Source of the DNA: Cryomorphaceae bacterium
Lineage (GTDB): Bacteria > Bacteroidota > Bacteroidia > Flavobacteriales > Schleiferiaceae
Reading direction: 5' to 3'
Length of the DNA stretch: 64,000 nucleotides
Assembly: GCA_011525035.1 (NCBI GenBank)
Contig: WTIZ01000060.1
Coordinates: 1-64,000 of the forward strand
The notes below the pieces were generated by a model. That model was not told the DNA's origin. It worked only from the letters and a program-made list of their open reading frames with translations, and did not search any database. The position numbers were made by a program, and so were the translations under genes. Shown here one piece after another: positions 1-64,000 of this stretch. Each line of letters begins with the position of its first letter. The first letter of the stretch is position 1.

Positions 1-106
1 TTTGAAGAAGAGGTTGTCGTTGGGTCACTCGCGCTGGGTTTTGTGCTGTAAAACCCTTTGATTTCACTCTAAACCTCCCCCTGAGCAAGCTCAGGTCGCA
101 GGGCAT
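1..106. other. Intergenic left edge, no supported gene
   Basis: Plus frame 1 is open from the window edge to a TAA at 49-51 and could be the last 16 codons of an upstream gene, but that is too short to identify. Bases 80-95 form a perfect 7-bp inverted repeat (CCTGAGC, 2-nt gap, GCTCAGG) with no U-tract behind it. Nothing else is recognisable here. Confidence 0.4.
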
Positions 107-140
107 AAAAAAAGCCCCTCACTCTCGTGAAGGGCTTTTA
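107..140 (-). terminator. Intrinsic terminator of tRNA-Gln
   Basis: On the minus strand a 10-bp stem (AGCCCTTCAC / GTGAGGGGCT, one U.G wobble) with a GAGA loop is followed by a run of T. Read on the plus strand the wobble becomes a C-A mismatch, so the hairpin is better suited to the minus strand and lies directly downstream of the tRNA. Confidence 0.8.
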
Positions 141-143
141 TCG

Positions 144-214
144 TTACCCGACTAGGACTCGAACCTAGAATAACGGTACCAAAAACCGGTGTGTTGCCAT
201 TACACTATCGGGCA
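144..214 (-). tRNA. tRNA-Gln (anticodon UUG)
   Basis: Read on the minus strand, the sequence folds as a cloverleaf. The acceptor stem is TGCCCGA / TCGGGTA with discriminator A. The D arm contains AATGGCA, the anticodon loop TTTTGGT carries UUG, and the T arm has loop TTCGAGT between CTAGG-type stems. The outermost anticodon-stem pair looks mismatched (C-U). The 3' CCA is not encoded. Its own -7 promoter element and terminator flank it, so it is a single-gene unit divergent from the DUF2723 gene. Confidence 0.93.
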
Positions 215-234
215 ATCATCCCCTTTGGGGACGG

Positions 235-242
235 CAAATATA
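235..242 (-). promoter_or_regulatory. Bacteroidota -7 promoter element for tRNA-Gln
   Basis: Minus-strand TATATTTG matches the Bacteroidota housekeeping consensus TAnnTTTG. It lies 20 nt upstream of the mature 5' end of tRNA-Gln. A T-rich stretch sits at roughly the -33 distance. Confidence 0.6.
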
Positions 243-350
243 GTCCAAATGGCAAAATGCGAAAAACAACCAAGGAAAATTTTGTGGTTTAACATTCATT
301 TCAAGGCTGCGGGGCTGTGTTTTTCTTATTTTCGGGGCAATTACTGAATA

Positions 351-369
351 CGGGATGCCCATTATCCCG
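351..369. repeat. Inverted repeat in leader of DUF2723 gene
   Basis: Perfect 6-bp arms CGGGAT and ATCCCG are separated by 7 nt and end 17 nt before the GTG start at 387. A weak -7-like element (TATTTTCG, 327-334) lies upstream, so the repeat would fall in the 5' leader and could be an operator or an mRNA hairpin. No known regulator is implied. Confidence 0.35.
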
Positions 370-386
370 CTAAACAAGCAGAATAC

Positions 387-3300
387 GTGAATTACAATAA
401 GCTCAATACAATCGCTGGGTGGGCGGTATTTGCCATCGCAACGATTACTTATTTCATGACTATCGAGCCTACAACCAGCTTCTGGGATTGTGGGGAATAC
501 ATTGCAACATCTGTGAAGCTTCAGGTGGGTCACCCTCCAGGTGCGCCTTTCTTCCAGTTGATGGGTAACCTCTTTGGCCAATTCGCTGGTTCGCCAGAGA
601 ATCAAGCCTTGATGGTGAATGCCTTGAGTGCGCTTTCGAGCTCGTTCAGCATTTTGTTCCTCTTTTGGACCATCACGGCACTTTCTGCGAAACTGTTGGG
701 CGGAAGAGAGAACCTAGACAATGCGGGCATCATCGCCGTACTCGGTGCGGGTGCTGTAGGCGCGTTGGCTTACACGTTCTCGGACAGCTTCTGGTTCTCT
801 GCAGTAGAAGGCGAGGTATATGCCATGAGCTCGTTCTTTACCGCAGTAGCCTTCTGGGCAGTGCTCAAATGGGAGCAAGCGGTGGATACCGATCCTAATG
901 CCAACAAGTGGTTGCTGCTTATCGCTTATTTGGTGGGGCTTTCAGTAGGTGTTCACATCCTTGTGTTCTTGACCATTCCTGCCATTGGAATGATCTACTA
1001 TTTCAAAAAATACCCGAACCCAACGCGCAACGGCTTCATCATCGCCAACGGTGTAAGCATCGCTGTTTTGGGTCTCGTATTTGCCTTTATCATTCCTATC
1101 GTACTTCGACTGTTTAGCACCTTAGAGATCACTTTCGTAAACAACTTTGGTCTGCCGTTCCACTCAGGTACAGTGGCTGCTACGCTCATCTTGGTGGGTG
1201 CTGTTGTCTTCGGTGTGCTTTGGACAGCTCGCAAAGAAAAACCGTTAGCACAGCAGGCTGTATTAGCGGTGATGCTCATCGTAATGGGGTATTCAACGTT
1301 CATCATCTTGGCCATCCGTTCGAATGCGAACACGCCTATTGACGAGAACAACCCGGAAGATGCAATGTCGCTCTTGGCCTACTACAACCGTGAGCAATAC
1401 GGTGATTGGCCAATTCTTTATGGTAAGTCGTTTAATGCGCCTTACGACCGCACAGAGCCGTTTGATGATGGCAAGCCAGTCTACCAGAAAGGGTTTGCTG
1501 TAATGAAAGGTCCTAAGCAGGTGACTGCATTCAAACTTCGTAGCGAAGCTGAAGCGTACGTTTCAGAAAATGGCGGCAATTTGAAAATTGATGCCAAATA
1601 CTTGATGACCGACGACAAGAAGGCCAGCAAGCCAAATTACGACCCTAAATACATGGGCTTCTTCCCGAGAATCTGGAACGACGACCCACAGTACAAGCAG
1701 AACTACATCAACATCATGGGCATCAAAAACCCAGATGCGCCGATCTCGTTTGCACAGCACGTGAAGTTCTTCTTCCAATACCAAGTGGGTACCATGTACT
1801 TCCGCTACTTCATGTGGAACTTCTCAGGACGTCAGAACGACGCCCAGCATAGAGGAGAATTGACCAAAGGGAACTGGATTACAGGTATACCGTTTATCGA
1901 CAGCATCCGATTGGGTGGACAAGACAACTTGCCGGAGTCGTGGAAAAACGACCCTGCGCGCAACACCTACTTCATGCTGCCGTTCCTGCTTGGAATCTTC
2001 GGCCTGTACTACCAATACAAGAAAAACAACAAGGACGCTTGGGCTGTCACGCTCTTCTTCCTGCTCACAGGTCTAGCCATTGTAGTTTACACCAACCACA
2101 AGCCTTACGAGCCGCGCGAACGTGATTATGCCTTCGTTGGTTCCTTCTATGCCTACGCCATCTGGATTGGTATTGGAGCCCTTGGTTTGTGGGACACCCT
2201 GCGCACCAAGATGAGCCCAATGGTGGCTTCTTACCTCGTTGTGGGTGTAACCATGCTTGCAGTGCCTGTTCGTATGGCAGCAGAAAACTGGGACGATCAC
2301 AACCGTAGCAACAGATATACGGCACGCGACATTGCTAAGGCATATCTCGACAGCTGTGAGCCAAATGCAATTCTCTTCACCAATGGTGATAATGATACGT
2401 TCCCATTGTGGTACGTCCAAGAAGTGGAAGGCTACAGAACAGATGTCCGCGTTGTCAATTTGAGTCTCCTGAATACCGATTGGTACATCGATCAGCAGCG
2501 TCGCGCAGCTTACGATGGAGAGTCGGTACCGTTCAGCTTTGAGTGGAACCAATACGTTCAAGGAACTCGCGATGTCCTGTACTACCGTGACCTTGGCGTG
2601 AAAGGGCGTTGGGACGTGAAAGACTTCGTTCAATTCACCAAGCGCGACGATGCTCAGGTGAAGTTCAAAACTTCAGGCAACAAAGAATTGCCGTTGTACC
2701 CACAGAAGAAGTTGCGCATCAACATCGATAAGGAGGCTGTATTTGCCAACGGTGTAGTTGATGTAAAAGACAGCGCGAGCGTTGTGGACTACATCGACTG
2801 GAATTGGAAAGCAAACGTGATCACCAAGCGTGATTTGATGGTCATTGACCTCATTGCAAACAACAACTGGGAGCGTCCTATCTACTTCTCTATCACCGTT
2901 GGAAACAATCCTAAGGCCTACTTCTGGTTGAACGATTACTTCCGCCTAGAAGGTATGGCCTACCGCTTTGTACCGGTATACACGCCGAACAACACGCAAG
3001 GCATCGACTACGGTAAGGTGGATACGGACATCATGTACGACAACTTGATGAACAAGTTTGCTTACGGAAACATGGAGCTTCCTGAGGTATACCTTGACGA
3101 AACGAACCGTCGCTTGAGCTACAACCTCCGTACAATTTTCGGCCGCCTAGCGAACGAATTAACCAAAGAAGGACAGAACGCTAAAGCGGTTGAAGTCCTC
3201 GACTTCGCAATGGAGAAAATGCCGGCCGAGAAGTTCGGTTACAATTACTTCCTCTTCGGAATCATTGATTCTTACTACCGCGCTGGAGCAACGGACAAAG

Positions 3301-3515
3301 CACGTCAGTTGACCAATGAATTTGCAGACTTCCTCGATAGCGAATTGACCTATTACGAAGGTCTGGACCGCAACGATCGCAAGCGTATGAGAAACGAATG
3401 GAGCACTGATCTTCAGTTCTACCAGATGCTGTTCCGCAACATACAGATGCACGATCAGGAGAATCAGCAAAACTTCTACCAGCGCTATGCTGCCATCGCG
3501 CAGAGCTTTCAGTAG
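387..3515 (+). CDS. DUF2723 family membrane glycosyltransferase (GT117-like)
   Basis: This 1042-residue integral membrane protein has many hydrophobic segments in its first ~300 and middle ~530-640 residues. A WDCGEY motif at residues 33-38 matches the acidic motif in the first external loop of GT-C glycosyltransferases. The C-terminal half has the family motifs YEPRERDYAF and NGDNDTFPLWY and a soluble helical tail. DUF2723 proteins are related to eukaryotic TMEM260 (family GT117), which O-mannosylates extracellular domains. By inference this one moves a sugar from a lipid carrier to an exported protein or glycan. The start is GTG; no upstream ATG is in frame. It is monocistronic, with a strong terminator behind it. 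Confidence 0.85.
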   Translation: MNYNKLNTIAGWAVFAIATITYFMTIEPTTSFWDCGEYIATSVKLQVGHPPGAPFFQLMGNLFGQFAGSPENQALMVNALSALSSSFSILFLFWTITALSAKLLGGRENLDNAGIIAVLGAGAVGALAYTFSDSFWFSAVEGEVYAMSSFFTAVAFWAVLKWEQAVDTDPNANKWLLLIAYLVGLSVGVHILVFLTIPAIGMIYYFKKYPNPTRNGFIIANGVSIAVLGLVFAFIIPIVLRLFSTLEITFVNNFGLPFHSGTVAATLILVGAVVFGVLWTARKEKPLAQQAVLAVMLIVMGYSTFIILAIRSNANTPIDENNPEDAMSLLAYYNREQYGDWPILYGKSFNAPYDRTEPFDDGKPVYQKGFAVMKGPKQVTAFKLRSEAEAYVSENGGNLKIDAKYLMTDDKKASKPNYDPKYMGFFPRIWNDDPQYKQNYINIMGIKNPDAPISFAQHVKFFFQYQVGTMYFRYFMWNFSGRQNDAQHRGELTKGNWITGIPFIDSIRLGGQDNLPESWKNDPARNTYFMLPFLLGIFGLYYQYKKNNKDAWAVTLFFLLTGLAIVVYTNHKPYEPRERDYAFVGSFYAYAIWIGIGALGLWDTLRTKMSPMVASYLVVGVTMLAVPVRMAAENWDDHNRSNRYTARDIAKAYLDSCEPNAILFTNGDNDTFPLWYVQEVEGYRTDVRVVNLSLLNTDWYIDQQRRAAYDGESVPFSFEWNQYVQGTRDVLYYRDLGVKGRWDVKDFVQFTKRDDAQVKFKTSGNKELPLYPQKKLRINIDKEAVFANGVVDVKDSASVVDYIDWNWKANVITKRDLMVIDLIANNNWERPIYFSITVGNNPKAYFWLNDYFRLEGMAYRFVPVYTPNNTQGIDYGKVDTDIMYDNLMNKFAYGNMELPEVYLDETNRRLSYNLRTIFGRLANELTKEGQNAKAVEVLDFAMEKMPAEKFGYNYFLFGIIDSYYRAGATDKARQLTNEFADFLDSELTYYEGLDRNDRKRMRNEWSTDLQFYQMLFRNIQMHDQENQQNFYQRYAAIAQSFQ

Positions 3516-3538
3516 GGGTTAGAAAAAATTAATGACTA

Positions 3539-3567
3539 CCCCCGCGCCGGTGGCGCGGGGGTTTTTT
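3539..3567 (+). terminator. Intrinsic terminator of DUF2723 gene
   Basis: A perfect 10-bp GC stem (CCCCCGCGCC / GGCGCGGGGG) with a 3-nt loop is followed by six T, 24 bp after the stop codon. A second AT-rich dyad (GCCCAAAA...TTTTGGGC) follows at about 3570-3588, in the gap before the convergent helicase gene. Confidence 0.92.
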
Positions 3568-3591
3568 ATGCCCAAAATTTTTTGGGCCGCT

Positions 3592-6039
3592 TTACCCGAA
3601 ATCGAGCTGCATGCGCTTGATGCGCTCAGCAAGGCTCTCGTTGCCCATGGTCTCGCGCAATCGGTCTACGAGGATTGGAAATGCCAAAGGGGTCGGCTTG
3701 TCGATATGGTTGAAAACGGTCTCTTGGTTGGCAATGCGCTCGAGGGCAGCACGCATGCGCGCCTCCTCCAACTGGAACTCGTGCACCTCCTCATAAGCTT
3801 GGCGAAGCAGGAGGTTGTCCGGGTCATAGTCTCGGAAGACCTCATACATCAACTTGGTGCTGTTAATGAGCTGTTTTGTGGTGATGTTTTTGCCTGGATA
3901 TCCCGTGAATACGAGGCCTGAAATCTGGGCGATATCTCGGAATCGGCGTTGCATCATCTCGCTTTCATTGAGGCTGCTCACCAAATCTTCTCGAAGGTGT
4001 TCTAGAGAGAATATATCGCTGTCCAGACCGTCTTCTATGGGTATGGGCTGATCGCTGTAGAGTTCGAAGCCGTAATCGTTCATAGCAATGCTAAAGGTCT
4101 GCTTCCCGAAATGACCGAGGCGGTAGGAAAGCAAGGAGGCCAACCCTTCGTGCACCAGTCGCCCTTCAAAGGGATATACAAACAGGTGGTGGCCCTCTTT
4201 GTCCTCGAGGTACTCGATGAGGAATTGGTCCCTAGTAGGCACAGCAGACCGCTCCTTCTGCAAGGAAATGATGGGTTGTACAAGGGCAAGCTCTGGATCT
4301 TCAAAGGAGTCTCGCGTGGCCGATTCCTCCAGTTTCTCCCTCAAAAAATAGCCCAGCTCCGCACTGAGTGGCATGCGTCCGCCCATGTACGAAGGGACTT
4401 GTCCTTTCTTCTGCTTGGAGAGCCTGACTGTGGCCTCCACCCCTTTGAACCGAACGAGCTCCAAGCACCTTCCGGCAAACCAAAAGGCGTCGCCAGGAAT
4501 GAGTTTGGAGATGAAATATTCTTCGACTTGGCCCAGGAATTTGCCCTTCTGAAGCTTCACCTTGACCATCGTCGAGCTTACAATGGTACCGATGTTGAAC
4601 TTGTGGCGCATGCTGACCTTTCGCGAAATGACTTTGTACACGCCCTCTTCGACAACGACCTTGTGAAAGTCGTCGTAACTCTCGAGGCTCTCGCCGCCGC
4701 GAACAATAAAGTCCAAGCACCAATTCCATTCCTCATCGCTCACCGAAGCGAAGCTGGTCGTTCCGCGCACCTCAGCAAGCAATTCTCCGCTTCTAAAGCC
4801 GTCACTCACCGCAAGGGTGACCATGTACTGGATCAACACGTCCAAGCTCCTTAAATAAGGCATTCTGTCCTCGTTGGCCTTCTCATCGACCGCCTTCCTC
4901 AGTGCTGCACATTCCAACAGCTCCAAACTGTGTGTAGGCACAAAGTGAATCTTTGAGGTTGCCCCTGGCCGGTGGCCCGATCGACCTGCACGTTGCACAA
5001 ACCGACTAACCCCCTTTGGCGATCCTATTTGCACAACGCAGTCTACCGGTCTAAAATCGACCCCTAGGTCCAAAGAAGAGGTACAAACGACTGCCTTGAG
5101 TCGGCCGTCGTACAGGGCCTCTTCCACCCAAGCGCGCACCTCTTTCGAAATGGCACTGTGGTGCATCGCCAATATACCCGCCAATGAGGGGTCTGCAGCC
5201 AATATCTGCTGGAACCAAATCTCTGCCTGCGCACGAGTGTTGGTGAATATCAACGTGCTTTGATTCTCGTGGATGAGCGGCACCACCTGATCTAGCAATC
5301 GTATGCCCAGGTGCCCGGCCCACGGCAAGGTCTCCACCTCCTCGGGCAACACAGGCTCAATGACCAATGACTTTTCAATATTTGCCTTTATGATCTGCGG
5401 CTCCGCGCTCGGTTCGGCACCCATAAGGATCTCCATGCTCTCCTCCATATTGCCGATGGTGGCACTAATGCCCCACGTCCGCAATTCTGGCTGAAGCGCT
5501 CTAAATTTTGAGAGGAACAATTCACACTGCACCGCTCTCTTGCTGCCCATCAGCTCGTGCCATTCGTCAATAACGACAGCGCGCAGATTCTTGAAGAGCT
5601 TCGCATAGCCCTTATTGCTAAGCATCACGTGGATGCTTTCGGGCGTAGTGATTAATATCTGGGGGAGCTTCTTCTTTTGTGCCTGCTTGACTTTCTGCGT
5701 ACTGTCTCCAGTGCGTACACCCACTTCCCATTCTGCGCCTAAGGCGTGAACGGCTCGCTCCGCGCTCTGATGGATCTCCTTCGCTAGTGCACGGATCGGT
5801 GTGATCCAAATAAGTTGAACGCCATCGCACGACTTGGGGTCCGTTTTCATGCGCTCCACGCCCTCGGCGATGGCCGGCAACAGCAACGAATAGGTTTTAC
5901 CACTACCTGTTGGGGCATTGACTAGACCGCACCCGCCGTCGAGGTAGGTGCTCCATGCTTGCAATTGAAACGGGAAGGGCTTCCAACCTTGGTCAGAGAA
6001 CCAGCTGCGGCATCTATGAAGCGCTCCCGCAGAAGACAT
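3592..6039 (-). CDS. Lhr-type (ligase-associated) DEXH box DNA helicase
   Basis: An 815-residue superfamily 2 helicase. Walker A APTGSGKT is at residues 42-49, the DEXH box DEWH at 158-161, TTPES near 131, SATIG near 192 and motif VI QRAGRSGHRPG at 349-359. These are followed by the winged-helix and Lhr C-terminal regions. Length and layout match the 'ligase-associated DNA damage response DEXH box helicase' family, which usually clusters with an ATP-dependent ligase, an exonuclease and a phosphoesterase. None of those partners is nearby. The gene directly follows the flavin reductase gene (stop 6040, start 6039), so the two are probably cotranscribed. Confidence 0.9.
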   Translation of the reverse strand: MSSAGALHRCRSWFSDQGWKPFPFQLQAWSTYLDGGCGLVNAPTGSGKTYSLLLPAIAEGVERMKTDPKSCDGVQLIWITPIRALAKEIHQSAERAVHALGAEWEVGVRTGDSTQKVKQAQKKKLPQILITTPESIHVMLSNKGYAKLFKNLRAVVIDEWHELMGSKRAVQCELFLSKFRALQPELRTWGISATIGNMEESMEILMGAEPSAEPQIIKANIEKSLVIEPVLPEEVETLPWAGHLGIRLLDQVVPLIHENQSTLIFTNTRAQAEIWFQQILAADPSLAGILAMHHSAISKEVRAWVEEALYDGRLKAVVCTSSLDLGVDFRPVDCVVQIGSPKGVSRFVQRAGRSGHRPGATSKIHFVPTHSLELLECAALRKAVDEKANEDRMPYLRSLDVLIQYMVTLAVSDGFRSGELLAEVRGTTSFASVSDEEWNWCLDFIVRGGESLESYDDFHKVVVEEGVYKVISRKVSMRHKFNIGTIVSSTMVKVKLQKGKFLGQVEEYFISKLIPGDAFWFAGRCLELVRFKGVEATVRLSKQKKGQVPSYMGGRMPLSAELGYFLREKLEESATRDSFEDPELALVQPIISLQKERSAVPTRDQFLIEYLEDKEGHHLFVYPFEGRLVHEGLASLLSYRLGHFGKQTFSIAMNDYGFELYSDQPIPIEDGLDSDIFSLEHLREDLVSSLNESEMMQRRFRDIAQISGLVFTGYPGKNITTKQLINSTKLMYEVFRDYDPDNLLLRQAYEEVHEFQLEEARMRAALERIANQETVFNHIDKPTPLAFPILVDRLRETMGNESLAERIKRMQLDFG

Positions 6040-6570
6040 TTAGCCTTTAATTTTTGCGACGAGCCACTGGAATTGGTCCAAGAATTTTGGGTAATTCAGA
6101 TTGAAGTGCTCTTCAGAAGGGTTGCCGCTCTCGTCAAAGAGGTTTCCGGCGCCACTCACTTTTAGGTTGTTCGGCAGTAAAATACCGCCCACGTACAGCG
6201 CCCAAGAATGGAAGGCGTGCCATGCGTTTAACCCACCAAAGGGACCCGAACTCACCGTTACGGCTGCCATTGGCTTAAGGTCGTATTCTGGACGGAAGTA
6301 ATCTAGGGCGTTCTTCATGGCGCCCGGCATTCCGCCATTGTATTCTGGGAATACGAACAACACGCCGTCAGCATCCGTCAATGCTGCACGCATCATAGGG
6401 ATCTGAGGAATGTCGCGACCGGTGTCAAAGTTTGGAAAATCTAATTCGCGCAAGGAAATAACCGTAGCGGTCACACCCTCTTGGGCATTGAGCGCATCGC
6501 ATAAGAATTGTGCAATCTTAGCAGAGTTGGACCCGGAACGCGGGCTTCCTTGAATTACTGATATGTTCAT
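6040..6570 (-). CDS. NAD(P)H-dependent FMN reductase family protein
   Basis: A small flavodoxin-fold reductase of about 176 residues. The N-terminal phosphate-binding loop GSPRSGSNS for FMN follows strand MNISVIQ, and FVFPEYNGGMPGAMKNALDY is the signature of the YieF/ChrR/azoreductase-like group. It probably transfers electrons from NAD(P)H to FMN or quinone-like acceptors in the cytoplasm; the true substrate is unknown. The ATG at 6570 was chosen because the longer reading frame begins with TTG and adds seven residues not typical of the fold. It abuts the helicase gene downstream. Confidence 0.87.
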   Translation of the reverse strand: MNISVIQGSPRSGSNSAKIAQFLCDALNAQEGVTATVISLRELDFPNFDTGRDIPQIPMMRAALTDADGVLFVFPEYNGGMPGAMKNALDYFRPEYDLKPMAAVTVSSGPFGGLNAWHAFHSWALYVGGILLPNNLKVSGAGNLFDESGNPSEEHFNLNYPKFLDQFQWLVAKIKG

Positions 6571-6614
6571 TGTAGAGGCTTTTGTTTTCAAACAAGCCCT
6601 TAAAGAAAAAGGTT

Positions 6615-6908
6615 CTAGGCCTTCTTTCCGAATTTTGGAACGCGGAAGTAGTCAGAATTTGCATCCGGCGCATTTTTCAGGGCTTCTTCCTTCGGCAGCA
6701 TACCTTGCGCTTGGTCGTCACGCATCACATCCGTGCTCTCGCTCATCTGTGTCAAAGGCTCTACGCCTTCAAGGTCTAAGGCGTCGATCTGCGCAACAAA
6801 CTCAAGAATCTTGCCCATGTCGCCCTGCATCTCCTTTAGCTCTTCTTCGCTAAACTCGAGGCGGCTCAAGTGTGCCAAATGTTTGATTTGTTCTAGACTG
6901 ATGCTCAT
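6615..6908 (-). CDS. gatC: Asp-tRNA(Asn)/Glu-tRNA(Gln) amidotransferase subunit C
   Basis: A 97-residue protein with the GatC pattern: an N-terminal helix HLAHLSRLEFSEEEL, then FVAQIDALDLEGVEPLTQM and a short tail ending in FRVPKF. GatC stabilises the GatCAB complex that amidates misacylated Glu-tRNA(Gln) or Asp-tRNA(Asn). gatA and gatB are not in the window, which is usual in Bacteroidota. The ATG at 6908 is preferred; an upstream extension would run almost into the plsC stop at 6919. The purine-rich AGAAAGAAG just before the ATG may serve as ribosome-binding site. Confidence 0.9.
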   Translation of the reverse strand: MSISLEQIKHLAHLSRLEFSEEELKEMQGDMGKILEFVAQIDALDLEGVEPLTQMSESTDVMRDDQAQGMLPKEEALKNAPDANSDYFRVPKFGKKA

Positions 6909-6918
6909 GCTTCTTTCT

Positions 6919-7671
6919 TTAGTCCAAAGGTAAGGCAACTTTCCCCTCGTGGCCCCAATTTTTCAAATCTTTAGCCAGCGCGAGGTAACAACGATCGCTT
7001 AGTTCTTGTACTGGATTGTCCGATTCTAAATCGGGCCAAAACTCTCCCAAAACCTTGGAGTCCACAAAGCCCAACGAAGACTTCTCGCCCCAGTCGCCTA
7101 AGCGAAACTTGTTTTGATAAATGCTCATCAAGACCACAGGCACGTTGTTGTCTACAGCCAGCTTAAACGCTCCGGCTTTGAAAGGCCCAACCAAATGCTT
7201 TTGCGGCGGAATGCCGCCCTCAGGATAAATCACGACGCTGTACCCGTCTTTAATGCGCTGGTCTGCATCGCGCATCGCTTGCTTGCGGCCGGCGAATGAA
7301 CTACGATCTACGGGAATGGAGGTTTGCTTGAAGAAATAACCAAATAGAGGCAGCTTCAAGAGCTCCGCCTTACCCATAAATACCGCTGGAGACGGCGCCG
7401 CCAAAAAGGTCATTGGAATGTCCAAATCTGATGCGTGATTCGCTGCCAATACATACGGTCCCTTGTGCTTCAACTCATACTTCTTTGGGCGCGGAATAAC
7501 GCCCATTAAGAGCAAGTAGATACGGGACCATAATTTACCCACACGAAAGAAGGCCTCATATTTCGCCCCAGGCCTTGCAAACGCTAAAAGCAGCGGCAAC
7601 AACAATAGGATAGATACCAGCGCACAAACGTAGTACCAGAGGTGATGTATGTAGCTCCCGAGTTTTCTCAC
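6919..7671 (-). CDS. plsC: 1-acyl-sn-glycerol-3-phosphate acyltransferase (PlsC family)
   Basis: A 250-residue membrane-associated acyltransferase. The catalytic HX4D motif appears as NHASDLD (H79, D84). Motif II is IPVDRSS (119-125) and motif III is YPEGG (149-153). A hydrophobic anchor spans about residues 14-32. It should acylate lysophosphatidate to phosphatidate in phospholipid synthesis at the inner membrane. The start is GTG at 7671 with no better ATG nearby. It lies 10 bp ahead of gatC on the same strand, so the two are likely cotranscribed. The exact acyl acceptor is inferred from the family. Confidence 0.85.
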   Translation of the reverse strand: MRKLGSYIHHLWYYVCALVSILLLLPLLLAFARPGAKYEAFFRVGKLWSRIYLLLMGVIPRPKKYELKHKGPYVLAANHASDLDIPMTFLAAPSPAVFMGKAELLKLPLFGYFFKQTSIPVDRSSFAGRKQAMRDADQRIKDGYSVVIYPEGGIPPQKHLVGPFKAGAFKLAVDNNVPVVLMSIYQNKFRLGDWGEKSSLGFVDSKVLGEFWPDLESDNPVQELSDRCYLALAKDLKNWGHEGKVALPLD

Positions 7672-7753
7672 GGCGCTAATGTAATATATGTCACATAGTT
7701 ATCATTAATTCTCAAATACTTTCGAAGGAATTACCAGAAGACTACCGTCAATC

Positions 7754-9334
7754 ATGAAGAGATTCGCCTTCCTTTTATTCCTTGTGTCAAGCCTTGCGAA
7801 AGCGCAGAGTACCTTTCCTTTTGACATCGTTTTAGAAGCTGTAAACATTACAGGAGCACCTGGACTACAATCCTACAGCAAGGCCGAACATAATGGAGAT
7901 TGGCTCATCCTTGGCGGCAGAACAGATGGGCTCCACCAGCGTCAGCCTTGGCAAGCTTTTGATGCCGCGGGACACCACTTAAACGCCGTGGTCATACATC
8001 CAGATTCTTCTACCGTTCATTGGGCGCCTTTAAGCGGGCTAAACAACGACACTCTTGAAGCTCAATTAAGCGGGACGAACGCCAATTTTACCCAAGTAGG
8101 TGATTACTTATACATTGTTGGTGGTTACGGACTGTCCGCTGGCTCTGTACACATCACCCACCCTATGTTGACCGTTGTAAATGTTCCTTCAGCCATTGCC
8201 TCGATCAAATCTAACGGCACTTTGGACAGCTCAGATTTTGCCGTCTTTTCAGATGAAGATTTCGCAGTGACCGGCGGTAAACTCATGCATCTTGATGGCA
8301 AATTTTGGTTGGTTGGGGGGCACCGATTCGACGGTCAATATAACCCGATGGGACACAATACTTACACCCAAAGCTACACGGAGGAAATATTGCCTTTTTC
8401 CGTGAGCGGAACCTTCCCCAATCTGACCATTTCAAAATTGGATCCAATCGTCGATACTGACGAATTACACCGCCGGGATTATAACGTTACCTACATGAGT
8501 GACGGCACCGACTACTACTTCAATATTTGGTCTGGGGTCTTCCAAAAAACCGCCGACCTTCCCTACCTAAACGCTGTAGAGATTCACGACACCAACCTCA
8601 CCTCCGTACCCAACTTTAGCCAATACCTGAATCACTACCATTGTCCGTCTTTATCTCTTTATGGTCAAGATCAGGATGCTATGTATACGGTATTCTTTGG
8701 AGGAATTGCACAGTATTACTATTCAAACGGGACCATGATGCAGGACAACAATGTTCCCTTTGTCAACACTATAGGTATCGTTGAAAAACGTGCAGGAGCC
8801 TATTCTGAAACGAAGTCTAGCACTACTATGCCTGGGCTTTTGGGTGCCGGTGCAGAGTTCTTTCTAAACGAGGAATTAGTGCATAACCACCACGTACTGC
8901 AGGCAGACTCTATTGGTACAGACACCACTTGGACAGGATACATTTACGGCGGAATTTCTTCTCCCGCGGCTAATGTGTTTTTTGGCGGCATGACCAATCA
9001 AAGTTCTGCTAGCTCCACCATTTACAGGGTTGGATTAGTGCGGAACAGTGGCTTGAGTTTGAATGAAGAATTGCCAGGATCGGCCCTAGAATTATTGGTC
9101 GCTCCAAACCCTTCGAAAGACCTTCTTATGGCACAATTCAGAGCGGTTAAAAATGGTACCGCCAACTACAGGGTTATTAGCCCTCAAGGAAAAGTGATTG
9201 CTAAAGGTTCTCAAAAAGTGGAAGTAGGCAAAAATCTACTTAACCTAGGTAATTTGAAGGCGGCTGCAGGCAACTATATTCTTCAGGTTGAAGCCGAAGG
9301 TCAACAACAACAAATTCAGTTTAACTGGAACTAG
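7754..9334 (+). CDS. Secreted kelch-like protein with T9SS C-terminal sorting domain
   Basis: A 526-residue protein with a clear signal peptide (MKRFAFLLFLVSSLAKAQS). The body has recurring beta-propeller-type GG motifs: LGGRTDG, VGGYG, VGGHRFDG, FFGGIAQ and YGGIS. From about residue 455 there is a type A T9SS sorting domain starting with ELLVAPNPSKDLL and containing YRVISPQGKVI and GNYILQV. It is predicted to cross the outer membrane through the type IX secretion system and be surface-bound or released. The sprE gene for that system lies at 48912. Its function is unknown. Its 3' end overlaps the convergent trpS stop by 4 bp. Confidence 0.85.
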   Translation: MKRFAFLLFLVSSLAKAQSTFPFDIVLEAVNITGAPGLQSYSKAEHNGDWLILGGRTDGLHQRQPWQAFDAAGHHLNAVVIHPDSSTVHWAPLSGLNNDTLEAQLSGTNANFTQVGDYLYIVGGYGLSAGSVHITHPMLTVVNVPSAIASIKSNGTLDSSDFAVFSDEDFAVTGGKLMHLDGKFWLVGGHRFDGQYNPMGHNTYTQSYTEEILPFSVSGTFPNLTISKLDPIVDTDELHRRDYNVTYMSDGTDYYFNIWSGVFQKTADLPYLNAVEIHDTNLTSVPNFSQYLNHYHCPSLSLYGQDQDAMYTVFFGGIAQYYYSNGTMMQDNNVPFVNTIGIVEKRAGAYSETKSSTTMPGLLGAGAEFFLNEELVHNHHVLQADSIGTDTTWTGYIYGGISSPAANVFFGGMTNQSSASSTIYRVGLVRNSGLSLNEELPGSALELLVAPNPSKDLLMAQFRAVKNGTANYRVISPQGKVIAKGSQKVEVGKNLLNLGNLKAAAGNYILQVEAEGQQQQIQFNWN

Positions 9335-10299
9335 AAGCCGAGCTTTTCGCGCACCCTTGATAAGGTAGCCGCTGCTACCGGTCGTGCTTTCTCTGCACCA
9401 ACCTTCAAAGCCGCCATAACCTCATCAGGGTTGGCCATGTAGTGATCGAACTTCTCACGAGCTTCTCCAAACTCTTCCAAAATGAGCTCAAGCAGTGCCG
9501 TTTTTGCATGTCCGTAGCCAAAGTTCCCGCCGCGGTATTTTGCTGCTAAATCAGCGATCTGTTCGTCCGTTCCCAAGAGTTTGTAAAGGGCAAAAACATT
9601 ACACGTCTCTGGGTCTTTAGGGTCTTCAAGCGGTGTAGAATCGGTCTGAATACCCATGATCTGCTTCTTCAACTGCTTCTTAGGCAAGAAGACGTCTACC
9701 ACATTTCCGTAGCTCTTGCTCATCTTGCGACCGTCGGTACCTGGGATGGTCATCACAGATTCTGAAATCTTCGCTTCCGGCAACACGAAAGTCTCGCCGT
9801 ATTTATGGTTGAAACTCGAAGCCAAATCGCGCGTGATCTCCAAGTGCTGTTTTTGATCCTTGCCAACTGGGACAATGTGTGCGTCGTACAATAAAATGTC
9901 CGAAGCCATAAGCACAGGGTAGTCAAACAAGCCCGCGTTCACGTCGCTAAGATTGTCGCTCTTGTCCTTGAAGCTGTGTGCATTGGCCAGCATCGGATAC
10001 GGCGTAAAACAGTTCAAATACCAAGTCAACTCTGTACATTCCGGCAAATGACTCTGTGCATAAAAGACCACTTTTTCAGGATCCAGCCCACAAGCCAACC
10101 AAGCGGCTGCAGTGGCCAACAAGTTTTCCTTACGAACATCAGCATCCTTCACGGTGGTCAAGCTGTGCAGGTCGGCAATGAACAAAAAGGCCTCGTTCTT
10201 TGGGTCTTTGCTCATTTCTATCGCCGGACGGATTGCGCCCAAGATGTTTCCTAAATGTTGTCTTCCAGAACTCTGGATGCCTGTTAATACTCTCGCCAT
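9331..10299 (-). CDS. trpS: Tryptophanyl-tRNA synthetase
   Basis: A 322-residue class I synthetase of typical bacterial TrpRS length. The HIGH-like motif is HLGN in QSSGRQHLGNILGA near the N-terminus. The KMSKS loop is present exactly as GRKMSKSYGN. The region MLANAHSFKDK with DYPVLMASDILLYDA is characteristic of bacterial TrpRS. It charges tRNA(Trp) in the cytoplasm. It is the last gene of a minus-strand group SDR - lipoprotein - trpS, with a 15-bp gap to the lipoprotein. No trp leader or T-box is visible upstream. Confidence 0.96.
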   Translation of the reverse strand: MARVLTGIQSSGRQHLGNILGAIRPAIEMSKDPKNEAFLFIADLHSLTTVKDADVRKENLLATAAAWLACGLDPEKVVFYAQSHLPECTELTWYLNCFTPYPMLANAHSFKDKSDNLSDVNAGLFDYPVLMASDILLYDAHIVPVGKDQKQHLEITRDLASSFNHKYGETFVLPEAKISESVMTIPGTDGRKMSKSYGNVVDVFLPKKQLKKQIMGIQTDSTPLEDPKDPETCNVFALYKLLGTDEQIADLAAKYRGGNFGYGHAKTALLELILEEFGEAREKFDHYMANPDEVMAALKVGAEKARPVAAATLSRVREKLGF

Positions 10300-10314
10300 T
10301 GCTGGTAGCCTTTC

Positions 10315-10800
10315 TTATTTAATCAAGGTCAATTCTAAATCAATATCTGCCCAGTAGCTGCTATCTGCTGGAATCTGCATGAACGACGTTGTCCAAACTT
10401 GTTGGGTCGGCAGTCCGCTAACCATCACAAAGTTGAAACTCACGCTGTCGTTATCCAAAACTAAGGTGCTGTCGTTGTTGGTGAGCGTCCATGAACCAGA
10501 ACTTTTCAAGGAAACCGGAACTTGGATGGAATTCAAATCGGCCACAAAGGCAATGTCGATATTGCCAGTGTCTGGCATCTCATAAATATTCACGGAGCCA
10601 ATGAGTTGTGTACCCAGCCCGGAAAACTGCACCAAGGCAGAAGGATTGAGCGGGTTGGGCATTTCACCGCTGTACGCAACTTGACTCAACGTCCATTCAC
10701 CTAAAATGTCCTGGCGAATAAACTGTGTTGATGGCGTCGGTTCGTTCGTACATGCTACTGCTAAAAACAGAGCGCTTAACATAAGGGCCAATTTCTTCAT
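10315..10800 (-). CDS. Lipocalin-like predicted lipoprotein
   Basis: A 161-residue protein with signal sequence and lipobox LAVAC, so the mature N-terminus is Cys17 and the protein is probably outer-membrane or periplasmic. ILGEWTLSQVAYSG near the mature start resembles the opening strand of lipocalin-like domains in Bacteroidota lipoproteins, and the rest is beta-rich. No function can be assigned. It overlaps the preceding SDR stop by ATGA translational coupling, so it is part of an operon with the SDR and trpS. Confidence 0.7.
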   Translation of the reverse strand: MKKLALMLSALFLAVACTNEPTPSTQFIRQDILGEWTLSQVAYSGEMPNPLNPSALVQFSGLGTQLIGSVNIYEMPDTGNIDIAFVADLNSIQVPVSLKSSGSWTLTNNDSTLVLDNDSVSFNFVMVSGLPTQQVWTTSFMQIPADSSYWADIDLELTLIK

Positions 10801-11507
10801 GATAAAGGGTTTATTTGTGAAATAGGGAAAACCACGCTTGGCTTCTCCTGGGCTTCAATCACATACAACAAGCGTTCTGCTACGGTGTTCGGATCGACTA
10901 GGTTGCCCGATTCATATTCTTCAATGAAATGTGCGACAGAAGGAAAGTCTTCTATAGTAGTTTTTCGAATCTGTGCCTGCATAGGGGTGTCCACTTTCCC
11001 GGGCTTAAAGGCATGGATGGCTACATCAGGATACTCTTGTGCCGCCACCTCAGCATACATGTGAATGGCCGCTTTAGAAGCGCAATATGCCGACCAACCG
11101 GGAATGGAATATTGGGCAGCACCGGACCCTGTAAAGTACACTTGCTTTTCGCCCGCCACCTCTTTGAGGAATCTCGCTGTAAGGCGCATTGGAGCAGTTA
11201 CGTTCAAAAGCATACAAGCGTTGATTTCTTCAGCAGTAGCGTTTTCGCTCTGAGCAACTGGCCCGAGTGTTCCTGCGTTATTTACAAGAACGGTGTGGGC
11301 TCCTGCTTTGAATTCGACGCCGTCCACTGCAGCTAAGTCGGTCAAATCACACGGGGTGAAGGTCCAATTTTCTTGACCGTCTAATTCGTTTGGCGAATTC
11401 CGCCCAACACCTTGAACGACATAGCCTTTTGCCAACGCAGCGCGTGCGATTGCTAGGCCTATGCCTGAGCTAACGCCGGTAATAATGATATGCCTGAGTG
11501 CAGACAC
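10797..11507 (-). CDS. Short-chain dehydrogenase/reductase (SDR)
   Basis: A 236-residue Rossmann-fold oxidoreductase. The cofactor motif is TGVSSGIG near residue 10, followed by NNAG, and the catalytic YCASK (YxxxK) is preceded by a Ser in FTGSGAAQYS. CDLTD after strand 3 is the adenine-site Asp motif. Arg in GVGRN after strand 2 suggests NADP(H). The substrate is unknown. The start is GTG, overlapping the stop of the upstream TrkA gene by one base (TAGTG). It is translationally coupled to the downstream lipoprotein gene. Confidence 0.87.
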   Translation of the reverse strand: MSALRHIIITGVSSGIGLAIARAALAKGYVVQGVGRNSPNELDGQENWTFTPCDLTDLAAVDGVEFKAGAHTVLVNNAGTLGPVAQSENATAEEINACMLLNVTAPMRLTARFLKEVAGEKQVYFTGSGAAQYSIPGWSAYCASKAAIHMYAEVAAQEYPDVAIHAFKPGKVDTPMQAQIRKTTIEDFPSVAHFIEEYESGNLVDPNTVAERLLYVIEAQEKPSVVFPISQINPLS

Positions 11508-12199
11508 TATGCGTTAATCTCAATGAACCTGTTCACATCGTTGTTCAATCCGAAAAGAACAAGCATATCGCCCTCGGCGATTGTACTGTCTGGCTCCGGC
11601 ACACCGTAAATGTGGTGCTCTGTCTTTTCCTCGTCGCCCTCGCCACTGGTGGTCTTCTTCAAAACAGTCACCATATTGAGGTTGTACTTTTTGCGAAGAC
11701 CAATGTCTTCTAATGTACGTCCAATGATTTTCGATGGTGCCTCAACTTCAATAATCTCGTAGTTATCCGGCAGTTCAACACACATTTTAACGCCTGGATT
11801 GGTCAGTTGCTCTGCGACGTTATTCGCCACCTCAAGCTCGGGGCTCAAGATTTCGTCAACACCCATTTTGTCCAAGATCTTGCGCTGAACAGGTCCCTGT
11901 GCACGGGCAATAATTTTCTTTACGCCAATCTCTTTGAGCTGGAAAACACACAGCAGCATTTCTTGGAAACTAGAGCCTATGCTCACTACCGCAGCATCTA
12001 CTTCTTTCAGATTTTGAGACTCAAGTGCCGCCGAATTTGTTGCATCAAGCTGTACCGCAAAGGCCACGTCTTGCGCAATCATTTGAACGCGCTCTTCACT
12101 TTCGTCAATCGCCATTACATCGGCGCCACGCTCGGATAACTTTCTGGCAATGGCCGAGCCAAATACGCCCAAACCAATTACCGCAAACTTATTATTCAT
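11507..12199 (-). CDS. TrkA/KtrA-type RCK potassium channel regulatory protein
   Basis: A 230-residue protein with an N-terminal TrkA-N Rossmann domain (GLGVFGSAIARKL, then MAIDESEERVQ) and a C-terminal TrkA-C domain from about residue 140 (IIGRTLEDIGLRKKYN). One RCK unit of this length fits KtrA, the cytosolic gating ring of KtrAB-type K+ transporters, which binds ATP/ADP or NAD(H). A membrane partner (KtrB/TrkH) is not found next to it; it may lie elsewhere. The start is ATG. The gene follows the PLP-enzyme gene by 6 bp on the same strand, so they may share a transcript. Confidence 0.88.
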   Translation of the reverse strand: MNNKFAVIGLGVFGSAIARKLSERGADVMAIDESEERVQMIAQDVAFAVQLDATNSAALESQNLKEVDAAVVSIGSSFQEMLLCVFQLKEIGVKKIIARAQGPVQRKILDKMGVDEILSPELEVANNVAEQLTNPGVKMCVELPDNYEIIEVEAPSKIIGRTLEDIGLRKKYNLNMVTVLKKTTSGEGDEEKTEHHIYGVPEPDSTIAEGDMLVLFGLNNDVNRFIEINA

Positions 12200-12205
12200 A
12201 ACTAC

Positions 12206-13357
12206 TTATTTGTCGAGGGCTTGCTCGAGGTCGGCCAACAGGTCGTCCACGTGCTCTATGCCCACAGAGAGGCGGATTAAATTATCCGTTACTCCTACTT
12301 TTTCTCTTTCTTCTTTTGGTATGGAAGCGTGTGTCATCGACGCCGGGTGACAAGCTAAAGACTCGACGCCTCCCAAGCTTTCTGCCAAGGTAATTACTTT
12401 CAAAGCACTTACTACCTCAGCTGTTTTTTCAAAGCCTTCGTCCTTTACCGTAAAGCTCACCATCCCGCCAAATTTCTTCATCTGACGCTTGGCAACCTCG
12501 TGTCCATTGTGTCCCTCAAGTCCTGGCCAAAACACTTGGTCTACTGCAGGATGAGCGTCCAAGAAGTGCGCTACCGCAGCTCCATTTTCACAATGTCTGT
12601 CCATGCGAACATGCAGCGTTTTAATGCCGCGCAGGGCAATGAAACTATCCATCGGCCCAAGGATGGCTCCCGACGCGTTCTGGATGAAATACATCTTTTC
12701 GGCAATGTCCTTGTCCGCTGTTGCCAACAAGCCTAGTACCACATCACTGTGGCCGCCGAGATATTTTGTTCCGCTGTGCATGACCACATCTGCTCCCAAA
12801 TCTAACGGTCGCTGTAAGTACGGCGTGGCAAACGTATTGTCTACCACCATCATTGCCCCGGCCGCCTTGGCCTTCTTCGAAACGGCCTCAATGTCCAACA
12901 CATTCAGCATTGGATTCGTTGGGGTTTCCATCCAAACCATTTTGGTATTGGCGCCTAAAGCCTCTGCCCAGCTTTCATCAGACATGTCTACAAAAGTGAA
13001 CTTTAAGCCGTAATCAGAAAAAACCTTGGTAAACAAGCGGTATGTGCCGCCGTAGAGGTCGTTACAGGCTACGATTTCGTCGCCCGGCTTCAAGAATTTC
13101 AATAGACAATCAATGGCCGCAAGTCCTGATCCAAATGCCGCGCCGTATTCACCGCCTTCAAGCGAAGCAATAGCTCTCTCTAAGGCAAAACGTGTGGGGT
13201 TTTGGCTGCGGCTGTATTCAAAGCCCTTGTGCTTACCCGGAGACTCCTGAACGTAGGTCGACGTCTGGTAGATGGGCGGCATTACTGCCCCGGTGGTTGG
13301 GTCGGGGTGCTGCCCGCCGTGAATGGCAAGGGTCTCAATGTTTTTACTCTTTTCCAT
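12206..13357 (-). CDS. Cystathionine gamma-synthase / gamma-lyase family PLP enzyme
   Basis: A 383-residue member of the Cys/Met metabolism PLP-dependent family. The lysine that binds PLP is K198 in HSGTKYLGGHSD. Other family marks are YSRSQNPTR (47-55), FGSGLAAI (75-82), DLYGGTYRLF and the C-terminal RLSVGIEHVDDL. It makes or cleaves cystathionine in transsulfuration. The sequence alone does not separate synthase from lyase, so no symbol is given. It sits 15 bp downstream of the bacilliredoxin gene, a thiol-related neighbour. No SAM riboswitch is visible. Confidence 0.9.
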   Translation of the reverse strand: MEKSKNIETLAIHGGQHPDPTTGAVMPPIYQTSTYVQESPGKHKGFEYSRSQNPTRFALERAIASLEGGEYGAAFGSGLAAIDCLLKFLKPGDEIVACNDLYGGTYRLFTKVFSDYGLKFTFVDMSDESWAEALGANTKMVWMETPTNPMLNVLDIEAVSKKAKAAGAMMVVDNTFATPYLQRPLDLGADVVMHSGTKYLGGHSDVVLGLLATADKDIAEKMYFIQNASGAILGPMDSFIALRGIKTLHVRMDRHCENGAAVAHFLDAHPAVDQVFWPGLEGHNGHEVAKRQMKKFGGMVSFTVKDEGFEKTAEVVSALKVITLAESLGGVESLACHPASMTHASIPKEEREKVGVTDNLIRLSVGIEHVDDLLADLEQALDK

Positions 13358-13372
13358 GATAGGTGGTTGGAA

Positions 13373-13786
13373 TTACTTGCAGTACTCTTCAAATGCGCCG
13401 AGTAGGTTTCCGGCAATCATTTGTGCCGTGCGACCTTCAATGTGGTGACGCTCGATCATGTGTACCAGCTCGCCGTCTTTAAACAAGGCCATTGCTGGAG
13501 AAGATGGAGGGAACGGAAGCATGTGCTTTCTCGCCTCGTCTACTGCCGCTTTATCGTTACCAGCAAATACGGTAATCATACGGTCTGGCTTCACTTCAGA
13601 TTTTGCCGCGGCCATTGCTGCAGGACGTGCCGAACCAGCAGCACAACCACATACAGAGTTTACCACTACCAAAGTGGTTCCTTCTGCGGTAATCGCAGCA
13701 GTCACTTCTTCCGGTGTTTTTGTTTCAGCATATCCACTATTTGCAAGCTCTGCGCGCATTGGCGCAATCATATCTTCTGGGTACAT
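13373..13786 (-). CDS. BrxA/BrxB family bacilliredoxin (YphP/YqiW)
   Basis: A 137-residue thioredoxin-fold protein beginning MYPEDMIAPMRAEL, a typical start for the family. The active site is CGC in VNSVCGCAAGSARP. Bacilliredoxins reduce mixed disulfides between protein thiols and bacillithiol. Whether this organism makes bacillithiol is not shown here. The ATG at 13786 was chosen over a TTG eight codons upstream because the family starts at MYP. A minus-strand -7 box (13808-13815) lies just ahead, divergent from gltX. Confidence 0.87.
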   Translation of the reverse strand: MYPEDMIAPMRAELANSGYAETKTPEEVTAAITAEGTTLVVVNSVCGCAAGSARPAAMAAAKSEVKPDRMITVFAGNDKAAVDEARKHMLPFPPSSPAMALFKDGELVHMIERHHIEGRTAQMIAGNLLGAFEEYCK

Positions 13787-13807
13787 ATTTAGGATGTGTT
13801 TATTAAA

Positions 13808-13815
13808 CAAAGTTA
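13808..13815 (-). promoter_or_regulatory. -7 element for the bacilliredoxin gene
   Basis: Minus-strand TAACTTTG matches TAnnTTTG and lies 22 bp before the ATG at 13786. It is arranged back to back with the gltX element at 13842-13849. Confidence 0.55.
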
Positions 13816-13841
13816 GTGTTTCCTAATGGTTTAAGCGATTG

Positions 13842-13849
13842 TACATTTG
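13842..13849 (+). promoter_or_regulatory. -7 element for gltX
   Basis: TACATTTG matches TAnnTTTG, 22 bp before the gltX ATG at 13872. Its position argues that the TTG-initiated reading frame starting at 13839, inside the promoter, is not the real gene start. Confidence 0.6.
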
Positions 13850-13871
13850 CACCAATTCAAATGACAGAATA

Positions 13872-15395
13872 ATGAGTTCAAACGTACGCGTTCGTTTCGC
13901 ACCATCTCCTACTGGACCCCTTCATATTGGTGGGGTGCGCACTGCATTATACAACTACCTGTTCGCCAAGAAGCACGGCGGCGATTTCTTGTTGCGTGTC
14001 GAAGACACGGATCAAACACGATTTGTGCCGGGTGCTGAGCAATACATCATTGAGGCTTTGGCCTGGTGTGGCATTAGCCCTGACGAAGGAATTGGCGGCG
14101 AAGACAGAGGAAACGGCCCGTACCGCCAGAGTGAACGCAAGCCAATGTACCGTGAATACGTAGACCAGCTGCTCGCAGACGACAAGGCATACATCGCCTT
14201 CGACACCTCGGAAGAGCTGGACACTATGCGCCAAATGGCAAAGGATGCTGGTGCTGCGAACTGGCAGTACAACTACATCACTCGCGGCAATATGAAGAAC
14301 TCATTGACCCTTCCAAAAGAAGAGGTTGACGCGAAAATTGCAGCAGGTGAGCCGTACGTTGTACGCATCAAGCTTCCACGCGACCACGAAGTTCGTTTCG
14401 AGGACACTATCCGCGGTTGGGTGAGCGTGAACACCAACAACATGGACGACAAGGTCCTTTTCAAAGCCGACGGTATGCCGACCTACCATTTGGCCAATAT
14501 CGTTGACGATCATTTGATGGGCATCACTCACGTGATCCGCGGTGAAGAGTGGTTGCCTTCTGCACCGCTCCACGTTATGCTTTATGAAGCTTTCGGTTGG
14601 GAGCGCCCAATATTCGCTCACCTTCCGCTTTTGTTGAAACCAGACGGGCCGGGAAAATTGAGCAAGCGCGACGGCGACCGCCTTGGCTTTCCTGTATTCC
14701 CTATCGATTGGAACAACCCTGATACAGGCGAAACAGCTAGTGGTTACCGCGAATTTGGCTTCTTCCCAGGCTCTTTCATCAACATGCTTGCCTTACTAGG
14801 GTGGAACCCAGGCACCGAGCAAGAAGTCTTTGATCTTCAAGGTTTAATTGACGCCTTTGACCTGAGCAAGGTTTCTAAATCTGGCGCAAAATTCGACTTC
14901 GAAAAGGGCAAGTGGTTCAACCAACTGTACCTACGTGCATTGAGTGAAGATGAATTGGCCGCTGAGCTTAAAAAGGAGCTAGATAAAGAAGGCCTTTCAT
15001 ACAACGAAGCGCACCTAGGCAAGATTGCAACGATGATGAGTGAGCGTGCAACGTTCCCGCAAGATCTGCTCACCGAGGGCCGATTCCTATTCGAAACTCC
15101 GACCGAGTACGACGAGAAAACTCGCAACAAAAAGTGGAAAGACGATAGTGCCGGCATGATGCAGGACCTTTCTGCCCGCTTTGACGCACTGACCGATTTC
15201 ACTGAAGCCAATATTGAAGCCGCGTTCAAAGGCTATTTGGCAGAAAAAGAATTGGGCTTTGGAAAAGTGGGTCCGTCCTTCCGTCTTGCAGTAACCGGTA
15301 AAGGCATGGGTCCATCTATGTTCACGATTTGTGAGGTCCTTGGTAAACAAGAAGTCCTTTCTCGCATTACTAAAGCAGTAGAAGTTTTAGGATAA
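13872..15395 (+). CDS. gltX: Glutamyl-tRNA synthetase
   Basis: A 507-residue class I aminoacyl-tRNA synthetase. The HIGH-type motif is FAPSPTGPLHIGGVRTALYN at the N-terminus, and the KMSKS-type loop is KLSKRDGDRLGFPVFP. The C-terminal helical anticodon-binding domain is complete. The presence of gatC fits a non-discriminating GluRS that also charges tRNA(Gln), although trp/gln specificity was not tested and a glnS elsewhere is possible. The ATG at 13872 fits both the family start and the promoter position. The stop overlaps the folB start by one base (TAATG). Confidence 0.97.
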   Translation: MSSNVRVRFAPSPTGPLHIGGVRTALYNYLFAKKHGGDFLLRVEDTDQTRFVPGAEQYIIEALAWCGISPDEGIGGEDRGNGPYRQSERKPMYREYVDQLLADDKAYIAFDTSEELDTMRQMAKDAGAANWQYNYITRGNMKNSLTLPKEEVDAKIAAGEPYVVRIKLPRDHEVRFEDTIRGWVSVNTNNMDDKVLFKADGMPTYHLANIVDDHLMGITHVIRGEEWLPSAPLHVMLYEAFGWERPIFAHLPLLLKPDGPGKLSKRDGDRLGFPVFPIDWNNPDTGETASGYREFGFFPGSFINMLALLGWNPGTEQEVFDLQGLIDAFDLSKVSKSGAKFDFEKGKWFNQLYLRALSEDELAAELKKELDKEGLSYNEAHLGKIATMMSERATFPQDLLTEGRFLFETPTEYDEKTRNKKWKDDSAGMMQDLSARFDALTDFTEANIEAAFKGYLAEKELGFGKVGPSFRLAVTGKGMGPSMFTICEVLGKQEVLSRITKAVEVLG

Positions 15396-15760
15396 TGACC
15401 GCATTGCATCAAATTGACGTTCACGGAATCCGCATTTACACCAACCATGGCTGTATGCAAGAGGAAGCTGTCATAGGCTCCCACTACGAGGTAAACATCA
15501 GCGTATGGGCTGACCTCAGCGCCTCAGTGGCTTCTGACGAGCTCGTGGATACTGTCGATTACGTTGCGCTAAATGCCATCGCCAAAGAAGAAATGGCCGT
15601 TCGTGCGAAGCTCCTCGAGGTGGTGTGCCAGCGCATGATTGATCGCATTATGAACGAACATCCCATGGTTCAAAAAGCATGGGTGAACGTCGCTAAGCTC
15701 AACCCACCCATCAATGGAGATGTTGAGCGTGTCGCGCTGACTTTTACAGCAGAACGATAG
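15395..15760 (+). CDS. folB: Dihydroneopterin aldolase
   Basis: A 121-residue protein with the FolB fold pattern: IDVHGIRIYTNHGCMQEEAVIGSHYEV at the N-terminus, then DTVDYVALNAI and a C-terminal AWVNVAKLNPPINGDVERVAL. It converts dihydroneopterin to 6-hydroxymethyl-dihydropterin in folate synthesis. The E-E after GCMQ and the KLNPP motif contribute to the pterin site in the family. It is translationally coupled to gltX through TAATG. It is the last gene of the unit before tRNA-Cys. Confidence 0.92.
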   Translation: MTALHQIDVHGIRIYTNHGCMQEEAVIGSHYEVNISVWADLSASVASDELVDTVDYVALNAIAKEEMAVRAKLLEVVCQRMIDRIMNEHPMVQKAWVNVAKLNPPINGDVERVALTFTAER

Positions 15761-15797
15761 AGACAAAATAAACTCGAGGCCGTTAAATATTTTCTCC

Positions 15798-15805
15798 TAT
15801 TTTTG
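15798..15805 (+). promoter_or_regulatory. -7 element for tRNA-Cys
   Basis: TATTTTTG matches TAnnTTTG and ends 10 nt before the first base of tRNA-Cys. Confidence 0.6.
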
Positions 15806-15815
15806 GCCTCCCTAA

Positions 15816-15886
15816 GGTTCCGTGGCCGAGTGGCTAGGCACTGGTCTGCAAAACCAGCTACAGCGGTTCGAGTCCGCTCGGAACCT
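15816..15886 (+). tRNA. tRNA-Cys (anticodon GCA)
   Basis: This is a clean cloverleaf. The acceptor stem is GGTTCCG / CGGAACC with discriminator T, as expected for tRNA-Cys. The D arm is GCCGAGTGGCTAGGC, and the anticodon stem CTGGT / ACCAG has loop CTGCAAA. The T arm is GCGG-TTCGAGT-CCGC. The CCA end is not encoded. It has its own promoter element and terminator. Confidence 0.97.
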
Positions 15887-15900
15887 CAGAAGAAGAAAAG

Positions 15901-15931
15901 CCCCGGCTCGCGATGCGAGCTGGGGTTTTTT
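15901..15931 (+). terminator. Intrinsic terminator of tRNA-Cys
   Basis: A stem CCCCGGCTCGC / GCGAGCTGGGG with one internal mismatch and loop GAT is followed by six T, 14 nt after the tRNA. Confidence 0.88.
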
Positions 15932-16098
15932 AGTTAGACACTCGCCAAGCTTGCTTGAGAGAGTGGATGACTAAAAACCCAAGGGCTTTGCGGCAGCAAA
16001 GGACCGGGGCGTTCTTACTGACCTTAGGTGACAATGCGGTCCGCCTGAGCGCAGCGAAGGCAATCCGCACCAATCCCAAATCACAACTTGATAGAAAT
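15932..16098. repeat. Gene-free gap with two REP-like palindromes
   Basis: The gap between two terminators holds a nested dyad at 15939-15965 (CACTC, CAAGC, GCTTG, GAGTG) and the imperfect palindrome GCCTGAGCGCAGCGAAGGC at 16043-16061. The latter resembles the widespread TGAGCG..GTCGAAG type of intergenic REP palindrome. A 62-codon open frame crosses this gap but has no recognisable protein character. It may be a remnant of a small mobile palindromic element. Confidence 0.4.
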
Positions 16099-16133
16099 AA
16101 AAAACCCCCGGAGCCTGTATCCGAGGGTTTTTA
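16099..16133 (-). terminator. Intrinsic terminator of GapN-type dehydrogenase gene
   Basis: On the minus strand, AAAAACCCTCGG and CCGGGGGTTTTTT form a stem around an ~8-nt loop with a T-run, 19 bp after the stop codon of the aldehyde dehydrogenase gene. Confidence 0.82.
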
Positions 16134-16151
16134 CACGATTTAGGTCATCGC

Positions 16152-17747
16152 TTACAACAAATAATCCGTCGTCATCCATTTGCTTTCGCCACTAGAAATG
16201 ACACTTCCTACTAGTTTCTTTTGATCGTCTCCTGACGCAACCACTGTGCGAATAGAGAAACTACGTAATGCGTCGTGAACACTTAAAGTGGCCACCGCAC
16301 TATCCTTACGGCCGGTAAACGGCAAATAGTCCGGTCCGCGCTGACACGCTGCATTTATATTCACACGACACACTTGATTTACCATGTTGTCCACAGCATA
16401 AGCAATGGTCGCTTCGTTCTCGCTGAAAAGGCTGCACTGCTGGCCGTAATCCGATTGTGAAATCGAATCCATTACCTCTTCAAGATCTTCATATTCTACA
16501 ATCGGAACAACCGGTCCAAACTGCTCTTCGTGGAAAATGTCCATAGAGCTGTTTACCGGGAACAACACTGTTGGGAAGAACGTGGTGTCGCTTACGGCTC
16601 CGGCATTGGCGTTCATCACCTTTGCGCCTTTAGCAACAGCGTCATCCACATACGCCTGCATTTGCTCAACCTTGTTGCGTTCTGGTAGTGGCGTCAACAT
16701 GGCGTCTGTTTCTGGATGGTCCAATTTTAATCCATCAACTGCCTTACTAAACTTCTCCATGAACTCGCCGCTAATGCTCTTGTGCACAAAAATCAGCTTC
16801 AACGCAGTACAACGTTGCCCATTGTAGGACAAGGCGCCGTTTACACACTGCTTAACCGCAAGGTCAATGTTCGCATCATCGAAGACGATGCCCGGATTCT
16901 TAGCCTCAAGGCCGAGCACTTGGCGCAACCTGTTTGGCTTCGGGTGTTGAGCAACCAATGCGTTCGAACTTTTTGAGTTTCCAATGAGGGCAAGCACGTC
17001 CACATCGCCAGTCTTCATAATCGGCCCTGCCAACGTACGTCCTCGACCAAACAAGATATTTACTACACCTGGAGGAAACGCTTCTTGGAACGCCTCGAGT
17101 AGTGGAGTCAACAACAAAACGCCATATTTCGCCGGCTTAAACACCACTGTGTTCCCCATTAAAACTGACGGAATGAGCAAACAGAAGGTCTCGTTTAGGG
17201 GATAATTATACGGGCCCAAACAGAGCACTACGCCCAGTGGTCCGCGTCTTACCTGAGAAATAATGGCTCCCTTGCGAGCAACCTTTGAGCCGCGACGGTT
17301 GAGCTCTTTAAATTCTTCTATAGTGTCTTCAATGTAGTCCACCGTACGGTCGAACTCCTTGTACGCAGAGCTCTTGTTTTTAGCAATCTCCCACATCAAT
17401 AGCGTGCTCACCTCCTCGCGCTTGGTCTTCATGATCTCCAAGAACTTCTCCATGGCGCCGATGCGCTCTGAAGCGCTGGCCGTTGGCCAGTAACCACGAC
17501 CGTTGTTGTATGCATTTTTCGCTGCATCCAACGCTTTCAAGCCTGCTGCTTCATCAAGCGTAGGAGCCTCTCCTAAGTATTGTTTCTGGGTGGTGCCGTC
17601 TGCGTTTATGGGGCCCATAGGGCTGTACACTTGTTCCATATCGCCGCTCCAAGTGTGCATTTGACCATCTATTAAATAGTGCTTCCAGGATATAGGGGCC
17701 GGAGCTTCAAATTGCTGAATTTGCTTTGCTAAATTTTTAGCGCTCAT
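16152..17747 (-). CDS. NADP-dependent glyceraldehyde-3-phosphate dehydrogenase-like aldehyde dehydrogenase
   Basis: A 531-residue ALDH superfamily enzyme. The catalytic Cys is C313 in NGQRCTALK and the general-base Glu is E281 in GLEAKNPG. GPYNYPLNE near 178 is the substrate/cofactor motif. The C-terminal INAACQRGPDYLPFTGRKDS with TLSVHDALRSFSIR closely matches non-phosphorylating GapN enzymes, which oxidise glyceraldehyde-3-phosphate directly to 3-phosphoglycerate with NADP+. That would bypass Pgk (38542) and yield NADPH. GapN assignment is from motif resemblance, so another aldehyde substrate is possible. It is a single gene with its own terminator, divergent from the MBL hydrolase. Confidence 0.85.
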   Translation of the reverse strand: MSAKNLAKQIQQFEAPAPISWKHYLIDGQMHTWSGDMEQVYSPMGPINADGTTQKQYLGEAPTLDEAAGLKALDAAKNAYNNGRGYWPTASASERIGAMEKFLEIMKTKREEVSTLLMWEIAKNKSSAYKEFDRTVDYIEDTIEEFKELNRRGSKVARKGAIISQVRRGPLGVVLCLGPYNYPLNETFCLLIPSVLMGNTVVFKPAKYGVLLLTPLLEAFQEAFPPGVVNILFGRGRTLAGPIMKTGDVDVLALIGNSKSSNALVAQHPKPNRLRQVLGLEAKNPGIVFDDANIDLAVKQCVNGALSYNGQRCTALKLIFVHKSISGEFMEKFSKAVDGLKLDHPETDAMLTPLPERNKVEQMQAYVDDAVAKGAKVMNANAGAVSDTTFFPTVLFPVNSSMDIFHEEQFGPVVPIVEYEDLEEVMDSISQSDYGQQCSLFSENEATIAYAVDNMVNQVCRVNINAACQRGPDYLPFTGRKDSAVATLSVHDALRSFSIRTVVASGDDQKKLVGSVISSGESKWMTTDYLL

Positions 17748-17959
17748 AATGAGAATACGGTTTTGTTAGTGGCGCTAACATCGTGCTTTTCGTCGACATA
17801 AATCGTGTGAAAAGTCACCTGTTAGGCTAATGTTGTTTGTCTTACGGTACGGCGGATTTAAGACAATCAATTAACGCACAATCAGTTATAATGTTTAGGA
17901 CAATTAGGGTGGCCAATTCCACCACCCCTTTTGTACCTTCGGGAAAAATCCTATCCAAG

Positions 17960-18817
17960 ATGACCATCTACCCAATTCACACCGGTAATTTCAAGCTTGA
18001 CGGCGGCGCAATGTTCGGCGTTGTACCTAAAGGTTTGTGGGAAAGAACTAACCCTGCCGATGAAAAAAACCTTTGTACCTGGGCCATGCGCTCGCTACTT
18101 ATTGAAGACGGAAATCGACTCATATTAATTGACACTGGTATCGGCGACAAGCAGAGTGAGAAATTCTTCAGCCATTATTATCTGCACGGGGACCACAGCC
18201 TTGATGCTTCGTTAGCTAGCCATGGGTTCAACCGAAATGATATTACCGACGTATTCTTAACCCACCTCCACTTTGATCACGTGGGTGGTGCCGTGCAGTG
18301 GAACAAGGACCGCACGGGCTACGAACCTGCGTTTAAAAACGCCACATATTGGACGAATCAGCGCCACTGGAAATGGGCGACCGAACCAAATGCTCGCGAA
18401 AAAGCAAGCTTTCTAAAAGAGAACATCCTGCCGCTTGAAGAAAGCGGCCAGCTTAAATTTATTGAAGCGGCAGACGACGCCTACAGGATAGATACCGGCT
18501 TGGGTTTTGATGCCTTCGTGGTCAACGGACATACGGACGCTCAAATGTGCCCTATCCTCGAATACAAGGGAAAGACTGTGGTATTCATGGCGGATCTCTT
18601 GCCTTCTACGGGTCATATACCGCTTCCTTATGTAATGGGTTATGACACCCGACCTCTAATCACTCTCGATGAGCGCAAAAGAATCTTTACCGAAGCCGCT
18701 GAGAAGGGCTATCACCTGTTCTTGGAACACGACGCCTATAACGAGGTCTGTACCCTTCAAATGACCGAAAAAGGGCCGCGTCTATTAGACAATGGCCGAT
18801 TAGACCACTTCATGTAA
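17960..18817 (+). CDS. MBL-fold metallo-hydrolase
   Basis: A 285-residue metallo-beta-lactamase-fold hydrolase. The zinc motif is HLHFDHVGG, with further ligands expected in NGHTDAQ and the late EHDAY. DTGIGDK precedes it, as in lactonase-like and glyoxalase-II-like members. The substrate is unknown; the architecture resembles AHL-lactonase-type enzymes, but that is only a family resemblance. The ATG at 17960 was chosen because MTIYPIHTGNFKLDGG is a typical start and the upstream extension reads through the likely promoter region. It is followed after 10 bp by the M1 peptidase gene and is probably cotranscribed with it. Confidence 0.82.
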   Translation: MTIYPIHTGNFKLDGGAMFGVVPKGLWERTNPADEKNLCTWAMRSLLIEDGNRLILIDTGIGDKQSEKFFSHYYLHGDHSLDASLASHGFNRNDITDVFLTHLHFDHVGGAVQWNKDRTGYEPAFKNATYWTNQRHWKWATEPNAREKASFLKENILPLEESGQLKFIEAADDAYRIDTGLGFDAFVVNGHTDAQMCPILEYKGKTVVFMADLLPSTGHIPLPYVMGYDTRPLITLDERKRIFTEAAEKGYHLFLEHDAYNEVCTLQMTEKGPRLLDNGRLDHFM

Positions 18818-18827
18818 TCCACAACAA

Positions 18828-20639
18828 ATGAGAAAACTCCTTTCACTTCTTTTCATTTTTGGCGCATTTGGCGCACAAGCCCAATATTGGCAACAGGCCG
18901 TCGACTATAAGATGCACATCGACCTCGACGTGGAATCGCACCAGTATGATGGAACTAGCACCATCACTTACACGAACAACAGTCCGGATACCTTGCGCAA
19001 AGCATATTTCCACTTATACTTCAATGCATTCCAACCGGAAAGTATGATGGATGTCCGCAGCCGCACAATCAAGGATCCTGACCGCCGCGTTCAAGACCGT
19101 ATTTATGGATTGGGCGAAGATGAAATTGGCTATCAAGACATTCAGGTGCTTACCCAAAACGGAATAGAGATGTCTTGGTCGGTAAGCGGAACAGTACTTA
19201 AAGCTGAACTTGCCGAGCCGATGCTTCCTGGCAGTACGACCACGTTTGAATTGGCCTGGAAGGCTCAAGTGCCAAAGCAAATTCGTCGTTCTGGACGTGA
19301 TAATAAAGAAGGCATCGATTTTACCATGACTCAATGGTACCCTAAGCTTGCAGAGTACGACGAGGACGGCTGGCACCCTGATCAATATGTTGGTCGCGAA
19401 TTTTACGGTGTGTGGGGGAATTTCGACGTAACCATTGATGCACATCGCGATTACCTCATCGGTGGAACTGGTGTGCTTCAGAATCCTGATGAAGTAGGTT
19501 TTGGCTACGGCGGTGTTGAAAAGGTGCGCGTTCGAAAGAACAAAAAGCGCCGCTGGCACTTTAAGGCGGAACGTGTTCACGACTTTGCCTTTGCGGCAGA
19601 TCCTGATTACGTTCACCAACAGATTGACATTCAAAACGGTCCTGTAGTCCACTTGTTGTTTGATCCTGAAACGGCCAACGCAGCGAATTGGGAGCTGCTA
19701 AAAACAGATTATTTACAACGCTATTTTGACTTCATGGCTGCCCATTTTGGGCGATACCCTTATCCACAATTCTCCATCATCCAAGGCGGTGACGGCGGTA
19801 TGGAATACCCGATGTGTACCATGATTTTGGGCGGCGGTGATAAATTTGAGGGCTTCACGGGGCTCTTTGTGCACGAAGCCACACACAACTGGTACTACGG
19901 TGTACTCGCCACCAACGAAGCGGCTCACCCATGGATGGACGAAGGTTTTACTTCCTATGCCGAGGAGGAGTGCATGAATGTACTCTTTGAGCACAATGCT
20001 GAGAACCCACACCTTAGGGCTTACCGCAACTATGTGTACCTGGATACTTCAGGTTTGAGAGAACCGCTAAGCACCCCTGCGGACCACTTCAACTACAATA
20101 TGGTCTATGGCATCAACAGCTACAGCGCCGGTGCTTTGTTCTTGAATCAGCTGGAATACATCATTGGTGAAGAGGCTTTTGCCCGTGGTATGAAACGCTA
20201 CTGGAACGCTTGGCAATTCAAGCACCCAACGCCTTATGACTTCCTGCGCATCATGGAGCGCGAAAGCGACCTAGAGCTGGATTGGTACCTGAGCTATTAC
20301 AAGGATCAAGTGAAGTCTATCGATTACAGTATATCAGAAGTTAGCCCGGTAATGAACGGCACCACAGTGCTCTTCGAACGAAAAGGTAAATTCCCAATGC
20401 CGCTTGATATAGAAGTGGTTTATGCTGGCGGCTTGGTAGAACACTATAATATTCCGCTAGTAAGCATGTATGGCGCGAAGAAGGATCCGAAGTACGATGT
20501 GCTTACTCCTTGGGCCTGGACACACCCAAACTACGAGTTCAAAATCCCATCCAACGGAAAGGAGGTAATAGAAGTTAAGATTGATCCTAGTCAACGTCTT
20601 CTGGATATAGACATTACCAACAATACTTGGAAGAAGTAA
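18828..20639 (+). CDS. M1 family metallopeptidase (exported)
   Basis: A 603-residue zinc aminopeptidase-type protein with an N-terminal signal peptide (MRKLLSLLFIFGAFGAQAQ). The zinc motif HEATH is at residues 349-353, with the third ligand E372 in DEGF. GGMEYP (323-328) is the GxMEN-type substrate motif, here with Y in place of N. The N-terminal beta-sandwich (residues ~25-250) is present. It is expected to trim peptides in the periplasm or outside the cell. It ends with a strong terminator. Confidence 0.9.
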   Translation: MRKLLSLLFIFGAFGAQAQYWQQAVDYKMHIDLDVESHQYDGTSTITYTNNSPDTLRKAYFHLYFNAFQPESMMDVRSRTIKDPDRRVQDRIYGLGEDEIGYQDIQVLTQNGIEMSWSVSGTVLKAELAEPMLPGSTTTFELAWKAQVPKQIRRSGRDNKEGIDFTMTQWYPKLAEYDEDGWHPDQYVGREFYGVWGNFDVTIDAHRDYLIGGTGVLQNPDEVGFGYGGVEKVRVRKNKKRRWHFKAERVHDFAFAADPDYVHQQIDIQNGPVVHLLFDPETANAANWELLKTDYLQRYFDFMAAHFGRYPYPQFSIIQGGDGGMEYPMCTMILGGGDKFEGFTGLFVHEATHNWYYGVLATNEAAHPWMDEGFTSYAEEECMNVLFEHNAENPHLRAYRNYVYLDTSGLREPLSTPADHFNYNMVYGINSYSAGALFLNQLEYIIGEEAFARGMKRYWNAWQFKHPTPYDFLRIMERESDLELDWYLSYYKDQVKSIDYSISEVSPVMNGTTVLFERKGKFPMPLDIEVVYAGGLVEHYNIPLVSMYGAKKDPKYDVLTPWAWTHPNYEFKIPSNGKEVIEVKIDPSQRLLDIDITNNTWKK

Positions 20640-20641
20640 AC

Positions 20642-20672
20642 AAAAAGCCCGGCTTGTGAGCCGGGCTTTTTT
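20642..20672 (+). terminator. Intrinsic terminator after M1 peptidase
   Basis: A stem AAAGCCCGGCT / AGCCGGGCTTT with loop TGTG is followed by a T run. It is symmetric with A on the left, so it may also stop minus-strand transcripts from the small basic protein gene. Confidence 0.9.
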
Positions 20673-20835
20673 ATTTCCTTTTACGGCCGCCAGTGCCGTA
20701 TTTTTTTGCCTTATTCATGCGCTTTTTAGCGCCTTTGCCAATGTTGTAGTCCTTGGCGTTTTTCGGCTTCTTTTCATGAAACGACGGTCCGGGCTCATCG
20801 CTCACACCATTCTTTCTTGGGCTGCTTTTACTCAT
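20671..20835 (-). CDS. Small basic protein (54 residues), coupled to paaE
   Basis: I translated this frame by hand: it starts MSKSSPRKNGVSDEPGPSFH, continues KDYNIGKGAKKRMNKAKKYG and ends TGGRKRK. It is rich in Lys/Arg, with no hydrophobic stretch. Its ATG overlaps the paaE stop in ATGAGTAA, typical of translational coupling, and its stop lies at the terminator. Codon usage is GC-balanced like its neighbours. The function is unknown. The basic tail suggests nucleic-acid or ribosome binding, but it does not match the short ribosomal proteins I know. Confidence 0.65.
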   Translation of the reverse strand: MSKSSPRKNGVSDEPGPSFHEKKPKNAKDYNIGKGAKKRMNKAKKYGTGGRKRK

Positions 20836-21955
20836 CGAAACTTACTACTACCTTGTCGCTAGTCGCGTGTGCCTGACAGGTCAAAATATACCCGTCCTTC
20901 ACCTCATCGTCTACCAATGCATAGTTCATAACCATTTCCGCAGAGCCTTCCAGAACCTTAGCGCGACAAGTACAACAAACCGCGCCTTTACAAGCATAAG
21001 GAACATCTGCACCGGCATCTAGCGCTGCGTCTAGAATGAATTCTTTGCCCGTAGCCTCAAAATGAGTCTCCTCGCCGTCCAAGATTACTGTAACAGCAGA
21101 GGCGCCAGAAGCAGAAGAGGACACCTCTTTCTTGGCAGCTCCTGCCGCTGTCGTATTAAACAGCTCAAAATGAATTTTCTCCTTAGGTGTTCCTAAAGAC
21201 TCTAGGGTCTCTGTAACGCTTTCTATCATTCCTAACGGACCACACAAAAAGTGCGCTGTTGTTGCGCCTACCTCAAAGAACTTCTCGTTGAAGGCTTTCA
21301 CTTTTTCTCCATCGATACGGCCCTTAGTAACGTCACTTCCTTGGTCCTCACGGCTAAGGATGTGGTGAACCTCTAGACGATCAACGTAGGTGTTCTTTAA
21401 ATCTTCGAACGCGTCTTTAAAGATGATGCTGTTGCTGTTTTTGTTTCCATAGAATAGCGTAAAAGTGCTGCTTGAATCGCTCTCTAAAACAGTTTTAGCA
21501 ATAGACATAATCGGAGTAATTCCGGACCCTGCTGCCCATCCAACTACGTGTGATGGTTCTCCTGTTGGCTGCCACTTAAAATTACCCATAGGCGGCATCG
21601 ACTCAATGGTCATTCCTGCCTCTAGGTGTCTGTTGGCGTGGGTAGAAAACTTTCCTCCTTCAATTTCTTTGACCGCTACACGAAGTTCTCCATCGCTGGG
21701 CGCGGCACAGATTGAGTACGATCTACGCACCTCTTCGTTTGCAATAGTTGTTTTTAGGGTCAGGTATTGGCCCGGCAAGAAAGTAAACTTCTCCTGGTGC
21801 TCTGTCGGAACATCAAAAGCAATGCTCACTGCTTCTTCTGTTTCTCTGCGTACTTCTGAGATGGTTAGTGGGTAAAAAGAAGTGTCGGTCGATTTACTCG
21901 TGTCCGCCATTAATGACGGCTTGTCCTCTTTCTTTTTCTTAAAAAACTTCAGCAT
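20828..21955 (-). CDS. paaE: Phenylacetyl-CoA epoxidase reductase subunit (PaaE-like ferredoxin reductase)
   Basis: A 375-residue ferredoxin-NADP reductase with a C-terminal plant-type 2Fe-2S domain. The FAD motif is RRSYSICAAP, the NADP region GWAAGSGITPIMS, and CGPLGMIESV precedes the ferredoxin part. Cluster ligands are in CKGAVCCTCRAKVLEG near residue 320. PaaE passes electrons from NADPH to the PaaAC oxygenase. It lies divergent to paaABC, which supports this role over a generic reductase. The N-terminal MLKFFKKKKEDKPSL extension before a second Met (21910) may not be translated. Confidence 0.87.
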   Translation of the reverse strand: MLKFFKKKKEDKPSLMADTSKSTDTSFYPLTISEVRRETEEAVSIAFDVPTEHQEKFTFLPGQYLTLKTTIANEEVRRSYSICAAPSDGELRVAVKEIEGGKFSTHANRHLEAGMTIESMPPMGNFKWQPTGEPSHVVGWAAGSGITPIMSIAKTVLESDSSSTFTLFYGNKNSNSIIFKDAFEDLKNTYVDRLEVHHILSREDQGSDVTKGRIDGEKVKAFNEKFFEVGATTAHFLCGPLGMIESVTETLESLGTPKEKIHFELFNTTAAGAAKKEVSSSASGASAVTVILDGEETHFEATGKEFILDAALDAGADVPYACKGAVCCTCRAKVLEGSAEMVMNYALVDDEVKDGYILTCQAHATSDKVVVSFDE

Positions 21956-22024
21956 GCTTCGTAATTTGGAGGGTAAAGGTAAACCCGAATTTTAAACCAT
22001 AACAGAAGATAGCGTGTTGTGTTT

Positions 22025-22032
22025 TAACTTTG
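22025..22032 (+). promoter_or_regulatory. -7 element for paaABC
   Basis: TAACTTTG matches TAnnTTTG, 22 bp before the paaA ATG, in the 99-bp gap divergent from paaE. No PaaR/PaaX-type operator could be recognised by eye. Confidence 0.5.
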
Positions 22033-22054
22033 TAAGCAACCAAATACACAGAAA

Positions 22055-23011
22055 ATGGGAACCAACGTTTCTTTAGAGGACAAATTCCAGGCTTACGTCG
22101 ACGCTGAAAACAGGGTCGAGCCGAAGGACTGGATGCCTGAAAAGTACCGCAAAACCCTTATCCGCCAAATCTCTCAGCACGCACACAGTGAAATCATTGG
22201 TATGCAGCCTGAGGCCAATTGGATTACTCGTGCGCCATCGCTTCGTGCCAAGCTCATCTTGCTAGCAAAGGTTCAAGACGAAGCCGGCCACGGACTTTAC
22301 CTGTACTCTGCGGCCGAAACCTTGGGCGAGCCAAGAGAAAAAATGATTGCCGACCTACAGAGCGGCAAGGCGAAATACAGCTCTATTTTTAATTATCCTA
22401 CTCCATCATGGGCAGATATGGGCACCATTGGTTGGTTGGTTGATGGCGCGGCCATCCAAAACCAAGTGATGCTAACCAGAACCTCTTACGGTCCTTATGC
22501 ACGTGCCATGGTGAAGATTTGTAAGGAAGAAAGCTTCCACCAAAGACAAGGATATGAGGTCGTGATGAAATTGGCCCAAGGAACACCGGAACAAAAAGCA
22601 ATGGCTCAAGAAAGTTTGAACCGTTGGTGGTGGCCGTCACTCATGATGTTTGGTCCTTCTGACGACAATAGCCCAAATTCTGAGCAAAGCATGAAGTGGA
22701 AAATCAAGCGCAAGAGCAACGATACCCTTCGTCAAGAGTTCGTAGATAAAACGGTTCCGCAAGCAGAATATCTAGGCCTTACTATTCCTGATGCCGACTT
22801 AAAGTGGAACGAAGAACGTGGCCACTACGATTTCGGTGAAATTAACTGGGCTGAATTTTATGAGGTTATCAAGGGCAATGGCCCTTGCAACAAAGAGCGT
22901 ATTGCACATCATGTAAAGGCACACGAAGAAGGTGCTTGGGTTCGTGAAGCAGCAAACGCTTATGCTAAGAAGCAAGCAGATCGTGCCTCTAACGATGCTT
23001 CGGCCGCATAA
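22055..23011 (+). CDS. paaA: Phenylacetyl-CoA epoxidase catalytic subunit PaaA
   Basis: A 318-residue di-iron oxygenase alpha subunit. Carboxylate/histidine ligand motifs are visible as QDEAGH and KEESFH, an ExxH pair. [15 protein letters not shown] and [21 protein letters not shown] are highly characteristic of PaaA. With PaaC and PaaB it inserts oxygen into phenylacetyl-CoA to form the 1,2-epoxide, the first ring-attacking step of aerobic phenylacetate degradation. The Arg-rich ring-opening genes (paaZ, paaG, paaJ) are not in the window. Confidence 0.95.
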
Positions 23012-23029
23012 CCATTAACCGTTACCGCT

Positions 23030-23317
23030 ATGAGTGAATCTAACTGGAAGCTTTGGGAAGTTTTTCTCAGGAGTAAGAATGGACTGTCCCACAAACACGT
23101 AGGAAGCCTTCATGCTGCTGATGCCGAAATGGCTATAAAAAATGCACGAGATGTCTACACAAGGCGCTCCGAGGGTATTAGTATCTGGGTTGTTCCTTCA
23201 GAGGAAATAACCGCAAGTTCGCCCGACGAAAAAGACCCTCTGTTTACTCCGTCGGACGATAAGGTATACCGTCACCCCACCTTCTATGACATCCCTGATG
23301 ATGTCGAACACATGTAA
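23030..23317 (+). CDS. paaB: Phenylacetyl-CoA epoxidase subunit PaaB
   Basis: A 95-residue PaaB: WKLWEVFLRSKNGLSHKHVGS and AKNARDVYTRRSEG-type motifs (here AIKNARDVYTRRSEGISIW) are diagnostic. PaaB bridges the PaaAC dimers and is needed for activity in vivo. It follows paaA by 18 bp and precedes paaC by 3 bp, so the three genes form one operon. Confidence 0.94.
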   Translation: MSESNWKLWEVFLRSKNGLSHKHVGSLHAADAEMAIKNARDVYTRRSEGISIWVVPSEEITASSPDEKDPLFTPSDDKVYRHPTFYDIPDDVEHM

Positions 23318-23320
23318 GCC

Positions 23321-24112
23321 ATGGCAGGAGGTTGGTTAAACGGTGTCAAGCGCGACTTTACAAAAGACGAAGCGCTCAAAGAATACTTCTACTTTTTAGC
23401 AGACGATTCGCTCATCCTGGGGCAGCAGCTCAGCAAGTGGTGTTCAAACGGTCCTGTCTTAGAACAAGATATCGCCATCATTAATACCGCATTGGACCAT
23501 ATTGGCAGGGCTCGATTGCTCTACCAAGAATTGGCTCGGTTAGAGGGTGGTGATGCCACGGAAGATACCCTTGCTTACTTCCGCGATCATTTACAATTCA
23601 AAAACGCGTTGCTCGTTGAACAACCCAACGGTCACTGGGGCGATTCAGTAGTTCGCAGCTTTTTCATTGACACCTTTAACTTCTACTTATACGATGCGCT
23701 AAGGGGCTGCAAAAACGAGGCTCTTAGGGGAATCGCGGAGAAGGCTATTAAGGAGATTTCCTACCAAGCACAATGGAGTGCAGAATGGGTTGTACGCCTA
23801 GGGGACGGAACGGAAGAGAGCCACAACAAGGTTCAAAAAAGCGTAGACGATTTATGGATGTGGAGCGGTGAGTTGTTTGAAGACCACCCAGTGTTCGAAA
23901 TTCTTAAAGAAGAGCTGCCCTCGTTTGTCTCGTTCAAAGAGCAATGGATAAAGAAGGTGGCAGAAGTATTAAAAATGGCAACCCTCATCATGCCATCACC
24001 CGAACTGTGGATGCAGACCGGCGGCCGTTATGGTATTCACAGCGCACAGCTTGGCTACATTCTCGGTGAAATGCAAAGCTTGGCACGCACATATCCAGAC
24101 GCGACTTGGTAG
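23321..24112 (+). CDS. paaC: Phenylacetyl-CoA epoxidase structural subunit PaaC
   Basis: A 263-residue ferritin-like subunit. LADDSLILGQQLSKWCSNGPVLE and ALDHIGRARLLYQ near the N-terminus, with SYQAQWSAEWVVRLGDGTEES later, are typical of PaaC, which pairs with PaaA but lacks the active di-iron site. In many bacteria the next gene is paaD; here the operon ends and a convergent metal-transporter operon follows. A terminator for the operon may be the hairpin at 24237-24273. Confidence 0.94.
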   Translation: MAGGWLNGVKRDFTKDEALKEYFYFLADDSLILGQQLSKWCSNGPVLEQDIAIINTALDHIGRARLLYQELARLEGGDATEDTLAYFRDHLQFKNALLVEQPNGHWGDSVVRSFFIDTFNFYLYDALRGCKNEALRGIAEKAIKEISYQAQWSAEWVVRLGDGTEESHNKVQKSVDDLWMWSGELFEDHPVFEILKEELPSFVSFKEQWIKKVAEVLKMATLIMPSPELWMQTGGRYGIHSAQLGYILGEMQSLARTYPDATW

Positions 24113-24168
24113 TATAGAAACCTAGCGTTGTTGATTTCTTAACATTATTTAACCCTTCGGTTTATTTT

Positions 24169-24185
24169 TTGGCACGTGCTTTGCA
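24169..24185 (+). promoter_or_regulatory. Consensus sigma-54 (-24/-12) promoter
   Basis: TTGGCACG at 24169-24176, four bases, then TTGCA at 24181-24185 match the sigma-54 consensus TGGCACG-N4-TTGCW at every defined position. The -24 GG and -12 GC are 12 bp apart, as required. Transcription would begin near 24196 on the plus strand. It lies 57 bp after paaC with no plus-strand gene in front of it before a terminator. No activator gene (NtrC type) was seen nearby. Confidence 0.7.
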
Positions 24186-24195
24186 CTAACGTATA

Positions 24196-24273
24196 TGACG
24201 ATATAGTTATCGTACGTGTTTTTGTGTTAAGCGAGTGAGGGTTAAAGTGGGGACTTTAGCCCTCTTTTCTTTT
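24196..24273 (+). ncRNA. Candidate sigma-54-dependent small RNA (~78 nt)
   Basis: The unit runs from the predicted sigma-54 start to the end of the T-tract. It contains a perfect 6-bp 5' hairpin (ACGATA-TAGT-TATCGT, 24198-24213), an unpaired T/G-rich linker and a 12-bp terminator stem. No open reading frame is evident. The 3' part is antisense to the last codons of the convergent permease gene (stop at 24242). This is inferred from promoter plus terminator only; no known RNA family was recognised. Confidence 0.5.
24237..24273 (+). terminator. Intrinsic terminator (plus strand) in paaC-permease gap
   Basis: Stem GAGGGTTAAAGT / ACTTTAGCCCTC (12 bp, one U.G wobble on the plus strand) with loop GGGG is followed by TTTTCTTTT. 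The T-tract and the wobble orientation favour the plus strand. It could end paaABC, the candidate sRNA, or both. It overlaps the 3' end of the permease coding region. Confidence 0.85.
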
Positions 24274-25090
24274 GTAGAATAAAAGAAAGCACAAATAACA
24301 AGAAGCTTACGACCGCCATCGATCCGCTGATAGAGGCCTCCAATAGATCAGATACAAAGTACCCTCCTACAGCGCTCAACAACCCCTGAAGTACAATAAA
24401 AAGTACCATAAACCTCAGGTCTTTTGTGAGCAGGTATGCTGTTGCCGCAGGAACTACTAAAAATGCAATGACCAGAATAGCGCCTACACTTTCAAAGCTC
24501 ACCACGGTAGCCACTGAGGTAGCCGCCATTAATGCATAGTGCCAGAGGGTTGTTCTTATACCCACGCTTTTTGCGTATTCCGGATTGAAACTGGTGAGAA
24601 CCCACCCTTTGTAGCCAAGCCAAAAAACCGCTTGGGTAAAAATGAAAAGCACAGACAATGTCCATACAGCACTCGGAGCGCGAAGGCCAAATAGAGTGGT
24701 CTGTTGCAAGGGTACAAAAGCAAGCTCGCCGTGAAGCACACAATCGGCGTCAATATCTGCCTGTCCTGCGTATTTAGTGACCAAAATGACGCCTACTGCG
24801 AACAAGAAGGTGAATACCGTACCCATTGCTGCATCGCCCTGCATTTTTCCCTTAGAAGAAAAGAATTGGATCAAAAACGTAGTTAAAACCCCCATGATAA
24901 TCGCTCCTAATAACAAAGGAAGTGATGCACGAGATCCGCTGATTAAATAGGCAATAACTATTCCCGGCAGCACCGCATGAGAAAGGGCATCACCCATCAT
25001 GCTCATTTTACGCAACAACAAAAGATTCCCTAGCATTCCTGTAGAGGAGGCCACCAAAAAACCGGTTATGATTATCCAAATCGCATCCAT
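24242..25090 (-). CDS. Metal (Mn/Zn/Fe) ABC transporter permease, TroD-like
   Basis: A 282-residue ABC-3 family membrane protein with about eight hydrophobic segments. GMLGNLLLLRKMSMMGDALSHAVLPGIV is the diagnostic N-terminal region of ZnuB/MntB/TroC/TroD permeases. It would form the inner-membrane channel with the neighbouring permease, fed by the upstream binding protein. The metal cannot be told from sequence alone. It follows the fused permease with a 1-bp gap. Its 3' end lies in the plus-strand terminator hairpin. Confidence 0.9.
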   Translation of the reverse strand: MDAIWIIITGFLVASSTGMLGNLLLLRKMSMMGDALSHAVLPGIVIAYLISGSRASLPLLLGAIIMGVLTTFLIQFFSSKGKMQGDAAMGTVFTFLFAVGVILVTKYAGQADIDADCVLHGELAFVPLQQTTLFGLRAPSAVWTLSVLFIFTQAVFWLGYKGWVLTSFNPEYAKSVGIRTTLWHYALMAATSVATVVSFESVGAILVIAFLVVPAATAYLLTKDLRFMVLFIVLQGLLSAVGGYFVSDLLEASISGSMAVVSFLLFVLSFILQKKRGLKSPL

Positions 25091-25091
25091 A

Positions 25092-26396
25092 TTACACTAG
25101 ATCTGGATCTGGAATAATTTCATGAATCTCCAATAGCGGATTGAACCTCGAACACAGCCCTAACTCACGTAGAATTTCTTCTTCAATCTCTGGGGTTAAA
25201 AAGTGTTCCATGGTTTCCGCTTCATCGTGAACCAAATGAACGCTCATTTGCATTCGACGCTGGAGATATACCTCCCATATCTTGTGGCGGCGGTCAATGT
25301 CTGCACCGTAACTCCTACCCGCTGTACTCAAGGTAAATCCCCCATGAACGGGACGAATAAGTCCTTTGCTGCTTAAGCGGCCAACTGTTCTGTTCCAAAG
25401 GTTTGGTTCAAAAAACTGTCGTTGATTAATAGATTCACGAGTAAACAACTTGCCTTTGCCGCGCACTTCATTTTGAACCGCAGCCTTAAGAAGATTTTCT
25501 TCGTTAATTCTTCTGCGAAGCAACAGTTTGTTCCACCGCTGATAGACAATACCCTTGCGCGGTGCGAACAACATCGAAATGAAAGCTATAATACTTACGC
25601 TTACTATGGTCCATGGACCTGTAGGCATATTTGTTTGGGAATAGCTTACAAACGCCCCTATCCAACCTCCTAATGAACCGAAAACACCGCTGATAATAAG
25701 CATGGGAACCAATCGATCGGTCCAAAAGCGAGCTGCTGTCGGCGGTATGATCAAAAGCGCACTCATCATGACAATACCAACAGCCTTAATACCAACACTA
25801 ATGGTAAGTATGGTAATGATGCTTATAAGAGTGTCTATCTTCTTTCTACTAATACCAATGCTCTGGGCGTAATCAGAATTAAAAATAATGGCCTTGACAC
25901 TCCAATAGCTTGCTATGATTAATCCAAGAACTATTAGACTAACGCTTGCAAAAGCAATACTGTCCGCCGGTGTCATTGCCGCGGCATTTCCAAATATGTA
26001 GTGATCTAGCCCGCTTTGATTCCCAACATACCTTGATTGAATCATGGTGAGTAAGACAATACCTAAACCAAAGAAACTTGACAACACGATTGCAAGGGCA
26101 CTATCGCCTTTGATCTTACTTTGTTGTGTGATATAATCCACCACCCAGATACTCATCCAGCCACTGATGGCGGCTCCCAAAATCATCACTGCTGGATTCT
26201 TCACACCGCTTAAAAGAAAAGCAATTAACACACCAGGTAACATGCTGTGTGCAACAGTCTCTCCTACTAGCGTTTTCTTCCTTAGAAAATTAAAGCTACC
26301 CACAGTACCACTCATGCCTCCAAGAAGCACAATAGCGATGACCACATAACGAACGTTTGGGTCTTCTAAGCTGAGGTATTTGAGTAGTACGTCCAA
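25092..26396 (-). CDS. Metal ABC transporter permease fused to DtxR/MntR-like domain
   Basis: A 434-residue fusion. Residues 1-~285 are an ABC-3 permease (FLRKKTLVGETVAHSMLPGVL). Residues ~290-434 resemble a metalloregulator: a winged-helix-like part (FEPNLWNRTVGRLSSKGLI) and a dimerisation/metal part, VHLVHDEAETMEHFLTPEIE, that keeps the His/Glu/Glu/His pattern of MntR/DtxR metal sites. It may sense cytosolic metal and gate transport, or be a vestigial regulator. The start is TTG directly after the binding-protein stop (TAATTG); no ATG precedes residue 29. Confidence 0.85.
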   Translation of the reverse strand: MDVLLKYLSLEDPNVRYVVIAIVLLGGMSGTVGSFNFLRKKTLVGETVAHSMLPGVLIAFLLSGVKNPAVMILGAAISGWMSIWVVDYITQQSKIKGDSALAIVLSSFFGLGIVLLTMIQSRYVGNQSGLDHYIFGNAAAMTPADSIAFASVSLIVLGLIIASYWSVKAIIFNSDYAQSIGISRKKIDTLISIITILTISVGIKAVGIVMMSALLIIPPTAARFWTDRLVPMLIISGVFGSLGGWIGAFVSYSQTNMPTGPWTIVSVSIIAFISMLFAPRKGIVYQRWNKLLLRRRINEENLLKAAVQNEVRGKGKLFTRESINQRQFFEPNLWNRTVGRLSSKGLIRPVHGGFTLSTAGRSYGADIDRRHKIWEVYLQRRMQMSVHLVHDEAETMEHFLTPEIEEEILRELGLCSRFNPLLEIHEIIPDPDLV

Positions 26397-27302
26397 TTAT
26401 TTTAAGTATTCCGCAATGGTCTTAGCGTTAAAGATGAGCATTTTAAAATACGTGTTCTGATCTTCTTCGCTCCCTAAGCTATCGCTTAATAATTCGGGTC
26501 CAATTTTAACTTCAAACCCCTTTGACGCACAACCTCTTTGAACACTCTCCATAGCCTGAGGACTAATGATGTTTTCAAGAAAGATAGCAGGAACCTTCTG
26601 CTCAACGATAAAATCAACCAAATCTGTAATCTCTCGTAGACCAAACTCACTTACAGTACTAGCGCCTTGGAGAGTCTTAACTCGTAATCCATAATCCCGA
26701 GCAAAATAACTGAGTGCATCGTGTGTAGTAATAACCAATCGTTGCTCCTCTGGAATAGTGTTTACGATGTTATTTACCTCTGAAGCTACCGAATCCATCA
26801 CTGAAAAGTATTGGCCCATTTTTAACTCAATACCCGCTGCTTTGTCTGGATAATTTTGGAGCAATTCTCCTACAATAGTTTTAACTGAATTTTGTGCTAA
26901 TTCCTTATCAAACCACGCGTGCGGATCAGTCGATGCTGGGAAATTTGGATCGCGAATAATGAGCTCATTAGGAAAATTCTTAGCAGCATCAATAATAAGT
27001 TTATCCTCCATGTGCTCCAGCACTTCTATAATCTTCCCTTCTAAATGAAGTCCGTGGTAGATGATGACATCTGCCTCGCGCAGCAGGTCTAAATCCTTTT
27101 TTGAAGGTTTATACACGTGTGGATCAATACCTACTTTCAGTAGTGGAATAACTTCCATTTGATCAGTAGCAACATTGCTTACCCAATCCGTCATGATACT
27201 AGTAGTACAAACTACTTTGATTGTATCGTCCGCTGGCTCCACTGTCGGAGCAGCACAAGAAAATAGAACTAGTCCAGTAAGAAAGGAAAGGAGGTATCGC
27301 AT
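26397..27302 (-). CDS. Metal ABC transporter substrate-binding lipoprotein (ZnuA/TroA-like)
   Basis: A 301-residue cluster A-I binding protein. The lipobox is LVLFSC, so the protein is anchored on the periplasmic face. Expected metal ligands appear in DPHVYKPSKKD, DPHAWFD and THDALSYFARDYG, with an acidic LENIISPQ near the C-terminus. No long His-rich loop is present, which fits Mn or Fe slightly better than Zn, but this is weak. The ATG at 27302 is preferred over a TTG nine codons upstream because it gives a proper signal peptide. The next gene is the permease fusion, not the usual ATPase. Confidence 0.9.
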   Translation of the reverse strand: MRYLLSFLTGLVLFSCAAPTVEPADDTIKVVCTTSIMTDWVSNVATDQMEVIPLLKVGIDPHVYKPSKKDLDLLREADVIIYHGLHLEGKIIEVLEHMEDKLIIDAAKNFPNELIIRDPNFPASTDPHAWFDKELAQNSVKTIVGELLQNYPDKAAGIELKMGQYFSVMDSVASEVNNIVNTIPEEQRLVITTHDALSYFARDYGLRVKTLQGASTVSEFGLREITDLVDFIVEQKVPAIFLENIISPQAMESVQRGCASKGFEVKIGPELLSDSLGSEEDQNTYFKMLIFNAKTIAEYLK

Positions 27303-27326
27303 CTTATTTTGATTTATTCTAAATAA

Positions 27327-27346
27327 CAAAAGTAACTCGTAGAGTT
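27327..27346 (-). promoter_or_regulatory. Promoter and palindromic operator of metal transporter operon
   Basis: Minus-strand TACTTTTG (27327-27334) fits TAnnTTTG, 25 bp before the ATG. It abuts a perfect palindrome AACTC-GTA-GAGTT (27334-27346) that lies between the -33 and -7 positions. A repressor bound there would block the promoter; which regulator is unknown. Confidence 0.4.
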
Positions 27347-27435
27347 GTTCGAAACCCTTTGAGAAAGTCTTTTTTTAATCCAACCAGTTACAGCGCTATT
27401 CATCGTATTTTTAAAGGGAATCTATAACCCAATAC

Positions 27436-28977
27436 ATGGAAGCATTTACACCTTCTCAGATCTTAGAATCTTTAAACCTTACTGGTACTATCCACGGAAC
27501 CTCAACAGGTCAACAGTGGATGGAAAACAATGACACAATTACTTCTAACTCTCCTATTGATAACCTGGAATTAGGTAGTGTAAGTATTACGACAAAAGAG
27601 CAATATGATGAAGTAGTTGCTGCCGCCTCTGAAGCATTTAAAACACTTCGTAGTATGCCCGCTCCTAAAAGAGGGGAGCTCATGCGCCAATTTGGAAATG
27701 CCCTACGCGAAGAGAAAGCAGAACTTGGTGCCTTAGTTTCCTTAGAAATGGGAAAAAGCTACCAAGAAGGTTTAGGTGAAGTCCAAGAAATGATTGATAT
27801 CTGTGATTTTGCCGTTGGTCTTTCACGCCAGTTATACGGTTTGACTATCAAAAGCGAAAGAACCGCGCACCATATGATGGAGCAGTGGCATCCACTTGGA
27901 GTTGTAGGTGTAATTTCTGCGTTCAACTTCCCGGTTGCTGTTTGGGCTTGGAATTTTGCATTAGCCGTAGTTTGTGGCAATACTGTAGTTTGGAAAGGCA
28001 GTGAAAAAGCACCATTATGTGCCGTTGCTTGCCAACACATTTGGAATAAAGTTGCTGCAGCAAACAATCTTCCAGAGGGTATTTCTTCAATCATCACCGG
28101 TGATTATACACGGGGTGAGTGGATGACGCACGATGAGAGAATGCCATTAATTTCAGCTACAGGTTCTACTAGAATGGGAAGAATAGTTGGTGCTCAAGTT
28201 GCCTCAAGATTTGGAAAGTCTATTCTAGAATTAGGTGGAAATAATGCCATCATCATCACGCCAACATGTGATTTGAAAATGACTGTTACAGGTGCTTTGT
28301 TTGGTGCAGTTGGAACATGTGGTCAACGTTGTACTTCAACAAGAAGACTTATTATCCATGAGAGCGTTTACGATAAAGTGAAAAACGCTTTGATTGAAGC
28401 GTACGGTCAAATTAAAATTGGTAACCCTCTAGATGAAGGTAATCATGTAGGACCATTGATTGATCAAGATGCTGTCGATGCCTTCCTAAATACCATCAAA
28501 AATGTACAGGTTGAAGGTGGAAAAGTACTCTACGGGGGTGAAGTACTTGAAGGTGGAATTTATAACGATGGATTCTATGTTCAACCTTGTATAGTTGAAG
28601 CATCAAACAATTATGATAGCGTTCAAAAAGAAACCTTCGCCCCTATTCTTTACCTATTGAAATATGAAGGTGAAATAGAAAATGCCATCGCTATCCAAAA
28701 CGATGTGAAGCAAGGCTTGTCCAGTGCAATTATGACAAGTGACGTTAGAGAAGCACACATTTTCTTGAGTGAAAGTGGATCAGATTGTGGTATCGCTAAT
28801 GTGAATATTGGTACCTCAGGAGCTGAAATTGGTGGAGCCTTCGGTGGGGAAAAAGAAACTGGCGGTGGTCGTGAAAGTGGATCAGATGCCTGGAAAGCTT
28901 ATATGCGCCGCCAAACCAATACCTTGAACTACGGTAAAGATTTACCACTTGCACAAGGCATTGAATTCAACATCTAA
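27436..28977 (+). CDS. ALDH7-type aldehyde dehydrogenase (aminoadipate-semialdehyde dehydrogenase-like)
   Basis: A 513-residue ALDH. Catalytic Cys299 is in [12 protein letters not shown] and Glu265 in [23 protein letters not shown] and [18 protein letters not shown] are characteristic of the ALDH7 (antiquitin/AmaB) group, which oxidises 2-aminoadipate-6-semialdehyde in lysine degradation and also betaine or lipid aldehydes. The substrate is inferred from the family. The gene is more AT-rich than genes left of 24 kb. The GSCFA gene follows 3 bp after its stop. Confidence 0.88.
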
Positions 28978-28980
28978 AAA

Positions 28981-29745
28981 ATGATTACAGCAGTAAAAGT
29001 GGGGACAGAAGAACTTTCTGCGCCCCCTTTTTTTTTAGGTATCGGTAGCTGCTTTGTTAGTAACCTCGATCCTTATCTAAACACATGGGGATATAGGTAC
29101 CAATTCAATCCTCTAGGCACTTCTTTTAATCCTATCAGCATCGCAAAACAGCTGCGCTGGATTTTTTGTAATGAGGAATTATCACCCATTTTTAATCATC
29201 AAGGAACCTTTCACCAGCTCGATGCAGCTAATAAGTGGCAGGATGAAAATGAAAAGAGACTTCAAGAAGCATTGGAAAATGCAAGAAATGCGAGCAAGCA
29301 ATATCTCAACCAACCTGGTAAAGAAGTAGTTCTAATTATCTCTTTAGGAACGGCGCATGCTTGGTTTAAAGAAGATCATTTAGTTAATAATTGCCACAAA
29401 TTACCAGGACAATTTTTCCAACGAAGGTTATTGAGTAAAGAGGAAATAATAGCTGAGTGGAAACACACGTTACAGCAACTGCCGGAAAATGTAAAAATCA
29501 TTTTCACTGTGAGCCCGGTACGTTATACACGGATAGGACTTCAGGAAAATTTTCTAGGTAAGTCAATCTTACGAACAGTTATAGAAGATCTGTTAGCATC
29601 TCCAAAAGTTGTGTATTTCCCAAGTTTTGAAATTATCAATGATGAGCTTCGAGATTATTCCTTCTTCGAATCGAATGGTACTCACCCTAATTCAAAAGCT
29701 GTAGAAGTGGTTATGAAGCGATTTAAAGCGTTTTTAGATATTTAA
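28981..29745 (+). CDS. GSCFA domain-containing protein
   Basis: A 254-residue protein. GIGSCFVSNLDPYL near residue 20 is a form of the motif that names the GSCFA family (SGNH/GDSL-hydrolase-like fold), with the Ser as likely nucleophile. A C-terminal NGTHPNSKA provides the expected His. LIISLGTAHAWF in the middle is also family-typical. No signal peptide is visible. The role is unknown; the family may act on acyl or acetyl groups. It overlaps the convergent NUDIX gene by 12 bp at the 3' end. Confidence 0.85.
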   Translation: MITAVKVGTEELSAPPFFLGIGSCFVSNLDPYLNTWGYRYQFNPLGTSFNPISIAKQLRWIFCNEELSPIFNHQGTFHQLDAANKWQDENEKRLQEALENARNASKQYLNQPGKEVVLIISLGTAHAWFKEDHLVNNCHKLPGQFFQRRLLSKEEIIAEWKHTLQQLPENVKIIFTVSPVRYTRIGLQENFLGKSILRTVIEDLLASPKVVYFPSFEIINDELRDYSFFESNGTHPNSKAVEVVMKRFKAFLDI

Positions 29746-30300
29746 TAACCTAGGTCTTAGAATCGATAATTTAAGTACTGCAGCGACGCTAATTGCATCT
29801 GTAATTATTCCATCCATCACTTGCTGGTATAATTCTGAAAAATGAATCTTCTCAACGGTTAGATTTTCAGTGTCTTCAGGTTGACTCTTTCCTTCGGTAA
29901 GATCTTCAGCTATGAAAACAATGGCTTTTTCATTACTTACACTATTACTTAAATGCATCTCTAGAAGCGGCGTCCAGTTCTTTGCAGTATATCCTACTTC
30001 TTCCAATAACTCACGTTTTGCACTTTTTAAAGGATCGGTACCATGTGGTCCCCCACCTTCAGGAATCTCCCAAGAGTAAGTATTTAAAGGAAATCTAAAT
30101 TGACCCACACGCCAGGTGTAACCGTCTTTATCGATTGGTAAAATGCCAATAGCTAAATTTTTAAAGTGAACCTCTCCATAAATCCCAGCGCTTCCACCTG
30201 GAGTAAGGACATCATGATGATTAACTTTAATCCAAGGATTCTCATAAGTAACCTTGGAACCTTTAATTATCCAATCACCTTTATATATAATAGAATTCAT
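29734..30300 (-). CDS. NUDIX hydrolase
   Basis: A 188-residue NUDIX protein. The Nudix box appears as GGGPHGTDPLKSAKRELLEEVGY, cut here as PLKSAKRELLEEVG, with the REXXEE core; the spacing of the first part is slightly altered. YSWEIPEGG precedes it, as in ADP-ribose pyrophosphatase-like members. A substrate such as ADP-ribose or another nucleoside diphosphate derivative is inferred. The start ATG at 30300 abuts the DnaA-trio track of the putative origin. Confidence 0.87.
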   Translation of the reverse strand: MNSIIYKGDWIIKGSKVTYENPWIKVNHHDVLTPGGSAGIYGEVHFKNLAIGILPIDKDGYTWRVGQFRFPLNTYSWEIPEGGGPHGTDPLKSAKRELLEEVGYTAKNWTPLLEMHLSNSVSNEKAIVFIAEDLTEGKSQPEDTENLTVEKIHFSELYQQVMDGIITDAISVAAVLKLSILRPRLLNI

Positions 30301-30704
30301 TTTAAAAGAATATAGTAATAGTAATAGTGTGTTGATAACCGTGATAACTCTGTTATAGTAATCCTATGATTTATGACTTATCAATAGTTGTTATCAGGTT
30401 CAAAGTACTGTAATTACTTAAGTAAATAGAGTTTACTAAGGTTATTCACAGTGTTAATTCATAAAATGAAGTATGGATTGTTAAAGATTAATTCATTTTA
30501 GTACTGTTAGTATGTATCCTTTTCCTGTGGACCGATTTTGAAGAAGTAACAGCAACTATAAACCACTCTTCAAAAAATATTTTCCATATGTAAGAATATG
30601 TGAATAATACAAGGTTGAGTTTTAAAATCCTGTTCATAGGTTGTTCACATTAATCAACTAGGTTATACACAACAATTACGACCTTTGTAAAAACAACAAG
30701 TATT
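30301..30704. other. Putative chromosomal replication origin (oriC)
   Basis: A gene-free AT-rich stretch (one 60-base line is 27% GC) between the NUDIX gene and rpiB. Exact TTATNCACA DnaA boxes lie at 30442-30450 (+), 30599-30607 (-) and 30663-30671 (+). One-mismatch boxes are TTATCAACA at 30330-30338 (-) and TTGTTCACA at 30641-30649 (+). Directly beside the first of these is TAG-TAA-TAG-TAA-TAG (30313-30327), five tandem units fitting the DnaA-trio pattern of a basal unwinding system. mnmG lies 4 kb away and the atp operon 21 kb away, as around many bacterial origins. dnaA itself is not in the window. Confidence 0.75.
30313..30338. promoter_or_regulatory. Candidate basal unwinding element: DnaA-trios plus DnaA box
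   Basis: Five tandem triplets of the form (T/A)A(G/A) at 30313-30327 are separated by 2 nt from a minus-strand DnaA box (TTATCAACA). In the bacterial model, DnaA spreads from the box along the trios in 3'-5' direction and opens the duplex. Confidence 0.55.
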
Positions 30705-31136
30705 ATGAAGATTGCTATTGGGACGGATCACGCTGGTGTAGAATTAAAAGCGGAATTAGTTAAAGTGCTTGAAGCACATGGTGCGGAAGTATTAGATCAA
30801 GGACCTTTTTCTAGCGATAGTGTTGATTATCCAGATTATGGACACAAAGTAGCTTCATTAGTATCTGAGGGTACTTGTTCTCTTGGTGTGGTTATATGTG
30901 GTTCTGGTAACGGAATTAATATGACCGTGAATAAGTATCAAAATATTCGTGGTGCATTATGTTGGTTGCCAGAGATTGCAGCACTAGCTCGCCAACACAA
31001 CAATGCAAATATTATTGCTATTCCTGCTCGTTTTGTGAGTACTGAAGAGGCTAAAGAAATTCTTACTGCTTTCCTTACTAATGAATTTGAAGGAGGTAGA
31101 CATGAACGGAGAGTTGGAAAGATAGCGTGTTCTTAA
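30705..31136 (+). CDS. rpiB: Ribose 5-phosphate isomerase B
   Basis: A 143-residue RpiB/LacAB family protein. GTDHAGVELK at the N-terminus, YPDYGHKVA, and GVVICGSGNGINMTVNK (active-site Cys and phosphate loop) are all present, as is ARQHNNANIIAIPAR. It interconverts ribose-5-phosphate and ribulose-5-phosphate in the pentose phosphate pathway. It begins immediately after the putative origin, and its stop overlaps the convergent lipoprotein gene by 4 bp. Confidence 0.95.
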   Translation: MKIAIGTDHAGVELKAELVKVLEAHGAEVLDQGPFSSDSVDYPDYGHKVASLVSEGTCSLGVVICGSGNGINMTVNKYQNIRGALCWLPEIAALARQHNNANIIAIPARFVSTEEAKEILTAFLTNEFEGGRHERRVGKIACS

Positions 31137-31798
31137 TGAAGCACCTGTATATCTAAAATTCCTTCATAACTCGACATTTGAGTTTGTATATCAAGTGTTT
31201 TTAAACTTTCTAGGTACCTATAGGAATAACCTAATAACATACCTGAAGGTGGGTACACGTTATTAATGTTATTATAAATTTCCAGAGCATCAAGCTCTTT
31301 ACTGTACGCTGGAAAAACAGTACTAACACCCCCAAGTGCTAGTCTTAAATGATCATTGAGACTTCCTTCAAACAAGGGATAAAGTTTGATTTGAGGAGTA
31401 CGAGTATTCATTCCCCAAGAACAAACATGAATACATTCTAACCCTGAGGCAGCAATACCTGTGAGATTAATCTGGGAATCAATATGATTATATAAAGCAA
31501 GTCCGGTAATACCACGAGTTAGTGAATTATCAGCATTCAGCTTTGTTAGAAAATCATCTACCGACTCTTGAATTTCAATTACGTAGTAATCTTTACTCAA
31601 GTATTTAACTAAAGAGTCGTTGGCCGTTATATTTAGATCTGAGAAAAATAGTATCGCAGGATTCTTACGCTTACCTTTTGTTTGAAAAGTGTAGTTATCA
31701 TAAGAGGTTAAAGTACTAGATGTACGACAGCTGGTAAGACATGAAAGAAGGAATAGAAATAAAAGACTTTGTAAGACGTATTTTTTTACGTAAATCAT
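31133..31798 (-). CDS. Predicted lipoprotein of unknown function
   Basis: A 221-residue protein with a good lipoprotein signal: MIYVKKYVLQ, a Leu/Phe-rich core and lipobox LTSC (Cys24). The following sequence alternates hydrophobic strands (AILFFSDLN, YYVIEIQ) and could be a degenerate alpha/beta fold, but no catalytic motif is convincing. Its 5' coding end overlaps the 5' end of the divergent DUF4175-like gene by 58 bp, an unusual arrangement. The start at 31798 is supported by the signal peptide. Confidence 0.6.
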   Translation of the reverse strand: MIYVKKYVLQSLLFLFLLSCLTSCRTSSTLTSYDNYTFQTKGKRKNPAILFFSDLNITANDSLVKYLSKDYYVIEIQESVDDFLTKLNADNSLTRGITGLALYNHIDSQINLTGIAASGLECIHVCSWGMNTRTPQIKLYPLFEGSLNDHLRLALGGVSTVFPAYSKELDALEIYNNINNVYPPSGMLLGYSYRYLESLKTLDIQTQMSSYEGILDIQVLH

Positions 31799-34260
31799 TG
31801 TATTTCAGTTTATTAACTATTTTTCTAAGTGGTTTTACAGCACTCTTTATAACGACTATCAACCTATGGTTTATTCCAGGGTTGTTTAGAATACAACAGG
31901 TAGGTAAGATATATATATTATTGACGCTGTTAACCGCTCTTATATACCCGCTGCGCTACCTATTACTAGCTCTGGGTGTTCGTTTTCTTTCGAATAAATA
32001 TTTAGCGAAGGTAGTTAAGGAATACGATGGGGGTCGATTCAACCAATCTTTAGATTTAGGAGAGAAAGGTGAAATAGGAGAATGGTCATCTCGTATAGCT
32101 TTATTAGAAAGTAAAACCACGTTAGGTTTATTAATAAGTACGATTAAGTATCACTGGACCTATCGTTATATACTTATAGGTGTTACTCTTTTGACTCTGG
32201 TTACACTGTTATTCTATCAACCACTAAAAATAAGTACCGAGGAGTTGATTACGGGACAGTTTCGAACTAGTGAGGATATACGAATATTACCAGATACCAT
32301 TCACACCAAGTTTTACACTGAACCGGACTTGTCGCAGTTTCTAGATTGGAACGTAGAAATAGAAGAAATTCCAAGTGTTGTTATAAAGAACTCTAAACAC
32401 AAGGTTTTAAAGAACGGTAGACTAGTTAAAGAATTATGGATCGTTTGTGATTCTGTAATATCTGTTACGTCGTGGTCAGCTTTTATTACACCGCCGTCTT
32501 ATACAAATATTAAATCTTACCGTTTATCTGATACTGTAAAAGCTATTAGCGGTAGTTCCGTAGCAGTAAACTTTAAGGGTTTACTAACGGAATATTTAGA
32601 ACCAGTTGTTTCACGTGAAACAAAAAACAACCTACCCGAGTCTATTATTACTACGAAAACTGAGTTTTTAGAGTTTAGCGGTTTACATCAGTCATTTAAG
32701 ATACCAGTGCAAGTAACACAGGACCTTCCTCCGAATATTGAGATAATTGAAAACAACTATGATTCTTTAGTAATCAAGTGTACGGATGATTTTAGACTAG
32801 ATAGAGTTCTAATTGAATCACAAGAAATAAGAGGCTTAGGGTTGTTTTCAGTAGAGTGGAAGGATACTAAAGTAAGTATCGAGGCTTATGATAATTTAAA
32901 TCAACGTACTAAGCGGACTGTACAGAGACCACAGATGACTTACCAAGCATTAGAATCGGAGTTGAGTCAGAATGCAACATTAAAAGTTCAACAATTCAAA
33001 TCTTATGTGAATTCTAAGGAACAAGAGATTAAAGACAAACAACCTTTTGAACTCAGAAAGCTATCAGAGAAAAAGCTGGATGAGAATGAAAACATAAATC
33101 CTACTGAGCCCGATCAAGAGAAATTAGATGTTATAGAGCAGGCATTGGATGAGTTATGGGAAATTCAGAAGTTGATCAATGCCTTAGAAATGGTTTCACG
33201 TGAAACTAATGAGCCACTAGATTCAGTGATAAATTCATCCATCAACGAACTGAACACTACAGACAAAGAAGAATTAAAGGAAGAGCTTAATAAACTTGAA
33301 TCGCTCGATAAAAGTGGTGACCAAAGAGAAGAACAAGCGAAAGACAGTGCTCAAAAATTAAAGCAGTTGCTAGCTGAATCCACGGTTGATATACAATCAG
33401 AAAATGTTGAACGCTTAAAAAGAATGCTTAAGAATTCTTGGAAAACCAGTGTTGTTCAAGAGGTAAATAAAGCAATACAATCAGGTTCACGTTACAGAGA
33501 GCAAAGAACATTATTAACCATTCAACGAGAGATTTTAGACTCTCTGGAGATTATTTTAATTACCGATCCAATGTTAGGCAAGGTGTTAAATGATGCAGCC
33601 GTATCTATTACCAATGCAGTGAAAGAGTTAGAGTCCGCACTTTTACTTTCTAAAAATATTGAGGTTAAAACCGCTTATATGGTTACTGCATTAAATGATC
33701 TAAACGCGGTTCTTTATGATATACTTCAGAGCGAAAAACAATCTTTAGCGAGCTCTAAAAAGGAATGTAAGAAAGGCCGACCAGGGCAAACGGGTAAACC
33801 TAGTAAGGGCAAAAAAGGAAACAAACCTTCAAAAAAGAAAAGCTCAGAATCCGGAAAGAGTCAAGGTAAAAAACCAGGCAAAAAAGGTGTTTCTAGAAAG
33901 CCGGCAGAAGAGGGTAAAACGCCAGGCGAACAAGGAAAAGGCACCAAAGAGCTCCTCAAAGAAATAGATAATAAGTTAAATGGGCTAAAGGAATTAGGCG
34001 ATGGTTTACAATCTCAAAAACTGGAAGAATTAAAAAGACAACTTCTATTTGGCACACCCAATGAGGATGAAAGTCAAAGTGAGTTTGAAAACAGATTATG
34101 GGAAAGCTTTGATTCAGAATTTCAAAAGGAAGAACAAGGACAGGAGCGTAAGGCTAATACTGGGGACGAGTCTAGTTCTGAGACTGGGACAGAGATTATT
34201 ATTAAACCTTCAAACAATACCGTAAGCGACTTACCTTTGCCGGTGTTGAAAAAGAAGTAA
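31741..34260 (+). CDS. Large DUF4175-like membrane protein with coiled coil and Lys-rich tail
   Basis: An 839-residue protein. Three hydrophobic segments lie within the first ~165 residues (near 20-45, 57-84, 141-162). A beta-rich middle and then long charged coiled-coil helices follow (about 390-640). The low-complexity Lys/Gly/Ser-rich stretch around 675-735 contains repeated KKGxK-type motifs. Layout matches Bacteroidota DUF4175 proteins, whose role is unknown. The very AT-rich codon use contrasts with genes 10 kb away. ybeY and mnmG follow within 2 bp each, so these three probably form an operon. The ATG at 31741 lies within the divergent lipoprotein gene; a TTG at 31798 is the alternative start. 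Confidence 0.65.
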   Translation: MKEGIEIKDFVRRIFLRKSLYFSLLTIFLSGFTALFITTINLWFIPGLFRIQQVGKIYILLTLLTALIYPLRYLLLALGVRFLSNKYLAKVVKEYDGGRFNQSLDLGEKGEIGEWSSRIALLESKTTLGLLISTIKYHWTYRYILIGVTLLTLVTLLFYQPLKISTEELITGQFRTSEDIRILPDTIHTKFYTEPDLSQFLDWNVEIEEIPSVVIKNSKHKVLKNGRLVKELWIVCDSVISVTSWSAFITPPSYTNIKSYRLSDTVKAISGSSVAVNFKGLLTEYLEPVVSRETKNNLPESIITTKTEFLEFSGLHQSFKIPVQVTQDLPPNIEIIENNYDSLVIKCTDDFRLDRVLIESQEIRGLGLFSVEWKDTKVSIEAYDNLNQRTKRTVQRPQMTYQALESELSQNATLKVQQFKSYVNSKEQEIKDKQPFELRKLSEKKLDENENINPTEPDQEKLDVIEQALDELWEIQKLINALEMVSRETNEPLDSVINSSINELNTTDKEELKEELNKLESLDKSGDQREEQAKDSAQKLKQLLAESTVDIQSENVERLKRMLKNSWKTSVVQEVNKAIQSGSRYREQRTLLTIQREILDSLEIILITDPMLGKVLNDAAVSITNAVKELESALLLSKNIEVKTAYMVTALNDLNAVLYDILQSEKQSLASSKKECKKGRPGQTGKPSKGKKGNKPSKKKSSESGKSQGKKPGKKGVSRKPAEEGKTPGEQGKGTKELLKEIDNKLNGLKELGDGLQSQKLEELKRQLLFGTPNEDESQSEFENRLWESFDSEFQKEEQGQERKANTGDESSSETGTEIIIKPSNNTVSDLPLPVLKKK

Positions 34261-34261
34261 G

Positions 34262-34633
34262 TTGATTCCTGTAGAAGCACATATCATATCAGTTTTTGAA
34301 AATATATATCAAGACCTGAGGTTTGGTGATATCTATATTCATTGGATGAACGATGAAGAGCTTTTAGAAGTAAATAGAAAGCATTTGAATCACGATTACT
34401 ACACAGACATTATTACGTTTGATTACACGCGTCGAAACAAGATATCTGGTGAGCTGTTTATTAGTGAGGATAGAATAGAAGACAACGCTAAGCAGAATGA
34501 TGAGCCTTTGGAGAGAGAACGAAATAGAGTTATCGCCCATGGTATACTTCATTTGATAGGATTTGGCGATAAAACCGACGAAGAGAAAGCGGTAATGCGA
34601 TCAAAAGAAAATGAAATTTTAGACCGACTGTAG
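34262..34633 (+). CDS. ybeY: Endoribonuclease YbeY (rRNA maturation)
   Basis: A 123-residue UPF0054 protein. [14 protein letters not shown] and [15 protein letters not shown] are the family signatures. The usual zinc motif is HGxLHLxGYDH; here the third ligand position holds Asp rather than His, followed by KTDEEKAVM. That variant is, as far as I recall, common in Bacteroidota. YbeY takes part in 16S rRNA 3' processing and ribosome quality control. The start is TTG one base after the upstream stop; no ATG is available before the conserved region. Confidence 0.9.
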
Positions 34634-34634
34634 G

Positions 34635-36488
34635 ATGGTTCTAGATGAAAAATATGATGTAATTGTTGTCGGTGGCGGTCATGCCGGCTGTGAGGCTAGT
34701 TACTGTGCTGCCAAGATGGGTGCTAAAGTGCTACTGATAACGATGAACATGCAGACTATTGGTCAAATGAGCTGTAATCCAGCGATGGGTGGAGTAGCTA
34801 AAGGCCAGATAGTCAGGGAGATAGATGCTTTAGGAGGCGGTTCAGGTACCATTACGGACAAGAGTATGATTCAGTTTAGAATGCTGAACAGAAGCAAAGG
34901 ACCTGCTATGTGGAGTCCCCGTGTTCAAAGCGACCGAATGCTCTTTGCACAGTACTGGAGGGACCTGCTTGAAGAAACTGAAGGCCTGAGCATGTTCCAA
35001 GATATGGTTACTGGAATGCTAGTATCTGACGGCACCGTTCACGGGGTAAAAACTGCGTTAGGAATGACCTTCGAGGCACATACCGTGGTTCTCACCAGTG
35101 GTACATTTATGAACGGCTTGATCCATGTAGGTGATCAAAACTTCGGTGGAGGTAGAGCCGGCGAAAGAGCCAGCACTGGAATTACTGAAGAGCTTATTCA
35201 GCTAGGCTTTGAAGCAGGCAGAATGAAGACGGGTACACCACCGAGAATTGACGGCAGAACTATTGATTTTAATGTCATGGAAGAACAGCCGGGCGACGAA
35301 GATCCTGGACAATTCAGTTTCTTAGGCCAGTCAAAACTAGAGAAGCAAAGGAGCTGTTGGATTACCCACACTTCACAAGAAGTACACGACACCTTGAAAA
35401 AAGGCTTTGATCGCTCTCCCCTATTTAATGGAGCTATTCGCGGTACGGGCCCGAGATATTGTCCGTCAATCGAGGATAAAATTGATCGATTTGCAGAGAA
35501 AAATTCCCACCAAATCTTTGTTGAACCTGAGGGTTGGAACACTGTAGAGGTGTATGTGAATGGCTTCTCAACAAGTTTACCTGTAGAGATACAGTACGAA
35601 GCGTTGCATAAAGTAAGAGGCTTTGAAAACGCGAAGTTCTTCCGCCCAGGCTATGCTATTGAATACGATTACTTCCCTCCTACGCAGTTAAAGCACACAC
35701 TAGAAACGAAGCTAGTAAGTGGTTTGTACTTTGCGGGTCAGATTAACGGTACAACGGGCTATGAAGAGGCGGCCTGTCAAGGTTTGATGGCCGGGGTAAA
35801 TGCGGTTCGTGCTGTACGCGGCGATTCGCCTTTTATTCTAGGTAGAAACGATGCATATATCGGAGTATTGATTGATGATCTCATTACAAAAGGTACTGAG
35901 GAACCGTATCGAATGTTCACTTCTCGAGCCGAATACAGATTGCTTTTAAGACAAGATAATGCTGACCTACGATTGACGTCGTTAGGGTATGAAATAGGCC
36001 TTGCTGGGGAGCAAAGAAAGAAGTTGCTTGAGGAAAAAATCGAGCTCATTGGTTTAGGTAAAACCGCACTAGATAAGAGTTTGCCGTTGGATAAAATCAA
36101 TACAGTCTTAACCGCTCAAGAAGAAAAGCCGGCTAAGGAGAAAACTAAGACGAACAAACTGGTAGCTCGACCTAACATCAAGCTCGAGAATTTTGAGCCA
36201 TATTATTCAGGAGAATCTTGGTGGACAGACGAGGTTGTTGAACAACTAGAAATTGATATTAAGTACGGCGGTTATATTGCGCGCGAAGAGGAAAACGTCG
36301 CGAAGATGAAGCGCTTAAACGATAAGGAAATCCCTGAAAACTTTGACTACTACAAGGTAAAAGGCCTTAGTTTTGAGGGAAGAGATAAGTTAGATGCCAT
36401 TCGTCCAGCCACTATTGCACAGGCCAGCCGTATTAGCGGAATAAGCCAGAGCGATATTCACGTGTTGCTCGTTTATATGGGACGATAA
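34635..36488 (+). CDS. mnmG: tRNA uridine-5-carboxymethylaminomethyl modification enzyme MnmG
   Basis: A 617-residue FAD enzyme. The dinucleotide motif is [12 protein letters not shown] near residue 11, [22 protein letters not shown] is diagnostic of MnmG/GidA, and [21 protein letters not shown] and [15 protein letters not shown] follow. With MnmE it modifies U34 of several tRNAs. It starts 1 bp after ybeY. Proximity to the putative origin (4 kb) recalls the gidA-oriC linkage of other bacteria. Confidence 0.97.
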
Positions 36489-36509
36489 AAGGCAGGACTT
36501 AAATACGCT

Positions 36510-37394
36510 ATGAGAGAAGAGTTGAAACATTGTCCTGTTTGTGAGGCAACGTCGTTTGAGGAGGCAGTAAGCACCGTAGATTATTCTACAAGCAAGGAAG
36601 AGTTCACGGTACAGAAATGTACTGAATGCTCACACCTGTTTACCAGCCCTAGGGTGGTTGAAGCTGAAATTGGACCGTATTACGATAATCCAAATTACAT
36701 CAGCCACACGAACGAAAACAAGAGTCTTTTCGGACAAGTATATCAGGTGTTGCGCGGCGTTAATTTGAGAAGAAAACTTTCCTACGTCAATGCTGTGTTT
36801 ACTGGTCAAGGCACTGTTTTGGATTACGGTTGTGGAACGGGCCAATTCTTAGAAACATTGGTACAAAGCGGCAAAAACGCGGTCGGTGTGGAAATCAACG
36901 ATAACGCTCGTGCTGCTGCTCAATCTTTCGGCTCTGTAAGCGCCTCCATCGAGGGTGTAGAAAAAGGTGTAGAGGTCATTACGATGTGGCATGTATTGGA
37001 GCACATCTACGATCTAAATGGATTACTCTCAAGCTTCAAAGAAAGGCTTCTACCTGGAGGACACCTCGTTATTGCGGTTCCGAACCCTGAGAGTCATGAT
37101 GCCGAGCATTATGGCAAATATTGGGCGGCCTGGGATGTACCGATTCATGCGCACCACTTCACAGAGGCGAGCGTTTCTAAGCTGTTGGGTAACCATGGTT
37201 TTGACTTGCAAAAAGTCATCCCAATGAATATGGACAGCTACTACATCTCGTTACTATCCGAGCAATACAAGAGCGGCACAGAAAACAAAACCCTAGGTCA
37301 CTGGATAAAGGCCCTTTACAGAGGTTTTGTGAGCAATTTGAAAGCCGGTAAAACCAACACAAGCTCAAAGATTTACGTCTTTAAACTGGGCTAG
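36510..37394 (+). CDS. Class I SAM-dependent methyltransferase with N-terminal zinc ribbon
   Basis: A 294-residue protein. Two CxxC pairs (HCPVCEA near 7 and CTECSHLF near 37) form a likely zinc ribbon. The SAM motif is VLDYGCGTGQFLE near 108, with WHVLEHIYD and LLPGGHLVIAVPNPES downstream, as in the Methyltransf_23 type. Members often methylate polysaccharide sugars, quinones or small metabolites; the substrate here is unknown. It follows mnmG by 21 bp and is probably the last gene of that operon. Its stop nearly touches the convergent holB stop. Confidence 0.82.
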   Translation: MREELKHCPVCEATSFEEAVSTVDYSTSKEEFTVQKCTECSHLFTSPRVVEAEIGPYYDNPNYISHTNENKSLFGQVYQVLRGVNLRRKLSYVNAVFTGQGTVLDYGCGTGQFLETLVQSGKNAVGVEINDNARAAAQSFGSVSASIEGVEKGVEVITMWHVLEHIYDLNGLLSSFKERLLPGGHLVIAVPNPESHDAEHYGKYWAAWDVPIHAHHFTEASVSKLLGNHGFDLQKVIPMNMDSYYISLLSEQYKSGTENKTLGHWIKALYRGFVSNLKAGKTNTSSKIYVFKLG

Positions 37395-37395
37395 T

Positions 37396-38484
37396 TTATT
37401 GTCCTCTAAATGCGCGGTGTAATTGGTAACTCGCGTGTGTGAGCGAGGTTTTTAAATGGATGTTCCGCTCTAAATCTCTTAGACAAGACCCCAACGTTTT
37501 TGTAATTAACTGTGCGCCCGCTGGAACAACAGCAGTGCTGAGCTTCTGAACGTTAATGGCGCCTAAATCGGTCGCTGAAGAATCGGTCGCTTGAACATTG
37601 TGGTAATAGCCCCTTTCGAGGAAGTGCATAGACCGAGTGATCAAGGTTTTTACAGCTTCTTTCGGTTGTGTGGCCAATTCATTGACGACCGCTGTAATCT
37701 CCACAGGAGCCCCTTTATAGCACGTGCGCATCCAGTGGGCAAAGAGCTCTATTTGAGTGGTGCTCGGATCGTTTTTCGCTGTGATTGCCGCACCAAGATT
37801 TGGTGCAAACACCATATTCAAAAGCGCCTTTAAGTTTTCAGCTTCTCCATTAAAGTGCTGTTCAAACGCATCCGCCGTCAATGGTTTGCAGTGCCACGGT
37901 GCACAACGTGAGAGAATGGTGGGCAGCAACCTTCCTTTGTTGTGGGTAACAAAGATGATGTAGGTATTGTCTAGAGGCTCTTCAATAAGCTTCAAGAGCT
38001 TGTTTGATGCACTTACTTTGATGGCCTCAGGCATCCACAATAGCAACACCCTATTTTTTCCTTCAGCTGCTGTGAGACTAAGCTTGTGTTGCAGGTTCTG
38101 GATTTCCTTTACGGGGATTTGAAGCTGTTGGTTTTTGGTAGCAATGGTTTGTTGCCAGCTGTTCGGGTCGAGGAATGGATTCTCGAGAAATGCCTGGCGG
38201 AATTGGACCAGAAAATCATCCGAAGTTCCTGTGGCGCCACCAGAGACTATGGGAAAGGTCAAATTCAGATCGGGATGCTCCAACTTCGCTACACGGGTAC
38301 ATCCTCGGCAGGATCCACATCCAGTTTCGTGTTCACACAACAACAGTTTCGAGAGCTCCAACGCTAAAGGAAGCCCATCCTCTCCTTGCCCGCTAGAAAT
38401 AAGATTGGCGTGGTGCAACTTTCTTGTGGCGGTTGCGTGTTTTATCTGCTCTAGCAGGCTGTTATTGTTATATGTTCTAACCAT
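37396..38484 (-). CDS. holB: DNA polymerase III subunit delta'
   Basis: A 362-residue AAA+ clamp-loader protein. The zinc module CxxCxxC is visible in CEHETGCGSCRGCTRV near residue 50. ANKLLKLIEEP-type motif SNKLLKLIEEPLDNTYIIFVT and LLPTILSRCAPWHCKPL (sensor and arginine-finger SRC) identify delta'. A classical Walker A is replaced by SSGQGEDG, as expected for the non-ATPase delta' subunit. It is divergent from pgk with a 57-bp gap. Confidence 0.9.
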   Translation of the reverse strand: MVRTYNNNSLLEQIKHATATRKLHHANLISSGQGEDGLPLALELSKLLLCEHETGCGSCRGCTRVAKLEHPDLNLTFPIVSGGATGTSDDFLVQFRQAFLENPFLDPNSWQQTIATKNQQLQIPVKEIQNLQHKLSLTAAEGKNRVLLLWMPEAIKVSASNKLLKLIEEPLDNTYIIFVTHNKGRLLPTILSRCAPWHCKPLTADAFEQHFNGEAENLKALLNMVFAPNLGAAITAKNDPSTTQIELFAHWMRTCYKGAPVEITAVVNELATQPKEAVKTLITRSMHFLERGYYHNVQATDSSATDLGAINVQKLSTAVVPAGAQLITKTLGSCLRDLERNIHLKTSLTHASYQLHRAFRGQ

Positions 38485-38541
38485 GGATGTTACCGTAGAA
38501 TTTCGCTTAAATTAGCCGACCAATTCAACACTCAAAAATAT

Positions 38542-39723
38542 ATGAAAAGCTTCGACTTCTCAGGAAAGAATGTACTCATTCGTGTGGATTTCAATGTTCC
38601 ACAAGACGAAAACCTAAATATCACAGACAACACTCGTATTAAAGCGGCACTTCCAACAATTATGAAAGTTGTTGAAGGCGGTGGTAAAGCAGTATTGATG
38701 AGCCATTTGGGCCGTCCAAAAGGAGAGCGTGTTGCTAAGCTTACACTGTCTTCTTTGGTGGATGAGGTTAGTGCTTTGACGGGCACTAAGGTTCACTTCG
38801 CTGAAGATTGTATCGGTGATAAAGCTGCCGAGGCTATCGCAGCAGCATCGAACGGCGAGATCGTATTATTAGAAAACCTGCGTTACTACAACGAGGAAAC
38901 CTCAGGCGATAGAGAGTTTGCCGCTTCACTAGCAGAGCTCGGAGATATTTACTTGAACGACGCCTTTGGAACGGCACACCGTGCACACGCATCAACAGCA
39001 ATCATTGCTGAGTTCTTCGAAGAAGGCAATAAAGGCTTCGGCACGTTAATGAACGGTGAGGTGGAGAGCATTTCGAAAGCATTGGGAAGCGATAAGGCTT
39101 CAACTGTAGCCATTATTGGTGGTGCTAAGGTGAGCTCAAAAATTGGCGTAATTACCAACATGGTAGAGAACGTAGGCACCGTAGTTATCGGCGGTGGTAT
39201 GGGCTTTACTTTCGTTAAGGCAATGGGTGGTTCAGTCGGCACTTCACTAGTAGAGGACGACAAGCTCGATTTGGCCAATGAACTTATCGCAAAGGCGAAG
39301 GAGTTCGGCTGTAACCTTATGATTCCTGTAGATACGTTAATCACGAAAGATTTTGCAGATACTCCTGCGGAGCGCGTGTGTCCAATTGGTGAAATCCCAG
39401 AAGGATATATGGGTCTAGATAACGGTCCAGAGAGCATCACTAAAGTTGAGGCGGTATTGGCCGAAGCAAAAACGATTATCTGGAACGGTCCTATGGGCGT
39501 GTTCGAATTTGAGAACTACGCTGGCGGAACAAAACGCGTTGCTGAGGCGATCGCTAAGAGCACCGCGAACGGCGCGTTCTCTTTGATAGGTGGTGGCGAC
39601 AGTGTTGCCGCGATCAACAAATTTGGTTTTGCGGATAAGGTGAGCTACATCTCAACAGGTGGTGGCGCGATGCTAGAATTCTTGGAAGGTAAAGAGCTTC
39701 CAGGTGTTGCGGCGTTAAGCTAA
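38542..39723 (+). CDS. pgk: Phosphoglycerate kinase
   Basis: A 393-residue glycolytic enzyme. VLIRVDFNVPQD and SHLGRPKGER at the N-terminus bind 3-phosphoglycerate; LENLRYYNEE, NDAFGTAHRAHAST and IIGGAKVSSKI follow. The nucleotide site is in WNGPMGVFE and GGGDSVAA. Length and motifs are complete. It produces ATP and 3-phosphoglycerate in lower glycolysis. Together with the GapN-like gene at 16152 and pyk at 42726, several lower-glycolysis steps lie in this window. The 3' end overlaps cvpA (convergent) by 9 bp. Confidence 0.98.
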   Translation: MKSFDFSGKNVLIRVDFNVPQDENLNITDNTRIKAALPTIMKVVEGGGKAVLMSHLGRPKGERVAKLTLSSLVDEVSALTGTKVHFAEDCIGDKAAEAIAAASNGEIVLLENLRYYNEETSGDREFAASLAELGDIYLNDAFGTAHRAHASTAIIAEFFEEGNKGFGTLMNGEVESISKALGSDKASTVAIIGGAKVSSKIGVITNMVENVGTVVIGGGMGFTFVKAMGGSVGTSLVEDDKLDLANELIAKAKEFGCNLMIPVDTLITKDFADTPAERVCPIGEIPEGYMGLDNGPESITKVEAVLAEAKTIIWNGPMGVFEFENYAGGTKRVAEAIAKSTANGAFSLIGGGDSVAAINKFGFADKVSYISTGGGAMLEFLEGKELPGVAALS

Positions 39724-40185
39724 ATAACCCGAGAGGATTTCACTGAAATCTACGAGAAACGGAAAGTATTGGGAGTCCAGGATCCATTCAGGGTGCTGGA
39801 ACCCCACCCCGTTTTTAGCTGTAGAATATGCGTAAGTCAAAATCGTTAGCCACAGTGCCGATTTTACCGCGCCAAAGACACCTCCTAGAATTCGGTTGAT
39901 TCCTCCCAGGAAGATGGTCTTAAGAATCTTGTCTATGAGGTTGCCTAAAAGCATGACCGCGGCGTAGACGGCCACAAATAAAATAACATAGGTAGCTACA
40001 GGCAGGTAGTCGAACTCAAACTTGCTACCGAAATAAGCCGTTGCCGGCTCGTGGTAAAGAAATGAAACAATCACAGCGAGTAATACAGCAACGATTCCAG
40101 CAATTTCTTTTACAAAGCCTTTCCATATACCTTTGGCAACAAGAAACGCCGTAAAAAGCAAGATAACGAGGTCTAATCCTTTCAT
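39715..40185 (-). CDS. CvpA family membrane protein
   Basis: A 156-residue protein with four hydrophobic segments. GLDLVILLFTAFLVAKGIWKGFVKEI with NRILGGVFGAVKSALWLTIL is the CvpA pattern (colicin V production related). The family is widespread and has been linked to envelope homeostasis, but its biochemical role is not settled. It is divergent from the small conserved gene at 40198, with 12 bp between starts. Confidence 0.85.
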   Translation of the reverse strand: MKGLDLVILLFTAFLVAKGIWKGFVKEIAGIVAVLLAVIVSFLYHEPATAYFGSKFEFDYLPVATYVILFVAVYAAVMLLGNLIDKILKTIFLGGINRILGGVFGAVKSALWLTILTYAYSTAKNGVGFQHPEWILDSQYFPFLVDFSEILSGYLA

Positions 40186-40197
40186 AGAAGCAAAATA

Positions 40198-40548
40198 GTG
40201 AGAAGCGAAGAATTAAAAGCCGATTGGCACCACCTTCTAGACAAACTTTCCCACCAGTTTCCTGGCGATGGCGATATCGATTTAGACGGCGTCCTGTTGC
40301 TTGTGGGCACCCAGGAGCTTCAGATGGGATACATTAAAATGAAAAAGGACGTGAAGATCAACGTTCTTCATGTTGCCATATGTACGGTTTTAGAGCCCTA
40401 CGGCTATTACGAATTTGAGAAACGTGATGAGGAGGGGTGGCCGCATTTTAAATCGCTTAAACCACTACCAACACTAAAGGCAGGCGAACAGGCCATCCTG
40501 ATGAAACAGGCGGTTGTCAATTACTTTAAGTCCAACGGATATATCTAG
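40198..40548 (+). CDS. Conserved Bacteroidota protein of unknown function
   Basis: A 116-residue soluble protein. DWHHLLDKLSHQFPGDGDIDLDG, GTQELQMGYIKMKKDVKINVLH and AGEQAILMKQAVVNYF look well conserved in the phylum as far as I recall, but no function or name is known to me. The start is GTG at 40198; the start region is only 12 bp from the divergent cvpA start, so they may share a promoter region. It ends with a strong terminator. Confidence 0.8.
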   Translation: MRSEELKADWHHLLDKLSHQFPGDGDIDLDGVLLLVGTQELQMGYIKMKKDVKINVLHVAICTVLEPYGYYEFEKRDEEGWPHFKSLKPLPTLKAGEQAILMKQAVVNYFKSNGYI

Positions 40549-40557
40549 AAAAAGAAA

Positions 40558-40586
40558 CCCCCGAGCCAGCGGCTCGGGGGTTTTTT
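40558..40586 (+). terminator. Bidirectional intrinsic terminator
   Basis: A perfect 10-bp stem CCCCCGAGCC / GGCTCGGGGG with a 3-nt loop is followed by six T on the plus strand. Upstream A-rich sequence gives a partial T-tract on the minus strand, so it can also end the convergent lipoprotein operon. Confidence 0.9.
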
Positions 40587-40604
40587 ATTTGAATCGGCCC
40601 AAGG

Positions 40605-40973
40605 TTAACAACCTGGGTCAGATGGATCGTAAGGAAGTAGAATGATTGAGCTTTCTACCGTTTGGTTAGCCTCAAGCTTCACGAAACCGCAACCAATGTG
40701 TGTGTAAGGGTTGCCCCCGCGCGTTCCTAAAATCTTAAATACAGCTTCGTAATCGTATTCGAACTCTACCACTCCGTCAAAGCCCGTGGTGTCTACCATA
40801 TAAGCTTCTTCGCGGTGGCCAGGAACATCAACCGACGCTTCTACCACAACGTTTTGAATGGCCACACCGTCAGGGTTGGTTACCTTGATTCTGAAAGAGT
40901 ACGTAGGATTATCAATACGACATCCTGAAAACAAAAAGGCGCTTAGCGCAAAAAGGAAAACTATCTTCTTCAT
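40605..40973 (-). CDS. Small predicted lipoprotein B (tandem paralog)
   Basis: A 122-residue lipoprotein: MKKIVFLFALSAFLFSGC gives lipobox FSGC. The mature part reads as a single Ig/transthyretin-like beta domain (KVTNPDGVAIQNVVVEASV) and ends in DPSDPGC. It shares the pattern KVTxxDGxxxQNxxV and a C-terminal YxxxDPxGC with the upstream gene, so the two are tandem paralogs. The ATG at 40973 overlaps the upstream stop (TAATG). The function is unknown. Confidence 0.7.
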   Translation of the reverse strand: MKKIVFLFALSAFLFSGCRIDNPTYSFRIKVTNPDGVAIQNVVVEASVDVPGHREEAYMVDTTGFDGVVEFEYDYEAVFKILGTRGGNPYTHIGCGFVKLEANQTVESSIILLPYDPSDPGC

Positions 40974-41320
40974 TATTCTACACAACCATTAGGGTCTCCG
41001 ATTGGGTAAAGTACAACATTTACGTCAATTGTCTCTCCTCGAACCAGTCTTACGTAGTTGCAACCTTCGTAAACCATCTTCCACGCTTTGATGTCGTGGT
41101 AGGCTTCGAAGCCAGATCTAAACACCACTTGGCCACTCACGTCTGTGAAGTTGTACCATTCAGTAGAGTTTTGGATGGGTGTAAACATCTTTACCGCAGC
41201 GTTCTGCACAGGCAGGCCGTCTTCGTTGGTAACGGTAACTTTAACGAAGTATTCAGTAGCACCTTCTTCACATGAAGAAAAAGTAACCGCAACTAGTAAT
41301 AAAAGAAATAAGCGTTTCAT
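40973..41320 (-). CDS. Small predicted lipoprotein A (tandem paralog)
   Basis: A 115-residue lipoprotein with signal MKRLFLLLLVAVTFSSC (Cys17). KVTVTNEDGLPVQNAAVKMF suggests a carboxypeptidase-regulatory/Ig-like beta fold, and the C-terminus YPIGDPNGCVE resembles that of its downstream paralog. A conserved Cys (EGCNY here, IGCGF in the paralog) could pair with the C-terminal Cys. It lies divergent from pheS, 61 bp away. The function is unknown. Confidence 0.7.
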   Translation of the reverse strand: MKRLFLLLLVAVTFSSCEEGATEYFVKVTVTNEDGLPVQNAAVKMFTPIQNSTEWYNFTDVSGQVVFRSGFEAYHDIKAWKMVYEGCNYVRLVRGETIDVNVVLYPIGDPNGCVE

Positions 41321-41333
41321 GCTTGTAATTCAG

Positions 41334-41341
41334 TAATTTTG
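41334..41341 (+). promoter_or_regulatory. -7 element for pheS
   Basis: TAATTTTG matches TAnnTTTG, 40 bp before the pheS ATG at 41382. Confidence 0.5.
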
Positions 41342-41381
41342 CCAAATCTACAACAAACGAATCGTATTAGACTAGGCTGTT

Positions 41382-42398
41382 ATGCTTGAAAATGTTCAAA
41401 ACCTCCGCGATCAGATTGAATCTATCTCCTTGACTAACAAAGAGGAGGCAGAACAGTTTAGGCTACAATTCCTAAGCAAAAAGGGCGCCATTCAAGACTT
41501 GTTCAAGGAATTTAGAAACGTTCCTGCGGAACAGAAGAAGGCTTTTGGTGCGGCCCTGAATGAACTAAAGCAATTGGCCGAAGGCAAGCACAAAGAGGCA
41601 CTTGAAGGCTTCGAAAGCACTGCGGCTACTGGAGTTAACGGCGACATTACTCGACCAGGGACTCCAGCAGAATTGGGCGCTATTCACCCAATTAACGCTA
41701 TTAAGGACGAGATCGTAGATATTTTCAAACGCATAGGATTCAACGTAAGTGTTGGCCCGGAGGTTGAGGACGATTGGCACAACTTTACAGCGCTAAACTT
41801 CCCTGAAGAGCATCCGGCACGAGACATGCAAGACACGTTCTTCGTTCAAAGAAATCCAGATTGGGCATTGCGAACTCACACATCGTCTGTCCAGGTTAGA
41901 GCGATGGAGAGCAATACGCCGCCTATTCGCACCATTAGTCCAGGGCGCGTCTTTAGAAACGAGGCCATCAGCGCGAGAAGTCACTGTATTTTCCACCAGA
42001 TTGAGGGCCTTTACATCGACAAGGACGTAAGCTTTGCAGACTTAAAGCAGGTCTTGATGTACTTCGCTGAGGAGTTCTTTGGCAACGCAAAGATTAGAAT
42101 GCGTCCTTCGTACTTCCCGTTCACCGAGCCTAGTGCTGAGGTAGACGTTTGGTGGGGCCTAGAGACTGAAGTTGACCACAAGATTACCAAAGGCACAGGG
42201 TGGCTAGAGGTAATGGGCTGTGGTATGGTAGATCCAAATGTTTTGAAAGCGAGCGGTATAGACCCAGAGGTTTATTCAGGCTATGCATTTGGGATGGGTA
42301 TCGAGCGCATTGCTATGAACCGATACCAAATTCCAGACATTCGTTTGTTTACCGAGAACGACAAACGCTTCTTGGAGCAGTTTAAGACCGGCGTCTAA
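41382..42398 (+). CDS. pheS: Phenylalanyl-tRNA synthetase alpha subunit
   Basis: A 338-residue class II synthetase subunit. An N-terminal coiled coil (residues ~1-80) precedes the catalytic core. FPEEHPARDMQDTFF, TSSVQVRAM, motif 2 region RVFRNEAISARSHCIFHQIEGL and motif 3 FGMGIERIAM are present. It forms the PheST tetramer with PheT, which is not in this window. Separation of pheS from pheT is common in Bacteroidota. No Phe leader peptide was seen. Confidence 0.97.
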   Translation: MLENVQNLRDQIESISLTNKEEAEQFRLQFLSKKGAIQDLFKEFRNVPAEQKKAFGAALNELKQLAEGKHKEALEGFESTAATGVNGDITRPGTPAELGAIHPINAIKDEIVDIFKRIGFNVSVGPEVEDDWHNFTALNFPEEHPARDMQDTFFVQRNPDWALRTHTSSVQVRAMESNTPPIRTISPGRVFRNEAISARSHCIFHQIEGLYIDKDVSFADLKQVLMYFAEEFFGNAKIRMRPSYFPFTEPSAEVDVWWGLETEVDHKITKGTGWLEVMGCGMVDPNVLKASGIDPEVYSGYAFGMGIERIAMNRYQIPDIRLFTENDKRFLEQFKTGV

Positions 42399-42661
42399 TC
42401 CATAGCGGCAAACGCAGCATCTATTTTATGGGCCAATTCATGGTCGAGATCTGTCACTACGTTTCCCTGATCGTGTGTGGTAGAATAAAGAACAACCGTT
42501 CGGTAATCTACCGCAATAAAGGGGTGGTGGTTGCAAGCTTCTGCAATAGCACCTACTGCGGCGACAAAGTCTAACGAGGCCTGAAAAGAAGACATCACAA
42601 AAGTTCGCTCGAGCCGAGTCTCTTTGTGGTCCCAAAGGTGATTGTGTGCGTTTTTTGCCAT
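42395..42661 (-). CDS. Pterin-4a-carbinolamine dehydratase-like protein
   Basis: An 88-residue protein resembling PCD/DCoH: FVAAVGAIAEACNHHPFIAVDYRTVVLYSTTH, then TDLDHELAHKIDAAF, with the HHP active-site motif. It would dehydrate 4a-hydroxytetrahydrobiopterin during pterin recycling, or simply match the fold. The ATG at 42661 is preferred because upstream codons run into the pyk terminator. It overlaps the convergent pheS stop by 4 bp. Confidence 0.83.
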   Translation of the reverse strand: MAKNAHNHLWDHKETRLERTFVMSSFQASLDFVAAVGAIAEACNHHPFIAVDYRTVVLYSTTHDQGNVVTDLDHELAHKIDAAFAAMD

Positions 42662-42673
42662 GGTTTTAAAGAT

Positions 42674-42702
42674 AAAAAAAGCCCGCGGCAAAACGCGGGC
42701 TT
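42674..42702 (-). terminator. Intrinsic terminator of pyk operon
   Basis: On the minus strand, stem AGCCCGCG / CGCGGGCT with a 6-nt loop is followed by seven T, 24 bp after the pyk stop. Confidence 0.88.
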
Positions 42703-42725
42703 CTTAAGTATTGAATCGGCTCTAT

Positions 42726-44156
42726 TTAAACCGCTGCGATTTTAAGCATGTTTGTGAAGCCCTTCTCTTCGATTGGCATCGAGGCAATTTTCACAACCAA
42801 ATCATCGGTTTCGACAACACCATTGTCTTTGAGGATGTTTTTGATATCGTCAAAGGTTTGATCTGTACTTTCCATACCGTCGTAGTAAAAGGCTTCAACG
42901 CCCCATACCAACGACATCTGGTTCATAATCTGACGATTCGCCGTGAACACAACAATCTTCGTTTTAGGTCGGTGTCCAGCAATTTTAAGCGCTGTGTAAC
43001 CGCTAAAAGTGAGCGTAAGAATAGCTGCTGCACCAACTTGATCTGCAATTTTTGCAGCGTTGTAACAGATGGTTTTCGTGATGTAGCGTTCGTTTTTAAT
43101 CGAAGGCTCGTTATCCGTAATTGGCTTTACATCGAAGGTTGATTCAACGTGCGCCACAATACTTGCCATCGTTTCTACCACCTTCGCCGGGTATTTACCT
43201 ACAGAGGTTTCTCCGGACAGCATTACAGCATCAGCGCCGTCGCATACAGAGTTAGCTACATCATTTACCTCAGCACGTGTAGGGCTTTGGCTTTCGATCA
43301 TGCTCTCCATCATCTGGGTCGCGATAATACACGGCTTTGCCTTGATGTGACACTTCTCTACGATCATCTTCTGTACCATTGGAACGGAAGAGTAAGGAAT
43401 CTCAACACCGAGGTCACCACGTGCCACCATAATAGCATCTGTAGCATGGATAATCTGGTCAATATCTACAACCGCTTCTGGCTTTTCGATTTTTGAGACA
43501 ATTTTTGCGTAGCTGCCGAACTCTTTAATGATGTTGCGAAGCTCTTTGACGTCTTGTGCGTCACGAACGAAGCTTAGGCCGATCCACTCGACGCCTTCTT
43601 CCATGGCAACAACAACATCAGCAAGATCTTTCTCTGTCAAACACGGTAGGCTCACCTTGGTGTTAGGAAGGTTCACCCCTTTCTTGCTCTTCAAAGGACC
43701 TCCTTGGATAACGCGTGTTACTACAGTGTCTTTCTTGTTGGTCTCTACGACCTCACACATGAGCTTACCGTCGTCCATAAGAATGCGCTCGCCAGCATTT
43801 ACATCACTTGGAAACTGTTCGTAGTTCATGTACACGAGCTCTGCCGTACCGTCTACTTTATCAGTCGTAAACGTTAGGGTGTCGCCTTCGTTGATAACGG
43901 CGCCTTCTTCAACATCTCCAATGCGAAGTTTAGGTCCTTGTAGGTCGGCGAGCACAGCTACTTTGCAGTTGAACTCTTGGTTTATTTCCTTGATGAGACG
44001 GATCGTACGGCGGTGTGTTTCGTGGTCTCCGTGTGAGAAGTTCACGCGAAAGACATTAACGCCGGCTTTAATCATGTCCATCATCACTTCCTTGTGCCAT
44101 GAAGCAGGACCAAGTGTAGCGACGATTTTCGTGTTGTTAGATGTTTCGGATCTCAT
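42726..44156 (-). CDS. pyk: Pyruvate kinase
   Basis: A 476-residue enzyme. TKIVATLGPASW at the N-terminus, VNFSHGDHETH, KIEKPEAVVDIDQI and the active-site MVARGDLGVEIP are present, followed by TQMMESMIESQSPTRAEVNDVAN. It converts phosphoenolpyruvate and ADP to pyruvate and ATP. It is the last gene of acpP-fabF-rnc-IPExxxVDY-pyk and overlaps the IPExxxVDY stop by 20 bp, which suggests coupled translation. Confidence 0.97.
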   Translation of the reverse strand: MRSETSNNTKIVATLGPASWHKEVMMDMIKAGVNVFRVNFSHGDHETHRRTIRLIKEINQEFNCKVAVLADLQGPKLRIGDVEEGAVINEGDTLTFTTDKVDGTAELVYMNYEQFPSDVNAGERILMDDGKLMCEVVETNKKDTVVTRVIQGGPLKSKKGVNLPNTKVSLPCLTEKDLADVVVAMEEGVEWIGLSFVRDAQDVKELRNIIKEFGSYAKIVSKIEKPEAVVDIDQIIHATDAIMVARGDLGVEIPYSSVPMVQKMIVEKCHIKAKPCIIATQMMESMIESQSPTRAEVNDVANSVCDGADAVMLSGETSVGKYPAKVVETMASIVAHVESTFDVKPITDNEPSIKNERYITKTICYNAAKIADQVGAAAILTLTFSGYTALKIAGHRPKTKIVVFTANRQIMNQMSLVWGVEAFYYDGMESTDQTFDDIKNILKDNGVVETDDLVVKIASMPIEEKGFTNMLKIAAV

Positions 44157-44625
44157 ATAAAAGATGTGTTTCAGTTGGTGTCAGTTGAGTGTGTGCCTCG
44201 AAGTAAGAGGCAGTTGTGATTTTAGGATTGCGTTTTAGGACCGATTCTAAATCGAGCGCAAAATCGTCATTTTCCGCCATTAAAACATAGTCCCAGTGCT
44301 TAATAGTGGGCAGAAGATGCTTTTCAGGCACGGTACTCTCAAACAAGCTTGGTGTTTCGCTGGCTTCTTGGCGTGTACCGCTGCTAATATTCATTACTAA
44401 ACACAGCGATTCACCTTTGTGGTCTGTGCCGTCGTAAACGTTGTATTCCCAGATACTTCCGGCAATTTGGACGTCGGTTACCTCTGGACGCGCAATGAGC
44501 TTTAGGTCGTAATTGTGATTTAACCAATAGGCCAGCTCGAAGTCCTTCAGTTCGCTGCGAATACCAAGCGCACTGAAGTTCATTTTCTCATTGCTGAGTG
44601 CGTTTATGTGCTTTACTCTAGGCAT
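44137..44625 (-). CDS. IPExxxVDY family protein
   Basis: A 162-residue Bacteroidota protein of unknown function. The family name motif appears here as VPEKHLLPTIKHWDYVLM. LKDFELAYWLNHNYDLKLIA is the conserved N-terminal region. Its position between rnc and pyk is the usual one for the family. The ATG at 44625 overlaps the rnc stop by 8 bp (ATGCCTAG). A longer open frame inside rnc is not credible because its first 31 residues are an Arg/Lys-rich shadow of the rnc frame. Confidence 0.82.
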   Translation of the reverse strand: MPRVKHINALSNEKMNFSALGIRSELKDFELAYWLNHNYDLKLIARPEVTDVQIAGSIWEYNVYDGTDHKGESLCLVMNISSGTRQEASETPSLFESTVPEKHLLPTIKHWDYVLMAENDDFALDLESVLKRNPKITTASYFEAHTQLTPTETHLLYEIRNI

Positions 44626-45340
44626 CTGCAATGTGTGCTTGGTAATACTCCTTCGAGGCGGCTTCCTCGCCCTTTTTCTTCGAACTGCCTTCTCCTTTGG
44701 CCACCAAGACGTCATCAATGTATAGCCCCATCACAAAAGTACTGTTGTGCTGAGCGCCCATGCGGTCGATTTCTTCAAACTTAAAGTTCGTCTTTTCCGA
44801 CTGAAAGTATTCGATGACCTCACTCTTATAGTTGAGCGTGGTTTCCATGAGGTTGTCTGAAGACAAGAAGGGATCTACAATTTTATCTGTGATAAAACGT
44901 TCGGTTCGCTTCATACCGTGGTCCAGATACATAGCACCGACCAAGGCCTCAAGTGCGTCGCCGTAGATGCTTTCGCTGTGGTTGCCTTTAAGGTTGGCAA
45001 CGACAAGATTTGGCACGCCAAGTACGTCTGCTACACTGTTGAGGTTGTTTCTTGAAACTATCTTGCTACGAAGCTTTGTAAGGTGACCCTCGTCGTCGGT
45101 TGGAAAGCGGTAATATAGAATATCCGCAACGACAAGATCGATGACAGCGTCGCCCAAGAATTCGAGCCGCTCATTGTTGCGCTCTCCTTTCTTTTTGCGA
45201 AAAGGATAGGCGCTGGCGTGTCGTAATGCTAGTTTGTATAAAGCAGCTTCCTTTGGCCAATATCCGATGACTTCTTTGATTTTTCGATCGAAAGAAGGGC
45301 GTTTCAGAAAGGGTATAAGGCGTGCTTTACTCGAACTCAT
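44618..45340 (-). CDS. rnc: Ribonuclease III
   Basis: A 240-residue double-strand-specific RNase. The catalytic signature NERLEFLGDAVIDLV and the second acidic motif YGDALEALVGAMYLD are present. The C-terminal dsRNA-binding domain spans about 165-235 and ends with SSKKKGEEAASKEYYQ. It processes rRNA and structured mRNAs. It is located between fabF (7 bp) and the IPExxxVDY gene (overlap), the typical Bacteroidota order. Confidence 0.95.
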   Translation of the reverse strand: MSSSKARLIPFLKRPSFDRKIKEVIGYWPKEAALYKLALRHASAYPFRKKKGERNNERLEFLGDAVIDLVVADILYYRFPTDDEGHLTKLRSKIVSRNNLNSVADVLGVPNLVVANLKGNHSESIYGDALEALVGAMYLDHGMKRTERFITDKIVDPFLSSDNLMETTLNYKSEVIEYFQSEKTNFKFEEIDRMGAQHNSTFVMGLYIDDVLVAKGEGSSKKKGEEAASKEYYQAHIADA

Positions 45341-45347
45341 TAACTAT

Positions 45348-46598
45348 CTATTCGGCTTTCTTGAAAAGTACCGATGCGTTGTGCCCCCCGAAACCGAAGG
45401 TGTTACTCAATGCAGCGCGCACTTCTCTTTCCTGAGCCGAATGGAAAGTAAAGTTGAGTTTAGGATCTAAGTTTTCGTCGTCGGTAAAGTGGTTGATTGT
45501 CGGAGGAATCATGTTTGTGTGACAAGACATGATTGCCGCCATCGCTTCAACCGCACCGGCAGCACCAAGGAGGTGTCCGGTCATACTTTTCGTTGACGAA
45601 ATGTTGAGGTTATACGCATGGTCGCCAAAGACTTGTTGGATCGCCTTTGTTTCTGCAATGTCTCCAAGTGGAGTGGAGGTACCGTGAACGTTCACGTAAT
45701 CCACCTCGTCTGGTGTCATGCCCGCATCTTCGATGGCATTGGCCATTACGTTGCGAGCACCCAAGCCCTCAGGATGTGGTGCTGTAAGGTGGTGTGCATC
45801 GGCACTAAGTCCGCCACCGACCATTTCAGCATAAATTTTAGCGCCGCGAGCTTTCGCGTGCTCGTATTCTTCTAGAATAATTCCTGCACCACCTTCACCC
45901 ATAACGAAACCATCGCGCTCAGCGTCGAATGGACGGGAAGCAGTTGTTGGGTCGTCGTTGCGTGTTGATAGTGCGTTCATAGCGTTGAAGCCGCCCATAC
46001 CCACAGGGTTGATAGCCGCTTCAGAACCACCAGTTACAATGACATCCGCCTTCCCCAAACGAATGAGGTTGAAGGAATCAATAAGTGCGTTTGTTGAAGA
46101 CGCACAGGCACTAACTGTGGTGTAGTTTGGTCCGCGTAGACCGTGCATCATTGAAATTCTCCCCGGTGTGATATCAGAAATCATCATAGGGATTAGGAAT
46201 GGGTTGAAGCGCGGATTAAGGTCGTTATCTACGAAACCTTTGACCTGATCAAAGAACGTATCGATACCGCCAATACCTGATCCCCAAACCACCCCGATAC
46301 GATCGAGGTTTTCGTTTTCTAAATCCAACCCGGAATCGGCAATGGCCTCATTGGCCACTACCACTCCGAATTGTGTAAATCGATCCATACGACGCGCTTC
46401 CTTACGGTCGAGCAAGTCGTTGGGAACAAAGTCTTTTACCTCACACGCGAAGTGTGTTTTAAATAAAGAAGAGTCGAACCTAGTAATAGGACCGGCTCCT
46501 GAAGTACCTGCAAGCAGATTCTTCCAAGTTTCTTCGGCCGTGTTACCCACAGGGGTAATCGCGCCCAAACCTGTTACAACTACGCGTTTAAGGCTCAT
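45348..46598 (-). CDS. fabF: 3-oxoacyl-ACP synthase II
   Basis: A 416-residue condensing enzyme. The Cys-His-His triad is found in SACASSTNALID, VHGTSTPLGD and MTGHLLGAAG. GVVWGSGIGG and the C-terminal NTFGFGGHNASV are FabF hallmarks. It elongates acyl-ACP with malonyl-ACP in type II fatty acid synthesis. It is 15 bp downstream of acpP, whose product is its substrate carrier. Confidence 0.97.
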   Translation of the reverse strand: MSLKRVVVTGLGAITPVGNTAEETWKNLLAGTSGAGPITRFDSSLFKTHFACEVKDFVPNDLLDRKEARRMDRFTQFGVVVANEAIADSGLDLENENLDRIGVVWGSGIGGIDTFFDQVKGFVDNDLNPRFNPFLIPMMISDITPGRISMMHGLRGPNYTTVSACASSTNALIDSFNLIRLGKADVIVTGGSEAAINPVGMGGFNAMNALSTRNDDPTTASRPFDAERDGFVMGEGGAGIILEEYEHAKARGAKIYAEMVGGGLSADAHHLTAPHPEGLGARNVMANAIEDAGMTPDEVDYVNVHGTSTPLGDIAETKAIQQVFGDHAYNLNISSTKSMTGHLLGAAGAVEAMAAIMSCHTNMIPPTINHFTDDENLDPKLNFTFHSAQEREVRAALSNTFGFGGHNASVLFKKAE

Positions 46599-46613
46599 AA
46601 AAAAGACTTTAGC

Positions 46614-46850
46614 TTATGCTTTTGCTTCTTCGATGTACGAAATAGCTTGACCTACAGTACCAATGTTTTCTGCTTGGTCGTCTGGGATTTGGATGTCGAA
46701 TTCTTTTTCGAATTCCATGATCAATTCCACAGTGTCCAGAGAATCTGCACCGAGATCGTTTGTGAAGCTTGCTTCAGTGTTTACTTCGTTTTCGTCAACT
46801 CCTAGTTTGTCAACGATAATCGCTGTTACTTTTGCTGAAATGTCAGACAT
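46614..46850 (-). CDS. acpP: Acyl carrier protein
   Basis: A 78-residue acidic ACP. The phosphopantetheine attachment Ser37 is in [18 protein letters not shown]. Length and charge are standard. It is the first gene of the fatty-acid/rnc/pyk operon. Upstream, a 10-bp direct repeat TTTAGTAATC occurs twice at 46862-46871 and 46892-46901 (30-bp spacing) in the gap divergent from purN. Confidence 0.97.
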
Positions 46851-46901
46851 GATTAGTTTGTTTTAGTAATCAAGCACAAAGAAAATAAAACTTTAGTAAT
46901 C

Positions 46902-46931
46902 CTCTACAGCCGGAATGTAGAGTTAACTTTG
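46902..46931 (+). promoter_or_regulatory. purN promoter with inverted repeat
   Basis: A -7 element TAACTTTG (46924-46931) is immediately preceded by a perfect inverted repeat CTCTACA-N7-TGTAGAG (46902-46922). The repeat sits where a repressor would block the -33 to -7 region. It could regulate purN, the divergent acpP operon, or both. Confidence 0.45.
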
Positions 46932-46952
46932 CCCTCTCAAGAAGAAATATTC

Positions 46953-47525
46953 ATGCTCAGGATAGCTGTATTAGCCTCAGGTTCAGGAAGTAACGCAGAA
47001 GAATTGCACCGCTATTTTTCGGATAGCGACCTCGCACGTGTAGAATTGATAGTTACTAACAACACAAAAGCGGGCGTAATTGATCGATTTTCGGGCAAAA
47101 AAGTGGCGATTCGCACCTTCGATCCAAGCACAGAAAGTGATGTAGTGCTTCAGGAATTAACCCAAAAGGCAGATTTGGTCGTCCTAGCGGGGTATTTGAA
47201 GATGATTCCAGCCACATGGACAAGAGCTTTTCAAGGGCGCATGCTTAATATTCACCCCGCCTTATTGCCAAAGTTTGGCGGCAAGGGCATGTATGGAAAA
47301 CACGTTCACCAGGCGGTTAGTGAAGCAGGTGAAACAGAGACTGGCATTACCATCCATTTGGTTAACGAACATTATGACGAGGGGGCTATTGTTGCACAGT
47401 TCGCCGTTGATGTAGCGCCAGGGGAAGCACCGTTGTCTATTGAAGAAAAAGTGCGCCAGCTGGAATTGGAATACTACGGACCCACTGTAGAACGTTGGAT
47501 AGAGAACCTAATCTTGAGCCAATGA
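46953..47525 (+). CDS. purN: Phosphoribosylglycinamide formyltransferase
   Basis: A 190-residue formyltransferase. The N-terminal phosphate loop is [10 protein letters not shown]; the catalytic region is [20 protein letters not shown], and [10 protein letters not shown] carries the catalytic Asp. It formylates GAR with 10-formyl-THF in purine synthesis. The ATG at 46953 is chosen because the longer frame begins with TTG inside the -7 element. It overlaps rnhA by ATGA. Confidence 0.94.
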
Positions 47526-47980
47526 GAGTAACCATATATACAGATGGAGCAGCAAGTGGCAACCCGGGTCCAGGAGGATACGGTGTTGTGCTTGAGAGTA
47601 GTGCGGGTCACCGGAAAGAACTCAACGGAGGCTTTAGAAAGACCACGAATAATCGAATGGAATTGCTCGCTGTGATTGTTGGATTGCGAGAATTAAAAAG
47701 TACCGAAGTTGCGGTCACCGTGGTGAGCGACAGCAAATACGTCGTCGACGCGATCAACAAGGGCTGGCTGCGCTCTTGGGTAAAGAAAGGATTTAAGGAC
47801 AAGAAGAATCCGGATTTATGGCGATTAATGATTCCCCTACTAGATAAGTACAACCCGACATTTCAATGGGTAAAAGGGCACAATAATCATCCTCAAAACG
47901 AGCGTTGTGACGCGCTTGCCGTTCAGGCGAGCAAACAACCCAACCTTCCCGCCGATACTGGCTACGAAAGCAGTCTTTAG
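47522..47980 (+). CDS. rnhA: Ribonuclease HI
   Basis: A 152-residue RNase H. The four acidic active-site residues are visible in [36 protein letters not shown] and [11 protein letters not shown], with the basic handle region [19 protein letters not shown]. It removes RNA from RNA-DNA hybrids. It is translationally coupled to purN and overlaps the convergent M23 peptidase stop by 4 bp. Confidence 0.95.
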
Positions 47981-48837
47981 AATTTTATAAAGTTCTGCGG
48001 GTCAATAGGCGCCCCTTCGAACCAAAGCTCAAAGTGCAGGTGTGGACCGGTAGAGTTCTCACCACTGTTTCCGATGATGGCTATCGCCTCTCCGCTACGC
48101 ACGAATTCGCCCACCTCTTTCAGTAATGCGCTATTGTGCTTGTAAGCACTGAGCAAGTTGTTCTCGTGTTGAACAATGATGATATTGCCGGTCTCGCTGG
48201 TCCAATCGGCAAAAATTACTGTTCCTTCATAACAGGTTTTTACGGGCGTGTTTGATGCGGCGGCAATATCTACAGCAAAATGGTTTGTGGCCTTGTCAAA
48301 ACCGCCGGTAATGATGCCTTCAATCGGCGAAATCAACTGGGGAATGCCGAGTTCAGCACCTCCTTGATTTAAAGTAAAGGCATTTTCTTCTTCCACCCAC
48401 TCGCGGAAAGCACTGTCTTGCGCACTAGGGTCCGAAAGCACTATTTCGGCATTGTTTGAAGAAGTATCTGTTTCCAATTCCTGCAGCACCGTATCAATGA
48501 CCTCGCCTTGCAGAATGCGCTGAACACCTTGTATGTAGCGCTCGTTGCGATCAATTGCAGCCGTCAAACTGTCGGTCGTAAGGGCAAGCTCAATAGCTTC
48601 GCGGCGAAGTTTGGAAGAGGCATAGCCAGGAATCAGCTCCTTTAGAGGCGTAAAGGCAATGACCGTCGTGGTTAGCGCAATCGTGCTTACAATGGTCACG
48701 ACAGAGAACACAAAGATGTTTAGGGGGCTTAATTTCAAGGTCAAGAGCTCCTCAAACGTATCATCGTTTAGGATTACAAAGCGGAATTTGTTTCTCCACC
48801 TTTGTACTCTAGTCTCGTTTTTTGAATCTTTTGCCAT
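47977..48837 (-). CDS. M23 family (LytM-like) metallopeptidase
   Basis: A 286-residue protein with an N-terminal cytoplasmic basic stretch and one transmembrane segment (about 37-62), then a coiled coil (about 75-120). The LytM domain spans about 160-286. Zinc ligands are in NHFAVDIAA and [24 protein letters not shown] is classical. It likely cleaves, or regulates cleavage of, peptidoglycan cross-links in the periplasm. It is divergent from sprE, 74 bp apart. Confidence 0.92.
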
Positions 48838-48911
48838 TCTTCTGACAAATATCGCACTATGAATTTCTCTCGTGGTATGAAATAAAATAATTTTAGCGCG
48901 TTATTAGACCT

Positions 48912-51512
48912 ATGCATCATTTTCGACCGATTCTTTTTTCATTAACCCTATTGTTACTCGCTGCCTGTTCAACGACGCAGGACAAGTGGGTGAATCGGAA
49001 ATACCACGAAACCACGGCACATTACAACGCCTACTTTAACGGCATGGAGGCCTTTAACGAGGCAGTCGACGGTTTTGAGAATACGGAAGAACTGGATTTT
49101 GAAAACGTTCTGCCCCTCTATTATTGGCCGGACGACAAACAGGCGGCATCGCTTTTTGCTAAAATGGACCGTGCGCTAGAAAAAAGCGCCAAGGTGATTA
49201 AAGGCCACAGCATGGTCTTCTCTGGAAAACAGCGCAACCCTTATGTAGTTAAGTCGTACCTGCTCATCGCACGAAGCAGGTTTTATAAATACGAGTTCAT
49301 ACAAGCCTTGGAAGCCTCGGCATATATCGTCGATCAATTTAGCGGAATAGAGATGGCCGAAGAAGAGGTCTTTTGGGCGAAACTCTTGGCAGCGCAGACC
49401 CACATCAGAATGGGCAATGCCTTTGCCGCGGAAAGCTTGTTGGACGAAATCTACACGAAAAAATTGCCGAAGGACAGATTGCATGCAGCCCAGAAGGGAT
49501 ATGCTTTTTACCACCTTGAGTCGGGCAACCTAGAAGATGCCCAGAACTGGGTGGCAGCGGCTTTCGAAACCGCCGGAAATAAAGAGGAGCGCGTTCGGCT
49601 TGCCTACATCAACGCACAGTTATTGGCAAAACTCGGGATGGGTTACGAAAGCGCGCTGGCTTACGAGCAAGTATTAGATCTGCACCCAAACAACTATGAC
49701 ATTACGTTTTCAGCACAGATCAAGCGTGCCGAAAATTTTGATGTCTACATGGAAGACATTTCCATCATTGAAAAAGAGCTTCGTAAGATGCTCAAGGACG
49801 ATAAGAACATTGCCTACCGCGACCAAATCTACTATGTGTGGGCGCTAAAAGAATTGGACCTAGACCACTATCCAGAAGGGGAGTCGCTCCTACGCAGGTC
49901 TATATCGTCTTCGGTGAACAACCAAAAACAGAAGGGTAAGAGCTATTTAAAACTCGCAGGTGTTGAGTTTGATTTCAGAGAGTTTGTACCGGCGAAAGGC
50001 TATTACGACAGTGCGTTGGCTGTTCTGCCGCCGGGCTATCCAGGCACGGACACCTTGCAAGAGCGCGTTGAGGTTTTGGGCGAGCTTGTTCTCCATTACA
50101 ACGAAGTAAAACTTCAAGACAGCTTGCAGGCCATGTACGGCATGAGCGAAACGGCCTTGCGAAAGAAGTTTGAAGACTATATCGAAGAGAAAAAGAGACG
50201 TGAGGAAGAAGCGGCACGACAAGCAGAAATTGCAGCATTGAACGCCGCACAAAACGCAGCCTTGGCGGATGCGGGACCGGTTGCAGGACAGGGCTCAGGA
50301 AAGTGGTATTTCTACAATCCAACCGTCCGCGCTTCGGGGCTGGCGGCATATAAAAGGACTTGGGGAGATCGTGTACTTGAAGACCATTGGCGACAGAAAG
50401 ACAAGCCTGTAGACGGTTTTGGCGATGTTGACCTTGCTGCTGCCGACCAAGATTCTACGTCACAAAACGAAGAATTGCTTCCGTCCAACGACAACAGCGT
50501 AGAGTATTACATGGCTCGTGTGTTAAAGGACGAAGCCGATTTGAAAGAAAGTCTTCGCAAGGAGGCCAACGCGTTGGCCGAACTAGGGTTTGTCTACAAG
50601 GACGGACTTGGTGATTTCGACGCAGCAGAAGATACCTGGGGCAGGTACCTCAAAGAGTTTACCGCTGCATCGCCGACAGCAAAAGTGTGGTACGGCAAGT
50701 ACTTACTCGGCGGTTCTTTGGAGGACCAAGAAGGCCAGAACACGGCCAAAACAATACTTTTATCGGACTACTCAAGCAGCCCATACGCGGCGTTGGTCCG
50801 CGGCGACAGACAAGGTCCTGAGGTTCCAGAGGAAGAACAGCGCGCGTACGACCAAGCCTTTTCAGCCTATACCGCTGGATCATTTAAGGGTGCCAATTCA
50901 GCCATTGCTTCATTCAAGTCCCAATTTCCGGAAAGCCAGTTATTGCCGAAAGTAGCCTTGCTCGAGGCCTATGTCTTTGGACTTAAAGAAAATGGCGTTG
51001 CCGTTGTTGAGCAGTTAAAAAAGGTGGTCAAAGACTTTGGAGGCACCGACGAAGCGGCGCGTGCCACACAGATATTAGCACTGCTTCAAGACGAAAATAA
51101 GGGCGACGAAAACTCAAAAGGCAGTGGAGATCTTCGTGTTCGAACGGTCAAGTTTGACGACCAACCAAACGCACCACATAAAATTGTCTTTGCCATTCCC
51201 GCACAGAATTCTGACATCAACAACTTGAGAAATGCCCTCGCGGACTTTAACAAGGAGAATTTTAAGTTCGATAATCTTCGCATTCAGAACATCTTCTACG
51301 ACCAGAATACACAGTTAGTCATCATCAGTGGACTGCGCACGAAAGCGAAGGCGGTTGTATGGCTAAATAGCTACGAATCACAGGGTTCGAACATCAAACA
51401 ATACTATCCGATTGGATTAAGTGAGGTTTTTTACATAAATAATCCGAACTTTGGCAAAGTGTACCGAGACAAGGTGCTAAAAGATTACATTCAATATTTC
51501 AAGGAGCTATGA
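48912..51512 (+). CDS. sprE: Type IX secretion system lipoprotein SprE/PorW
   Basis: An 866-residue TPR-rich lipoprotein. The lipobox is LLLAAC and is followed by STTQDKWVNRKYHETTAHYNAYFNG, very like the SprE/PorW start. TPR-type helices fill about 95-400. A charged coiled coil with KKRREEEAARQAEIAALNAA sits near 430, and a second TPR region lies about 570-720. The C-terminus FYDQNTQLVIISGLRTKAKA is conserved in the family. SprE/PorW is needed for T9SS function and gliding in relatives. It overlaps the bactofilin start by ATGA. Confidence 0.88.
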   Translation: MHHFRPILFSLTLLLLAACSTTQDKWVNRKYHETTAHYNAYFNGMEAFNEAVDGFENTEELDFENVLPLYYWPDDKQAASLFAKMDRALEKSAKVIKGHSMVFSGKQRNPYVVKSYLLIARSRFYKYEFIQALEASAYIVDQFSGIEMAEEEVFWAKLLAAQTHIRMGNAFAAESLLDEIYTKKLPKDRLHAAQKGYAFYHLESGNLEDAQNWVAAAFETAGNKEERVRLAYINAQLLAKLGMGYESALAYEQVLDLHPNNYDITFSAQIKRAENFDVYMEDISIIEKELRKMLKDDKNIAYRDQIYYVWALKELDLDHYPEGESLLRRSISSSVNNQKQKGKSYLKLAGVEFDFREFVPAKGYYDSALAVLPPGYPGTDTLQERVEVLGELVLHYNEVKLQDSLQAMYGMSETALRKKFEDYIEEKKRREEEAARQAEIAALNAAQNAALADAGPVAGQGSGKWYFYNPTVRASGLAAYKRTWGDRVLEDHWRQKDKPVDGFGDVDLAAADQDSTSQNEELLPSNDNSVEYYMARVLKDEADLKESLRKEANALAELGFVYKDGLGDFDAAEDTWGRYLKEFTAASPTAKVWYGKYLLGGSLEDQEGQNTAKTILLSDYSSSPYAALVRGDRQGPEVPEEEQRAYDQAFSAYTAGSFKGANSAIASFKSQFPESQLLPKVALLEAYVFGLKENGVAVVEQLKKVVKDFGGTDEAARATQILALLQDENKGDENSKGSGDLRVRTVKFDDQPNAPHKIVFAIPAQNSDINNLRNALADFNKENFKFDNLRIQNIFYDQNTQLVIISGLRTKAKAVVWLNSYESQGSNIKQYYPIGLSEVFYINNPNFGKVYRDKVLKDYIQYFKEL

Positions 51513-51907
51513 TTTCATCACCAAAGAAAAACCCAGAACAAGCCCAAGCCTCAAATAGAATATTAGGCGGTACTGCAATACAGGGCGATGTACAGACGGA
51601 CGGCGATATTCGCGTTGATGGAACAATCAAAGGCAACGTAAAGGTGAGCGGCAAATTAGTGGTCGGCCAACACGGTGTCGTTGAAGGCGAAGTTGAATGT
51701 AAGAACGCGGCGATAGCCGGATCTCTAAAAGGCATTCTTAAAGTTGCTCAGACCCTGTCCTTGACAGCAACAGCGAAAGTTGAAGGCAATGTTCAGACTG
51801 AAAAACTTTCGGTAGAGCCTGGCGCTTCTATCAATGGTTCTGTGAGTATGGGAGCTGTAATGAAGAAAGTAGGCGAAGCAGATTCTACAGCAACTAAGAC
51901 CGCATAA
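51509..51907 (+). CDS. Bactofilin (polymer-forming cytoskeletal protein)
   Basis: A 132-residue bactofilin. RILGGTAIQGDVQTDGDIRVDG, KGNVKVSGKLVVGQHGVVEGEV and VEPGASINGSVSM show the repeating right-handed beta-helix pattern with short disordered ends. Bactofilins polymerise without nucleotide and scaffold envelope processes. It is coupled to sprE upstream and followed by atpZ after 11 bp, placing it at the head of the ATPase unit. Confidence 0.92.
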   Translation: MISSPKKNPEQAQASNRILGGTAIQGDVQTDGDIRVDGTIKGNVKVSGKLVVGQHGVVEGEVECKNAAIAGSLKGILKVAQTLSLTATAKVEGNVQTEKLSVEPGASINGSVSMGAVMKKVGEADSTATKTA

Positions 51908-51918
51908 TCAAGGCCGTA

Positions 51919-52131
51919 ATGGCTGGTTTTCCTGACAAAAACGACCGTAAATTTTTGCGCTTTGGATCTCTTGGGGTGCAAATGGCGGTGCTTATCTATG
52001 CCGGATCGGAGCTAGGCAAATACCTTGATGATAGATACCCGTCAGATAAAAACTGGTACACCATTGCCTGTGTGATGGCAGCAGTTGGCATTTCATTTTA
52101 TCAACTTGTCAAGGAATTACCCAAGGACTAA
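51919..52131 (+). CDS. AtpZ/AtpI family protein
   Basis: A 70-residue protein with two hydrophobic segments. FLRFGSLGVQMAVLIYAGSELGKYLDD is the AtpZ/AtpI signature. These proteins assist F0 assembly or c-ring formation and ion supply. It overlaps the next gene by TAATG and lies before atpB, as expected. Confidence 0.88.
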   Translation: MAGFPDKNDRKFLRFGSLGVQMAVLIYAGSELGKYLDDRYPSDKNWYTIACVMAAVGISFYQLVKELPKD

Positions 52132-52505
52132 TGAACGACGCGAGGGCTTTGAGATTCTATGCAACACTTTTAGTTGTTGCGCTCTTGGGAGTGTTTGCAC
52201 AATCGTCTTTTACGGGTCAACAGGTAGCAGGCTTTCTTCTGAAATCGTACGTTGTAAATAATGCGCTGGCAGCGGTGATATTTACTTTCTTATTCCGCTG
52301 GAGAAAGCGCCATATTGAAAAGTTGGGCTTCCTGTTTATGGCAGGAACAGGCTTAAAGTTTCTAACCTTCTTCATTGTCTTTTACCCTGCGTTTCACGCG
52401 GACGGCGAACTCACCAAAGACGAGTTTGTATTATTCTTTGTTCCCTATGTGCTTTCTACATTGGTGGAAACCGTCTTTTTGGCGCGTATTTTAAACCGTG
52501 AATAG
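52131..52505 (+). CDS. DUF6168-like small membrane protein of the atp cluster
   Basis: A 124-residue protein with four hydrophobic segments (near 10-28, 38-56, 66-84, 98-118). It occupies the position where other bacteria carry an AtpI-like protein and resembles the Bacteroidota DUF6168 family. It is translationally coupled to atpZ. A role in ATP synthase assembly is inferred from position only. Confidence 0.72.
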   Translation: MNDARALRFYATLLVVALLGVFAQSSFTGQQVAGFLLKSYVVNNALAAVIFTFLFRWRKRHIEKLGFLFMAGTGLKFLTFFIVFYPAFHADGELTKDEFVLFFVPYVLSTLVETVFLARILNRE

Positions 52506-52636
52506 CCGACGTTTTTAGGACCGCTAATTCGCTATAGGGCAGTCTTTTACAGGGCCTGAAAACAGGATCGCCAATAGAGGCGTGTATAACTATAAATAAA
52601 TAGCATCTTTTCTTTTAAGGCGTGAATATTCTTCAT

Positions 52637-52644
52637 TAGTTTTG
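52637..52644 (+). promoter_or_regulatory. -7 element for atpB operon
   Basis: TAGTTTTG matches TAnnTTTG, 50 bp before the atpB ATG, within the 189-bp gap after the DUF6168-like gene. The gap otherwise holds no gene. Confidence 0.6.
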
Positions 52645-52694
52645 CACCGATTTTAAGCCGCTAAAATTCCGGAAACGGGAAACGCAAAAATTGT

Positions 52695-53885
52695 ATGATT
52701 TCTAAGTTTACTGCCTTATCAGCCTTCGTAGGCTTAATGTTTTTCTCAGTACCAGCGGTAGCTCAAGACCACGGTCATGAGGATGCGCACCATGAAGAAG
52801 CACACCACGGCGATACTCATAGCGAGGAAGCACATGCTGTAGAGCTTCACGCTGAAGAAGCGCACGACGACAATCACGAAGCACATTCAGAAGGTCACGG
52901 ACACGGAGCATTTGTCCCAGCGTCTGACACAGAAGGCAGAAAAGCTGTTGTTAAAGAGACCGTTGAACATCACCTCGCAGACTCTTACGAATTTCACATT
53001 GTTGGCCCTGTAGGTTTCCCACTACCAGTTATTTTATTTGATAACGGATTGAAAGTTTTCTCATCAGCGAAATTCCATCACGGTGAATCTGTGGCGGAGG
53101 TTGATGGTTCATACTACGTGGTACACCACAGTAAAATTTACAAGACGGATGCGGAAGGTACCATCACTTATGATGAGCACCACCACCCAACGAACGAAAA
53201 GCCACTAGACTTCTCAATCACCAAGAACGTGTTCATGATCATTTTCATGGCTGTGTTTATGTTCTTCTTGTTCAGAGGAGTTGCTAAAACGTACAAGAAC
53301 AGTTTGGTACCAAGCAAAGCAGGTCGATTCCTCGAGCCGCTTATCGTTTTCATCCGCGACGAGATTGCCATTCCAAACATTGGCGAAAAGCACTATAAGC
53401 GTTACATGAGCTTCTTGCTCACTATTTTCTTCTTCATCTGGTTTTTGAACCTGGCAGGTATGACGCCGCTAGGTGTAAACGTTACCGGTAATATTGCCGT
53501 GACGGTTTCTTTGGCCTTGATGACCTTCTTTATTACCCAGTTTAGTGGTAAGAAAGATTACTGGATGCACATTTTCTGGATGCCAGGTGTACCGGTTTTA
53601 CTTCGTCCTGTTTTGGCGGTAATCGAATTGATCGGGTTGGTAGTGAAGCCATTCTCGTTGACCATTCGTCTTTACGCAAACATGCTAGCAGGTCACGTTG
53701 TGATCATGAGCATCCTCGGGTTGATCTACATTTTCGCTTCGTACGTTGCTGCGATTCCGTTTACTGGATTAACACTATTCCTTTATGTCTTGGAGTTGTT
53801 AGTAGCAGCCCTTCAGGCATATATTTTCACAATGTTGGCGTCTCTGTACTTCGGTGCAGCCGTTGAAGAGCACGACCATCACTAA
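52695..53885 (+). CDS. atpB: F0F1 ATP synthase subunit a, long His-rich form
   Basis: A 396-residue subunit a. Residues 1-23 are a signal-like segment ending PAVAQ, and residues 24-72 are a low-complexity His/Glu/Asp/Ala stretch with 17 or more His. The membrane part starts near 180. The essential Arg is in KPFSLTIRLYANMLAGHVV. Subunit a forms the proton half-channels. A long N-terminal extension is usual in Bacteroidota AtpB; the His-rich tract would lie in the periplasm and may bind metal or buffer protons, which is inference. Confidence 0.95.
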   Translation: MISKFTALSAFVGLMFFSVPAVAQDHGHEDAHHEEAHHGDTHSEEAHAVELHAEEAHDDNHEAHSEGHGHGAFVPASDTEGRKAVVKETVEHHLADSYEFHIVGPVGFPLPVILFDNGLKVFSSAKFHHGESVAEVDGSYYVVHHSKIYKTDAEGTITYDEHHHPTNEKPLDFSITKNVFMIIFMAVFMFFLFRGVAKTYKNSLVPSKAGRFLEPLIVFIRDEIAIPNIGEKHYKRYMSFLLTIFFFIWFLNLAGMTPLGVNVTGNIAVTVSLALMTFFITQFSGKKDYWMHIFWMPGVPVLLRPVLAVIELIGLVVKPFSLTIRLYANMLAGHVVIMSILGLIYIFASYVAAIPFTGLTLFLYVLELLVAALQAYIFTMLASLYFGAAVEEHDHH

Positions 53886-53915
53886 ACTAAGAGTATTAAT
53901 TAAATTTTATATACT

Positions 53916-54107
53916 ATGGAAATTCCAACTATTGTAGGTGCAGGCTTGATCGTAATCGGTGCTGGTATGGGTATCGGTAGAATCGGTGGTTCTGCAATGG
54001 AAGCAATTGGCCGTCAGCCTGAAGCTTCTGGTAAAATCCAAACAGCTATGATTATTGCTGCTGCACTTATCGAGGGTATCGGTTTCGCGGCACTTTTCGC
54101 AGCTTAA
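53916..54107 (+). CDS. atpE: F0F1 ATP synthase subunit c
   Basis: A 63-residue two-helix proteolipid. The ion-binding carboxylate is E53 in IIAAALIEGIGFAALFAA; the polar loop is GRQPEASGK. The Gly after E53 and lack of a Gln in the first helix favour protons over Na+. It forms the rotor ring. It is followed by a strong terminator-like hairpin at 54118-54154. Confidence 0.96.
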   Translation: MEIPTIVGAGLIVIGAGMGIGRIGGSAMEAIGRQPEASGKIQTAMIIAAALIEGIGFAALFAA

Positions 54108-54117
54108 GACAATTAAG

Positions 54118-54154
54118 TAGGCAGGTGCAACGATTGGTTGCACCGCCTATTTTT
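54118..54154 (+). terminator. Terminator-like hairpin between atpE and atpF
   Basis: A stem TAGGC-A-GGTGCAAC / GTTGCACC-GCCTA (13 bp with one bulged A), loop GATTG, is followed by five T. It has the form of an intrinsic terminator inside the operon and may reduce read-through into atpFHAG. Confidence 0.75.
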
Positions 54155-54187
54155 CCTAATTATAGAATTTGATTGTAATCAAAGAAC

Positions 54188-54688
54188 ATGGACAAGCTAA
54201 TTAATGACTTTTCGATAGGACTATTCTTCTGGCAATCGCTGGTATTCCTTCTTTTGATCTTCTTGCTTAGAAGATACGCATGGAAGCCAATTTTGAATGC
54301 GGTTAACGAAAGAGAGCAGTCTATTGAAGGCGCTTTGAAGGCGGCAGAGAAAGCACGCCAAGAGATGGAGTCATTGCAAGCGAGCAATGAAGCAATCCTA
54401 AAAGAAGCGCGTGAAGAGCGCGAGCGTATTTTGAAAGAGGCACGCGACATGAAAAACAACATCGTAGCCGAAGCAAAAGAAACGGCTGCTGCTGAAGCTG
54501 ATAAAACAGTTGCTGCTGCTAAGGCTGCTATTGAAGCAGAAAAGGCTGCTGCTGTGGCAGAGTTGAAAAATCAAGCTGCAGTATTGAGCATTGAGGTTGC
54601 TGAAAAAGTTCTAGGCCAGGAATTGAGCGCAGAGAACAAGCAAACAGCAATGATCAGCAAGATGATTGACGAAGTTAAAATCAACTAA
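54188..54688 (+). CDS. atpF: F0F1 ATP synthase subunit b
   Basis: A 166-residue stator subunit. One N-terminal membrane segment (FFWQSLVFLLLIFLLRRYAWKPI) is followed by a long Ala/Glu/Lys-rich coiled coil to about residue 140. It links F0 to delta and alpha. It begins 80 bp after atpE, behind the hairpin, and is followed by atpH after 9 bp. Confidence 0.95.
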   Translation: MDKLINDFSIGLFFWQSLVFLLLIFLLRRYAWKPILNAVNEREQSIEGALKAAEKARQEMESLQASNEAILKEAREERERILKEARDMKNNIVAEAKETAAAEADKTVAAAKAAIEAEKAAAVAELKNQAAVLSIEVAEKVLGQELSAENKQTAMISKMIDEVKIN

Positions 54689-54697
54689 GAATAGGAT

Positions 54698-55255
54698 ATG
54701 AATTATCCAAGAGTTGCTTCCCGTTACAGTAAAGCCTTGCTTGAATTAGCCGTTGAGAAAAACGAGCTAGAAAAAGTAAGTGCTGATGTGGCTACGCTGA
54801 AAGCGGCAGTATCAGGTTCGAGAGACCTAGAGCTGTTGTTGGCGAGCCCAATTGTGAAAACGGACAAGAAGCAAGCCATCCTTAACGAAGTGTTCAAGGG
54901 AGCGTTCTCACCAATTTTTGAAGGGTTCGTTTCATTGATTACTAAAAACGGTCGCGAGTCTATTCTAACCGCGATTTGCGACAAGTTCGAAAAGGATGTG
55001 CTCGAGCACAAGGGCATCGTTGAAGCAGAAGTTACTACCGCAGTAGCGCTTGCTGATGCCGATAAAGCGAAGTTGGTAGCATCCCTTAAAACTCAGTTGG
55101 GTAAAGAGGTGATACTAAAAGAACATGTTGATGCATCTACTATCGGTGGCATGAAGCTATTCGTTGGTGGATACCAGATTGACAACACGGTTTCTGGAAA
55201 GCTTAGAGCGTTGAGAAACCAATTAATTGACACGTCTTACGAGTCGAAACTTTAA
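54698..55255 (+). CDS. atpH: F0F1 ATP synthase subunit delta
   Basis: A 185-residue OSCP/delta subunit. RYSKALLELAVEKNELEKV at the N-terminus and the C-terminal VDASTIGGMKLFVGGYQIDNTVSGKL are typical. It joins the peripheral stalk to the alpha3beta3 head. It lies between atpF and atpA in the standard order. Confidence 0.94.
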   Translation: MNYPRVASRYSKALLELAVEKNELEKVSADVATLKAAVSGSRDLELLLASPIVKTDKKQAILNEVFKGAFSPIFEGFVSLITKNGRESILTAICDKFEKDVLEHKGIVEAEVTTAVALADADKAKLVASLKTQLGKEVILKEHVDASTIGGMKLFVGGYQIDNTVSGKLRALRNQLIDTSYESKL

Positions 55256-55283
55256 GAAAAACAAAGCCTTAATATAAAGGATC

Positions 55284-56864
55284 ATGGCAGAAGTAAATCC
55301 AGCTGAAATTTCAGCAATTCTCAAACAACAACTCTCAGGGATGGCATCAGGTGCTGACCTTCAAGAGGTAGGTACTGTATTGGAAGTAGGTGATGGTATT
55401 GCACGCGCTTACGGCCTAACTAACGCTCAGTCTGGTGAGTTGGTAGAATTTGAAAACGGTCAAAAAGGTATCGTATTGAACCTTGAAGAAGATAACGTAG
55501 GTATCGTATTGCTTGCACCTTCTACAGACATCAAGGAAGGATCTACAGTAAAGCGTACCAACACTATTGCATCTATCAAGGTAGGTGAAGGAATGGTTGG
55601 TCGTGTAGTAGATACACTCGGTAACCCAATTGATGGTAAAGGACCTATCGAGGGCGAAACCTACGAGATGCCGCTAGAGCGTAAAGCTCCTGGTGTTATC
55701 TACCGTCAGCCGGTAAACGAGCCGATGCAGACAGGTATTAAGTCAATCGATGCAATGATTCCTATTGGTCGTGGTCAGCGTGAGTTGATTATTGGTGACC
55801 GTCAGACAGGTAAGACTACGGTTGCTATCGATACGATCATCAACCAAAAAGAGTTCTTCGACAAAGGCGAGCCAGTATACTGTATCTACGTTGCAGTAGG
55901 TCAGAAAGGTTCTACGGTTGCGGGTATCGCTAAGACGTTGGAAGATGCAGGTGCATTGCAGTACACCACAATTGTTGCTGCAAACGCTTCTGATCCAGCT
56001 CCGATGCAGTTCTACGCACCATTTGCTGGTGCAGCGATCGGTGAGTACTTCCGTGATACAGGTCGTCCAGGTTTGATCATCTATGATGACCTTAGTAAGC
56101 AGGCTGTTGCTTACCGTGAGGTATCTCTACTACTACGTCGCCCACCGGGCCGTGAGGCATACCCAGGTGATGTATTCTACTTGCACTCAAGATTGCTCGA
56201 GCGTGCCGCGAAAGTGATCGCTGATGATACTATTGCTGCACAAATGAACGACCTTCCTGAGTCTTTGAAAGGCAAAGTAAAAGGTGGTGGTTCTTTGACA
56301 GCACTTCCAATTATCGAAACACAAGCAGGTGATGTAAGTGCCTACATTCCTACTAACGTAATTTCGATTACTGACGGTCAGATCTTCTTGGAGGCTGATT
56401 TGTTCAACTCAGGGGTTCGTCCTGCGATTAACGTTGGTATCTCTGTATCTCGTGTTGGTGGTTCTGCTCAGATTAAGCCGATGAAAAAGGTATCGGGTAC
56501 ATTGAAGCTTGACCAAGCACAGTACCGCGAGCTTGAAGCATTTGCGAAGTTTGGTTCTGACCTTGATGCTGCTACTATGGCGGTAATTAACAAGGGTGAG
56601 CGTAACGTAGAAATCTTGAAGCAAGGTGTAAACGCCCCAATGTCTGTAGCGCATCAGGTGGCAATTATCTACGTAGGTACGAAAGGTAAATTGAACAAGG
56701 TGCCGGTAAACAAGGTGAAAGCCTTTGAAGTAGCACTTATTGAGTACATGGAAGCAAACCAGAAAGCTGCGCTAGATAGCATTGCAGCAGGTAAGTGGAC
56801 AGATGCTGAGATCTCTGCGATCGAAGCTTCAGTTGCTGAGGTTTTGCCGACGTACGAAGCATAA
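55284..56864 (+). CDS. atpA: F0F1 ATP synthase subunit alpha
   Basis: A 526-residue alpha subunit. The Walker A is [13 protein letters not shown] near residue 170; [28 protein letters not shown]-type motif is present ([20 protein letters not shown]). It forms non-catalytic nucleotide sites with the beta subunit, whose gene atpD is not in this window. A purine-rich AAAGGA stands 2 bp before the ATG. Codon use is strongly biased, consistent with high expression. Confidence 0.98.
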
Positions 56865-56875
56865 AAAGAAACTTA

Positions 56876-56897
56876 GCGCTGCGCCTTGGCGCAGCGT
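56876..56897 (+). repeat. Hairpin between atpA and atpG
   Basis: GCGCTGCGCC-TT-GGCGCAGCG forms a strong GC hairpin about 12 bp after the atpA stop, with no T-tract. It may act as an mRNA stabiliser or processing site between atpA and atpG rather than a terminator. Confidence 0.6.
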
Positions 56898-56913
56898 CTA
56901 AACATTCCCAGAT

Positions 56914-57765
56914 ATGGCGAATTTAAAAGAGCTAAGAGTTAGAATTACTTCCATTGGTAGCACAATGAAGATCACTTCAGCAATGAAGATGGTAAGTGCT
57001 GCTAAGTTGAAGAAGGCGCAAGATGCCATCGTACAGATGCGTCCATATGCGTCTAAATTGACAGAAATTCTACAAAAAGCCTCTTCTACACTCGACAGCA
57101 GCGAAAACGCTTACGGCGTTGTTCGTGATACCAACCGTACTCGTGTGGTTGTGATCACTTCAAACCGTGGTCTTTGTGGCGCGTTTAACTCTAGCGTAGT
57201 GAAGAAGGCAAAAGCTTTGATGGCCGACAGCAACGATGACTTCAGCATTGTAGCAATCGGTAAGAAGGCAGGCGACGCATTCAAAGACGATGCACGTCTT
57301 GTAGAGCGCAATCCTGAGCTTTGGGACAACATCGGGTTTGAGGCAGCATCAGAGTATGCACAAAAACTCATGGACGGCTACCTAGCAGGAGAGTTTGACA
57401 AAGTGGTTTTGGTATACAATGCGTTCCGTAACGCAGCGGTACAAGAGCCAACTGCAGAGCAGATGCTTCCGATCTCTATGGACGTAGAAGGCCCAGTAGA
57501 TACAACAGAGTACCTCTACGAGCCAACGAAATCAGAGATTCTCGAAGATTTGATTCCTACTTCGTTGAAGACGCAGTTCTTCGCATCATTGCTAGATGCT
57601 AATGCTTCTGAGCACGGTGCTCGTATGACAGCAATGCACAAGGCAACGGATAATGCGAAAGCACTTCAGGGAGACCTTAAGCTCGAGTACAACAAGGCAC
57701 GTCAGGCGGCGATTACCAACGAAATCCTAGAGATTGTTGGTGGTGCAGACGCTCTTGCTGGATAA
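56914..57765 (+). CDS. atpG: F0F1 ATP synthase subunit gamma
   Basis: A 283-residue gamma subunit. ELRVRITSIGSTMKITSAMKMVSAAKLKKAQ at the N-terminus and the C-terminal MTAMHKATDNAKALQGDLKLEYNKARQAAITNEI are diagnostic central-stalk helices; TSNRGLCGAFNS lies between. The operon ends here; atpD and atpC are encoded elsewhere, as in many Bacteroidota. Confidence 0.97.
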   Translation: MANLKELRVRITSIGSTMKITSAMKMVSAAKLKKAQDAIVQMRPYASKLTEILQKASSTLDSSENAYGVVRDTNRTRVVVITSNRGLCGAFNSSVVKKAKALMADSNDDFSIVAIGKKAGDAFKDDARLVERNPELWDNIGFEAASEYAQKLMDGYLAGEFDKVVLVYNAFRNAAVQEPTAEQMLPISMDVEGPVDTTEYLYEPTKSEILEDLIPTSLKTQFFASLLDANASEHGARMTAMHKATDNAKALQGDLKLEYNKARQAAITNEILEIVGGADALAG

Positions 57766-57788
57766 GCATTGTCGCAACAACTATACAG

Positions 57789-57823
57789 AATCCCCTTCGG
57801 CAGTGCGTTGAAGGGGATTTTTT
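57789..57823 (+). terminator. Intrinsic terminator of atp operon
   Basis: A 10-bp stem AATCCCCTTC / GAAGGGGATT with an 11-nt loop runs into six T, 24 bp after the atpG stop. Confidence 0.88.
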
Positions 57824-57857
57824 GTCTCTCTTGAGACTAAATTTTTATTTCAATTGC

Positions 57858-57874
57858 GTCAAATACAATTTGAC
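57858..57874. promoter_or_regulatory. Palindromic operator candidate upstream of small HTH gene
   Basis: A perfect inverted repeat GTCAAAT-ACA-ATTTGAC, flanked by outer CAATT and AATTG, lies 38 bp before the ATG of the small HTH gene and overlaps an AT-rich promoter-like stretch. An autoregulatory site is a reasonable guess. Confidence 0.45.
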
Positions 57875-57911
57875 TTAAATTGGCCCAACCACACCATTAA
57901 ACCTTTTAACC

Positions 57912-58088
57912 ATGAGCCACTCGGAAATTCTCGAGAAGGAATTCATCAGCATTGCTGAATTAATGGAGCTCTTCGATATCTCAAGAGCTACCGCACAGCG
58001 TCTCCTGAAGAAAGGAGAAGTCAAGAGCGTTAAACTTGGAGGAAAAGTCATAATTCCTACGAAGCCGCTGCGCGAAAAATTTGCATAA
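57912..58088 (+). CDS. Small helix-turn-helix protein (excisionase/MerR-like, 58 residues)
   Basis: I translated this frame by hand: it starts MSHSEILEKEF, has HTH region ISIAELMELFDISRATAQRL and continues LLKKGEVKSVKLGGKVIIP, ending LREKFA. The pattern matches HTH_17/excisionase-type DNA-binding domains: two helices of an HTH, then a beta-hairpin wing. It is followed 49 bp later by the histidine kinase gene. No integrase or phage gene lies nearby, so a transcriptional role is likelier than excision. Confidence 0.75.
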   Translation: MSHSEILEKEFISIAELMELFDISRATAQRLLKKGEVKSVKLGGKVIIPTKPLREKFA

Positions 58089-58137
58089 ATCGCACATAAA
58101 ACATCGGGTCTAGGCGTGAAAACCCTAAATTCGAAAT

Positions 58138-59553
58138 ATGCGTTTTCTAACCCTTCGAGTACGTACATTCTTGTTCATGATGTTGAACCTGCTGTTGGCA
58201 TTTTTGCTTACAGGTGCGTTCAGCTTGTTTCACTTTCAAGAAGAAACCACGGACTACCACTTACAAAGACTGGAGCGTAAAGAACGCGCTATCATTAGTC
58301 ATATTGAATATGTCATCTCGGGTCAAGACAGTGTACCCAGAACCTATGACGAGTGGTCTGAGCTGTTTGACGAACGGTTGAATGAAATAGGTTCTGTACA
58401 CAAATTAGATTTAGCCATCTACCACCCTAAGGGCGAGCGTATCGCGGCCTCAGTAAATACGGCGGAAAATCAAGGTGTATTGCCCGAGCGTTTGAATGAA
58501 TTTCCAAAGGGCGGTAGAAGAGTTCCTTTGGGACGAAAGGTCGATGATTCTGGCGATTTATTGATCAGCACGAGCGAAATCCTTGATGCTGATAAAGAAG
58601 TAGACCTTATTGTAAAAACCCTATATCGTGTAGATAATAGCGCTATACCGGAGAGTGAGATTGAATACCTGAAGCAGTTGGTCTTTGTATACCTGTTCTT
58701 GTTGCTATTGGGTATTGTATTGGCTTTTGTATTGTCGAATTACATCAGCCAGAATATGCGCAGGGTTATTGAACAACTAAAGAAGGTTCGATTAAACAAA
58801 ACCAATGAGAAGTTGGACTGGCGCTTCAACGACGAAATAGGCGAGTTGATACAGCAATACAACGACATGGTCGAACAGCTGGAACGCACGGCGGTGGAGC
58901 TTGCTACCAGTGAGCGTGAAAGTGCTTGGAAAGAGATGGCACAGCAGGTAGCCCATGAGATCAAGAATCCGCTAACGCCAATGCGCTTGACCTTACAGAT
59001 GATCGAGCGCGAAAAAGACATCAAAGAGGTGCGCGAGATGGCAGCCAATCTTTTGGAAGAGGTAGAGAATTTGACTCACATTGCAGAGGCTTTTTCAAGA
59101 TTCGCCCAGATGCCGGGACTTCAGTTGGAGCGCTTTGACGTTTCATACCAGACTAATAGAGCTGTCGGTCTATACGCAGACCGTGGAGTACGCTTTATTT
59201 CTTCGGGCCCTGTGTATGCGAAAGTTGATAAGGAACAGTGGTCACGTATCATGCACAATCTGGTAAAGAATGCCATTCAAAGCGTTCCAGAAAGCCGGGA
59301 GGCCGAAATACTCATATTGGTGAGTAAGCAAGAATCGACAGCAACTATTCGTGTTCGAGATAACGGTGAAGGGATCCCAGAGTCGATGCAAGAGCGCGTG
59401 TTTGAACCAAACTTTACCACCAAAAGCTCCGGGATGGGACTCGGGCTAGCGATGGTGAAGAACCTTATAGAAAACTTTGGGGGGAACATCAGGTTTGAGA
59501 CTTCCCCTGAGGGCACAGAATTTATTATTGAACTACCTATTACCACAGAATAA
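58138..59553 (+). CDS. Sensor histidine kinase (NtrY-like)
   Basis: A 471-residue membrane kinase. Transmembrane segments are near 10-30 and 181-200, enclosing a ~150-residue periplasmic sensor. A HAMP-like linker follows. The phospho-acceptor His273 is in QQVAHEIKNPLTPMRLTLQ, and the ATPase has N box NLVKNAIQSVPE, G1 DNGEGIPE and G2 GMGLGLAMVKNL. The H-box resembles NtrY-type kinases, which pair with sigma-54 activators. No response regulator gene is adjacent, so its partner is unknown. The enoyl-CoA hydratase ATG follows its stop by 1 bp. Confidence 0.88.
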   Translation: MRFLTLRVRTFLFMMLNLLLAFLLTGAFSLFHFQEETTDYHLQRLERKERAIISHIEYVISGQDSVPRTYDEWSELFDERLNEIGSVHKLDLAIYHPKGERIAASVNTAENQGVLPERLNEFPKGGRRVPLGRKVDDSGDLLISTSEILDADKEVDLIVKTLYRVDNSAIPESEIEYLKQLVFVYLFLLLLGIVLAFVLSNYISQNMRRVIEQLKKVRLNKTNEKLDWRFNDEIGELIQQYNDMVEQLERTAVELATSERESAWKEMAQQVAHEIKNPLTPMRLTLQMIEREKDIKEVREMAANLLEEVENLTHIAEAFSRFAQMPGLQLERFDVSYQTNRAVGLYADRGVRFISSGPVYAKVDKEQWSRIMHNLVKNAIQSVPESREAEILILVSKQESTATIRVRDNGEGIPESMQERVFEPNFTTKSSGMGLGLAMVKNLIENFGGNIRFETSPEGTEFIIELPITTE

Positions 59554-59554
59554 C

Positions 59555-60340
59555 ATGGACCAATTCCAACACCTCATTATTGAGAAAAATGACGGCATAG
59601 CACTTTTAGTATTGAACCGTCCCAAGCAGTTGAACGCCCTAAACAAGGAGTTGTTAAGCGAACTAAATAGCGCCTTTGAACTGCTGCGCGAGGACGCCGA
59701 AACTAAGGTTATCATCTTGACTGGATCAGGCGAAAAAGCATTTGTTGCTGGCGCAGATATCAAGGAGTTCGCCTCCTTCAATGGAGAGCAAGGAACCGAG
59801 CTTGCAAAAACGGGGCACATGACCGTGTTTAATCTGATCGAGGAGTTTCCGAAACCGGTGATTGCAGCGGTGAATGGATTTGCACTGGGAGGAGGCTTAG
59901 AGCTGGCCATGTCCGCACACGTGCGCATCGCATCTGATAATGCTCGTATGGGCCTTCCAGAGACTTCTCTGGGGCTAATTCCGGGCTATGGCGGAACACA
60001 ACGTCTTCCACAGCTTATTGGCAAGGGAAGGGCCTTAGAAATGATTTTTAGCGCAAAAATGATAGATGCTCCTACCGCATTGAGTTACGGCTTGGTCAAT
60101 CAAGTGGTTCCTCAGGCTGATCTACTCGAAGCAGCTCAAACCATGGCGAAGTCCTTCATGAAAAACAGTATCGTAGCCATGGGCTATGCCATTGAGTCTG
60201 TAAACGCCGGGTTATTGGAGGGGTCTGTCGGCTACGATGTGGAAGTCCAGGCCTTTGGCGATTGTTTTGATACAGAAGATTTCAAGGAAGGAACAACCGC
60301 GTTTATCGAAAAGCGAAAACCAGATTTCCCAGGAGCCTAA
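59555..60340 (+). CDS. Enoyl-CoA hydratase/isomerase family protein
   Basis: A 261-residue crotonase. The oxyanion-hole regions are AFVAGADIKEF and GFALGGGLELAMSAHVRIAS; the catalytic Glu region is PETSLGLIPGYGGTQRLPQLIG, with the second Glu in GLELA. It probably hydrates 2-enoyl-CoA in fatty-acid or phenylacetate beta-oxidation. The ATG at 59555 is chosen because the longer frame is a shadow of the kinase C-terminus. It overlaps the next gene by TAATG. Confidence 0.92.
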   Translation: MDQFQHLIIEKNDGIALLVLNRPKQLNALNKELLSELNSAFELLREDAETKVIILTGSGEKAFVAGADIKEFASFNGEQGTELAKTGHMTVFNLIEEFPKPVIAAVNGFALGGGLELAMSAHVRIASDNARMGLPETSLGLIPGYGGTQRLPQLIGKGRALEMIFSAKMIDAPTALSYGLVNQVVPQADLLEAAQTMAKSFMKNSIVAMGYAIESVNAGLLEGSVGYDVEVQAFGDCFDTEDFKEGTTAFIEKRKPDFPGA

Positions 60341-61005
60341 TGTCAAAATTCTTCTTGGAAGTCGCTCAGAAGCAACGCATCGACGTTTTAGGAACGCTTA
60401 ATGAATCGACCACGGATATTTGGATAAGCTTGCACGGCTACGGCCAACTCGTCGAGTATTTTCAGCGCCACTTTAGAAGTATGGTTACCCCTGCTCGTGC
60501 CTTTGTGTTCCCACAAGGCGCCCATAAATTTTACCTCCAAGGAACCGAGGGTCGCGTTGGAGCGTCTTGGATGACTAAAGAGGATAGAATTACAGACATA
60601 GAAAACCAACGTCTGTATTTAAACGAGGTATGTCGCTGGGTGTTGTCTGAAGCTCCGAATGCCCGTTTACACATGGTCGGTTTTAGCCAAGGCGTAGCGA
60701 CTGGTATGCGCTTTTTAGGACATACAACGGTGCCATTTCAAAGCTTGTTGGCTTGGGCAGGCAGTTGGCCGCCTGATCTAGAGGAAAAAAGCCAAGAGGC
60801 GCTTAGGACAATGTATATGAGTGCTTGGTTTGGCACGAATGACCCCTATGTTGACGAAGTAAAGAAACAGGAGCGATGCGCGCTATATGCCGAAGAATTT
60901 AACCTGCATCCAGAGGTCAACACCTACGAAGGTGCACATAGCTTTGATTCCAATATCTTAGCGAGCGAAATAGCTCGATTAGAACTAGTAACACTCGAAC
61001 AATGA
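60340..61005 (+). CDS. Alpha/beta hydrolase (carboxylesterase/phospholipase-like)
   Basis: A 221-residue hydrolase. LHGYGQLVEYFQ gives the oxyanion strand, GFSQGVATGMRF the nucleophile Ser, FGTNDPYV the Asp and EGAHSFD the His of the triad. It resembles the YpfH/carboxylesterase 2 group. The natural substrate is unknown. It is coupled to the enoyl-CoA hydratase upstream (TAATG) and DUF819 downstream (ATGA). Confidence 0.85.
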   Translation: MSKFFLEVAQKQRIDVLGTLNESTTDIWISLHGYGQLVEYFQRHFRSMVTPARAFVFPQGAHKFYLQGTEGRVGASWMTKEDRITDIENQRLYLNEVCRWVLSEAPNARLHMVGFSQGVATGMRFLGHTTVPFQSLLAWAGSWPPDLEEKSQEALRTMYMSAWFGTNDPYVDEVKKQERCALYAEEFNLHPEVNTYEGAHSFDSNILASEIARLELVTLEQ

Positions 61006-62258
61006 CACACGAAATACACCCATTGATTACCAACGATGCGACGCTCTTTGGTATTCTTGCCGCGATGCTTGGCGGAATCTTTTTGACCTCAAAAAGTGAG
61101 CGTCCGTTTTGGAAGAAGTTTTACAAATACATCCCCGCACTACTTCTGTGTTATTTCCTGCCCTCACTGCTTACCACCTTTGAAATCATTGACCCTAAGC
61201 AAAGCCGATTGTATTTCATGGCTTCGCGTTATCTGCTTCCCGCTGCCCTCATTCTGTTGACATTGAGCATTGATTTTGGCGAGGTGAAAAAACTCGGGCC
61301 TAAAGCGTTGATCATGTTCTTTACGGGAACTGTAGGTGTAATCATCGGGGGGCCAATTTCGATCCTCTTGTTTAGCGTTATTGCTCCGGATATAGTAGGG
61401 GCAAACCCCGAGGAGATATGGCGTGGGATGACTACCGTGGCAGGTTCATGGATTGGTGGAGGAGCTAATCAGGCCGCGATGAAGGAAGTTTTTGAAGTGA
61501 GCGAAGGTATTTTCTCAGCCATGGTAACCGTAGATGTATTAGTCGCTGAACTTTGGATGGCATTCTTGCTTATTGGTGTGGCCAAAGCAAAGAATATCGA
61601 CGCCAGATTTAAAGCGGACGCATCTTCAGTGTTGACGCTTCAAGAAAAGATGGAGGCGTATACTGCAAGCATATCTAAGATTCCAACATTTAACGACCTC
61701 ATCTACATTTTGGCCATCGCGTTTGGAGCAACAGGGTTAGCACACGGTTTAAGCGACATTATTGCGCCATTTATTAGTGAAAACTACCCGGTTTTGGCCA
61801 AATTCAGCTTGACCTCAGGCTTCTTTTGGTTGGTGGTGATAGCCACTACGATAGGCATCGGGCTAAGCTTTACTAAAGCAAGAAACTTAGAAGGTGCTGG
61901 AGCCTCGAAGGTGGGCTCTGTTTTCATCTACATCCTTGTAGCTACTATAGGGATGAGTATGAATGTCATGGAGGTGTTTGAAAACCCAGGCCTCTTTGCT
62001 GTAGGCTTAGTTTGGATGATCATTCACGTTGGATTGATGTTCCTCGTTGCGAAAATCATTAAGGCGCCGTACTTCTTCCTTGCTGTGGGATCGAAGGCCA
62101 ATATTGGGGGTGCGGCCAGTGCCCCAGTGGTGGCTGCGGCCTTCCACCCGGCACTTGCGCCGGTAGGCGTGCTGCTTGCTGTTTTAGGGTATGCACTTGG
62201 TACCTACGGCGCATATATCTGTGGGCTTTTAATGCAAGGCGCGGCAGGTGTCTACTAG
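61002..62258 (+). CDS. DUF819 family membrane protein
   Basis: A 418-residue polytopic membrane protein with about ten to eleven hydrophobic segments. AGSWIGGGANQAAMKEVFEVS and VGSKANIGGAASAPVVAAAFHP are the two conserved DUF819 (YjcL-like) motifs, arranged as two inverted halves like many secondary transporters. The substrate is unknown. It is part of the hydratase-esterase-DUF819 operon. Confidence 0.88.
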   Translation: MTHEIHPLITNDATLFGILAAMLGGIFLTSKSERPFWKKFYKYIPALLLCYFLPSLLTTFEIIDPKQSRLYFMASRYLLPAALILLTLSIDFGEVKKLGPKALIMFFTGTVGVIIGGPISILLFSVIAPDIVGANPEEIWRGMTTVAGSWIGGGANQAAMKEVFEVSEGIFSAMVTVDVLVAELWMAFLLIGVAKAKNIDARFKADASSVLTLQEKMEAYTASISKIPTFNDLIYILAIAFGATGLAHGLSDIIAPFISENYPVLAKFSLTSGFFWLVVIATTIGIGLSFTKARNLEGAGASKVGSVFIYILVATIGMSMNVMEVFENPGLFAVGLVWMIIHVGLMFLVAKIIKAPYFFLAVGSKANIGGAASAPVVAAAFHPALAPVGVLLAVLGYALGTYGAYICGLLMQGAAGVY

Positions 62259-62754
62259 GGAGGTAGATATCAGGAACGGGAAAGCCTTTCCCGAGCCGTT
62301 TCGGTTTTATCTGCTGACGGGTATTATCTGTGTTGCTACTATTGCGTCGGGTGAATACCAGGGATTTGGATTTCTGTTCGTGCCCTTATTAGGCATTACC
62401 GCTCGCAGAGGAACGCAGTTTACAACAAAGGGATACCGCAGGTATTTCTCTGTATTTGGGCTAAAATTTGGCACTTGGGAGTCTGTGAATGACGGCGAAC
62501 AGATGGTGTTAATCGGCCTAAACATGAGCAGTCAATACGGCTCTTACGGCGGGATGTTAGCCACGAAAGAAGAAAAGGTGTGGACGCTGTATATTGTAGA
62601 CGCAAAGCATAGAAACAAGCGCGACATAGGTGTTGCGGTCGATAAAGAATACTTAACTCAAAAGGCGGCAGAAGTGGCCGAGATCACAGCCTTGGAATTG
62701 GTTCCCTTTTCTCCGGCGATCTCGCAACAAACGCGCAACAGAAAAAGACGTTGA
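62248..62754 (+). CDS. Small membrane protein of unknown function
   Basis: A 168-residue protein with two hydrophobic segments near residues 20-36 and 40-54, then a soluble beta-rich part (QMVLIGLNMSSQYGSYGG, VWTLYIVDAKHRNKRDIG) and a basic tail. The start is GTG at 62248, overlapping the DUF819 stop by 11 bp; no ATG is available. The family is not recognised. The M28 peptidase gene starts 1 bp after its stop. Confidence 0.65.
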   Translation: MSTREVDIRNGKAFPEPFRFYLLTGIICVATIASGEYQGFGFLFVPLLGITARRGTQFTTKGYRRYFSVFGLKFGTWESVNDGEQMVLIGLNMSSQYGSYGGMLATKEEKVWTLYIVDAKHRNKRDIGVAVDKEYLTQKAAEVAEITALELVPFSPAISQQTRNRKRR

Positions 62755-62755
62755 C

Positions 62756-64000
62756 ATGAAAAAACTTACCCTCTTTCTCCTCATTTGTTTGGGCCCTACA
62801 GGCTTTTCACAAGAAGCACCGGCAGATGCAAAAGAGGTAATTAAGGCAATATATACGGAAGCATTGGGCCAACAGCAAGGCTATAATTGGCTTCACCATA
62901 TATGTACTGAGATTGGTCCACGTCCAAGTGGGTCGGAAGCTTCGAATGAGGCGGCTCGTTATACCATGCAAATGATGCTAGATGCTGGGGCTGATACGGC
63001 TTGGTTACAACCGGTAGAGGTGCCGAAGTGGCACCGCGGCGACGAATGGTCGAAAGCGTATGCCGGTGGAGCGCCGGTTTCTCTTCCTACCACTGCACTT
63101 GGAGGATCCGTGCCTACACCAGCGGAAGGCGTAAAAGCAGAGGTTGTTGAGGTGGGTTCTTTTGAAGAGCTTGAAGCGTTAGGAGAGGAAGGAGTCAAAG
63201 GAAAAATAGTCTTCTACAATACCTATATGGACCACAGCCTGATCAGCACCTTTAACGCTTATGGAGGCGCTGTGAAGTACCGCTGGGCGGGTGCTATGGA
63301 AGCAGGAAAATATGGCGCTGTCGCTACAGTGATGCGTTCTGTCACTTTACTTCGTGACGATTTGCCGCACACCGGCGCGATGAGCTATGGAGATAGTGAA
63401 GTAAAGGTACCTTCGGCTGCGATTTCTTGGCAAGCAGCAGATAAGCTGAGTGCCATGTTGGAAGGCGGAAAGGTCGAATTAGAATTGTATTTAGACTGCG
63501 GTGTACAAGGCACAGCTACGAACTACAACATGATCGCAGATTTCAAAGGAAGTGAAAAGCCAGAAGAAATTATGCTTGTTGGCGGCCACATAGACTCTTG
63601 GGATTTAGGACAAGGAGCTCAAGACGACGGTGCTGGATGTGCCCATGCTATGCAGGTTCCGAACCTCATGCACAAGGTCGGATATCAGAACAAGAGAACG
63701 GTTCGTGTTGTCTTGTGGGCGAACGAAGAATTTGGATTAGACGGCGCTAAGGAATATGCCCGTTGGGCCAAAGAAAACGGTGTGCATCACTGGGTGGCTA
63801 TGGAAAGCGACGGTGGTGGCGATGTTCCAAGAGGTTTTGGCATTGGCGCAGACGATGATCGTATCGAGCAAGTAAGAACGTTTAAGAGTCTTTTGAGTCC
63901 TTACGGCCTTCACGTTTTTGCAAAAGGAGGCGGTGGTGCCGATTTAAGCCCGCTTCGTGGATACGACAACTTCTTTATCGGATACCGTCCTGAGAGTCAG
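62756..64000 (+). CDS. M28 family metallopeptidase (partial, cut by window end)
   Basis: Hand translation gives an open frame of 415 codons to the window edge with no stop. A signal peptide MKKLTLFLLICLGPTGFSQ starts it. A PA-like domain occupies about 120-250. The zinc region has GGHIDSWDLG, QDDGAG, WANEEFGLDG and MESDGGG, supplying the expected His, Asp, Glu-Glu and Asp of a di-zinc aminopeptidase (M28). The last ligand (a C-terminal His) would lie beyond the window. It is predicted to be exported. Confidence 0.88.
   Translation, partial: MKKLTLFLLICLGPTGFSQEAPADAKEVIKAIYTEALGQQQGYNWLHHICTEIGPRPSGSEASNEAARYTMQMMLDAGADTAWLQPVEVPKWHRGDEWSKAYAGGAPVSLPTTALGGSVPTPAEGVKAEVVEVGSFEELEALGEEGVKGKIVFYNTYMDHSLISTFNAYGGAVKYRWAGAMEAGKYGAVATVMRSVTLLRDDLPHTGAMSYGDSEVKVPSAAISWQAADKLSAMLEGGKVELELYLDCGVQGTATNYNMIADFKGSEKPEEIMLVGGHIDSWDLGQGAQDDGAGCAHAMQVPNLMHKVGYQNKRTVRVVLWANEEFGLDGAKEYARWAKENGVHHWVAMESDGGGDVPRGFGIGADDDRIEQVRTFKSLLSPYGLHVFAKGGGGADLSPLRGYDNFFIGYRPESQ

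Follow-up and report, generated by a model that had tools for sequence, protein, structure and literature searches.

A putative sigma-54-dependent small RNA conserved together with a complementary site in the 3'UTR of a type IX-secreted protein mRNA in a Bacteroidota genus

Comparative analysis of a 64,000-nucleotide stretch of a Schleiferiaceae genome (hereafter, the window) points to a small RNA (sRNA) gene between paaC and a convergent metal ABC transporter permease gene. The explanation that we consider probable is that this RNA is sigma-54-dependent, Hfq-independent and trans-acting, and that it pairs with nearly the whole 3'UTR of the mRNA of a type IX secretion (T9SS) cargo protein, lowering that mRNA via double-strand cleavage. 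In the genomes compared, the sRNA gene, its promoter, its terminator and the complementarity are conserved together, which supports this explanation; what we infer is that the RNA is made, that it pairs inside cells and that cleavage lowers the mRNA.

Promoter, RNA and terminator at the paaC locus

An earlier sequence-only reading of this locus had proposed a full -24/-12 promoter in the gap, and the element TTGGCACGTGCTTTGCA is present with GG at 24171-2 and GC at 24183-4, which is the standard GG-N10-GC spacing and places the predicted +1 at ~24196. The perfect 6-bp hairpin proposed for the predicted 5' end was likewise recovered. The proposed 12-bp, T-tailed terminator also exists, but its stem begins ~41 nt after the predicted start rather than ~60 nt. 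This terminator lies ~130 nt downstream of paaC and runs across the final codons and stop codon of the permease gene, so that the 3' part of the RNA is indeed antisense to the permease end. Folding of the 78-nt RNA yielded -27.3 kcal/mol (z = -4.6 versus shuffles), and the Rfam 15 models gave no matches in 22000-27000 at E up to 1. Further along, the minus strand at 25092-26396 encodes a metal ABC permease whose C-terminus carries a fused metal-binding/dimerisation domain of the iron-dependent-repressor type (PF00950 and PF02742).

Features of the locus in window coordinates
Feature	Position	Strand	Remarks
paaC	23321-24112	+	TIGR02158 above cut-off; upstream flank, synteny kept
TTAAC box	24139-24143	+	32 bp upstream of the -24 GG
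Sigma-54-type -24/-12 promoter TTGGCACGTGCTTTGCA	24169-24185	+	exact consensus
Predicted small RNA, ~77-78 nt	24196-24272	+	start from promoter, end from terminator
5' hairpin ACGATA-TAGT-TATCGT, 6 bp	24198-24213	+	
Target-pairing region TTTTGTGTTAAGCGAGTGAGG	24220-24240	+	complementary to the 3'UTR of the T9SS-cargo mRNA (in this genome: L072, G000:C48)
Intrinsic terminator, stem GAGGGTTAAAGT-GGGG-ACTTTAGCCCTC followed by TTTTCTTTTG	24237-24274 including T-rich tail; 12-bp stem 24237-24264	+	
Convergent metal ABC transporter permease	24242-25090	-	open reading frame, PF00950

The pattern TTGGCAC-N5-TTGC occurs at two sites in the 2.0-Mb genome, as does its reversed control, and with up to two mismatches the promoter motif has 116 genomic sites versus 135 for the control. 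As the motif is no commoner than the control, evidence from a single genome would by itself be weak. Promoters were compared in the 20 relatives whose upstream DNA was readable, with the -24 GG as anchor. All 20 share GGCA and TTTG at unchanged spacing, while neighboring positions vary; GG-N10-G is likewise universal, with GC (15), GT (4) or GG (1) as the -12 dinucleotide. A Bacteroidota sigma-A promoter (TAnnTTTG) was rejected, since the TA is missing yet GGCA and the N10 spacing are retained. Further upstream, a TTAAC box stands at -31 to -33 from the GG in 18 of the 20 relatives amid diverged adjacent sequence, the columns between it and the promoter elements reaching ~50% in the same alignment; the box, at this fixed spacing, is a candidate activator binding site. 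A second copy lies at 24149-24153; such a pair, spaced by 10 bp, occurs in four genomes, the present one among them.

The genome encodes rpoN (401 bits), for which the sequence-only reading had called, and 24 of the 25 genomes compared within the genus contain the gene, the one without it being 74% complete. At least one high-scoring sigma-54 activator was found in all 25, and most have two. The first activator of this genome (L141 1081-2244) combines a receiver with an AAA+ domain, with no DNA-binding domain detected; it lies beside what we take to be an MscS-like channel gene and recurs in most genomes of the genus. The second carries AAA+ with a Fis-type HTH and is directly followed by a presumably LptE-like gene. 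F. psychrophilum is listed as having an activator-LptE unit (PMC9723704). Hfq (PF17209) was found in none of the 25 genomes by a search that recovered it in five known control genomes.

A family-wide DNA search returned the region almost only from the same genus, with 24213-24271 often retained where the flanks were not; the named records with the core were mostly metagenome-assembled genomes of Schleiferiaceae, Cryomorphaceae or Flavobacteriales. The sRNA unit is conserved in 21 genomes of this one genus, with paaC upstream in every locus of sufficient length among the relatives compared, so that the suggested search of related genomes showed promoter and RNA to be conserved at the paaC 3' end. 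Of the two hairpins included in that suggestion, the terminator stem is found throughout, all 12 pairs being intact in every distinct sequence of the 21 loci, whereas the 5' hairpin is present in other clades but differs in sequence and form. The T-tail is kept alongside the promoter in the 20 relatives with a readable promoter, while the intervening sequence has diverged. Covariation in the terminator stem was weak by shuffle control and is hence not used as proof.

The alignment of the 21 loci contains an invariant stretch, TGTTTTTGTGTTAAG..AGTGAGGG. The unpaired segment 24218-24241 shows 99.2% mean pairwise identity across relatives, compared with 43-47% for neighboring stretches and 47% for the 5' part of the RNA. 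The permease stop occupies one of two positions (in 8 and 12 of 20 genomes), the gene ending before the upstream terminator arm in 12 of the 20, and the unpaired stretch lies outside it in all 20; the permease gene therefore cannot explain the conservation of the core. Peptide coding was also rejected upon inspection of the alignment, in which no conserved frame was visible and the stretch was equally invariant at all codon positions. Taken together, rpoN, the activators, and promoter, core and terminator conserved as a unit lend good support to the proposed sigma-54-dependent sRNA.

Among 398 genomes of the order, a covariance model found the RNA only in this genus, once per genome. Two matches elsewhere, one in G025 ahead of a tsf-like gene and one in G362, scored 33-34 bits; neither has the core or the promoter, and both were taken as chance. 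Exact-pattern matches in one Clostridia and one Bacteroidaceae contig were within chance, and viral contigs contained no exact core pattern.

A complementary site behind a T9SS-cargo gene

The first clue to a partner came from two of the weakest DNA matches, 20-nt exact matches in the opposite sense located just 3' of a stop codon. Searching with the complement CTCACTCGCTTAACACAAA at up to two mismatches recovered 10 genomes besides the sRNA loci, compared with none of 25 for the reversed control. At the nine loci read, a site of this type lies directly 3' of the stop codon of the same gene, and the tenth is consistent with this. The gene is convergent with an ABC-transporter ATPase gene at the loci read. 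Its 423-aa product carries a type IX sorting domain (PF18962, TIGR04183), and the structure model of this protein has a mean pLDDT of 57, with low confidence outside the C-terminal domain.

The target orthologue was readable in 21 genomes, and in the 20 other than G082 the site sits 0-2 nt past the stop codon, ahead of a terminator that itself differs between clades. Pairing runs reach 18-20 bp in two clades. The sRNA accompanies the site in 18 of these 20 genomes; in G065 and G085, whose assemblies are 77% and 72% complete, the site is present and the sRNA was not found. In the genome under study, the site (L072, contig C48) reads CCTTACTTGCTCAACACAAAA and forms 18 Watson-Crick and two G-U pairs with one mismatch in 21, and among 127,958 window positions only the locus of the sRNA itself equals it when G-U pairs are allowed. 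Predicted duplexes range from -27.6 to -36.9 kcal/mol over the 20 genomes (the sRNA of the present genome being used for G065 and G085). For the present genome this energy is unexceptional, several other window stretches scoring as low; duplex energy is thus non-discriminating, and the argument is built on contiguity and conservation.

Constraint is stronger on the sRNA core than on the target site, and the sites of G072 and G083 carry four mismatches in 21, which together suggest further partners. Most target changes that keep a G-U pair are C-to-T, also a common mutation, so that they are suggestive and inseparable from C-to-T bias. Two-sided compensatory changes of sRNA and target were not seen among the genomes compared, and the site is absent from orthologues outside the genus (~26-33% identity), where the RNA was not found either. 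A second recurring wobble match, CTTCACTCGCTTGATACAA, detected in five genomes, was discarded, being antisense to a coding frame at the four loci read.

Two further observations concern the surroundings of these sites. An ACCCA-like motif just 5' of the target terminator, outside the main duplex, is kept in most clades (e.g., L072). On the minus strand of the sRNA locus, 24220-24244 presents CCCTCACTCGCTTAACACAAA after the permease stop, as after the T9SS-cargo stop, and a longer permease transcript would carry this same site.

The sequence-only reading had asked whether relatives with conserved flanks lose the -24/-12 bases, which we observed in one genome only, G082. Here paaC, the permease gene and rpoN are present, while the syntenic -24 GG is gone, the core is altered and the terminator stem is broken; the target site is also the most degraded one, with six mismatches in 21. 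In a tree of the receiver-AAA+ activator, G082 is placed beside G067 among the carriers (support 87/82), which indicates that the loss is derived. The joint decay of the whole RNA and the target site supports their being a unit. The G082 target protein has diverged as well (40% identity), so that the site may have decayed for another reason.

Proposed action and competing explanations

Under the explanation that we prefer, sigma-54 RNA polymerase would transcribe 24196-24272 once an activator protein is switched on, and transcription would end at the sRNA's own terminator. The invariant middle of the RNA, 24220-24240, would then form a ~20-bp duplex with the short 3'UTR between stop and terminator, the long seed making Hfq dispensable. 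As the most likely effect, a double-strand RNase such as RNase III would cut this duplex beside the target terminator; cleavage would remove the protective 3' hairpin and lower the mRNA, and the secreted protein would be turned down while the sigma-54 signal is on. A stricter version, in which the sRNA is dedicated to this one mRNA, complements nearly its whole 3'UTR, acts from the 3' end and forms with that 3'UTR a coevolving pair that is lost together, is plausible, though we would not call it probable.

The same pairing might instead, as with GadY, protect the mRNA 3' end from exonucleases or set its processing and so raise the secreted protein, which we regard as possible but somewhat unlikely. 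The anatomy of sRNA and 3'UTR site fits this reading as well, and deletion of Rfp18 in Flavobacterium lowered two secreted-protease mRNAs (PMC9723704). However, the target mRNA already has a terminator hairpin at the site. Moreover, long RNA duplexes are typically substrates of double-strand RNases, which also speaks against protection.

The greater constraint on the core than on the UTR site would equally be expected if the 3'UTR were a sponge, an abundant mRNA soaking up an sRNA whose regulatory targets are other mRNAs. We consider this doubtful, as the patterns used retrieved no other conserved sites and the second recurring match is antisense to a coding frame.

Less likely still is the cis role first suggested, in which the RNA would serve chiefly as an antisense against the 3' end of the metal permease mRNA. 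The convergent overlap and conserved synteny agree with such a role, and a permease transcript extending beyond its stop would contain the full complement; yet the overlap varies with the two stop positions, the permease gene does not reach into the conserved unpaired stretch, and the site in the T9SS-cargo 3'UTR is left unexplained. The suggested link to metal uptake or phenylacetate use fared no better, having behind it synteny and a short terminator overlap whose extent varies between lineages.

Finally, it is highly improbable that there is no sRNA and that a chance promoter-like match precedes the terminator of the paa operon, since, whatever the control-like motif count and the proximity of the terminator to paaC, the promoter bases, their spacing and the pairing stretch are conserved genus-wide between diverged sequence, and the trans complementarity is conserved too.

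Relation to known sRNAs and significance

Like Qrr and GlmY/GlmZ of Proteobacteria, the present RNA appears to be an sRNA transcribed from a -24/-12 promoter that needs an activator protein; it differs from them in belonging to Bacteroidota, in having no Rfam match and no Hfq, and in the placement of its site in a 3'UTR. In E. coli, GadY pairs with the 3'UTR of the gadX mRNA, as predicted for the present RNA. GadY lies opposite its target gene, whereas in the genomes read the present RNA and its target are encoded on different contigs, and the site takes up most of what is a very short UTR. The nearest functional parallel is Rfp18 of Flavobacterium, another Flavobacteriales sRNA acting on secreted-protein mRNAs, whose predicted partners, contacted via one stem-loop, are several protease mRNAs and an adhesin (PMC9723704); the present RNA has instead a single long site that is conserved, and a predicted sigma-54 promoter. 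In Bacteroides thetaiotaomicron, sRNAs act without Hfq or ProQ, and extended seeds have been suggested for some of them (PMC7366714), which the long seed described here would fit; that paper does not mention RpoN/sigma54, while the present RNA has a predicted sigma-54 promoter.

As the sequence-only reading had supposed, no sigma-54-dependent sRNA of Bacteroidota was found in the open-access literature searched. If correct, our explanation would make this the first one described in the phylum, as judged from that literature, and would supply a specific target site along with it. It would illustrate how a Hfq-free lineage can attain specific pairing, through a seed of ~20 nt, provide a case of trans regulation via a 3'UTR, and link the sigma-54 regulon of the phylum, about which little is known, to a type IX-secreted protein. 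With the natural loss in G082 as a built-in control, a regulator and its likely target in an aquatic Bacteroidota genus can now be tested together.

What the first reader, a model, noticed from the sequence alone, without database searches (positions are those of the whole stretch)
30301..30704. Putative oriC with DnaA boxes and a five-unit DnaA-trio track
Three exact TTATNCACA boxes plus two single-mismatch boxes fall in 404 AT-rich, gene-free bases; by chance about 0.01 exact boxes would be expected in random sequence of that length. TAG-TAA-TAG-TAA-TAG sits 2 nt from a box, matching the basal unwinding arrangement. mnmG and the atp operon are near, as at many origins. dnaA is not adjacent, so annotation pipelines that anchor on dnaA may miss it.
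Basis: partly seen in the sequence, partly recalled or inferred. Interest (0 to 1): 0.72.

Follow-up and report, generated by a model that had tools for sequence, protein, structure and literature searches.

The report
Chromosome replication origin far from dnaA
This stretch next to the rpiB gene is very probably where this marine bacterium starts copying its chromosome; it uses a known type of DNA-opening signal, but lies far from the initiator gene (dnaA) that annotation tools normally use as the landmark.

Summary
30301-30704 is gene-free, 27% GC, and carries three exact TTATNCACA boxes plus two one-mismatch boxes. TAG-TAA-TAG-TAA-TAG ends 2 bp from a box. It is the only place in the held genome with three exact boxes within 250 bp. 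That 35-bp module (30313-30347) is the most conserved part of the gap across 14 species of the genus (0.91 against 0.68), and similar modules precede rpiB in most other genera tested. In three complete chromosomes of the family GC skew flips sign at rpiB, and the cumulative minimum lies within 0.2 kb of the module; three further genomes agree within 80-kb stretches. dnaA is 39-46% of the circle away. Verdict: a genuine, rpiB-linked oriC of the known DnaA-box/DnaA-trio (BUS) kind, supported only by computation. An unexpected extra: in three genera, synonymous GC drops steeply around the origin (GC3 about 0.5 to 0.3 in the window's genus) with little change in protein composition. I found no report of this in limited searches.

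The parts
30301..30704 (.). putative oriC: intergenic, 27% GC, DnaA-box cluster
30313..30327 (+). five DnaA-trios TAG TAA TAG TAA TAG (5'-TAR-3' = 3'-RAT-5' on this strand); in other genera the last trio position falls in a GC-rich spacer, so four trios plus a 5-nt spacer is an alternative reading
30330..30338 (-). DnaA box 1, TTATCAACA, trio-proximal
   Evidence: conserved in most species of the genus
30339..30347 (-). degenerate second box TTATCACGG, co-oriented and directly abutting box 1; the TTAT-type 9-mer at this 9-bp step recurs in most of the genus and in several other genera
30442..30450 (+). distal DnaA box TTATTCACA (exact)
30599..30607 (-). distal DnaA box TTATTCACA (exact)
30641..30649 (+). 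distal DnaA box TTGTTCACA (one mismatch)
30663..30671 (+). distal DnaA box TTATACACA (exact), close upstream of rpiB
30705..31136 (+). rpiB (ribose-5-phosphate isomerase B), the constant neighbour of the module across the family
29734..30300 (-). NUDIX hydrolase gene, left neighbour in the genus only
24000..37000 (.). low-GC trough centred on the module (GC about 47% to 34%; GC3 about 0.52 to 0.29)

Best explanation
This is the chromosomal replication origin of a marine Flavobacteriales bacterium (Cryomorphaceae-like). DnaA binds the tandem boxes at 30330-30347 as duplex DNA, helped by the distal boxes at 30442-30671. It then assembles into a filament that runs onto the adjoining TAG/TAA trios of one strand, melts the AT-rich DNA toward the NUDIX gene and allows helicase loading. 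Shown here: the sequence architecture, its selective conservation, and its place at the skew switch point in relatives. Inferred from B. subtilis work: DnaA binding, unwinding and helicase loading.
For: Box cluster unique in the genome and beyond chance. The trio + tandem-box module is the most conserved 35 bp of the gap across 14 species, with similar modules upstream of rpiB in most other genera tested although the left neighbour changes. GC skew switches sign at rpiB in three complete chromosomes, with the cumulative minimum 151-185 bp from the approximate module position, and the minimum is 409-548 bp upstream of rpiB in 80-kb stretches of three more genomes. Architecture and polarity fit the published BUS description.
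Against: The window's own genome is fragmented, so its whole-chromosome skew cannot be drawn; its contig minimum is 2.8 kb off the module, as in five related species. G002 lacks a clear module and its contig minimum is 16.6 kb away. The second box is far from consensus. No replication, DnaA-binding or unwinding data exist here.
Confidence: 0.93

Rival explanations
1. The cluster is a DnaA titration or regulatory site (datA/DARS-like, or DnaA control of rpiB and the NUDIX gene), and the true origin lies elsewhere, for example by dnaA.
For: DnaA boxes also occur at non-origin sites (general knowledge); one box lies about 30 bp upstream of rpiB.
Against: The skew switch sits at this locus in six genomes of five genera. 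The dnaA contig has no comparable box cluster and no skew minimum at dnaA. dnaA is on the far side of the chromosome in complete relatives.
Confidence: 0.04
2. It is an origin, but the unwinding site is not the trio track: DnaA opens another AT-rich part of the gap, and the TAG/TAA run is conserved for another reason, such as the NUDIX promoter or leader.
For: The track lies just upstream of the NUDIX start codon, and the whole gap is AT-rich.
Against: The trio track persists in genera where the left neighbour is a different gene, and stays at a fixed short distance from the box pair.
Confidence: 0.12
3. Chance cluster of box-like words in AT-rich DNA.
For: Box words are at background genome-wide, and AT-rich DNA yields degenerate boxes easily.
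Against: None of 20,000 simulations reached three exact boxes; conservation across species and coincidence with the skew minimum in six genomes.
Confidence: 0.01

Closest known systems
Bacillus subtilis basal unwinding system (DnaA-box#6/#7 + DnaA-trios, incC)
   Same: Two co-oriented DnaA boxes, a short spacer, then repeated trinucleotides of 3'-RAT-5' type on one strand, with further boxes at a distance (PMC8287927, PMC6669920, PMC10721633).
   Different: Not next to dnaA. Here the better box is the trio-proximal one, and the far one is degenerate, whereas in B. subtilis the consensus box is #6. The spacer in this genus is only 2 bp if five trios are counted.
Origins predicted far from dnaA (DoriC/Ori-Finder entries, e.g. 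Synechococcus lividus; gidA-mioC origins of enterobacteria)
   Same: Box cluster in a gap away from dnaA; in the gidA-mioC case predicted with trios as well.
   Different: The constant neighbour here is rpiB; gidA/mnmG is 4 kb away and not adjoining.

Membership tests
Bacterial chromosomal oriC (DnaA-dependent) | cluster of DnaA boxes in an AT-rich intergenic region | tested here: met
Bacterial chromosomal oriC (DnaA-dependent) | located at the GC-skew switch of the chromosome | tested here: met
   met in three complete relatives and in local stretches of three more; within 2.8 kb on the window's own 118-kb contig
Bacterial chromosomal oriC (DnaA-dependent) | replication starts there in vivo | not testable with these tools
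   needs marker-frequency sequencing
Bacterial chromosomal oriC (DnaA-dependent) | a DnaA protein is encoded in the genome | tested here: met
Basal unwinding system (BUS) | at least three trios with central A within 16 bp of a DnaA box (criterion of PMC8287927) | tested here: met
   five trios, 2 bp from a box with one mismatch
Basal unwinding system (BUS) | tandem co-oriented box pair, the weaker box with at most 4 mismatches | tested here: met
   TTATCACGG has 4 mismatches to TTATCCACA, directly abutting box 1 (read; recurrence); just inside the limit
Basal unwinding system (BUS) | DnaA-dependent strand separation that needs the trios | not testable with these tools
   needs biochemistry
dnaA-adjacent oriC | dnaA next to the box cluster | tested here: not met
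   dnaA on contig C50; 1.57-1.84 Mb from rpiB in complete relatives

The most novel reading that the evidence does not exclude
In three small-genome genera of this family (g1, g16, g17), initiation at oriC leaves a roughly symmetric footprint several kb wide (much wider in g16) in synonymous base composition, an origin-centred GC3 trough. It would come from AT-biased mutation, reduced repair or GC-biased conversion, or selection for easy melting near the origin, and would be a little-described property of bacterial origins.
Probability: 0.3. Interest if true: 0.6.

Novelty: new member of a known kind. Interest (0 to 1): 0.42.

Why it matters
It gives an uncultured marine lineage a computationally well-supported replication origin, linked to rpiB and not to dnaA. 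One complete relative's record even starts at dnaA, 1.84 Mb from its skew minimum, so coordinates and growth-rate estimates anchored on dnaA would be wrong for such genomes. It adds a clear trio+tandem-box module, conserved above its surroundings, in Flavobacteriales. The origin-centred GC3 trough, if general, would be a natural record of what initiation does to nearby DNA.

Tried and rejected
A regex scan for trio+box upstream of rpiB in 78 named genomes (many Flavobacterium and Sphingobacterium) matched well only in this genus: the rpiB link is not shown to be phylum-wide, although the strict regex also misses divergent boxes such as TTACTAACA. G354 of another family has an rnr / box module / rpiB arrangement, but its local skew minimum is 73 kb away in a 160-kb stretch, so it is only suggestive. 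The automatic module search picked wrong sites in some distant loci (L031, L039, L040, L042); I read L039 and L042 by eye. No unusual single-strand fold (z -0.75) and no Rfam match. Literature searches found no rpiB-oriC report and no description of an origin GC trough, but the library holds only open-licence papers and only titles and abstracts of most hits were looked at.

Full report
OBSERVATION. The window is G000:C46:1-64000 of a 1.99-Mb, 66-contig genome. The 404 bp lie between a NUDIX gene (minus strand) and rpiB (plus strand). They are 27% GC and hold three exact TTATNCACA boxes and two one-mismatch boxes at the stated places. TAG TAA TAG TAA TAG (30313-30327) is followed by TG and then TGTTGATAA, the reverse complement of TTATCAACA. 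Expected exact boxes are 0.056 under a Markov model of the region itself; none of 20,000 simulations had three. In the whole genome such boxes occur at background rate (51 against 53 in a reversed-pattern control), and only this spot has three within 250 bp.

Directly after box 1 comes CCGTGATAA, i.e. TTATCACGG, a weak box in the same orientation at an exact 9-bp step. The composition (trios, short spacer, two co-oriented boxes) is that of the B. subtilis BUS as described in PMC8287927 and PMC10721633; that the strand polarity also agrees rests on the 3'-GAT-5' consensus quoted there plus my own knowledge of the B. subtilis sequence, since the figures are not held. Three of the distal boxes share an AGG-TTATNCACA-like context.

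CONSERVATION. A DNA search of 88 family genomes found the locus only in the genus, in 14 genomes; in nine of them the match was essentially the first 50 bp, the trio+box end. Aligning the 14 gaps, the best 35-bp window is 30313-30347 at 0.91, against 0.68 overall. rpiB was detected in all 14 loci and NUDIX in all but L015. In other genera, trio tracks followed by a short, often GC-rich spacer and TGTTNATAA-like boxes lie roughly 300-470 bp upstream of rpiB, usually with a TTAT-type 9-mer one 9-bp step on, while the left neighbour differs. G002 has no clear module, and G038 and G054 are weaker.

SKEW. In complete chromosomes G014 (4.04 Mb), G017 (3.44 Mb) and G026 (4.00 Mb), twenty 20-kb samples each show skew turning from negative to positive at rpiB (G017 is noisier far from rpiB). 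Within 120 kb the cumulative minimum is 151-185 bp from the approximate module position used in the script. In 80-kb stretches of G031, G004 and G038 the minimum is 548, 521 and 409 bp upstream of rpiB; the modules lie about 414, 409 and 382 bp upstream (the G038 site is uncertain). In the window's genus the minimum is consistently 2.6-2.9 kb to the left, where two right-pointing genes (aldehyde dehydrogenase, GSCFA) occupy the interval; I attribute the shift to gene orientation, which is inference.

dnaA. It is at C50:45865-47262 in the window's genome, without a comparable box cluster on that contig or a skew minimum at the gene. In the complete relatives it is 1.84, 1.58 and 1.57 Mb from rpiB, 46, 46 and 39% of the circle. 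The DnaA protein has the usual domains.

ORIGIN-CENTRED GC TROUGH. In six species of the genus, GC per 2 kb falls from about 42-48% to 28-36% near the module and recovers within roughly 6-8 kb (in G073 the contig ends 8 kb to the left). In the five with gene-level analysis, GC3 falls from about 0.4-0.55 to 0.19-0.31 within 3 kb, while GC2 and amino-acid composition change much less. Genera g17 (GC3 0.58 to 0.39) and g16 (about 0.5 to 0.21, much broader, with GC2 also falling) show it too; g3, g4, g7 and g13 do not, or hardly, and g14 is weak (of the two g7 genomes only G014 had gene-level GC3). The genes that I could name are ordinary ones; the aldehyde dehydrogenase gene has GC3 0.30 here against 0.34-0.57 in most other genera and 0.26 in g16, where it again lies in the trough. 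The three genera with a trough have the smaller genomes (about 1.3-2.6 Mb), a correlation from few lineages that are not phylogenetically independent. How rare such troughs are genome-wide could be checked on only two contigs (lowest 4-kb window 0.352 in the trough; 0.406 is the lowest elsewhere). The cause is unknown.

JUDGEMENT. It is a new member of a known kind (oriC with DnaA boxes and trios), in a place linked to rpiB. Whether DoriC already lists this position for any relative could not be checked. Function is inferred. Taxonomy is taken from record titles of the closest loci (Bacteroidetes, Flavobacteriales, Cryomorphaceae).

Noticed in passing
24000-37000 in the window; G074, G064, G066, G075, G073, G038, G054 around rpiB: Steep origin-centred drop in GC and GC3 in three genera with smaller genomes, absent or weak in five other genera of the family; cause unknown.
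   Followed up: partly
G014, G017, G026 (complete relatives): dnaA lies 39-46% of the circle from rpiB/oriC, i.e. toward the terminus; the G014 record begins at dnaA.
   Followed up: partly
L018 / G354:C1:334416 (another family of the order): rnr / TTATCACGGTTATCAACA box pair / rpiB arrangement with the pair inverted relative to rpiB, and a second box pair in the other orientation nearby; local skew gives no clear support.
   Followed up: partly
L002 (dnaA of the window's genome): The DnaA helix-turn-helix motif reads GNKDHATVLHAC; from memory E. coli and B. subtilis have RDHTTV there, which might relate to the degenerate TTATNMACA boxes of this family.
   Followed up: no
L004 (G073) NUDIX gene: The NUDIX gene beside the origin matches in four separate tblastn pieces, as if broken by frameshifts in this species or assembly.
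   Followed up: no
31741-34260 (+) and 31133-31798 (-): The 839-aa and 221-aa predicted proteins next to rpiB have no Pfam match at E 1e-4.
   Followed up: no
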